From IMG/VR virus record IMGVR_UViG_3300033981_001152, positions 1 through 31,946 of that record: DNA of 31,946 nt; one strand, 5' to 3'. The notes beneath the pieces were generated by a model. The model was not told the origin of the DNA and searched no databases. It saw nothing but the letters and a program-made list of their open reading frames with translations. Positions 1 to 31,946 of the stretch are shown here, one piece after another. The first letter of the stretch is position 1, and each line of letters starts with the position of its first letter. Source of the stretch: a virus. The translations under genes and the position numbers were made by a program.

Positions 1-1348
1 TGTGCGGCGCCACTTGGCGTTGGATCTTTTTGAGTTGCTCCATTGTTTGTTGCTTCATGATTTCAACCATTGATTGAGCCATTTGGATGCTGTCCGCTTC
101 CTTGCGGCGGATGTTGTCGATCACGCGACCTTCAGCCACGTCGTAGATGATGTGAGCGTTGACGGGTTGCTCTTGCCCAAACCGCCAGCACCTACGGATG
201 GCTTGATAAAAAGCCTCATAGCTGTGACTCAAGCCAACAAATGCGACGTTGTGGCAGCGCTGGAAGTTGAGGCCAAAGCCAAAGATGCTCGGCTTGCTGA
301 CCAGTACGCGAATCTTGCCGTCTTGGAAGTCAATGGCGGCCTGCCGCTTGTGGTCGTCGCTGTCGCTGCCTGACACCTCAACCGCGCCATCAATGGCAGC
401 AGTAAGCGCCTTTGATTCATCGTTCAGGTCACACCAGATCAACCACTGCTCGGTGTTGCTGTTGGCGAGCTTGGCAGCGGCTGCAACGCGGAGGCTGAGT
501 GATGCCTTGCGCACCTTGCGTTGATCGTTAAGCGTGCGGGCCTCCATGGCAAATAGCGCCATCTGGCCGTCATCACCTGCTGTTGCCTCGCGTGGTGTCT
601 CGACCGTGCAGTCTTGGATCTGCAGTGCCGGCAGGATGAAGCTGCCATCGTCGTAGCCAAGGTCTGATGGCTTGCGGATCGTGACTGCCCAGCTGCAGAC
701 CCACTCCCAGAACTTGTCCCGCGCGTGACCCTTGAGCCGCCACTTAGCAGTGTCGCCGCCGTCATGCACAAAGAACATGGCCAGCATCTCAGTGCGGGTC
801 ATCACGCCGATGAACTCGGCATGGTTACCAAGCTCCATGTGGTCATTGGGTGCTGGCGTGGCGGAGCAGGCCAGGCGGAATGGAGTGAGGCTGAATGACT
901 CGATGATCTGGTTGCGGATCTTGCCGGTGTATGCCTTGAGGATGCTGCTCTCATCCAGCACCACGCCATCGAAGGCGGATGGGTCGAAGTGGCTCAGCTT
1001 CTCGTAGTTGGTGATCGTGATGCCGGGCTTGACCTCGGCCTGCGTGGCAGCGAACGCGCATGGGATGCCGAACTTGCTGCCCTCGCGCACGGTCTGATGT
1101 GCAACGGCAAGCGGTGCCAGCACTAGCACGTTGGCGCCAGTGTGCTGATGCACCTGATGCGCCCACTCAAGCTGCATGGCGGTTTTGCCCATGCCGCAGT
1201 CGGCCCAGATACAGAACTTGCCAACGCGGCAAGCCATGGTCACGATGTCCCGCTGAAACGGGAACAGCGGCGCGGTGAACTGCTGCGGGTCAAAGCCGGC
1301 AACAGGTGCTGCAGTGGATTTGGAAGCTAGGAAGTCTTGGTAGGTCAT
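1..1348 (-). CDS. SNF2-like superfamily 2 helicase, 3' end outside the window
   Basis: The leftward reading frame starts at an ATG at 1348 and stays open to the left edge, giving 449 residues without a stop, so the C-terminus is missing. It has the motifs of a DEAD/SNF2-like superfamily 2 ATPase in order: a Q-like PFQ near residues 30-32, Walker A CGMGKT at 51-56, Walker B LDES at 131-134, motif III SATPAPN at 162-168, and motif VI QAIRRCWRFGQ at 382-392. Related phage helicases remodel or unwind DNA during replication or recombination. It is the only gene of its block on this strand and diverges from the primase operon across a 67-base gap holding a long dyad. No good Shine-Dalgarno (SD) precedes the ATG, but no other in-frame ATG, GTG or TTG lies just upstream. 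The fold is certain; the exact role is inferred. Confidence 0.9.
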   Translation of the reverse strand, partial: MTYQDFLASKSTAAPVAGFDPQQFTAPLFPFQRDIVTMACRVGKFCIWADCGMGKTAMQLEWAHQVHQHTGANVLVLAPLAVAHQTVREGSKFGIPCAFAATQAEVKPGITITNYEKLSHFDPSAFDGVVLDESSILKAYTGKIRNQIIESFSLTPFRLACSATPAPNDHMELGNHAEFIGVMTRTEMLAMFFVHDGGDTAKWRLKGHARDKFWEWVCSWAVTIRKPSDLGYDDGSFILPALQIQDCTVETPREATAGDDGQMALFAMEARTLNDQRKVRKASLSLRVAAAAKLANSNTEQWLIWCDLNDESKALTAAIDGAVEVSGSDSDDHKRQAAIDFQDGKIRVLVSKPSIFGFGLNFQRCHNVAFVGLSHSYEAFYQAIRRCWRFGQEQPVNAHIIYDVAEGRVIDNIRRKEADSIQMAQSMVEIMKQQTMEQLKKIQRQVAPH

Positions 1349-1363
1349 GGCAGTGTGCAGCCA

Positions 1364-1399
1364 CTTGCAACCGTAGCAGCTGTTGCTACGCTTTGCAAG
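1364..1399. promoter_or_regulatory. Long inverted repeat in the divergent intergenic region
   Basis: CTTGCAA (1364-1370) pairs with TTGCAAG (1393-1399), and inside it CGTAGCA (1372-1378) pairs with TGCTACG (1384-1390) around a five-base centre. That gives 14 base pairs with a small internal bulge. It sits in the middle of the gap between the leftward helicase (starts 1348) and the rightward RHH gene (starts about 1416). The position suits an operator or a transcribed hairpin controlling both directions. RHH proteins commonly bind inverted repeats at their own promoters, so the neighbouring protein is a plausible ligand. No convincing -35/-10 pair was found on either strand. Confidence 0.55.
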
Positions 1400-1415
1400 C
1401 CTGTAGTCGAAACCA

Positions 1416-1553
1416 GTGCGCCTTAGCCATCCAACGCATATACGCCTGACTCCAGACCTATTGCGGCAACTGGATTATTGGCGTGGTGATCGCATGAACC
1501 GCGCCACCGCCATCCGACTGCTGCTGGAGCAGGCACTCAAGGAGTCCAAGTGA
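1416..1553 (+). CDS. Small ribbon-helix-helix (CopG/Arc-like) DNA-binding protein
   Basis: This is a 45-residue frame from a GTG at 1416; an alternative ATG at 1494 would leave only the last helix. After a short lead it reads HIRLTPDLLRQLDYWRGDR, then a helix around ATAIRLLLEQALKE. A beta-strand with alternating polar and hydrophobic residues, followed by two helices split by a turn, is the RHH pattern. RHH proteins are dimeric repressors. The stop TGA overlaps the next start (GTGA at 1550-1553), and the AAGGAG ahead of the primase lies inside this gene, so the two are probably translationally coupled. An in-frame TAG at 1404-1406 limits upstream extension. The start is uncertain because no SD is seen before 1416. 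Autoregulation through the adjacent dyad is inference. Confidence 0.6.
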   Translation: MRLSHPTHIRLTPDLLRQLDYWRGDRMNRATAIRLLLEQALKESK

Positions 1554-3616
1554 GCCTGCAGCAAGAATTGGCCCGCCTGCCCGACGACTGGGGTTATGTC
1601 GCTGTTGATGGCCAAAAGCGCCCGTATCAGCCGGCATGGCAAGACAACCCACTTGATAAGGATGCGCTGCTGGCCGAACTGAGCAGCGGTCGCGCGCGTG
1701 CCATTGGTGTTTGCTGCGGCGTGCCGTCTGGTGGTCTGTTGTTTTTGGACCACGACGGCAAGTCAGCCAGCACGCTCCTAGCCGAGTGGGATCTGCCGCT
1801 GTCATCCCTGCCGCGCAGCTGGGTGGTCAAATCAGGCCGCGATGGCCGGATGCAAATCATCTACCGCGTGCCTGAGCAGTACTGGGATGCGATCGCCACG
1901 CGCAAATACAAGACCGGCGTCATTGATGACGACGGCAAGGCCGAGCAAGTGGAGTTGCGCTGGAACGGCTGCCAGTCCGTCGTAGCCGGTGCGCACCCGC
2001 AAACCACCGGCTACTACTGGGTGCCAGGTCATGGGCCAGGCGACCGCGACATAGCAGAAGCGCCGCTTGGATTGATTGAGCGGATGCTCAGACCGCAGCC
2101 GCAGCCGGTGCGCGCCGAGCTAGTCCAGCTGCCTGACCCGCAGGGCGATGCAGATCGCGCGCGGTCATACCTCGCCGCATTGGATGCCAACCGCGCTGAC
2201 GACTACGACGACTGGCTTGCGGTTGGCATGTCGCTTCACAGCGTCGGTGATGACAGCCTGCTCGATCAATGGGAGCAGTGGTCGGCGCAGTCCGCTAAGC
2301 ACAAACCCAGCGACTGCCAACGCAAATGGCGGAGCTTTAAGAAATCCGGCATCACGCTCGGCACCCTTGGCGACATGGCCAAGAAAGACGGATGGCGTAG
2401 CGCCAACCCGATACGGCGTGAGGCTGGTGGCCGCACCGCTGAACCCGAACCACGGCCTGGTGGACGTGCGCCAGTAGGCGGCAGCCCGCAAAAGCTAGAG
2501 GCCGCCGAGTTGCTGGAGTACCTGCGTCGCAATGCCGGCGACATCAGGCTCAACATCTTTACGCAGCAGATCGAGGTCGATAACCAAGTGATCGAAGGCG
2601 TCGACCGCTATTACCTCAAGCTGGCAGAGCAGGGCTACAAGGTCGGCAAGGAGCTTGCCATTGATTGCTTGGTCCAAGTGGCAAGCGAGAAGCCATACGA
2701 CCCGGTGCGCCTTTACTTGGAACACTGCGCTGACCATGTTGCGCCGACCTACATCGACAGGCTGGCCACCGCTTACCTACGGCCGTGTGATGCCGCGCTG
2801 CCAGAGCCGACCATCTATGACGAGATGCTCAAGCGCACGCTGATCGGTGCTGTGGCGCGTGCCTTCAATCCTGGCTGCAAGCACGACACCGCCTGCGTAT
2901 TGATGGGCGATCAAGGTGCCTACAAGTCCAGCTTTTGGGGTTGCCTAGGTGGCCCGTTCTTCTCGGATGCACTCGGTGACATCTCAACCAAAGACGACGT
3001 GATGGTGCTCCATCGGTCGTGGATGATGGAATGGGCGGAGCTTGACCACATCACAGGTAGGCGTCATGCCGGACAGGTAAAAGCCTTTCTTTCGCAGGCT
3101 ATTGATCTAATGCGCGTGCCCTATGGCAAGGAAGTTGAGTCATTCCCAAGGCGTGGCATCATCGTTGGCACAACTAATAAAACCACTGGGTTTCTAGTGG
3201 ATGAAACCGGCAACCGCCGCTTCTGGGTCATCCCGACCACTAAGACGCAGCAGGACCAAATTGATACCGCTTCGCTAATGCTTGAACGCGATGCGATTTG
3301 GTCCGCCGTTGTACATGCCTGCAGGGCAGGTGAGACTAACCGGCTACCTGTTGAGATGGAAGTCAAGGTGACCGAAGAGAATGATAACTACGTGATTGAC
3401 TCGCCATGGCGTAGTGCCATTGAGGAATACCTTGCCCGCAGGCGTTCTAGTGATGTGCTCACGATTGAGGACGTTCTTACTAACGGAATCAAAAAGCCAC
3501 TGGAGCGCCAGAACCGGTCGGATCAGATGCAGGTGGCCGCGATTCTCAAGGATCTCGGGTTGGTCCGCAAACGAGAGGCGACAGGCAAGAGACGCTGGCA
3601 CTACGCCCCGTCCTAA
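1550..3616 (+). CDS. Primase-polymerase / VirE-like helicase fusion
   Basis: This 688-residue protein probably makes primers and unwinds the phage template. The N-terminus (about 1-180) resembles a bifunctional primase-polymerase domain: acidic metal-binding LDHD (D67, D69), E135 in VELR, and a GAHP motif with H149. Residues about 205-282 look like the primase C-terminal PriCT-2 domain (DYDDWLAVGMSLHS). Residues about 420-560 are a VirE/D5-like P-loop ATPase: Walker A GDQGAYKSS at 453-461, an acidic Walker B near 491-497 (WMMEWAE), a sensor VGTTN at 539-543, and NRRFWVIP near 555. The GTG start at 1550 has a good SD (AAGGAG, 1539-1544). It is coupled to the upstream RHH gene and followed by the candidate origin region. 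The architecture is known from phages and integrative elements. Confidence 0.92.
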   Translation: MSLQQELARLPDDWGYVAVDGQKRPYQPAWQDNPLDKDALLAELSSGRARAIGVCCGVPSGGLLFLDHDGKSASTLLAEWDLPLSSLPRSWVVKSGRDGRMQIIYRVPEQYWDAIATRKYKTGVIDDDGKAEQVELRWNGCQSVVAGAHPQTTGYYWVPGHGPGDRDIAEAPLGLIERMLRPQPQPVRAELVQLPDPQGDADRARSYLAALDANRADDYDDWLAVGMSLHSVGDDSLLDQWEQWSAQSAKHKPSDCQRKWRSFKKSGITLGTLGDMAKKDGWRSANPIRREAGGRTAEPEPRPGGRAPVGGSPQKLEAAELLEYLRRNAGDIRLNIFTQQIEVDNQVIEGVDRYYLKLAEQGYKVGKELAIDCLVQVASEKPYDPVRLYLEHCADHVAPTYIDRLATAYLRPCDAALPEPTIYDEMLKRTLIGAVARAFNPGCKHDTACVLMGDQGAYKSSFWGCLGGPFFSDALGDISTKDDVMVLHRSWMMEWAELDHITGRRHAGQVKAFLSQAIDLMRVPYGKEVESFPRRGIIVGTTNKTTGFLVDETGNRRFWVIPTTKTQQDQIDTASLMLERDAIWSAVVHACRAGETNRLPVEMEVKVTEENDNYVIDSPWRSAIEEYLARRRSSDVLTIEDVLTNGIKKPLERQNRSDQMQVAAILKDLGLVRKREATGKRRWHYAPS

Positions 3617-3869
3617 GTGGGTGCGGACGGCGAGATCCATTGCGGTGACTGGGTTTTGAGCCGTCCTATCCCCGTCTGGTCCTACATAGGGTTTAAGAGT
3701 TTCCTAATCCCCCTCCCCCTCCCCCTCTTTATCCCATTTTATTAAGAGGTTAGGACGGTAGGACGGTAGGACAAGCCCAGTGGCCGCAAGGCGTCTCACC
3801 GTCCGAACCCCGCAAACTGCGTTAGGACGCCGCTTTTTGCCTATGCTCCGCCTCGATTGGAACCACTGA
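3617..3869. other. Non-coding region with octamer iterons and pyrimidine tract; candidate replication origin
   Basis: This 253-base gap carries no convincing gene. The octamer TAGGACGG occurs in tandem at 3751-3758 and 3759-3766, followed by TAGGAC at 3767-3772. A further TTAGGACG lies at 3822-3829. Inverted copies CCGTCCTA (3661-3668) and GGTCCTA (3678-3684) lie on the other side of a pyrimidine run made of CCCCCT units (about 3708-3730) and a T-rich stretch up to 3742. Repeated short sites around a strand-asymmetric, easily melted tract, next to primase-helicase and clamp genes, are what a phage origin often looks like. A transcription regulator site or terminator remains possible. No protein binding is shown by the sequence. 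Confidence 0.4.
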
Positions 3870-4151
3870 ATGCCCGAAATCAAGATCAATGTCACCGCTG
3901 ACGACCTGGCGCGGTTGAACGCTGAAGCAGCAGCACATGGCATCCCGCGCGCGCACCTGATCCGGCAGCGTGCTTTGAGCGGTGGGGTTGTTGCAGGATT
4001 GACCACGGCGGCTTACCATGCGCTGGTGGCGGACGCCTGCGCCTTCATGCGTGGTGACCTGAACCGCCGTCACGTTGAAACTCTCGTTGCATATGTCATC
4101 GCTCATTCACATTCCAGCCAAGCAGCAACCGGTGATCAATCGGCTGCATGA
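3870..4151 (+). CDS. RHH-like small DNA-binding protein
   Basis: The product has 93 residues. Its first 40 residues (MPEIKINVTADDLARLNAEA, then HGIPRAHLIRQRAL) show a strand, helix, turn, helix layout like RHH regulators, with IKINVT as the DNA-contacting strand. The remainder is a helix (residues about 50-80) and a low-complexity tail. The gene lies directly downstream of the octamer-rich gap, so it may bind there; this is inference. Its last 56 bases overlap the next frame (4096-4302). In the overlap this frame reads as loose, low-complexity sequence, whereas the other looks like an ordered helix. The ATG is preceded only by a weak TTGGA. Confidence 0.65.
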   Translation: MPEIKINVTADDLARLNAEAAAHGIPRAHLIRQRALSGGVVAGLTTAAYHALVADACAFMRGDLNRRHVETLVAYVIAHSHSSQAATGDQSAA

Positions 4152-4302
4152 GACCATGACCCAAGCAGTGGCGTACGCCGCAGCCATTGCCGACAACGCC
4201 ATTGATGACGGCGTACCGCTACCCATGGAGCTTGTGGATAGCTTCGCCGCTGATTACGAACGCATCATCACCAGCCTCGTCACTGCCGCCACCGTCAAAT
4301 GA
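4096..4302 (+). CDS. Hypothetical helical protein upstream of the clamp gene
   Basis: This is a short acidic protein, 68 residues from the ATG at 4096; other in-frame starts are at 4075 and 4156. I prefer 4096 because residues between the first and third starts (PVINRLHETMTQAVAYAAAI) form one continuous amphipathic helix that the 4156 start would cut. No family was recognised. Its stop overlaps the clamp start by four bases (ATGA at 4299-4302), so it belongs to the same operon. No SD is obvious for any of the starts. Confidence 0.55.
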   Translation, partial: SSLIHIPAKQQPVINRLHETMTQAVAYAAAIADNAIDDGVPLPMELVDSFAADYERIITSLVTAATVK

Positions 4303-5339
4303 AAGCCGTCACCTGCCAAGCTGATCTCGATCACGCGCTGCGCACCATCGCGCCAGCCGTTGGTCATCGCAGCAGCCATCCGATCCTTGATTGCTGCCTG
4401 ATCCAAGCCGCTGGTGGCGCCATGACCGTCACCGGCTTCAACCTTGACCTCGGCATTACCGTCACCATTCCAGCCGCAGTGGACACCGATGGCGCTGTAG
4501 CGCTGCCGTATCGGCTGCTGGCTGGCCTTGTGAGCCGCTTTGACGGCGATGAGGCTCTGACCCTTGCAGATGGCGCTCTGACCGCTTCTGCGGGCTCCTA
4601 CGGGCTTGCAGCGGCTGATGCGGCGGATTACCCCGCGCTGCCGGTTGTGGACGCTGCTACGAGCGAGCTGCACCTATCCGCTGGAATCCGTGCCTGCATG
4701 GCAGCTGCCAGCACCGACGCCAGCAAGCAGATGCTCCAAGGCATTCACCTCGGCAGCGGCCACATGGAGGCCACTGACGGGCATCGCTTGATGCGTTATG
4801 CCATTGATCTGCCAGATGGCCTAGACCTCGTGCTGCCCGCCAGCACCATGCGCCTGCTGCAGGATCGCGTGGTGACCATCGCCGTTGCCAAAGGGCAAGC
4901 CGTGATTGACGCAGGTGACGGCATCACCATCTACAGCCGCATCATGGATGGCACTTACCCAGACGTGGCCAAGCTGGTACCCGCTGAGTTCAAAAGCACC
5001 ATCACCGCCGACCGCCGCCGTCTGACCCGTGCACTGGAGCGTGTCGCCATCATTGCCGATGCGCACAACTCCGTGGTGAAGCTGGAAGCCGCAGGTGGCA
5101 CCATCGCCATCACTGCTGAAGCCGATGCCAACAATGGCAAGGAGTTGCTCAAGGTGGAAGGCACCGCCAATGGCGCGTGGGCGTTTAACGTCCACTACCT
5201 GCTAGATGGCATCAAGGCGTTCAAGCCCGCAGAAGCCATCACGCTGCACGCCAATACGGCAACCACACCCGTCGTGTTGACACCTAGTGGCGTGGACGGT
5301 GTAACTTATCTGGTAATGCCTGTGCAAGTCCGCAACTAA
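4299..5339 (+). CDS. dnaN: DNA polymerase III beta subunit (sliding clamp)
   Basis: The product has 346 residues, slightly shorter than bacterial beta clamps (about 366). The three-domain pattern is recognisable. The N-terminus has a HPILDCCLIQA strand and the VTGFNLDLGIT segment typical of domain 1. The middle has LHLSAGIRACMAAAS and a MEATDGHRLM motif equivalent to the bacterial ATDGHRL. The C-terminus ends YLVMPVQVRN, matching the conserved YVVMP-type end near the partner-binding pocket. The clamp would tether the replicative polymerase to DNA. No polymerase gene is seen here, so it probably works with the host polymerase III or with one encoded elsewhere in the phage. The ATG at 4299 overlaps the previous stop. 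Downstream lie the terminase genes. Confidence 0.92.
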   Translation: MKAVTCQADLDHALRTIAPAVGHRSSHPILDCCLIQAAGGAMTVTGFNLDLGITVTIPAAVDTDGAVALPYRLLAGLVSRFDGDEALTLADGALTASAGSYGLAAADAADYPALPVVDAATSELHLSAGIRACMAAASTDASKQMLQGIHLGSGHMEATDGHRLMRYAIDLPDGLDLVLPASTMRLLQDRVVTIAVAKGQAVIDAGDGITIYSRIMDGTYPDVAKLVPAEFKSTITADRRRLTRALERVAIIADAHNSVVKLEAAGGTIAITAEADANNGKELLKVEGTANGAWAFNVHYLLDGIKAFKPAEAITLHANTATTPVVLTPSGVDGVTYLVMPVQVRN

Positions 5340-5342
5340 TAC

Positions 5343-5666
5343 GTGGCAAAGAAGAGCACCAAGGATGAGATTCAGAACCGCGTCAACGTGGTTTATGACC
5401 TCATCCTGCGTGCTCACAGCCACCATCAGATCGTTCAACACGGTTCCGAGCTGTGGGGAGTTAGCGAGCGCCAAGTGCGCGATTACATGGCGGAAGCGCG
5501 CAAGCTGATTGCCCTTGACTCAGAGCTGGAGCGTCCGCAATGGCTGCAAGCCGCACTAGCAAGGTTGCAGGATTATGAGCGTGAAGCACGCGCTAAAGGC
5601 AATCTCAGCATTGCAATCAAAGCGCTAGAAGATCAGGCCAAGCTGTTGCGGTTTGAGATGTCATGA
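5343..5666 (+). CDS. terS: Terminase small subunit
   Basis: The product has 107 residues. A helix-turn-helix-like segment (HQIVQHGSELWGVSERQVRD, about residues 28-47) is followed by two long charged helices, as in small terminases that recognise packaging sites and form ring oligomers. The GTG start at 5343 follows the clamp stop by three bases. The stop overlaps the start of the large terminase (ATGA at 5663-5666), which is the strongest evidence for the assignment. A helix-turn-helix regulator is the alternative, but position argues against it. Confidence 0.75.
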   Translation: MAKKSTKDEIQNRVNVVYDLILRAHSHHQIVQHGSELWGVSERQVRDYMAEARKLIALDSELERPQWLQAALARLQDYEREARAKGNLSIAIKALEDQAKLLRFEMS

Positions 5667-7012
5667 GCTTGCTCGCCGGCATCTGCCAACCCGGCAGCTT
5701 GCTTGGGTTTATGGATGTTGCAACGCAAGAGGACACGGGCGATCTGCTGCAACGCATCCGCGCTGATCTGCACCCTGGCCAGCTTGCGTTTGTAGACGAC
5801 AGCGACACGCAGATCATTGGCATCTCAGCTGGTTATGGCGCCGGTAAAACACGTGCGCTGTGCGCTAAGGCGGTGATGCTGGCCGCGGCCAATCAAGGCT
5901 TCATCGGTGCAGTGATGGAGCCGACTGGCCCGCTGATCCGCGACATCTGGCAGAACGACTTTGAGCAGTTCTTGGAGGCGTATGAGATCCCCTACACATT
6001 CAGGGCGAGCCCGTTGCCTGAATACATGCTGCACCTCCCAGGCGGTGATACCAAGATTCTGTGCCGCAGTTTTGAGAACTGGAGCCGCATCATCGGCTTG
6101 AACCTTGCATGGGTGCTGGCCGATGAGATTGACACAGTGACGCCATCTATCGCCAACAAGGCATTCCCCAAGATCCTTGGCCGCTTGCGCTCCGGCAACG
6201 TGCGGCAGTTTGGCGCTGCATCCACGCCGGAGGGTTTCCGCTGGATGTGGAACACATTCGGCAGCGAGGACGCCAAAGGGCGTGCGGATCGCAAGCTCAT
6301 CAAGATGCGGTCAGCAGATAACCCGCACCTGCCGCCGGACTTCATTGAGCGGCTAGAGGCCAACTACGACCCAAACCTGCTGCGGGCGTACTTGGATGGA
6401 GAGTTCGTCAACCTCACCACTGGCACCATCTACGACCGCTTCAGCCGCGACAAGCACGTGGTGGCTGAGCTGCCAGGCCTAGATCGCGAGCCGCTGCGCA
6501 TTGGCGTTGATTTCAACGTTGGCAACATGTCCGCCGTGATCGGCATCCGCACTGGCAGCAGCCTGCTAGTGATTGATGAGATCAGCGGCGCTCATGACAC
6601 CGACGCATTGGCGCAAGAGATCCAAGCGCGTTACCCGCAGCGGCGCATCTACATCTACCCAGATGCCAGCGGCGGCAACCGCAGCACCAACGCAAGCCAG
6701 ACCGACATCCAGATCCTGGAGTCCTACGGCATGTCAAACCAGTCGCCACGTGCAAATCCTCCCGTCCGTGATCGCGTGGCTGCTGTTCAGGCTTTGCTGG
6801 AAAACGGCAAGGGTCAGGTCAGGCTCACCATCCACCAGCGCTGCAAGCGGCTGATCGAATGCTTAGAGCTGCAGTGCTACACCGACAAGGGCGACCCGGA
6901 CAAGGATGCCGGCCATGACCACATGAATGACGCACTGGGCTACCTGGTCTGGCGTGAATTCAACCCATTGCACGCAGGTGCTGGGCGCACGACCGGCGTG
7001 CGGATTTACTGA
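5663..7012 (+). CDS. terL: Terminase large subunit
   Basis: The product has 449 residues: an ATPase-nuclease motor that pumps DNA into the prohead and cuts it. The ATPase half shows Walker A GYGAGKT (57-63), Walker B VLADEID (151-157) and a coupling motif ASTPEG (186-191). The RNase H-like nuclease half shows three acidic clusters: GVDFNVG (D283), YPDASG (D334) and HDHMNDALGY (D419/D423). All key residues appear intact. The ATG at 5663 overlaps the small terminase stop; an internal Met at residue 17 is an alternative start. The size is normal for terminases of this type. Confidence 0.95.
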   Translation: MSLLAGICQPGSLLGFMDVATQEDTGDLLQRIRADLHPGQLAFVDDSDTQIIGISAGYGAGKTRALCAKAVMLAAANQGFIGAVMEPTGPLIRDIWQNDFEQFLEAYEIPYTFRASPLPEYMLHLPGGDTKILCRSFENWSRIIGLNLAWVLADEIDTVTPSIANKAFPKILGRLRSGNVRQFGAASTPEGFRWMWNTFGSEDAKGRADRKLIKMRSADNPHLPPDFIERLEANYDPNLLRAYLDGEFVNLTTGTIYDRFSRDKHVVAELPGLDREPLRIGVDFNVGNMSAVIGIRTGSSLLVIDEISGAHDTDALAQEIQARYPQRRIYIYPDASGGNRSTNASQTDIQILESYGMSNQSPRANPPVRDRVAAVQALLENGKGQVRLTIHQRCKRLIECLELQCYTDKGDPDKDAGHDHMNDALGYLVWREFNPLHAGAGRTTGVRIY

Positions 7013-7018
7013 GCAAGG

Positions 7019-7048
7019 TTGCCAAGGGCTGCAAATGGTGTACAGTAT
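7019..7048 (+). promoter_or_regulatory. Possible sigma-70-type promoter
   Basis: TTGCCA (7019-7024) and TACAGT (7041-7046) are separated by 16 bases and lie in the 57-base gap between the terminase stop and the first Cys-rich gene. This is one of few gaps in an otherwise overlapping operon, so a promoter for the accessory island would make sense. The match is moderate and could be chance. Confidence 0.25.
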
Positions 7049-7069
7049 GGGAACTCCAAACCAAGAGAC

Positions 7070-7396
7070 ATGGGCTACACCGCAATCTGCACCGACGACA
7101 GCATCACCACTTGCGACTGCTGCGGGCGCACCAACCTGAAAGCCACAGTGCTGATGCAGTCTGATCTCGGCGAGATGGTCCACTTCGGCCGCACTTGCGC
7201 CGCGCGCAACACCGGCAAAAGCAGCCAGCAGATCACCAAGGAGATCCGTGTTGAGCGCGATGCCGCTTTTGGTCGCGCCAGCAACCGACTGATAAGCCTG
7301 CGCCGCGCCAACACCCAGATCACCCGTGACCTGATCCGCGAAGTGGCGGCCACGTTCCGCGCTGATGCAAATCTGCTGATCCAGCAATGGGTGTGA
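7070..7396 (+). CDS. Small Cys/His protein, probable zinc finger
   Basis: The product has 108 residues from the ATG at 7070; a TTG at 7019 would add 17 residues but begins inside the promoter-like site. CDCCGRTNL near residues 15-23 and HFGRTCAARN near 39-48 provide Cys-x-x-Cys and His/Cys ligands spaced as in a treble-clef or ribbon-type zinc finger. The second half is a basic helical region (RASNRLISLRRANTQ). Similar short zinc-finger proteins are common accessory genes in phages, without a settled function. Its end overlaps the next small gene by ten bases, and that one is also a Cys-x-x-Cys protein. Confidence 0.75.
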   Translation: MGYTAICTDDSITTCDCCGRTNLKATVLMQSDLGEMVHFGRTCAARNTGKSSQQITKEIRVERDAAFGRASNRLISLRRANTQITRDLIREVAATFRADANLLIQQWV

Positions 7397-7551
7397 TCTG
7401 CGCTGATTGCGGCGGTCCTATCGGCCAAGACAAAGGACCGCCAGATGGATGGCAACTTGAAAACGACAGAACTGTATGCCACTCCTGCTGCGTCGCGGAC
7501 TTTTGCAAACTGGTCGATATTGCACTTTTGTTAAGCGATGAGTTCAAATAA
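7387..7551 (+). CDS. 54-residue zinc-ribbon-like protein
   Basis: The frame begins at the ATG at 7387, inside the end of the previous gene, and ends at the TAA at 7549-7551, inside the next gene. The protein starts MGVICADCGGPIG and later has VCHSCC. Two Cys-x-x-Cys knuckles about 25 residues apart are the signature of a small zinc ribbon. The frame fills the otherwise empty gap between two genes and is linked to both by short overlaps, which supports expression. The function is unknown; single-domain zinc ribbons usually bind nucleic acid or act as adaptors. Confidence 0.65.
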   Translation: MGVICADCGGPIGQDKGPPDGWQLENDRTVCHSCCVADFCKLVDIALLLSDEFK

Positions 7552-7744
7552 CACTATGAGATTTTTAAGAGCTTTCATCCGCAGCGCAGCGCTAGTCATT
7601 TGGTTTTTCATTGGGGTCATGGCAGTGCATTTCATTGCCGCCGCAGGCTTTGCGCTAGGCGGACCACTACTGGCGCTTGCTGTTTACCTATTCTTCATTG
7701 CGGTATTTCTGGGCGGCTTGATGGTTGCAGCGGACGTTGATTGA
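7538..7744 (+). CDS. Small two-span membrane protein
   Basis: The product has 68 residues. A basic N-terminus (MRFLRAFIRS; Met7 at 7556 may be the true start) is followed by two hydrophobic spans, roughly residues 17-37 and 42-63, and a short acidic end (AADVD). The basic start suggests the N-terminus stays in the cytoplasm. Small two-span proteins can be holins or superinfection-exclusion factors, but there is no endolysin next door and the residues do not identify a family. It overlaps the preceding zinc-ribbon gene by 14 bases and the next gene by four. Confidence 0.65.
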   Translation: MSSNNTMRFLRAFIRSAALVIWFFIGVMAVHFIAAAGFALGGPLLALAVYLFFIAVFLGGLMVAADVD

Positions 7745-8100
7745 GCTACACTCCATCAGTCCAACCATTAACTCTACCCATGCTCAAGGGCGTCGAACTA
7801 CTCGCTAAGGTCAAAGAACTGGGCAATGCGCCTAAGTCCGAACTGGTGCGCGCTTGCGGCTACGTGATCAAGGATCGCGTGGCATTCACGCAGTTCTATG
7901 AGGCGCTGCTGGAAGCCAAAGGCGTTGACCTAGGCAGCAAGACAGCAAAGCGTGGCCGCGGCCTGACCTATAAGGCCAAGGTGCAATTCAATGGCAAGCT
8001 GCAAATCGGTGATGGCTACCTGCGCGAGATGGGTTACGAGCCCGGCGCTGAGTTTGACATCAAGATTGGCCGCAATAGCATCACGCTGATTGCTGCCTAA
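7741..8100 (+). CDS. cyAbrB-like (AbrB family) transcriptional regulator
   Basis: The product has 119 residues from a TTG at 7741 (TTGA overlap with the previous stop); the ATG at 7780 is an alternative that keeps the conserved part. The layout matches cyanobacterial AbrB-like regulators. The N-terminal helical part contains LLAKVKELGNAPKSELVRAC and FYEALLEAKGVDLG. The AbrB-type swapped-hairpin domain is C-terminal (YKAKVQFNGKLQIGDGYLRE, then GYEPGAEFDIKIGRNSITL). In bacterial AbrB and MazE the AbrB fold is N-terminal; the C-terminal placement is typical of the cyanobacterial group. Host cyAbrB proteins are global regulators linked to nitrogen and carbon metabolism. A phage copy could retune host transcription; that is inference. 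Confidence 0.85.
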   Translation: MSYTPSVQPLTLPMLKGVELLAKVKELGNAPKSELVRACGYVIKDRVAFTQFYEALLEAKGVDLGSKTAKRGRGLTYKAKVQFNGKLQIGDGYLREMGYEPGAEFDIKIGRNSITLIAA

Positions 8101-8126
8101 ACTGCACCTATGACTGCGGCGCTGTA

Positions 8127-9572
8127 ATGTACACCGGCTTTAACAACTACGACCGGCCGATTGCGCAGCGCCGCGTTACTCGCGTACAGGATGCCAACTC
8201 ATCGTGGTATGCAATGGAGCCGCATTGGGTTCTCATCGAGGATCTACTGGGCGGCACCTATGGGATGCGCCGCAAGCATCGGCGTTACCTGCCGCAGGAG
8301 CCAAGGGAGTTAGATGAAAGCTATGACAATCGACTGGCGCGATCAGTTTGCCCGCCGTTCTATCAGCGTCTAGAGCGGATGCTGGCTGGCATGTTGACGC
8401 GCAAACCAGTGCGGCTTGATGACACAGCAGATGTGATCAGCGAACAGTTGTTTGATGTTGACCTACAAGGCAATGACCTCAACGTCTGGACCTACGAAAC
8501 CACCCGCAAGATGGTCCGTTATGGCCACATTGGTGTACTGGTGGATGCACCTGCTGATGGGGGTAGACCCTACTGGGTGACCTACACGCCACGGCAGATC
8601 CTTGGTTGGCGTGCTGAGCAGCAGGAAGGCCGGCAGGTGTTAACGCAGTTGCGACTAGCCGAGACGGTCACCGTGCCTGATGGTGAGTTTGGCGAGAAGG
8701 CAGTGGAGCAAATCCGTGTGCTGACGCCAGGTGAATTCCAACTGCATCAGAAGCAAGACAACGGCGACTTTAAGGTTGTCGACGAGGGCCGCACAAGCCT
8801 TTCTGAGATTCCTTTCTCAGTTGCCTATGCGCAGCGCCATGGCTTTATGGAGTCACGGCCGCCGCTGGAGGATATCGCTGAGCTGAACCTCAAGGCTTAT
8901 CAAATCCAAAGCGATCTCGATAACCAGCTTCACATCAGCGCTGTGCCGATGCTGGCGTTTTATGGCTTCCCATCTGCAGCAGAGGAAGTCAGCGCTGGGC
9001 CTGGCGAGGCGATCGCATTCCCTGCTGATGGCCGCGCTGAATATATCGAGCCAGCCGGCCGCAGTTTTGATTATCAGTTTCGCAGGCTTGAGCAGCTTGC
9101 ACTGCAGATCAATGAGCTAGGTCTGTCGGCAGTACTGGGCCAGAAGCTATCTGCTGAAACTGCTGAGGCAAAGCGCATTGATCGCAGCCAAGGCGACAGC
9201 ACCATGATGGTGATTGCGCAGAATGTGCAGGACATGATCGACAACTGCCTGCAGTTTCATGCGCAGTACATCGGCAACAACACATCCCCTGGCAGCAGCT
9301 ACGTCAACCGTGACTTCCTTGGCACACGCCTTGAACCGCAGGAGATTCAAGCGCTGCTGCAGCTTTACACCGCAGGCACCATCACGCAAGAAACCTTACT
9401 GCGTGAGCTTGCCGAAGGCGATGTACTAGGCGACGACTTTAACGTGGATGAGGAGCTTGAAGCTACGGCCAATGCGGGGCTTGATCTACAACCTGCTGGA
9501 TTGGGTGACCGACCGCTTAGTGGACCTGATGATCTGGATGGAACCGAGGAAACCGAGGAGGCAAGAGCTTGA
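8127..9572 (+). CDS. Portal protein (DUF4055-like)
   Basis: The product has 481 residues. It would form the dodecameric ring at one capsid vertex through which DNA passes. Recognisable parts are the early YLPQEPRELDESYDNRLARS segment, followed by the wing and stem region (TYETTRKMVRYGHIGVLVDA), the FSVAYAQRHGFM strand and the long crown helix (LSAETAEAKRIDRSQGDSTM). The C-terminal tail is acidic. The order terminase, portal, gp7-like head protein supports the call. The ATG at 8127 follows the regulator gene by 26 bases. The last 35 bases overlap the next frame. Confidence 0.9.
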   Translation: MYTGFNNYDRPIAQRRVTRVQDANSSWYAMEPHWVLIEDLLGGTYGMRRKHRRYLPQEPRELDESYDNRLARSVCPPFYQRLERMLAGMLTRKPVRLDDTADVISEQLFDVDLQGNDLNVWTYETTRKMVRYGHIGVLVDAPADGGRPYWVTYTPRQILGWRAEQQEGRQVLTQLRLAETVTVPDGEFGEKAVEQIRVLTPGEFQLHQKQDNGDFKVVDEGRTSLSEIPFSVAYAQRHGFMESRPPLEDIAELNLKAYQIQSDLDNQLHISAVPMLAFYGFPSAAEEVSAGPGEAIAFPADGRAEYIEPAGRSFDYQFRRLEQLALQINELGLSAVLGQKLSAETAEAKRIDRSQGDSTMMVIAQNVQDMIDNCLQFHAQYIGNNTSPGSSYVNRDFLGTRLEPQEIQALLQLYTAGTITQETLLRELAEGDVLGDDFNVDEELEATANAGLDLQPAGLGDRPLSGPDDLDGTEETEEARA

Positions 9573-9792
9573 TTATCACGTCAGCGCTCTGCCGGAACAG
9601 GTCTTAGCCATCGTGCGCATCAGCTGGTACAAGGAAGGCAGGCCAGATGAGATTGACGAAACGATCTTGTACGAAGACGGGCAAAATGGTTACGACGCAT
9701 TCGCTGCATTGGTCACTACTGCATTGAACCGCGGCGCTAATGTCAGCATCCGCAGCGGCTATCAACCGGAAGATCTTGGCATTGAACGATGA
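9538..9792 (+). CDS. Hypothetical protein between portal and minor head protein
   Basis: The product has 84 residues from the ATG at 9538. The frame is open further upstream (ATGs at 9448 and 9529), but that part overlaps the portal end and reads as its shadow. The body (VLAIVRISWYKEGRPDEIDE, then a helix DAFAALVTTAL and NVSIRSGY) looks like a small alpha-beta domain. The stop overlaps the start of the gp7-like gene (ATGA, 9789-9792). No family was recognised. Confidence 0.6.
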   Translation: MEPRKPRRQELDYHVSALPEQVLAIVRISWYKEGRPDEIDETILYEDGQNGYDAFAALVTTALNRGANVSIRSGYQPEDLGIER

Positions 9793-11003
9793 GCACACCA
9801 GAAGCGCTCTACCGCAATGCAATAGACCTCAACCGCTACAGCAATAGCGTTGCGCGGCGTGTCATCAATGCTTACAACGACATCATCATTGATGCGGTCA
9901 ATCAGCTGCGCACGATTGACGAGCTGTCCGCACCAGTCAAAGCGGCACGGCTGCGTGCAATTCTTGCTCAGTTGAAGGACAGCCTGGCAACCTGGGCAGG
10001 CGATGCAACTGAGCTGACAGCATTAGAGCTGCAAGGCATTGCAGAGCTGCAGTCGGAGTTTGTGACCGATCAACTGCGGCGTGCATTGCCAGCAGGTGCA
10101 CGTGATGCGGTGCGCACCGTTGAGATCAGCCCGCAGTTCGCGCAGTCAGTGGTGACCACTGATCCAACGCAGATCAATGTGGTGGCGTTGTCGGACGACT
10201 TGTTCAAGTCTGTCTATGGCGCGGAAGCCCTAGCGCAGCAGGCTGGCACCGGCACGTTCAGCCTCACCGCTGCCAAAGGCGCCACAATCACACTGCCCAA
10301 TGGCGAAGTGGTCACCAAAGCATTTCGCGGCATTGCCGTTGATCAGGCTGAGCGGTTTAGCCAAGTCGTGCGGCAAGGCTTGCTGACTGGTGAGCCGACG
10401 CCAGCCATTGCCAAGCGGCTGATCGGAAACCTTGAATTTGGCGAAGAAGCCAAAACCGTGAAGCAGCTAGTTGCAGCAGGCGGCCAAGCAACAGCAGTTG
10501 CCGACAATCAGATCGTTAGCCTTGTGCGCACCAGTATCAACCAAGTAGCCAATGCAGCTAGTCAGCAAGTATATGAAGCCAATCAAGACATCACTAAGAA
10601 GTATCGCTATGTGGCAACACTGGATACCCGCACCAGCAGCATTTGCCGTGCATTGGATGGCCGCGAGTTTGAATACGGCAAGGGTCCGACTCCGCCGCAG
10701 CATTTCAACTGCCGCAGCACGACAGTGCCGGTGATTGACTACGACGAACTAGGTTTCACGCCACCACCGCCAGCAAAGCGTGCATCAGCAGGCGGCCAAG
10801 TGCCGGCAGATCAAACCTACGGGCAGTGGCTGGCAAAGCAGAACCTTGAAACCAAGGCCAAGGCATTGGGCGCCAACAAGGTGCCGTATTTCAACCGGCT
10901 TGCCGACAAATACGGCCCGACTGATGCTATCGCCAAGCTAGTTCGTGATGACGGTTCAGAGCTAACCTTGGATCAGCTTCGTGCACGATATGGACCTGCC
11001 TAG
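9789..11003 (+). CDS. Minor head protein, SPP1 gp7 / Mu F-like
   Basis: The product has 404 residues. The diagnostic part is near residues 270-320: VATLDTRTSSICRALDGREF, then PPQHFNCRSTTVPV, the C/H-containing core of the phage head morphogenesis domain (PF04233 type). The family binds the portal and is packed inside the capsid in small numbers, helping head assembly or DNA ejection. The N-terminal half is mostly helical. It starts four bases into the previous stop and directly follows the portal module, as in SPP1-like phages. The C-terminal part (about 355-404) carries repeated basic and polar motifs of unknown role. Confidence 0.9.
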   Translation: MSTPEALYRNAIDLNRYSNSVARRVINAYNDIIIDAVNQLRTIDELSAPVKAARLRAILAQLKDSLATWAGDATELTALELQGIAELQSEFVTDQLRRALPAGARDAVRTVEISPQFAQSVVTTDPTQINVVALSDDLFKSVYGAEALAQQAGTGTFSLTAAKGATITLPNGEVVTKAFRGIAVDQAERFSQVVRQGLLTGEPTPAIAKRLIGNLEFGEEAKTVKQLVAAGGQATAVADNQIVSLVRTSINQVANAASQQVYEANQDITKKYRYVATLDTRTSSICRALDGREFEYGKGPTPPQHFNCRSTTVPVIDYDELGFTPPPPAKRASAGGQVPADQTYGQWLAKQNLETKAKALGANKVPYFNRLADKYGPTDAIAKLVRDDGSELTLDQLRARYGPA

Positions 11004-11289
11004 CCTGCGGCATTTTGAGAATCGCGGCATCTTTTTTGTTAGCTCTGATCCAGTTGAAGCCCTGCACGGCGAGGCATGGGTGCCAGCTATTTACACCGAC
11101 AAGGGCTGGGCAACGGCAGACGGCTCTACACTGTTAACAGGTATTGAGGAATGGCGCGATGCCGCTGAAGCGGGGCAAGTCGCAGGCTGCAGTATCAGCC
11201 AACATCAAAACCGAGATGAAAAAAGGCAAGCCGCAAAAACAAGCGGTGGCAATCGCGCTCGCAAAAGCCGGCAAGTCACGCAAGGGTAA
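10990..11289 (+). CDS. Hypothetical protein; its 3' third overlaps another gene out of frame
   Basis: The frame runs from the ATG at 10990 (GTG at 10981 is possible) for 99 residues. The first 57 look like a genuine protein (LRHFENRGIFFVSS, HGEAWVPAIYTDKGW, LTGIEEWRDA). From about 11159 on the same DNA encodes a recognisable basic mini-protein in another frame, and this frame becomes a polar run (SISQHQNRDEKRQAAKTSGG). Either both frames are used for 131 bases or the useful part of this protein ends earlier. Family unknown. Confidence 0.55.
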   Translation: MDLPSLRHFENRGIFFVSSDPVEALHGEAWVPAIYTDKGWATADGSTLLTGIEEWRDAAEAGQVAGCSISQHQNRDEKRQAAKTSGGNRARKSRQVTQG

Positions 11290-11296
11290 GAAGTGA
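11159..11296 (+). CDS. 45-residue very basic protein (DUF6496-like)
   Basis: The frame starts at the ATG at 11159 with a good SD (TGAGGAA ending at 11151) and ends at the TGA at 11294-11296. The protein begins MPLKRGKSQAAVSANIKTEM and continues KKGKPQKQAVAIALAKAGKS, a pattern I recognise from short Lys-rich proteins in many phages and bacteria (NIKTEM and QAVAIAL are the conserved parts). It is about one-third Lys/Arg. DNA binding or a role in capsid packing is plausible, not shown. It ends in a TGATG junction with the next basic mini-gene. Confidence 0.75.
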   Translation: MPLKRGKSQAAVSANIKTEMKKGKPQKQAVAIALAKAGKSRKGKK

Positions 11297-11451
11297 TGGC
11301 TAAGAAGCCTGGCCTATACGCCAACATTGCCGCTAAGCGCAAGCGCATTGCGGCCGGCAGTAACGAGCGCATGGCACGCAAGGGTGAAGCCGGCAGGCCT
11401 ACTGCTGCTGCGTTCAAGGCTGCGGCTAAGACTGCGAAGAAAAAGAAATAA
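11296..11451 (+). CDS. 51-residue basic protein of the phage head module
   Basis: The ATG at 11296 shares its A with the previous stop. The protein begins MAKKPGLYANIAAKRKRIAA, then has GEAGRPTAAAFKAAAKTAKK and ends in a Lys run. The KPGLYANI...KRKRI...PTA..FK.AAKTAKK pattern is familiar from short open frames near capsid genes of many phages. No function is established. Size, charge and location suggest a nucleic-acid-binding packaged protein; this is inference. Confidence 0.7.
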   Translation: MAKKPGLYANIAAKRKRIAAGSNERMARKGEAGRPTAAAFKAAAKTAKKKK

Positions 11452-11471
11452 TCAGCACGGCTAGAATGCGA

Positions 11472-11485
11472 TTATGAATTCATAA
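11472..11485. promoter_or_regulatory. Perfect 14-base palindrome before the Gly-rich basic gene
   Basis: TTATGAATTCATAA is a perfect inverted repeat lying six bases before the ATG at 11492, in a 40-base gap. A TAGAAT box at 11462-11467 resembles a -10 element but has no clear -35. The palindrome might be an operator overlapping a transcription or translation start. Confidence 0.35.
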
Positions 11486-11491
11486 AAGCCA

Positions 11492-11839
<348 letters not shown>

Positions 11840-12085
11840 TCAGTCCGCAAGAAAGTCATCCCAGCTTCCAAGCTGCTCCATGACAGCTTGCGCGTGATCA
11901 GTGATCAGGAGTATGTCGCCATCCTCGTCACGAGCAATGGCGACAACTCTTGATAGGTGCAAATTTCCAACAGCGGCAAACATCTTTGTTTCGTTGCCGT
12001 CTTCATCGATGTCAATCACACGGGACAATGCAGATCGAATATCGCGTGAGCCAATCCCTTCTGGATTGTGCTTGATGATTTCCAT
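11840..12085 (-). CDS. Antisense-oriented small acidic protein
   Basis: This leftward frame of 81 residues starts at an ATG at 12085, preceded by CTGGA. It fills a 295-base stretch that has no plausible rightward gene. The protein reads like a folded, acidic domain (SALSRVIDIDEDGNETKMFA, GNLHLSRVVAIARDEDGDIL, ending SWDDFLAD). It is the only leftward gene inside the late module, and its stop abuts the stop of the Gly-rich gene exactly. Genes in reverse orientation inside a phage structural module are often independently expressed accessory genes. No family recognised. Confidence 0.6.
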   Translation of the reverse strand: MEIIKHNPEGIGSRDIRSALSRVIDIDEDGNETKMFAAVGNLHLSRVVAIARDEDGDILLITDHAQAVMEQLGSWDDFLAD

Positions 12086-12134
12086 TCCAGTTAATTCACT
12101 AAACTAATAGCGTAACTGACCCTGCGGGTTATTC

Positions 12135-12803
12135 ATGTCTGAAGAAAACCAGATCCAGGAGCCTGCGGCAACTGGTGATACTGAAATGCTGCAGCGCAGC
12201 GTTGAAGCCCTAGAACGCAAGAATCAAGAGCTGATTGCTGAGCTGCGTGCAGCAAAGAAATCCAAGACGCCTGATGGGGTCAATGTTGATGAACTGCTGG
12301 AGTTCAAGCGCAACTACGAGCAGCAACAACTCGAATCTCAAGGCAAATACCAAGAGGCACGACAGGCTTTGGAGCAGCAGTTCCGTGAGGCGACGGCTGA
12401 AAAGGACCAGCGCATTGCAACACTTGAAGCCCGCGTCCGCGAGCTAGAGCTGGTCACACCAGCAGTCACGGCATTGGCTGACATCGTGCATGACCCTGAC
12501 CTCGTGCTGAAGACCAAGCTGTCGCCTGATGCGATCCAGCGCGAACCCGACGGCACCGTGGTCGTTGTGGACGGCTACGAGCGCAAGCCTGTCGCTGAAT
12601 GGGCCAAAACACTGCCGGCATGGATGCAGAAGCAACCCAAGCCACAAGGCAGCGGCGCACCAACCGGCGGCAGCAATGGCACCATTCCGGCTGGCATGAG
12701 CAATCCATTCAACCGCGATAGCTTCAACCTCACAGAGCAGTCGCGGCTATTCCGTACAGACCGCGACCTATATGAGCGGATGAAAACTGCAGCCAACCGT
12801 TAG
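12135..12803 (+). CDS. Scaffolding protein
   Basis: The product has 222 residues. Residues about 20-105 form a long charged coiled coil (MLQRSVEALERKNQELIAEL and later QRIATLEARVRELE), followed by a short folded part and a Gly/Pro/Ser-rich linker before a basic C-terminus (YERMKTAANR). This coiled-coil layout immediately upstream of the capsid gene is typical of scaffolds, whose basic C-terminal end binds coat protein. No protease domain is visible. The ATG at 12135 has no clear SD and lies just after a small hairpin (12119-12129). Confidence 0.8.
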   Translation: MSEENQIQEPAATGDTEMLQRSVEALERKNQELIAELRAAKKSKTPDGVNVDELLEFKRNYEQQQLESQGKYQEARQALEQQFREATAEKDQRIATLEARVRELELVTPAVTALADIVHDPDLVLKTKLSPDAIQREPDGTVVVVDGYERKPVAEWAKTLPAWMQKQPKPQGSGAPTGGSNGTIPAGMSNPFNRDSFNLTEQSRLFRTDRDLYERMKTAANR

Positions 12804-12824
12804 TATTTGAGTGTCTGCTCGTGA

Positions 12825-12857
12825 TGGCTGCGCCACATAGAGCCTGGGGCTGCGCCC
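12825..12857 (+). promoter_or_regulatory. Two adjacent short hairpins before the capsid gene
   Basis: TGGC-TGC-GCCA (12825-12835) and GGGC-TGC-GCCC (12847-12857) are two small stems with identical TGC loops in the 84-base gap between scaffold and capsid genes. They could protect or separate the capsid message. Each stem is only four base pairs, so chance is possible. No T-run directly follows. Confidence 0.3.
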
Positions 12858-12887
12858 ACATCCGTAAACCCTTTTTGAGGATTAGTC

Positions 12888-13919
12888 ATGGCGACTCTTC
12901 GCTCTGACATCATCATCCCCGAGGTATTTACGCCTTACGTCATTGAGCAAACCACTCAGCGCGATGCCTTCCTGGCTTCCGGTGTGGTGCAGCCTCTGGC
13001 GGAGCTGAATGCCACCGAGGGCGGTGATTTCATCAACGTTCCCTTCTGGAAAGCAAACCTTTCCGGCGATTTCGAGGTGCTGACCGACAGCACCAGCCTC
13101 ACACCTGGCAAGATCCAAGCTGACAAGCAAGTTGGCGTGATCCTGCACCGTGGCCGTGCTTTTGAGTCGCGCGACCTGGCTGCTCTTGCTGCCGGTTCTG
13201 ACCCTATGGCCGCCATCGGCGCCAAGATCGCTGATTACATCGCTAACCAGCGCCAGAAGGATCTGCTGTCCTGCCTTGGCGGTGTGTTCGGCAGCCTGGG
13301 ATCCACCTCCAGCTCTGCTGCCTTCTTTGGCCTGACCATTGATGGCGAGTCTGGTGATACTCCCACCACGCTGAGCCCCCGTCACGTTGCTGAAGCCCGC
13401 AGCCTGCTGGGCGATCAAGGCGACAAGCTGGCTGCTGTTGCCATGCACTCCAAGGTCTATTACGACCTGGTTGAGCGCAAGGCCATCGACTACGTGACCG
13501 AGACAGACGCACGTCTAACCTCTAGCGTCACTGACTTCGTTGGCGGCAGCATCGCTGGTGCCTACGGTCCCGTGAGCGTGCCGACCTACATGGGTCTGCG
13601 CGTGATCGTGTCTGACGATGTGCAGACCGATGGCAGCGGTTCTTCGACCGAATACGCCACCTATTTCTTCACCCAAGGCGCTGTTGCCAGCGGTGAACAG
13701 ATGGCGATGCAGACCGAAACCGATCGTGACATCCTCGCCAAGAGCGATGCCATGTCAATCGACCTGCACTACTGCTACCACCCCGTTGGCGCTAAGTGGG
13801 CGGTGACTACTGCCAACCCCACTCGCGCTCAGCTGGAAACGGTTGCTAACTGGTCAAAGGTGTACGAGCTGAAAAACCTAGGTGTCGTACGTTCGACGAA
13901 TACCTCCAATTTTGACTGA
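12888..13919 (+). CDS. Major capsid protein
   Basis: The product has 343 residues and is the main shell protein, assembling on the scaffold into the icosahedral head. The N-terminus (TLRSDIIIPEVFTPYVIEQT) resembles coat proteins of the P22/HK97-fold group, followed by a FINVPFWKANLSGDFEVL strand, a long helix (SDPMAAIGAKIADYIANQRQ) corresponding to the spine, and a C-terminal half with MHSKVYYDLVERKAIDYV and VSVPTYMGLRVIVSDDV. The start has a strong SD (GAGGA at 12876-12880). The codons look optimised, consistent with high expression. Scaffold upstream and decoration-like genes downstream fit. Confidence 0.92.
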   Translation: MATLRSDIIIPEVFTPYVIEQTTQRDAFLASGVVQPLAELNATEGGDFINVPFWKANLSGDFEVLTDSTSLTPGKIQADKQVGVILHRGRAFESRDLAALAAGSDPMAAIGAKIADYIANQRQKDLLSCLGGVFGSLGSTSSSAAFFGLTIDGESGDTPTTLSPRHVAEARSLLGDQGDKLAAVAMHSKVYYDLVERKAIDYVTETDARLTSSVTDFVGGSIAGAYGPVSVPTYMGLRVIVSDDVQTDGSGSSTEYATYFFTQGAVASGEQMAMQTETDRDILAKSDAMSIDLHYCYHPVGAKWAVTTANPTRAQLETVANWSKVYELKNLGVVRSTNTSNFD

Positions 13920-13930
13920 GGTAACTAACA

Positions 13931-14329
13931 ATGGCACAACCCTCCCAGTTTGAACTGTCCACCGAGCAGTACCTCGAAGCCACTTTTTACGGTGCATCCT
14001 CGATTGCCGACGTGCAATTCTGGACTGCTCCGGTGAAGTGCGAGGTGGTTGCAGTGCGTGAAGTTCACGCCACTGCCGGCAACGATGCTGGCGCCGTAAC
14101 TGGCACCGTTCGTCGTTGCCAAGGCACTGAAGCCGCCACCGCTGGTGACGACCTTCTGAGCGCCACCATCAACTTCAAAGGCACTGCTCTTACTGAGCAA
14201 ACCCCTGCTCTGACCACCACCAACGGCGATCGCATCCTTGAGGCTGGCAACCGCCTGGCTCTTGATGTCACCGGCACCACCACCACTCTGGCTGGTGTGA
14301 TCCTGACCGTGCTGCTGAAGCGCGTCTGA
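13931..14329 (+). CDS. Probable capsid decoration or head-associated protein
   Basis: The product has 132 residues, mostly beta-strand with Thr/Ala-rich loops and no obvious enzymatic motif. It lies 11 bases after the capsid gene with an AGGT upstream. A beta-rich small protein immediately downstream of the capsid gene is the usual place for a decoration protein that cements the shell. The central segment WTAPVKCEVVAVREVHATAG and the C-terminal LALDVTGTTTTLAGVILTVL are sheet-forming. No family is firmly recognised. Confidence 0.65.
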   Translation: MAQPSQFELSTEQYLEATFYGASSIADVQFWTAPVKCEVVAVREVHATAGNDAGAVTGTVRRCQGTEAATAGDDLLSATINFKGTALTEQTPALTTTNGDRILEAGNRLALDVTGTTTTLAGVILTVLLKRV

Positions 14330-14526
14330 TGGGCATGTTCGCCTTTCGGCGACTGCGTGAACTGGAGGCTGCTTCTAACGAGGCAGCCTCTCTTTCTATT
14401 GCAGAGCCCACACTTAAACTTGAGATGACGGAGCCACCCAACGATGGCAATAGCAATCAACGCAACCGTAGGGTCGGCAAGCGCAAACTCCTACCTGACG
14501 CTGGCAGCAGCGCAGGAGATCATTGA
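14329..14526 (+). CDS. Short hypothetical protein overlapping the connector gene
   Basis: The product has 65 residues from an ATG in a TGATG junction with the previous stop. The first 30 residues (MGMFAFRRLRELEAASNEAA) form a charged helix like those of short frames found at this spot in other phages. The last 27 residues overlap the following gene in a different frame and are polar and unstructured. Probably expressed, but the functional part may be the first half only. Confidence 0.5.
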   Translation: MGMFAFRRLRELEAASNEAASLSIAEPTLKLEMTEPPNDGNSNQRNRRVGKRKLLPDAGSSAGDH

Positions 14527-15007
14527 TGGCTTTGTGCAAGATGCTGATGTGACGGCATGGGCATCAGCTACTACTGACCAAAAGAATCGAGCGCTGTTTA
14601 CCGCTACCCAACGATTGGACCGTGAGCGGTTCCTAGGCGCCCGCGCTACTGACACGCAGGCGCTGCAGTGGCCGCGTACTGGCGTGCGCAAGCCTGATAC
14701 CTACATCAATACGTACGCTGTTGGCTTTCCGTTTCGCATCACGACGGATTACTACACCGACACTGAGATTCCGCAACAGGTGCAGTATGCACAGGTTGTG
14801 CTGGCCACTTATCTCAACAACAACCCTGATGGCATTGGGCTAAGCGGGTTGGAAGACTACAAGAACGTCAAGATTGGCAGCATTGACGTGACTCCTAACC
14901 TCGGTTACGGCGCTGTTGGTGTTGACAAGGTGCCGCCGCTGATGGAGCGATACTTGACCGGGCTTAGAATTAGCGGACCAGGCAACTTTGCAATCAAGCG
15001 GTCATGA
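14444..15007 (+). CDS. Head-tail connector-like protein (DnaT-like annotation family)
   Basis: The product has 187 residues. The start (VGSASANSYLTLAAAQEIID), the middle (RALFTATQRLDRERFLGAR and LQWPRTGVRKPD) and the C-terminal helix region match a family often annotated as putative DnaT-like ssDNA-binding proteins but located in head-completion modules. The helical fold and position after the capsid genes favour a head-completion adaptor below the portal. The ATG at 14444 lies inside the previous short frame. The stop overlaps the next start (ATGA). Confidence 0.75.
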   Translation: MAIAINATVGSASANSYLTLAAAQEIIDGFVQDADVTAWASATTDQKNRALFTATQRLDRERFLGARATDTQALQWPRTGVRKPDTYINTYAVGFPFRITTDYYTDTEIPQQVQYAQVVLATYLNNNPDGIGLSGLEDYKNVKIGSIDVTPNLGYGAVGVDKVPPLMERYLTGLRISGPGNFAIKRS

Positions 15008-15231
15008 GTTACAAGTATCCCGGCGCCGAATATATCGACGACACTGCAGCGCATACCGGCCGCTTCGGCAAAATCGTTGCCCTTGAAGACACGGTGATCG
15101 CTAGCTTGGCTGCAATGGATTGGACTGGCAACGCACTCAGCGCCATCCCGTTTAAGGCAAGCACCGAACTTGAAGGCGTGTTTACCAGCATCACATTGAC
15201 CAGCGGCACTGTTGTTGCTTACAGGCTCTGA
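15004..15231 (+). CDS. Small hypothetical beta-rich virion protein
   Basis: The product has 75 residues: YKYPGAEYIDDTAAHTG at the start, then VALEDTVIASLAAMDWTGN and an end VFTSITLTSGTVVAYRL. The ending with SGTVVAYR is frequent in small phage proteins that add a beta domain to the capsid or tail. It overlaps both neighbours by one to four bases. No function assigned. Confidence 0.7.
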   Translation: MSYKYPGAEYIDDTAAHTGRFGKIVALEDTVIASLAAMDWTGNALSAIPFKASTELEGVFTSITLTSGTVVAYRL

Positions 15232-15440
15232 TGGCTTACGTTCTTCCTGGTGGTGGTGATGCGGTAGCACGCGATGGGCTCGAAATCCCTACGCATGATT
15301 GCATTGTCAATACATACGACGGCGCAAATAACTTGCTAACTGCAACGTACAAACGTGGCGGTACAAGCGGCAAAACCGTAGCAGTGCTGACAATGACCTA
15401 TGATGGCAACAATAATCTGCTTACCGTTGTTCGGAGCTGA
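15231..15440 (+). CDS. Small hypothetical protein with a duplicated YDG..NNLLT hairpin
   Basis: The product has 69 residues starting in a TGATG junction. It holds two copies of one beta-hairpin, TYDGANNLLTATYKRGG and TYDGNNNLLTVVR, separated by a short strand. The pattern recalls YD-type repeats that build extended beta structures. With its neighbours it probably forms a small set of virion surface proteins. Inference only. Confidence 0.65.
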   Translation: MAYVLPGGGDAVARDGLEIPTHDCIVNTYDGANNLLTATYKRGGTSGKTVAVLTMTYDGNNNLLTVVRS

Positions 15441-15443
15441 GCA

Positions 15444-15977
15444 ATGGCCTTTAAGCTCAATCCGTTCACAAGTGGTCTTGATACAGTCCGCAACCAAATG
15501 TTGTGGGGGTCGTTTTATGACACGACTCAGCAGATTGCAGCGGCTGCTAACACTGCCTATTCGATTGGCATTAATTCAACGGATGCTGATAGCCGTGGGA
15601 TAAGCATTGCCTCTGGCTCACGAGTCACCTTTTCTAGGGCAGGCGTTTACAGCGTCACTTACTCTGTCCAGTTTGTGAACACAAGCAACTCGATTCACGA
15701 CATCAATATCTGGCTGCGCAAGAACGACAACGGCGCCAGCGGCGACGTGCCGGCTAGCGACAGTAAGTTCAGCATCATTTCAAGTCATGGCAGCGTTGAT
15801 GGCCACGTTATTGGTTGCGTCAATTACGTTTTAAAACTTGCCGCTAACGACTATCTAGAGTTAATTTGGTCTACCACAAATGTAGCCGCTAGCATCCAAT
15901 CATTGCCATCATCGCCATCGGGACCAGCGCATCCCTCCATCCCTGGCATTATCCTGACTGCAGTGCAGGTGGCCTAA
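15444..15977 (+). CDS. Jelly-roll-like (C1q/TNF-type) virion protein
   Basis: The product has 177 residues. After a short lead (NPFTSGLDTV) it has AAANTAYSIGINSTDA, SGSRVTFSRAGVYSVTYSVQ, DINIWLRKNDNGASGDVPAS, LKLAANDYLELIWSTTN and a final IILTAVQV strand. This order of strands is that of trimeric C1q/TNF-like jelly rolls in phage head fibres and tail spikes. Its place in the head and neck module suggests a capsid or neck fibre rather than a tail fibre. An SD-like GGAGCTGA precedes the ATG. Confidence 0.75.
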   Translation: MAFKLNPFTSGLDTVRNQMLWGSFYDTTQQIAAAANTAYSIGINSTDADSRGISIASGSRVTFSRAGVYSVTYSVQFVNTSNSIHDINIWLRKNDNGASGDVPASDSKFSIISSHGSVDGHVIGCVNYVLKLAANDYLELIWSTTNVAASIQSLPSSPSGPAHPSIPGIILTAVQVA

Positions 15978-16333
15978 TGGCATTAGCTAGTCCGCTACGC
16001 AAGGTTGCCAGCAAGCTGATGGCAAAGTTTGGCGGCGAAGCAACGATCCGCCGCGTGACAACTGGCGCCTATAACACCAGCACTGGCACCGTTAGCGAAA
16101 CCACGACCGACACCGTAGTGCGTGGCGTGCTGGAAGATGTCAACCTGCGTGAGGTCAATGATTTGATTCAAGCTGGCGACAAGCGGCTGTTGATTGCTGC
16201 TGCTGATATTGCCAACGCACCTACTACGGCCGATGAAGTGCTGATTAGCAGCGTGACGCATCAAGTGATCGAGGTTCGTACGATTGAGCAGGACAACACT
16301 GCCATCACCTACGAGCTGATCCTGAGGGCATAA
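15977..16333 (+). CDS. Head-tail joining (stopper-like) protein
   Basis: The product has 118 residues. It contains the typical small beta-barrel strands GEATIRRVTTGAYNTSTGTV and VVRGVLEDV, and a C-terminal VTHQVIEVRTIEQDNTAITYE. The same pattern is seen in SPP1 gp16/lambda FII-like stoppers that seal the connector. It overlaps both neighbours (TAATG junctions) and sits between the connector and HK97 gp10-like genes, which is the expected order. Confidence 0.7.
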   Translation: MALASPLRKVASKLMAKFGGEATIRRVTTGAYNTSTGTVSETTTDTVVRGVLEDVNLREVNDLIQAGDKRLLIAAADIANAPTTADEVLISSVTHQVIEVRTIEQDNTAITYELILRA

Positions 16334-16770
16334 TGGCGCGCGCGATCCGAGTTGGTGATATTGGTGATTACGCCAGCCAGCAGATGGAGAAGCTGCTGCG
16401 GGTTGCGGTGCTTGAAACTGACAGCAGGCTTAAACAGGCAAGCCCTGTCGACACTGGCAGGTTTCGCGTTAGCTGGCAGGTAGGGGAGAATGCAGCAGGC
16501 TCTTACGATGGCGGGCCGCAGCAAGAGCCTTCCAATGCGGATCGCTCGAAAACATCCCCGCCAGGCGGATTAATCGTGCCATTGCGCAAGATGAACTACC
16601 AGCAAGAAAAGCTCGGCAACGTGTACAGCGTGCACAACAACCTGCCGTATGCAGAACCTCTTGCCAATGGCAGCAGCAAGCAGGCGCCGGCAGGCTGGGT
16701 GCAAGGCATCGCTAAAGACATCCAAGGCTTTGTGCGCGTCAAAGCTGACCGCATCGGGAGGGAATCATGA
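16333..16770 (+). CDS. HK97 gp10-like neck protein
   Basis: The product has 145 residues. The diagnostic parts are ASPVDTGRFRVSWQVGEN near residues 36-53 and a C-terminal VYSVHNNLPYAEPLANGSSK, which match the HK97 gp10-like group (PVDTG.L..S and Y....YA..LE.G). These proteins act at the head-tail junction before the tail terminator. The start follows a TAATGG junction and the stop overlaps the next ATG (ATGA). Confidence 0.85.
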   Translation: MARAIRVGDIGDYASQQMEKLLRVAVLETDSRLKQASPVDTGRFRVSWQVGENAAGSYDGGPQQEPSNADRSKTSPPGGLIVPLRKMNYQQEKLGNVYSVHNNLPYAEPLANGSSKQAPAGWVQGIAKDIQGFVRVKADRIGRES

Positions 16771-17174
16771 GCAGCACCTACAACGACGTTCGCGCCGCCA
16801 TTGAAGGGCGCATTGCAACGCAGATGGCGCTGTCACCTGCGTATCCGGTCAGCTATCAGAACGTACCGTTCACGCCGCCAAACAACACGCCATGGGTGCA
16901 AGCGTTCATCCGCTTTGGCGATAACAGCTACGCCACGCTGACTAGCTTCAACCGCCAGACTGGCACGCTGGTGGTTAATGTCTTTACGTCACAGGGCCAA
17001 GGCACTGCTGCTAATTTCACGATTGCAGAGCGGCTAAAGGATTTGTTTGATCGCGCCAAGTTTTCAAGCATTATCTTTGACGCAGCTTCAGGGCCAGCGC
17101 AAGTAACGCCAGCAGCGCCTGAGCCTTACTTTCAAACACAGCTAACTGCCACGTTTGAAGCGTATCTAGACTAA
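16767..17174 (+). CDS. Tail terminator-like protein (DUF4128-like)
   Basis: The product has 135 residues. IEGRIATQMALSPAYPVSYQ, PWVQAFIRFGD, RQTGTLVVNVFTSQGQG and a helix TIAERLKDLFDR form the alpha-beta layout of tail terminators that cap the tube and join it to the head. It lies between the gp10-like gene and the tail tube gene, as expected. A strong hairpin follows its stop. Confidence 0.8.
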   Translation: MSSTYNDVRAAIEGRIATQMALSPAYPVSYQNVPFTPPNNTPWVQAFIRFGDNSYATLTSFNRQTGTLVVNVFTSQGQGTAANFTIAERLKDLFDRAKFSSIIFDAASGPAQVTPAAPEPYFQTQLTATFEAYLD

Positions 17175-17191
17175 CGGTAGCCACTACCGTT
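17173..17191 (+). promoter_or_regulatory. Perfect hairpin immediately upstream of the tail tube gene
   Basis: AACGGTAG-CCA-CTACCGTT is a perfect eight-pair stem with a three-base loop. It begins at the terminator-protein stop codon and ends six bases before the tail tube ATG, where an SD would normally lie. It has no T-run, so it is more likely a message-stability or translation element, or a processing site, than a terminator. Confidence 0.5.
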
Positions 17192-17197
17192 CACAAC

Positions 17198-17956
17198 ATG
17201 GCTGTCACTGTTTTGTCCGGTACGTCCGGCGCCCTTTACTACAAACCCGCCGGCACTAACGGCAACTTCCCGGAAACTGGCGTCAACGCCAGCACTGATG
17301 TCATTACCGTTCAGCCGTACTTGAACTTCAAAGCTGGCGATCCGGTCAAGTTCCGCGTCATCAACAGCCAAACTGGCGAAGCCGGTACCGGCACACTGCC
17401 TGCCCCCATCTCGGCGGCTACCACCTACTACGTGCTGAGCTACACCGCAGCCACTGGCGCGCTGACCGTATCCACCGCTGCTGGCGGTACCATCCTTGCC
17501 ATCACCGACGACGGCACTGCAGCTGCCCCCAACGAGTTCGAGGTGTACTACGCCGACTATGCCGCCGTTGGCCAAGTGCAGTCATGGTCGTTTGAGATCA
17601 GCCGCGCTGAGATCGACGTGACCACCATCGGCCAAGCTGCTGGGCAGTATGCGCCCTTCCGCGCTTACATTCCTGGCTTCGCCGACGGCAACGGCACCGC
17701 AACGATCTACGTCACCAACGAGGACGCTGCGCTGTCCAATCGCATGGTGGAAGACGTGCTGCAACGTCAGCAGGTTGGCTGCGGCTTCAAGCTGTACACC
17801 GACAAGCAAGGCACCGAGGCGCTTAGCCGCAGCATTGCCATGGATGCCGTGCTGCTGACCGCCAGCCTGAACATCAATCCTGATGATGCTCAGCAAGTGG
17901 AGATCACTTTCCGCCCGGCCGGTGCACCTACTTTTGACTTCAGCACTTCTGCTTGA
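17198..17956 (+). CDS. Major tail tube protein
   Basis: The product has 252 residues. The tube core is visible in SWSFEISRAEIDVTTIGQ (about 129-146), followed by GNGTATIYVTN and the C-terminal strand DAQQVEITFRPAG. An inserted domain at about 35-95 (AGDPVKFRVIN, ATTYYVLSYTAATGALTV) probably sticks out of the tube. It lies between hairpins upstream and downstream, fitting a heavily expressed gene. Two later proteins (26002-26445, 26445-27323) share the S.E....IDVTT core and are probably paralogues. Confidence 0.88.
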   Translation: MAVTVLSGTSGALYYKPAGTNGNFPETGVNASTDVITVQPYLNFKAGDPVKFRVINSQTGEAGTGTLPAPISAATTYYVLSYTAATGALTVSTAAGGTILAITDDGTAAAPNEFEVYYADYAAVGQVQSWSFEISRAEIDVTTIGQAAGQYAPFRAYIPGFADGNGTATIYVTNEDAALSNRMVEDVLQRQQVGCGFKLYTDKQGTEALSRSIAMDAVLLTASLNINPDDAQQVEITFRPAGAPTFDFSTSA

Positions 17957-17965
17957 TAGTTGAAC

Positions 17966-17987
17966 GGCCCCGGCTTATGCTGGGGCC
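17966..17987 (+). terminator. Strong hairpin after the tail tube gene
   Basis: GGCCCCGGC-TTAT-GCTGGGGCC forms a nine-pair stem (one G-U) with a four-base loop, ten bases after the tail tube stop. The following bases (ACCCACATTTATT) hold only a weak T-rich stretch. It may be a partial terminator or a 3' stabilising stem that sets tube protein above the chaperones. Strand assignment follows gene direction. Confidence 0.5.
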
Positions 17988-18002
17988 ACCCACATTTATT
18001 GC

Positions 18003-18353
18003 ATGGCATCATCTGCACTGGCGCGGCTGAAAAAAGCAGCCAATCTTCAGCCAATTAAGCGCGTTGTAACACTCAACGATGGATCTACGTTTGAGTTTTA
18101 TGCCACGGCTTTGACCATGGCAGAACGTGAGCGCGCGCAGAAGATGCCAGGCGGCGATGATCCCAATGGCTTTGCGTTGAACCTGCTGGTAACCAAAGCA
18201 GCCGACGATGCCGGCCAACGGTTGTTTCAGGCTGGCGAGATTGCTGAGCTGAAAAACGATGTGCTTGACAGCGACCTGCAAGCCATGATGCTCGCCATCA
18301 TCACCAATCCAGAGGAAGACAAAGAACTGGACATGAAAAGCGGTAAAGGCTGA
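18003..18353 (+). CDS. Tail assembly chaperone, short form (gpG-like)
   Basis: The product has 116 residues. It starts ASSALARLKKAANLQPIKRV and continues VVTLNDGSTFEFYATALTMA with a helical C-terminal half, ending in KELDMKSGKG. Small helical proteins between the tail tube and tape measure genes are chaperones that coat the tape measure during tail assembly (lambda gpG type). The frame ends at the TGA at 18351-18353, but the +1 frame continues with a coherent protein to 18525; see the next entry. Confidence 0.85.
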   Translation: MASSALARLKKAANLQPIKRVVTLNDGSTFEFYATALTMAERERAQKMPGGDDPNGFALNLLVTKAADDAGQRLFQAGEIAELKNDVLDSDLQAMMLAIITNPEEDKELDMKSGKG

Positions 18354-18525
18354 GCTAAAGAAAGACAACCTGCTGCTGCTGCAGCTTGGGATTGCAAAAG
18401 AACTCGGATATAGCTTGGCGCGATTAAACCAAGAGGTAACGCTTGAAGAGTTGCTGATATGGTCCAGCTATTTTGAACTTCAAAACGAAGAGCAAGATCG
18501 TAGACTGAAGCAACGCCGTAGGTAA
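18337..18525 (+). CDS. Frameshift extension of the tail assembly chaperone (gpGT-like T part)
   Basis: This frame is open from 18337 (after a TGA at 18334-18336) to the TAA at 18523-18525 and has no ATG or GTG anywhere. It encodes LLLLQLGIAKELGYSLARLN, then VTLEELLIWSSYFELQNEEQ, a sequence typical of the C-terminal half of tail chaperone fusions. It is +1 (or -2) relative to the short form. The two frames overlap only at 18337-18350. At 18336-18339 the run AAAA lets the Lys tRNA re-pair perfectly after a +1 slip (AAA to AAA), giving a fusion of about 173 residues. A second slip site, AAA-GGC before the TGA, is less exact. Confidence 0.75.
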   Translation, partial: KAVKAELKKDNLLLLQLGIAKELGYSLARLNQEVTLEELLIWSSYFELQNEEQDRRLKQRRR

Positions 18526-18528
18526 GTC

Positions 18529-20649
18529 GTGTCGGTTGTCGCCAACGTTGCCATTAACGTCGACAGCCGCAATGCGGTTAGCAAACTGCGCGAGGTGCAG
18601 TCACAGGCAGGCGCGACCGAGCGTGCGATTGGCGGCCTTGGCGCGGTTGTCGGTCGTCTGGCCGGTGCATTTGCAGCGTTCCAAGCCGCCAAGTTTGTTT
18701 TTGTCCAAGCAGCAGAAGTTGAAAGCCAACGCCGCAGTTTGGAGGTACTGACTGGTAGCGCTCAACGCGCGGGTCAGATCGTTAAAGAATTGCAAGACCT
18801 TGGCGCAGTCACGCCATTTACCAGCAGTGAGCTGATTGATTCAGCTAAAAGACTGCAAGCGTTTGGAGTTGAAACTAGCAAGGTTGTAGAGACTACCCGC
18901 AGGCTGGCAGATGTCAGCGGCGCAACCGGAGCCGAACTGCAAGGCCTGGTTACGGCCTATGGGCAAGTGCAGGCCAAAGGAAGATTGCAAGGCGAGGAGC
19001 TGTTGCAATTCCAAGAACGTGGTGTTGCACTGCAGCAGGTATTGCGTGAGGAATATGGTTTAAGTGGTGAAGAGTTTCAAAAGGCACTTGAAAAAGGACG
19101 GATTAGCGCCCAAGCCGTTGAAGCTGCGATTATCAAACTGACCGACGCCGGTGGTAAATACGCCAATGGCGCCATCGCTCAGAGCGATACGCTAAACGGC
19201 AAGCTCAGCACACTACAAGATTCATTTCAACGGCTAGCACAAAACATTGGAACCTTCTTTGCACCCGTCTTTAAGTTTTTGATTGATGGCATAAACGCGT
19301 TCATTGAAAGGGTAAATAGTGCTGCACGAATAGGAGCAGAAACAAGAGCGTACGAAGAAGCCAACAGACGAACACGGACTCGCTTTGGTGCGCTTCGCTA
19401 TGCCAATCCTTTTGATCAAGAGGTACAGCAGTATCGGGAACGGCTGCGCAAATCGCTGGTTACGGCAGAAATGGGCGCGGGCGGAGCCGCGGCTGCGCCT
19501 GTAATGACGGGAGGCGGTGGACTGCCGCCCCTGCTTGGTGCCACTGGCGGCAAAGGTCGTGGTGGTAAATCAGACGCAGAAAAAGCGGCCGAGAAAGCAG
19601 CACGCGAAGCAGAAAAGCTACGGCAAGAGCTTGAACGGTCCTTGGAAGTTGGCGATCAACTTGGCACGCAATTTAGTCGTCAAGCAGCGTTGCTATTTGA
19701 GGGATCAGAAATTGAACGCAAGCGCCTGCAAATTCAATTTGATTTTCAAGACCGCGCCAAGCAAATTGCAGAGCTGAAGAATGCTGAGCAGCGCACCAAC
19801 CTGAATCAGCTCAACGCCGAAATCCAGCGACTTGAAATCATTCAACTACAAACAGAAGAACTGAAAAAGCAAGCAGAAGAAGCTGAGAAGCTTTTCAAAG
19901 CCGCCTTTGATGCCACTGAATTTGGTGTCGCGGGAGAAGGTACGGTCGCCTCTGGTTTAACAGATAAAATCACGCAACTTAAAGAAGAACTGAATCCAAT
20001 CAAATTACAGATTGATGCAATCGTGAATGGGGCTACCGCGATTAGCTCTGCTTTTAGCACTGCATTTGGCGAGGTAATTACTGGAGCCAAGTCCACACAA
20101 GAGGCATTAGCTGACGCATTCAAAAAGATTGGGGACGCATTTATAAACATGGCAGTTGAAATAATCACAAAACAAATGACGCTTATTATTTTGCAAAGCA
20201 TTTTGAATGCGTTAGGTGGTGGCGGTAGCGCATTTGGTACGGCTAATAAAAACTTGACCGGCACTGGCGCCCTTAAAACTCCTATTCCAGGGTTGGCCGT
20301 TGGTGGTCGTGCTGGTGGTGGTGCTGTTAGCGGTCAGCAGCCTTATCTAATTGGCGAGCGTGGTCCAGAGCTGTTCGTCCCTGGTACTGGTGGCACTGTC
20401 GTCAATAACAACAATCTGCGCGATGCAATGGGTACTGCTCCCGGCGCCCGCAACGGTCCCATGCTTAACATGACATTCCAGACCACCAACATCGGCGGCG
20501 TGGAATACGTGAGCCGCGACCAGCTTGAAGCTGCCATGGTCGCCACCCGCAAAGCCGCTGCAAACGATGGCGCCAAACGGGGCACCGCAGCTACGTTGAG
20601 TAAGTTACAGAACAGCCCGAGCACAAGGGCAAAACTGGGGCTGCGCTAA
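18529..20649 (+). CDS. Tail tape measure protein
   Basis: The product has 706 residues from a GTG at 18529 (AGGT upstream). The N-terminal part (SRNAVSKLREVQSQAGATER, then a hydrophobic stretch at about 38-64) and residues 65-235 match the tape measure domain (LTGSAQRAGQIVKELQDLGA, TPFTSSELIDSAKRLQAFGV). Residues about 345-470 are a charged coiled coil. A second hydrophobic segment lies near 540-565 (MAVEIITKQMTLIILQSILN). The C-terminus has the familiar IGERGPELFVPGTGG motif. At about 0.15 nm per residue the tail would be roughly 105 nm long. The length fits a siphovirus. Confidence 0.93.
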   Translation: MSVVANVAINVDSRNAVSKLREVQSQAGATERAIGGLGAVVGRLAGAFAAFQAAKFVFVQAAEVESQRRSLEVLTGSAQRAGQIVKELQDLGAVTPFTSSELIDSAKRLQAFGVETSKVVETTRRLADVSGATGAELQGLVTAYGQVQAKGRLQGEELLQFQERGVALQQVLREEYGLSGEEFQKALEKGRISAQAVEAAIIKLTDAGGKYANGAIAQSDTLNGKLSTLQDSFQRLAQNIGTFFAPVFKFLIDGINAFIERVNSAARIGAETRAYEEANRRTRTRFGALRYANPFDQEVQQYRERLRKSLVTAEMGAGGAAAAPVMTGGGGLPPLLGATGGKGRGGKSDAEKAAEKAAREAEKLRQELERSLEVGDQLGTQFSRQAALLFEGSEIERKRLQIQFDFQDRAKQIAELKNAEQRTNLNQLNAEIQRLEIIQLQTEELKKQAEEAEKLFKAAFDATEFGVAGEGTVASGLTDKITQLKEELNPIKLQIDAIVNGATAISSAFSTAFGEVITGAKSTQEALADAFKKIGDAFINMAVEIITKQMTLIILQSILNALGGGGSAFGTANKNLTGTGALKTPIPGLAVGGRAGGGAVSGQQPYLIGERGPELFVPGTGGTVVNNNNLRDAMGTAPGARNGPMLNMTFQTTNIGGVEYVSRDQLEAAMVATRKAAANDGAKRGTAATLSKLQNSPSTRAKLGLR

Positions 20650-21038
20650 TGGCAAGAACATTCCCGTCCTACGTCCCTAGCGCCCGCAGCTTCACGCCCG
20701 GCGAATACCCCGTTCGCACATACCGCAGCCAATCCGGCGTGGTGAGCAAGCGGATCTACGGCAACAAGCCCACCAACTACGAACTCCAGCTGACGTTTAG
20801 CAATGTTGACGACAGCGTAGCCAACGACATTGTTGCCCACTACGAAGACACCGCCAAGCAACTCGAAGGCTTCAATCTCCCAAACGAAGTATTTGGCGGC
20901 ATGGGAAGTGGACTAAAAAACAAAATCCAAGCGCCCAGCAACATCAGCTGGAGCTACGCCAGCCCCCCACAAATCAAATCAGTATTCATTGACGTAAGCA
21001 CCGTCGAGGTCAGCCTGATCGGAGAAATCAATGTCTAA
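20649..21038 (+). CDS. Minor tail protein, distal tail module
   Basis: The product has 129 residues beginning at a TAATG junction with the tape measure. ARTFPSYVPSARSFTPGEYP and SKRIYGNKPTNYELQLTFSN are followed by a helix (DSVANDIVAHYEDTAKQLEG) and a beta end. The position straight after the tape measure equals lambda gpM-like or distal tail proteins that start the tail tip. No exact family recognised. It overlaps the next gene by eight bases. Confidence 0.7.
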   Translation: MARTFPSYVPSARSFTPGEYPVRTYRSQSGVVSKRIYGNKPTNYELQLTFSNVDDSVANDIVAHYEDTAKQLEGFNLPNEVFGGMGSGLKNKIQAPSNISWSYASPPQIKSVFIDVSTVEVSLIGEINV

Positions 21039-21501
21039 CCTGCGCCTCGTCCAGTTTTTCGATTACGTCACTGGATCAAATCCAACTCGCTACCGCTACC
21101 AAAACTATTTCGTCGGTCAAAACAAGACCTACAACAGCAACAGCTACGCCTTTGCCCCGTTCCAGTCCAGCGGCAGTCTGTCCACACTGACCGGCGACAA
21201 CGAAACGGTTACTGTTCTGTTCCCCGCAACCGAGTACGCCATCCGTTTAGTTGACGCCTCAGGCGGCAACCGTCAAAGCGAGCTGACGCTAACGACGTTA
21301 TGGCTGACCGCTGAAAACGAATACAGCAGCCTCCAATTCACGGAAACACTAATCGGCATCGGCTCCAGCTTCGACGACACCACGCTCGAACTTCGCTTCC
21401 GAACTGCCATGGACAGCGTTGGGGCCAACTTCCCCACTCGCACCTTCAACCGCGACAACGCCGGAATCCTGCCGATCAACGCCGAGTTGAGCCTGCGGTG
21501 A
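21031..21501 (+). CDS. Minor tail protein (DUF1833/lambda gpL-like)
   Basis: The product has 156 residues, mostly beta-strand. The middle (ATEYAIRLVDASGGNRQSEL) and the end (FRTAMDSVGANFPTRTFNRD, then INAELSLR) resemble the last part of small tail-tip proteins of the gpL/DUF1833 type. The order tape measure, gpM-like, gpL-like, Cys-protease-like, hub mirrors lambda M-L-K-(I)-J. GTGA overlap with the next gene. Confidence 0.65.
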   Translation: MSNLRLVQFFDYVTGSNPTRYRYQNYFVGQNKTYNSNSYAFAPFQSSGSLSTLTGDNETVTVLFPATEYAIRLVDASGGNRQSELTLTTLWLTAENEYSSLQFTETLIGIGSSFDDTTLELRFRTAMDSVGANFPTRTFNRDNAGILPINAELSLR

Positions 21502-21878
21502 ACGACCTACTCGGATTGAGACGAGCTTGGGGCGCCTATCCGGGCGATGGATCCGGCACCGTCGACTGCTGCCTGATGGCCCTAGAAGTTCACCGCCGGC
21601 TTGGGTATCACAACTACCTGCCAGAAGTGGCGTGGATCTTCGAGCGCTACACCGACGACACATTGCCCGCCAACTTCATTGCTCGCTGGCTACTCAAAAA
21701 CAGCAAGCGCCTCGCCGGTCCTGAACCACACGCACTGGCACTTCTTCCTAGTCACAGTGTTGGCGCGGTCGGTACAGTGCTAGATGACGGGACGATGCTT
21801 TTTATCGGACCTGGCGGCAGCGTAATTCGCACTGCTGTTGCCGACGATTTTGGCTGGTACTTCAGACTGAACAAATGA
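21498..21878 (+). CDS. NlpC/P60-like tail assembly protein (DUF6950-like)
   Basis: The product has 126 residues from a GTG at 21498 overlapping the previous stop. GDGSGTVDCCLMALEVHRRL at residues 16-35 carries the DC pair seen at the catalytic Cys of the NlpC/P60-type fold. HALALLPSHSVGAVGTVLDD and MLFIGPGGSVIR give the later strands. Lambda gpK is the positional equivalent. A His nucleophile partner is likely at H82 or H89, which I cannot settle. It may cut peptidoglycan during entry or act only in assembly. Confidence 0.75.
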   Translation: MNDLLGLRRAWGAYPGDGSGTVDCCLMALEVHRRLGYHNYLPEVAWIFERYTDDTLPANFIARWLLKNSKRLAGPEPHALALLPSHSVGAVGTVLDDGTMLFIGPGGSVIRTAVADDFGWYFRLNK

Positions 21879-24800
21879 CACGCCGCCTCCTGCCTTACGA
21901 GCACCAACTCGTTGAAACACTGGGCATCAGCGAGGCGGATTACCTTGAGTTCCTGGCGCTGCAGAAGGCGTACAACGACCCCAAGGCGGGCACGGCATTA
22001 GACGTTCGCAACGCAGAGACCGTTGCCATCGTGCTGACGGTTGTCGGCATCCTGTTCCAGGTCGGCGCCGCACTACTCGCACCCAAACCCGATATCCCCG
22101 ACGTTGCCCGAGGTGGTCGCCGCCAACGCGAACAACGCTTTGCCCCCACCTACGGCTTCAACAGCGCACAAGAACTGGCGCGTTACGGCGATCCGGTCAA
22201 CCTTGTTTACTGCAACACCGCCGCCAACGAACGCGGAGCCGTCCGTGCCGCTACCTCGTTGGTGTGGTCCGCCATCCGCAGCAGCGGCAACAACCAGTTC
22301 ATGCAACTGCTGCTTGTTATTGGCGCTGCAAAAGTAAACGAGCTTGCCGTAGCCCGCACTGGCTTTGGCGACATACCACTAGAAAATTTCAACCAAGCAA
22401 ACACTTGGCTCTACTACAGCAAAAACGGAGCGCCAAGCTTTAATGATCGCGTCAGAGGAGATGACAGCGATCCATCCGCAGACGACCGTGATCAAAAAGA
22501 CCAAATTTGCTTAATCCAAGGAAATAGAACAGGCTGCAGCCAAGCGTTTACACCAAGCAATTACAACACATTCGGGATTTACGAACCTATCCCGTTAAAC
22601 GTAATGCTGTATTCACGCGGCCAATCTGGCGGCACCGAATACGACCTAAACGGCATTGAGATTGTTGGTTACAACCCTTACACCACGGTCAGCTGGACGG
22701 CGAACAATCGTTTTGTTACAGGTGATATTGTACGAATTCGTTTCCGCGATGCAAAACCCGATACACGTTTGCGTAACAAGTCCGACGGTAGCGGACCATC
22801 TGAAGAGAAACCAGATGTAGCGACAAACTTTGCCAGCGACATCCGCCGTCAACTTGTTGATCAAATACAACCAGGCTCACTTTACGAATTAGGCAGCGCC
22901 CGCCTAGTGCTGGTGGATCGACAAGATAACAATATCGACAAAGGGGATGTTGACTGTACTTTTCGCGTAATCAATGGAGGATTGGCGCCCGCTGCTCCTT
23001 ACAACAAACTTGTCGCCCGTGCATCACAAAACGGGCAGCAGATCACATATTTGACAGACAGTCAGTATGCGCAAGCAACTGGGTTTAGGGACATACTGGA
23101 AAGTATTGCTTCTGACGTCGAACTTAAGCGTGGTTATGACCCTGTAAATCCCAGCAATACAACAGAAGGCGTGACGATGCGCACGCGGCAAAACATTGAT
23201 CGCATATACGCGAACCTTACCTCTAGCGACAAGGCACAGGCGAATGTTCAGCGCACGGTCCGAAAGGATCCGATCAGCATCAATTTCTTTGGAGTTCGCT
23301 ACTCCTTTGTTAATCCCGCACGCGATGTTAGCTGGATTGATGATACCGGAGTTGCTCGCAAGCTATCGGACGCTACCAGTAAAGAGCAAGGACTGGAACT
23401 AATTGATGAGCGCGGTTCTATCGCTTACACCCGTAAGCAGCGTCGTCAGTTTTTAGCGAACAAGCCAAAAGTTAACTCCAAAGAACTTCGTGAATACCTC
23501 AATGATCAACTTGTGCGCCTGCAAACGCACGTTGGTAATGTCGCATCAGGAAAATTTGACGACACAATTAGAAAGGTAACATCCACCAGCCTTGCGTGGC
23601 CCCTTGAAGATGGCACAACACGCACAGTAGTTTTTTCATTGGCTGCCTCAGGAATACGTAAAGCAAACGGTTATATCTTCGATGGAGACACGCGCCCTCG
23701 CACTCCCAAACAGCAGATTGACGAAATTCGCGCACGCTATAAAACAGTTATCAACGATTTGCAAGCAAAGATTGATAACGCTCCTGGAAAGCAAAGCGCT
23801 AATTTTCGCGCGGATTTGCGTAAGCAGATTGAAGATCTACGGGAAAATCGTCGAGACGCAGTGCGAGACGTTGTGGACGCCTACCGCGACGTACGCATTG
23901 AACAAGCCAGGGATTGCGTAAGCGGCTTTACCGACATAAACAACATTAACCGTATTGCTGGTATTAGAGAGCTGCGTCGTCGCATCAATGCAATTAACGG
24001 CAAAAACACCACTGACCAAGCTGGAGTTGCTGCCATACAGGCGGTATACGACTCAATCATTGACCGCAAGCAAGAAGCATTACTATTTTTGCTTGATATT
24101 ATTGAGGCTTACAACGATCGTGACGGCTCTGACGTTCTGGTAAAAGCGCTGATAAAAGTTCGCGTTGCTTCCTACCAAACTATCAGCCCAATCGACTTCA
24201 TACAGTTCTCAATTAGGGCGCGTCTATTCCGGCGCATCTCAGGCCGCCAACGCAGCTACGGCAGCAAAGCAATCGAACTCAAGGACTACAGCGACTCGGA
24301 CAACGGCATCAAGCCGCGCGTGGCCTTTTTCAAAGTTCTATTCCGCAGAGAAGGCGAAACAGAGTACACAACAGTGCCTTACATGTTTGCCGTCAAAAAC
24401 GCGCAAGACAGAGAAATTTACTTGGGACTGAACTTCCAGTCCGCAAGTTATGCTAAGTACTCATTCCGCTTTGTTCCTGTCGGTGATTTTATTACTGATA
24501 TGCGCGACGAAGGATTTACTCAATTTGCGTTTATCGAACTGCGCGGCACGAGGCGACAAATCAGCGTAGACGGAAACATCTTTTCCTTTACTGGTTCATT
24601 TGTTAACCCGCAACCTAATACCTACGAGCCGGACATTGATGAAGGCCGTCCCATCGGTACGCAGCCTTGGGACTTGATGACCGTCCGCGCTGACACTGAC
24701 ACCCAGTTCAGCTTTGAGCAAGGTCCAGAACTCGCCATCAGCGCCGTCACCGAACAACAAAACACCAACACCAGCCAGTACTACAACGACATGAGCACGC

Positions 24801-25963
24801 TGGGGCTCAGCGTCTATTCCGGTCAAGGCATCCAAGACCTGCGCTCGATTACCGCCTACGTCACCAAAGGCAAGGACTGCTACATCATTAACGGACCATC
24901 TAAATCGTCCGTAACGCTGTCCACCAACAGCAGCTGTTACGCCCCAGATATCTTCCTCGACACGGTGTGGAGCAGCGACGACGGAATCCTTAGCTACTCA
25001 TCCAAAGACGCCATCGACTACGCAACGCTCTTTGACGCCAAGCGCTTCTGCCTCGCAAACAACCTGTTCATGGATGGTGTCATTGCGGACCAGCGCCCTT
25101 GGCGTGAATTCTGGGCAGAGGTAGCTGGATACAGCCTGCTGGAACTGGTACGCAAAAACGGTCAAGAAGCGCTGGCGCCCGCTGTCCCCTTCAAAAACAA
25201 CGGCGTGATCGACCGCGAAATCAAACCCACCGGTTTATTTACCAGCGCCAACATCCTCGAGGGCAGCTTCAAGGAAGAACACTTTGACTACGGATCAGCC
25301 GTCCAGGACCTGATCGCCACTGTTGTTTACCGCGACGTTGAAAACGAGAACGACGTATTCAGCCCCAAAGCGAGCGTCACGGTCAAGCGCAAAGACGGCG
25401 ACGACACCAATGCCATCTACCAAAACTTCGACCTCAGCCAATTCGTATCGACCCGCGAGCAGGCAATCCTCTACGCGAAGTACCTGATCAACCAGCGCCG
25501 CTTCATCCGCCGTGGCATCGAGTTCAAGACTCTGCCGACCGAAGTCCCCGTCGAGCCTGGCAGCTACATCCTCGTCGATGTCGGCCTAACACCTTGGGAC
25601 AACCTCACCACAGGCGTGGTCCTAGCAGGCGGCGAACTCAATAGCCCACTACTCAGCAAAATCCCCGATAGCAACAACTACACCGCACTGGTGTACAAGG
25701 ACCGCAAGGTTCAGACAATTACCAACCTCACCGTCACCAACGGTGTCGCTGCCAGCTTGGCACCGGCTTACGTCGGTTACGCCTTTGTGCTTGGAGCACC
25801 AACCGACCAACGCCGCCGCAGCTTCCGCGTCACCGAGGTAGCGCTCGACGAAGAGGGCGAAATCACCATCAAGGCGGTACGCATTCCCTGCGATATCGGA
25901 CCCAACAACGAACTACTTAGCCGTGTGGCTGACTTTAGTTCCAGTGCGTTTGTTGTCGCATAG
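21875..25963 (+). CDS. Central tail hub / tip attachment protein (lambda gpJ-like)
   Basis: The product has 1362 residues, the largest in the window. It carries an early hydrophobic segment (V50-L68, TVAIVLTVVGILFQVGAALLA region), which in lambda is found in the separate gpI protein. The hub domains follow (FAPTYGFNSAQELARYGDPV and later SRRRFI-like segments near 1210). Residues about 609-685 form a coiled coil (QQIDEIRARYKTVINDLQAK, DLRENRRDAVRDVVDAYRDV). The C-terminal third holds VEPGSYILVDVG-type hub sequence. It would close the tube end and help trigger DNA release. It overlaps the previous gene by four bases. Receptor contact may rest instead on the fibres downstream. Confidence 0.88.
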   Translation: MTRRLLPYEHQLVETLGISEADYLEFLALQKAYNDPKAGTALDVRNAETVAIVLTVVGILFQVGAALLAPKPDIPDVARGGRRQREQRFAPTYGFNSAQELARYGDPVNLVYCNTAANERGAVRAATSLVWSAIRSSGNNQFMQLLLVIGAAKVNELAVARTGFGDIPLENFNQANTWLYYSKNGAPSFNDRVRGDDSDPSADDRDQKDQICLIQGNRTGCSQAFTPSNYNTFGIYEPIPLNVMLYSRGQSGGTEYDLNGIEIVGYNPYTTVSWTANNRFVTGDIVRIRFRDAKPDTRLRNKSDGSGPSEEKPDVATNFASDIRRQLVDQIQPGSLYELGSARLVLVDRQDNNIDKGDVDCTFRVINGGLAPAAPYNKLVARASQNGQQITYLTDSQYAQATGFRDILESIASDVELKRGYDPVNPSNTTEGVTMRTRQNIDRIYANLTSSDKAQANVQRTVRKDPISINFFGVRYSFVNPARDVSWIDDTGVARKLSDATSKEQGLELIDERGSIAYTRKQRRQFLANKPKVNSKELREYLNDQLVRLQTHVGNVASGKFDDTIRKVTSTSLAWPLEDGTTRTVVFSLAASGIRKANGYIFDGDTRPRTPKQQIDEIRARYKTVINDLQAKIDNAPGKQSANFRADLRKQIEDLRENRRDAVRDVVDAYRDVRIEQARDCVSGFTDINNINRIAGIRELRRRINAINGKNTTDQAGVAAIQAVYDSIIDRKQEALLFLLDIIEAYNDRDGSDVLVKALIKVRVASYQTISPIDFIQFSIRARLFRRISGRQRSYGSKAIELKDYSDSDNGIKPRVAFFKVLFRREGETEYTTVPYMFAVKNAQDREIYLGLNFQSASYAKYSFRFVPVGDFITDMRDEGFTQFAFIELRGTRRQISVDGNIFSFTGSFVNPQPNTYEPDIDEGRPIGTQPWDLMTVRADTDTQFSFEQGPELAISAVTEQQNTNTSQYYNDMSTLGLSVYSGQGIQDLRSITAYVTKGKDCYIINGPSKSSVTLSTNSSCYAPDIFLDTVWSSDDGILSYSSKDAIDYATLFDAKRFCLANNLFMDGVIADQRPWREFWAEVAGYSLLELVRKNGQEALAPAVPFKNNGVIDREIKPTGLFTSANILEGSFKEEHFDYGSAVQDLIATVVYRDVENENDVFSPKASVTVKRKDGDDTNAIYQNFDLSQFVSTREQAILYAKYLINQRRFIRRGIEFKTLPTEVPVEPGSYILVDVGLTPWDNLTTGVVLAGGELNSPLLSKIPDSNNYTALVYKDRKVQTITNLTVTNGVAASLAPAYVGYAFVLGAPTDQRRRSFRVTEVALDEEGEITIKAVRIPCDIGPNNELLSRVADFSSSAFVVA

Positions 25964-26001
25964 GTCGGCGCTAAGCTGAGTCAAGGCAGCGTGTACGGGT
26001 A

Positions 26002-26445
26002 ATGGGCTCTTACTACTCCGGGCGAGCTGGCTCGCTAATCCTGGACGACAAGCCCGTCGCCAAGGTCCGCGACTGGTCCATTGAGATGAGCGTGGACCTG
26101 CTGGACGCCACGACACTTGGTGATTTTGCTCGCACCCAACACCCGAGCACCAAATCCGCTACCGGCAGCTGCACCCTTCTGTACTACCGACTGGATTCCA
26201 GCGAAAACACTGCGTATAAAGAATTCACTTCCCTGCTGAGCAAAATTATGCACACAGGAAGAATTGGGCGCAGCGATATGGTTACTTTGAAGCTACGAGT
26301 CGGCACTGGCGCAGACGACACGATTCAAATTCGAGCGTTCATCACAAACGCCAGTATCGCAGTTAGCAATGGCGAGCTAACAGCTGTACCAATTCAATTC
26401 ACCGTTGAAGGCGACTGGATCGGCATTGTTCAACCGACGTTCTAA
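26002..26445 (+). CDS. Tail tube-like paralogue, short form
   Basis: The product has 147 residues. VRDWSIEMSVDLLDATTLGD near residues 23-42 matches the tail tube core SWSFEISRAEIDVTTIG in position and chemistry, followed by SATGSCTLLYYRLD and a C-terminal strand NGELTAVPIQFTVEG. It lacks the inserted domain of the tube protein. It follows the hub after 38 bases and is coupled to the next gene by a TAATG junction. Possibly a ring at the tail tip or a specialised tube subunit. Confidence 0.75.
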   Translation: MGSYYSGRAGSLILDDKPVAKVRDWSIEMSVDLLDATTLGDFARTQHPSTKSATGSCTLLYYRLDSSENTAYKEFTSLLSKIMHTGRIGRSDMVTLKLRVGTGADDTIQIRAFITNASIAVSNGELTAVPIQFTVEGDWIGIVQPTF

Positions 26446-27323
26446 TGGCTGTCTTTCTCGGCAACACGGGCAACGTCCGCCTTCGCCGTGGAACGGAGGC
26501 TAACTACGGGCGCATTGCCGACAGCATCGACCCCAACGACGTCAACACGATCCTCAACCGCCTGAGTTTCGACAGCGCCCTCGACAACCTACTGACAGGT
26601 GATCGAGTCACAATCAAAACGAATGACGCCCGCAAACTGATCTGCTTTGACCCAACTGCTTGGTCATCTGGAACGCTCCAGTCAAGCATCACCGCTTACG
26701 TAAACGTCAACTCTGCTGGCGGTCTGCGCTTTTTCCGCAACTTTGCCGACGCGGTAAACAACAACCGCTCTCAAGAGCTCACCCTCGATGCCTTCGCAGG
26801 CGATCCGATCACAATTACCGTCTACATCAGCGACTTCCGCTTCAGTGTGCTGGGCAATGTAACCAGCTTCGAGCTGAACACGGATCGCCAGATGATCGAC
26901 ACGACAACCCTAAACGACCGTTTCCAACAGCAATACTCCGCTGGTCTTATCAGCGGGAATGGATCTATCAACTGCCTATTTGACTACAACACATCCGGTC
27001 GGATTGAAACGCCCCTGTTGATGCTCCAGCTAATCCAGCGCACGGAGATCGGCAGCGAATTTGACTGCGCCTTGTACCTAACGGACAACGAGCTGGACTC
27101 TGGCATCCAGAACGTCTATTACGAGTTCACCGCCTGCGTTACCCGAGCCGGTGTTCAGGTCAGCGCAACCGACGCAATCACCTGCTCCATCGACTTTGTA
27201 ACCACAGGCGAGATTCGACTGTTGGTGGGCGAGCCGACGGGTTACACCATCGTGACGGAAGCCGATGAACCCATCGAACTGGAGCAGTCGCTCGACGAAC
27301 TGATTACGCAGGAGCTTGATTAA
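26445..27323 (+). CDS. Tail tube-like paralogue, long form
   Basis: The product has 292 residues. VTSFELNTDRQMIDTTTLND near residues 145-164 repeats the tube core motif, followed by GNGSINCLFDYN and a C-terminal strand AITCSIDFVTTG. The N-terminal 140 residues (VNTILNRLSFD, TGDRVTIKT, SITAYVNVNSAGGLRFF) parallel the inserted domain of the major tube protein. The last 30 residues are acidic (EADEPIELEQSLDELITQEL). It sits between hub and fibre genes, so it may build a tip ring that carries the fibres; this is inference. Confidence 0.72.
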   Translation: MAVFLGNTGNVRLRRGTEANYGRIADSIDPNDVNTILNRLSFDSALDNLLTGDRVTIKTNDARKLICFDPTAWSSGTLQSSITAYVNVNSAGGLRFFRNFADAVNNNRSQELTLDAFAGDPITITVYISDFRFSVLGNVTSFELNTDRQMIDTTTLNDRFQQQYSAGLISGNGSINCLFDYNTSGRIETPLLMLQLIQRTEIGSEFDCALYLTDNELDSGIQNVYYEFTACVTRAGVQVSATDAITCSIDFVTTGEIRLLVGEPTGYTIVTEADEPIELEQSLDELITQELD

Positions 27324-27358
27324 ACTGATAGGCAGCACTAGGGCTTAGGAGTCACGTC

Positions 27359-30352
27359 TTGGCCGACCAAAGAATTACGCAGCTCAACGAGTTGCCCAAG
27401 GCATCGGTTGCCCAAGACGACGTACTGCCGATTGTCGATATTTCGGCGTCGGAAACCAAGAAGGTCACCGCTCAAAACCTTGTTGACGCCGGACTGGATC
27501 TCATCCCGCTTGGCAGCGTCGATCTTGACAAGCTGGATCAGTCCAGCACTACCAAACTCGGCACCACTGCCCTTGCTGACGACGCCGTAACCGCCGCCAA
27601 GCTCGGTGACAACAGCTCCATCGCGGTCGGCAGCACCGCTCCCAGCACCGATAACTTCAGCGGACGCGGCTTTTTCAATAGCAGCACCGGACTGCTGCAG
27701 ATTTACAGCGCTGGTGCTTACGCCAATGTTGTTGCCAGCGTCGGCGCTGGTGCAGTTGACACGGCTGAGCTTGCCGATGGCGCCGTTACCACCGCCAAGG
27801 TTGACGCTGCCGGGCTTGGTACAGCAGCTATTGCTAACGACGCGATCACCGCAGACAAGATCGCTGACGACGCCGTTACTTCTGCCCAACTGGCAACGGA
27901 TTCCGTCACCGCCGACGCCATAGGCAGCGGGCAGGTTGGTACTGACGAACTAGCCGCCGCAGCCGTTACCTACGCCAAGATCCAAAACGTCAGCGCCACT
28001 GACAAGCTGCTGGGTCGCAGCACTGCTGGCGCCGGCTCCGTCGAAGAAATCACCTGCACCGCAGCAGGTCGCGCACTCCTCGATGATGCCGACGCCGCCG
28101 CCCAACGCTCCACGCTGGGTCTTGGCACACTGTCCACCGCAAACGGCACCTGGACAGACGGCTCCTCGTTCAGCGGTACCAGCTCCGGCACCAACACGGG
28201 CGACCAGACGATCACGCTGACCGGCGACGTAACCGGCTCTGGTACGGGCAGTTTTGCCGCCACCATCGCCAGCAACGCGGTCACGGAAGCCAAGATCAAC
28301 GCCCTCGCCGTTACCACCGGCAAAATTGCCGACGACGCCGTAACAGCAATCAAGCTGGCGGATAACTCTGCCGCCGTCGTTGCTGCTGCAACCCCATCCG
28401 GCTCTGGCGCGTTCATCGGTCAGCAGTGGTACAACACCAACACCAACATCGAGTACACCTGGGACGGCACCGCATGGGTGCGCCAAGCAGGCATCGGCAC
28501 CATCACCTTCAGCGACAGCACGCCGCTGGCGTTTGCGGTTGCCTACCCCGATGCGTTTAGCGCCACCATCACCACCACGATGGACACGCAGGCGGCAAAC
28601 GTCGTCTTGGCTGGTCCCGAGACTGGCGTCGACGCCGCCCCAACATTCCGCGCACTGGTTCCAGCGGACCTACCTGACGCCACCGTCAGCACGAAGGGCA
28701 TCATCGTCCCCGGCTCCGGTCTGACCGTTAGCTCAGGCACCCTCAACCACAGCAACAGCGTCACCGCTGGCACCTACACCAAAGTCACCGTCGACGCCCA
28801 AGGTCACGTATCGACTGGCGCAACTCTCGATGCAGCGGATATCCCCAACCTTGACGCGGCAAAGATCACAACCGGCTCCTTCTCTGCCAGCTTCCTCGCC
28901 AGCGATTCCGTAACGGCACCAAAGCTGGCGGACTACTCCACCGCACAAATCGGTGAGGCCATCCCGGTTGCTGACTACATCGGTCAGCTGTTCTTTAACC
29001 CCCTCGACAAAAACATCTACCTGTGGGACGGCAACGTCTGGCAGCCCGTGGGTGTGTCGCTGGGTGAGCTGATCTTTGCCGGCACCTACGACGCCAACCT
29101 GAACGAAGTGGTGACTACCACCACCGTCGGCGCTGCTGTCGGTCTGGTGGCTGGTGATCCCCTACCTGTCGCCTCCTCGACTTACACCTCGTATTACGTG
29201 GTGGTTGCGGTCGGCGGCACGGGTGTTGCACCTGCACCTGAAGTCGCACTGGCACCGCCGGACATCATCTTGTGCGACGGCTCCAGCTGGAATGAGATCG
29301 ACGTATCCAGCACCTACGTCGCTCAGACCGCCTCGAATGTTGGCTTCACCCCTGCTGGAACGATTGCCAGCACCAACGTCCAAGGTGCCGTCGAGGAAGT
29401 TGCCACTGAAGCCGCCAACGCCAGCAACCTGACAAGCGGCACCGTCGCTGTTGCCCGAGGTGGCACCAATATCAGCAGTTACACCAAAGGCGACCTACTC
29501 GCTGCTTCGGCGTCCACCACACTCGCCAAGCTCGGTGTTGGCACCAACGGTCAGGTGCTCCGCGCCAACAGCGCAACCGCCACCGGACTTGAGTGGGGCG
29601 TCGATTACGTCGGCACCGTCACCAGCGTCACCGGCAGCGCACCAATCTCAGTCGCCACGGGCACGACCACACCTGTCATCAGCGTCAGTGCTGCTAGCAC
29701 CAGCGCAGCGGGCGTGGTGCAACTTAGCGATTCCACCAGCACCACCAGCTCGGTGTTGGCGGCAACGTCCACTGCGGTCAAGTCGGCATACGACCTGGCT
29801 GATGCTGCAATGCCGAAAGCTGGCGGCACCTTCACCGGCGACGTCACACTCGGTGCCACGCGGGCACTGATCTTCGAAGGCAGCACCGACGACGGCTTTG
29901 AAACAACGCTGACGGTTGCTGATCCAACAGCAGATCGAACCATCACGCTGCCCAATGCAACTGGCACGGTTGCACTAACCAGCGACCTCAGTGGCTACGG
30001 CTTGCTTGATGGAGCACAGACTTGGACCAAGGGCCAACGCGGCGAGATTACGGCGCTGACGGATGGCGCAACGATCACACCTGATTTTGCTGATAGCAAT
30101 AACTTCAGCGTCACACTCGGAGGTAATCGCACACTTGCCAACCCGACTAATCTTGTCGCAGGTCAAAGCGGGTGCATTTGGATTACACAAGACGGCACGG
30201 GCGGACGCACCTTGGCCTATGGAAGCTCCTGGGACTTCACGGGCGGCACCGCACCAACTGTGACTAGCACCGCAAACGCCCGTAGCTGCCTGGTGTATGC
30301 CGTGCAGTCAACGACGCAGATTACCGCCACTCTGATCACCAACCTGAGCTGA
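27359..30352 (+). CDS. Long tail fibre protein with triplicated domain
   Basis: The product has 997 residues from a TTG at 27359, supported by a good SD (AGGAG at 27347-27351). The N-terminus (ADQRITQLNELPKA) is a common fibre attachment start. Short repeats (DDAVTAAKL, DAITADKI, DSVTADAI) suggest a triple-stranded shaft. A domain with a repeat, Gly, FFN and WDG..W pattern occurs three times (residues 72-124, 325-376, 516-565). Near 570-650 is another small beta domain, then VARGGTNISSYTKGDLLAAS and LRANSATATGLEWG, frequent in fibres. The end (DFADSNNFSVTLGGNRTLAN to TLITNLS) is a known tip-type domain. It binds the host surface or carries the next protein. Confidence 0.9.
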   Translation: MADQRITQLNELPKASVAQDDVLPIVDISASETKKVTAQNLVDAGLDLIPLGSVDLDKLDQSSTTKLGTTALADDAVTAAKLGDNSSIAVGSTAPSTDNFSGRGFFNSSTGLLQIYSAGAYANVVASVGAGAVDTAELADGAVTTAKVDAAGLGTAAIANDAITADKIADDAVTSAQLATDSVTADAIGSGQVGTDELAAAAVTYAKIQNVSATDKLLGRSTAGAGSVEEITCTAAGRALLDDADAAAQRSTLGLGTLSTANGTWTDGSSFSGTSSGTNTGDQTITLTGDVTGSGTGSFAATIASNAVTEAKINALAVTTGKIADDAVTAIKLADNSAAVVAAATPSGSGAFIGQQWYNTNTNIEYTWDGTAWVRQAGIGTITFSDSTPLAFAVAYPDAFSATITTTMDTQAANVVLAGPETGVDAAPTFRALVPADLPDATVSTKGIIVPGSGLTVSSGTLNHSNSVTAGTYTKVTVDAQGHVSTGATLDAADIPNLDAAKITTGSFSASFLASDSVTAPKLADYSTAQIGEAIPVADYIGQLFFNPLDKNIYLWDGNVWQPVGVSLGELIFAGTYDANLNEVVTTTTVGAAVGLVAGDPLPVASSTYTSYYVVVAVGGTGVAPAPEVALAPPDIILCDGSSWNEIDVSSTYVAQTASNVGFTPAGTIASTNVQGAVEEVATEAANASNLTSGTVAVARGGTNISSYTKGDLLAASASTTLAKLGVGTNGQVLRANSATATGLEWGVDYVGTVTSVTGSAPISVATGTTTPVISVSAASTSAAGVVQLSDSTSTTSSVLAATSTAVKSAYDLADAAMPKAGGTFTGDVTLGATRALIFEGSTDDGFETTLTVADPTADRTITLPNATGTVALTSDLSGYGLLDGAQTWTKGQRGEITALTDGATITPDFADSNNFSVTLGGNRTLANPTNLVAGQSGCIWITQDGTGGRTLAYGSSWDFTGGTAPTVTSTANARSCLVYAVQSTTQITATLITNLS

Positions 30353-31946
30353 TGATTCCCGGAAGCGCCAACCCCCTGCTGCTCGCAACGGCTGATGCAG
30401 GCGGCTACACCATCAGCCGCAGCCTGCGGTTTAACTCGGCGGATTCGGCTGTACTCAGCCGTACTTTCGGGACGCCAACAACGCAAAACACGTTCACACT
30501 GTCTTTGTGGGTTAAGCGTGCTGCGCTTGGAACAACTCAACAACTATTTGGTGTTTCAACAAACCATAGTTTTGGGTTTACTTCCGGCAACGCACTGAAC
30601 TTGACATTTGGAGGAGTTAGTGCGCTCACCACTACAGCCGTTTTTCGGGACCCATCCGCGTGGTATCACCTCGTATGGCGCCAAAATGGCACATCACATA
30701 CCCTTTATGTCAACAATACCAGTGTCGGCACAGCAACAGCTACAAGTAGTACTTTCAATACCGCCGTCGCGCATCAGATTGCTGCGGCAAACAGCGCCAA
30801 TTATTTCTCCGGCTACCTCGCCGACATCCACTTCATCGACGGCCAAGCCCTAGACCCCACCAGCTTCGGTGAGTTCTCCGCCACGACCGGCGTGTGGATG
30901 CCGAAGCAGTTTACGGGTAGCTACGGCACCAACGGCTTCAAACTCGATTTCGCGGACAACTCCGCCGCCACGGCTGCCGCACTCGGTAAAGACACCAGCG
31001 GCAACGGCAACAACTGGACCCCGACGAACCTCAGCGTCACCGCTGGCGCAGGCAACGACAGCCTGATCGACGTACCCGTCAACGGCAGCCAGACCGATAC
31101 GGGCGTGGGGGGTGAGGTCAGGGGGAATTATGCGACACTCAATCCTCTGGACAACGGCGGCATCACCCTCACAAACGGCAATCTTGACTGGGCACGCCCC
31201 AGTGCAGGAACAAGGGTTTGCTACAGCACAATCGGTGTCTCTAGCGGCAAGTGGTATTTTGAATCATCGATTGTCGGCGCCACCAGTGGAGTCAACTGGG
31301 AGTGCGGCGTAGCAACTACTTCAACAAGCAATGCGGCACGCCCTGGCACTACGGCAACGGGTTGGCAGGTTCAGACATCTGGCTCAACTACCATCTTAAA
31401 GCAAAACAACAACACAACAACCACTATCTTCACCGGAACCATTTCAAGCGGCGACATCTTTAGTGTCGCCTTAGACATGGACAACGGTCGGATTTGGTTT
31501 GGCAGAAACGGCACTTGGCTGGAAGGCAACCCAGCCGCCGGAACTGGCGCGAGTTTCACCAACCTGTCGGGCACTGTTGAGGCGTTTGCTGGTGGTGACG
31601 GGTCGGTCAGCGGCTCAATCAACTTTGGCGCTCGTAGTTTCGCCTACACCGCCCCCAGCGGCTATAAGGCGCTCAATACGGCTAACCTCCCGGCGCCAGT
31701 AGTCACAAAGCCTAGTGACTTGTTCGATGTTAAGCTCTACACGGGCAATGGCAGCACGCAGACTATTTCGGGGCTGGGGTTCTCGCCTGATTTGGTCTGG
31801 CTAAAGAGCCGAACAAATGCCAACTTTCATGAGCTAAACGATACCGTACGTGGAGCAGGCAAGATTCTCTACAGCAATGCAACTGACGCAGAAGCTACTG
31901 CTGGTCGGTTCACTGCCTTCACCAGCGACGGCTTCAGTGTTTCCAC
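30352..31946 (+). CDS. LamG-SPRY adhesion protein, 3' end outside the window
   Basis: The ATG at 30352 lies in a TGATG junction and the frame stays open to the right edge: 531 codons, no stop, so the protein is incomplete. Residues about 25-180 are a concanavalin-like LamG fold (NTFTLSLWVKRAALGTTQQL, WYHLVWRQNGTSHTLYVNN, FSGYLADIHFIDGQAL). Residues about 293-435 resemble a SPRY domain (GKWYFESSIVG, WECGVATT, SVALDMDNGRIWFGRNG). From about 455 a further domain starts (DLFDVKLYTGNGS, GLGFSPDLVWLKSR) like DUF7483. The combination is frequent in marine and freshwater phages and suggests sugar or protein binding on the host surface. Confidence 0.88.
   Translation, partial: MIPGSANPLLLATADAGGYTISRSLRFNSADSAVLSRTFGTPTTQNTFTLSLWVKRAALGTTQQLFGVSTNHSFGFTSGNALNLTFGGVSALTTTAVFRDPSAWYHLVWRQNGTSHTLYVNNTSVGTATATSSTFNTAVAHQIAAANSANYFSGYLADIHFIDGQALDPTSFGEFSATTGVWMPKQFTGSYGTNGFKLDFADNSAATAAALGKDTSGNGNNWTPTNLSVTAGAGNDSLIDVPVNGSQTDTGVGGEVRGNYATLNPLDNGGITLTNGNLDWARPSAGTRVCYSTIGVSSGKWYFESSIVGATSGVNWECGVATTSTSNAARPGTTATGWQVQTSGSTTILKQNNNTTTTIFTGTISSGDIFSVALDMDNGRIWFGRNGTWLEGNPAAGTGASFTNLSGTVEAFAGGDGSVSGSINFGARSFAYTAPSGYKALNTANLPAPVVTKPSDLFDVKLYTGNGSTQTISGLGFSPDLVWLKSRTNANFHELNDTVRGAGKILYSNATDAEATAGRFTAFTSDGFSVS

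Follow-up and report, generated by a model that had tools for sequence, protein, structure and literature searches.

Duplicated tail tube proteins are already known as parts of phage tail tips. The T5 protein p140, a duplicate of the tube protein, makes a single ring at the tip, placed between the tube and the distal tail protein. The p132 collar, which carries the side fibres, surrounds this ring and is contacted by the C terminus of p140 (PMC10038345). In T4, gp54 and gp48 make additional tube-fold rings between the baseplate and the tube (PMC10038345). Distal tail proteins and hub domains have the tube fold too (PMC11945409, PMC10038345). Here, we describe two adjacent genes, designated X1 and X2, which follow the tail-tip hub gene of an uncultivated virus. 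Both encode homologues of major tail (tube) proteins and belong to the tail tube protein superfamily. A tube-protein paralogue as a tip ring has a precedent in T5 p140, and T4 has an extra TTP-like ring; the two paralogues found here represent an independent-looking case. The feature is real and widely conserved, but it is not categorically new.

Gene order and the X1 and X2 genes

The virus record is 31,946 bases long, and this whole stretch is referred to below as the window. It has the gene order of a siphophage: terminase, portal, capsid, terminator, tube, chaperone, tape measure, M, L-like, K-like, hub, X1, X2 and fibre. All of the tail features discussed below lie on the plus strand. The tube-gene position, from the terminator to the chaperone and tape measure, is held not by X1 or X2 but by the gene at 17198–17956 (PHROG 158 and 1407), which encodes the major tail tube protein and has an N-terminal insert of its own; among named tubes, that of Cyanophage KBS-S-2A is nearest, with 81% identity. 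The gene M (20649–21038) encodes a small tail-tip protein which is likely to form the distal-tail (gpM-like) ring. PHROG 15525 (minor tail protein) is matched by 13 of 13 members of the M family, and the likely assignment as a gpM/Dit-type protein is based on position and length. The tail-tip hub or central fibre J-like protein is encoded at 21875–25963; all 15 members of its family match PHROG 27845 (tail protein) and nine of the 15 match PHROG 31 (central tail fiber J; best E value 2.7e-12). The long tail-fibre-like protein at 27359–30352, which has several PHROG tail-fibre matches (best of these 4.3e-13), comes after X2 in the loci that reach that far. Its gene has an apparent TTG start behind an AGGAG ribosome-binding site and its product contains repeats of the ADDAVTxAKLADNS type. 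We also note a small ORF with a high content of glycine and lysine in the head-gene region (11492–11839; GRFAGGGGGGGGGGKSKGKK).

The X1 gene (26002–26445) encodes a protein of 147 amino acids, the whole of which corresponds to the core tube domain. X2 (26445–27323) encodes 292 amino acids, and both reading frames are intact. The X1 stop codon overlaps the X2 start by one base in the sequence TAATG (26443–26447), and an overlap of one or four bases is found at 177 of 218 X1–X2 junctions across loci, which suggests that the two genes are translationally coupled. Within X2, an inserted domain (residues 16–131; 26490–26837) lies between the first strand and the remainder of the tube core (residues 132–264; 26838–27236), and a C-terminal tail follows (residues 265–292; 27237–27320). 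The tail is predicted to be disordered, with pLDDT under 50 for residues 267–292, but it is conserved, having a mean majority-residue frequency of 0.75 compared with 0.69 in the core. It is a possible docking peptide.

Relationship to tail tube proteins

An initial annotation of this DNA had pointed to a short motif common to the tube protein and both genes. When expressed as S.E-x(3-8)-[IL]D.TT, the motif has exactly three matches in all of the window ORFs, namely SFEISRAEIDVTT in the tube, SIEMSVDLLDATT in X1 and SFELNTDRQMIDTTT in X2, compared with 0.017 expected in shuffled window ORFs. Over 300 loci, all but one of its 134 occurrences (133) belong to the tube/X1/X2 protein family. PHROG 1407 (major tail protein) is matched by the tube, by X1 (E value 3.4e-5) and by X2 (7e-4), as well as by 22 of 51 X2 relatives (best 4.9e-6). 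With hhalign, X1 matches the tube at 95% and other major tail proteins at 99%; the corresponding values for X2 are 94% and 97%, and those for all 39 pairs involving a non-tube family are 2.5% or less. The X2 core aligns to both the tube and the MTP profiles, with a core-to-core hhalign value of 93.8%. The direct profile match between X1 and X2 is weak (20%), so that the link between the two rests on their shared match to tube proteins. Iterated profile searches seeded with the tube, X1 or X2 reach the same set of proteins (341 shared of 345). When PDB sequences were searched with the profiles of X1, X2 and the hub, no meaningful match was obtained.

In named phages, both X1 and X2 find matches in the tube genes of S-H1 and MED4-117; X1 has further matches in those of CRP-811 and DSL-LC06. 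The cyanophages S-H1 and MED4-117 resemble the window in having more than one tube-like gene, but in both of them the two copies are situated before the tape measure and not after the hub. In Synechococcus phage S-H1 (L019, MK105819.1) two adjacent tube genes, both annotated as hypothetical, are found at 32532–33373. The two tube genes of MED4-117 (L020, NC_020857.1; 229–1030 and 38091–38832) lie across the record ends, and a chaperone-like gene comes after each of them (97% identical); this reflects either duplication in tandem or an artefact of the assembly.

In a tree of these proteins, X1 and X2 each form one well supported clade (99/98 and 100/100, respectively) separate from the tube proteins and are therefore old paralogues rather than local duplications. 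The branches are long, and a common clade of X1 and X2 is neither shown nor rejected (p = 0.43). Compared with the major tail proteins of PHROG 1407 and 10528 and the tubes of lambda (gpV), R4C and GTA, X1 and X2 share the sequence profile and the fold but differ in lying away from the tube-gene position, in forming clades of their own and in travelling with the tip. The distal tail proteins (lambda gpM, T1 gp37 and Dit) also have a tube-like fold and a tip location (PMC11945409). However, this phage already has an M-like gene, to which neither X1 (0.3%) nor X2 (0.1%) shows a detectable profile relation by hhalign.

Predicted structures

The AlphaFold2 models of X1 and X2 have mean pLDDT values of 78.7 and 71.0, respectively, the latter being of modest quality, and both are predicted to contain the tube β-sandwich fold. 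The X1 model superposes on solved tail-tube proteins with VIA Z scores of up to 11.0 (r.m.s.d. 5.2 Å over 139 residues). Foldseek matches it to the TTP of the marine phage R4C (2.2e-6), to lambda gpV (3.0e-6) and to the GTA tube; the matches listed among the 47 with E values of up to 0.001 are tube, neck, tip or baseplate structures. For X2 the VIA Z scores against solved tail-tube proteins reach 10.6 (r.m.s.d. 3.8 Å over 121 residues), with the best matches spanning 121–126 residues within residues 3–268, and the part that matches the tube consists of residues of about 3–15 and 132–263. The best Foldseek E value for X2 is only 1.2e-3, and its matches in BFVD are mostly uncharacterized phage proteins, together with some named major tail proteins. 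The proposal in the initial annotation that both genes are tail-tube paralogues holds at the level of both profile and predicted fold.

Most of the X2 insert is predicted with confidence (pLDDT 80–95 for residues 21–130), but no fold was assigned to it by the Foldseek search of X2 against BFVD. The same annotation had likened X2 to the tube protein with its N-terminal insert. The parallel stands as far as position is concerned, since each insert follows the first strand and the two occupy the same place in the fold. It does not extend to sequence: the two inserts have no detectable relation (hhalign 0.5%), and homology of the inserted domains is not supported. We note that tubes in this group which lack the N-terminal insert or are longer occur at L077, L130, L144 and L298, and that the tube of L252 has 357 amino acids.

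Distribution and conservation of the layout

The layout tape measure–M–L–K–hub–X1–X2–fibre is fixed in about 140 locus entries (some contigs being counted twice), in which X1 and X2 sit between the hub (or M) and the fibre. In some loci (L016, L052, L054, L070, L097, L100, L102, L118 and others) M has moved from before L to between the hub and X1, giving hub–M–X1–X2–fibre. In a scan anchored on the 80 best-scoring hub relatives, X1 followed by X2 was found downstream of each of the 58 hubs with at least 1.6 kb of downstream sequence; given this sampling, the result applies to this hub family only. With X1, X2 and two divergent members of X2 as queries, tblastn did not find the pair in 50,697 phage records. 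This search returned ordinary tube genes only, and the divergent X2 members returned nothing. Likewise, a scan of 84,980 bacterial and archaeal species genomes with the X2 profile found no X2 relatives. The layout had initially been noted as not recognized from any description. Although T5 p140 provides a precedent for a tube paralogue as a tip ring, in literature searches we recognized no paper that describes two such paralogues placed after the hub.

Association with the tail tip

Near-identical tubes are combined with different tips. Of the contigs with tubes 90–100% identical to that of the window and with enough downstream sequence, 11 have this hub family together with X1 and X2 (in divergent versions in one case) and four have neither. 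Eight near-identical-tube contigs were confirmed to have a KBS-S-2A-like tip and no tube-like gene besides the tube itself. Conversely, X1 and X2 are also found beside quite different tubes which lack the insert and are 25–26% identical. This natural tip swap, in which tubes of at least 90% identity are combined with two different tail-tip modules, can be seen by comparing loci L171, L193, L206, L207, L226, L227, L228 and L234 with L170, L175, L196 and L232.

Co-variation, measured as the correlation of pairwise identities over 31 loci, leads to the same result. It is strong between X1 and X2 (r = 0.84). Outside the pair it is highest with M (0.49 for X1 and 0.48 for X2), followed by the hub (0.33 and 0.42), and it is absent with the tube (−0.09 and 0.04). 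With the fibre, for which the set is small, it is also absent (−0.01 and 0.11). In a first set of 21 loci X2 had appeared to follow the tube (0.68), but this was lost with the 31 more varied loci and is attributed to sampling. Because near-identical tubes occur with or without this tip and its X1 and X2, and because the identities of X1 and X2 follow the tip and not the tube, we conclude that the pair is part of the tail-tip module and is inherited with the tip. The initial placement of these genes at the tail tip is upheld in the sense of a gene module.

Proposed role

The tube fold makes ring formation by X1 and X2 likely, but it cannot by itself locate the ring, since distal tail proteins and hub domains use the same fold. 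We consider it reasonably probable that X1 and X2 are a coupled pair which forms one or more dedicated tube-fold rings at the tip, and that these probably carry the fibre; the ring location and fibre anchoring are inferred. On this view, the two old paralogues of the tube protein are now permanent components of the tip and would make a ring or pair of rings equivalent to the T5 p140 ring. Such a ring could adapt the six-fold symmetry of the tube to the three-fold symmetry of the hub and fibres. The extra domain and the conserved flexible tail of X2 may serve to anchor the fibre, whose gene comes directly next, and are candidates for contact with either the fibre or the hub. The fibre identities, which do not co-vary with those of X1 and X2, speak against a tight contact. 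Like p140, X1 and X2 are paralogues of the tube protein, have a tube-like fold and are encoded among the tip genes, but they differ in being two in number, in being encoded after the hub and in the inserted domain and conserved tail of X2. Between the hub and the fibre, the window ORF list shows no separate candidate for a p132-like Ig collar gene besides X1 and X2. The T4 proteins gp54 and gp48 likewise form extra tube-fold rings, but they are not the same module.

Another arrangement, in which X1 and/or X2 would form a decoration-free ring like that of p140, separating the M ring from the last ring of the tube, and would have no role in holding the fibre, is possible but in our view doubtful. 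X1 is a bare tube domain, as is p140, co-variation outside the pair is highest with M, and the fibre shows no co-variation with X1 or X2. However, this arrangement explains neither the position of the pair directly before the fibre gene nor the insert and conserved flexible tail of X2. These same features, namely the adjoining fibre gene and the extra domain, together with the constant presence of the pair beside this hub family, would suit a wider ring that encircles the tube or the hub and holds several fibres, as the p132 collar does in T5. Nevertheless, we regard such an outer collar as rather unlikely, since p132 has an Ig fold (PMC10038345), while X1 and X2 have the tube fold, the known rings of which are in-line.

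The initial annotation had also allowed for an alternative tube segment. X1 and X2 would then polymerize along the tail, either mixed with the major tube protein or substituting for it. Some named phages do have two tube genes next to each other (S-H1, 48% identical; MED4-117, 78% identical). However, the identities of X1 and X2 do not track those of the tube, near-identical tubes occur without the pair and the pair occurs with very different tubes, and we therefore consider this reading to be very improbable. It is slightly more improbable still that the two proteins are tail-assembly helpers or remnants which are missing from the mature virion, in view of their long conservation (median identities of 0.51 for X1 and 0.50 for X2, compared with 0.28 for the hub), their predicted structural fold and the coupling of their genes. 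The best reading of tube paralogues that belong to a tail-tip module remains the tip ring or fibre collar that had been suggested at the outset. More tentatively, a hetero-ring of X1 and X2 might replace the lambda-type tip components and so constitute a new kind of fibre-bearing tip adaptor in a large group of uncultivated aquatic siphophages.

Two tube paralogues fixed in a single tip module add to the documented p140 duplication in T5 and to the extra ring in T4. Well over a hundred metagenomic virus contigs carry the module, which is absent from the named phages that were searched, and structural studies of environmental phages can look for X1 and X2 as a specific pair of genes. The exchange described here also indicates that siphophages swap complete tip modules while the tube stays nearly the same.
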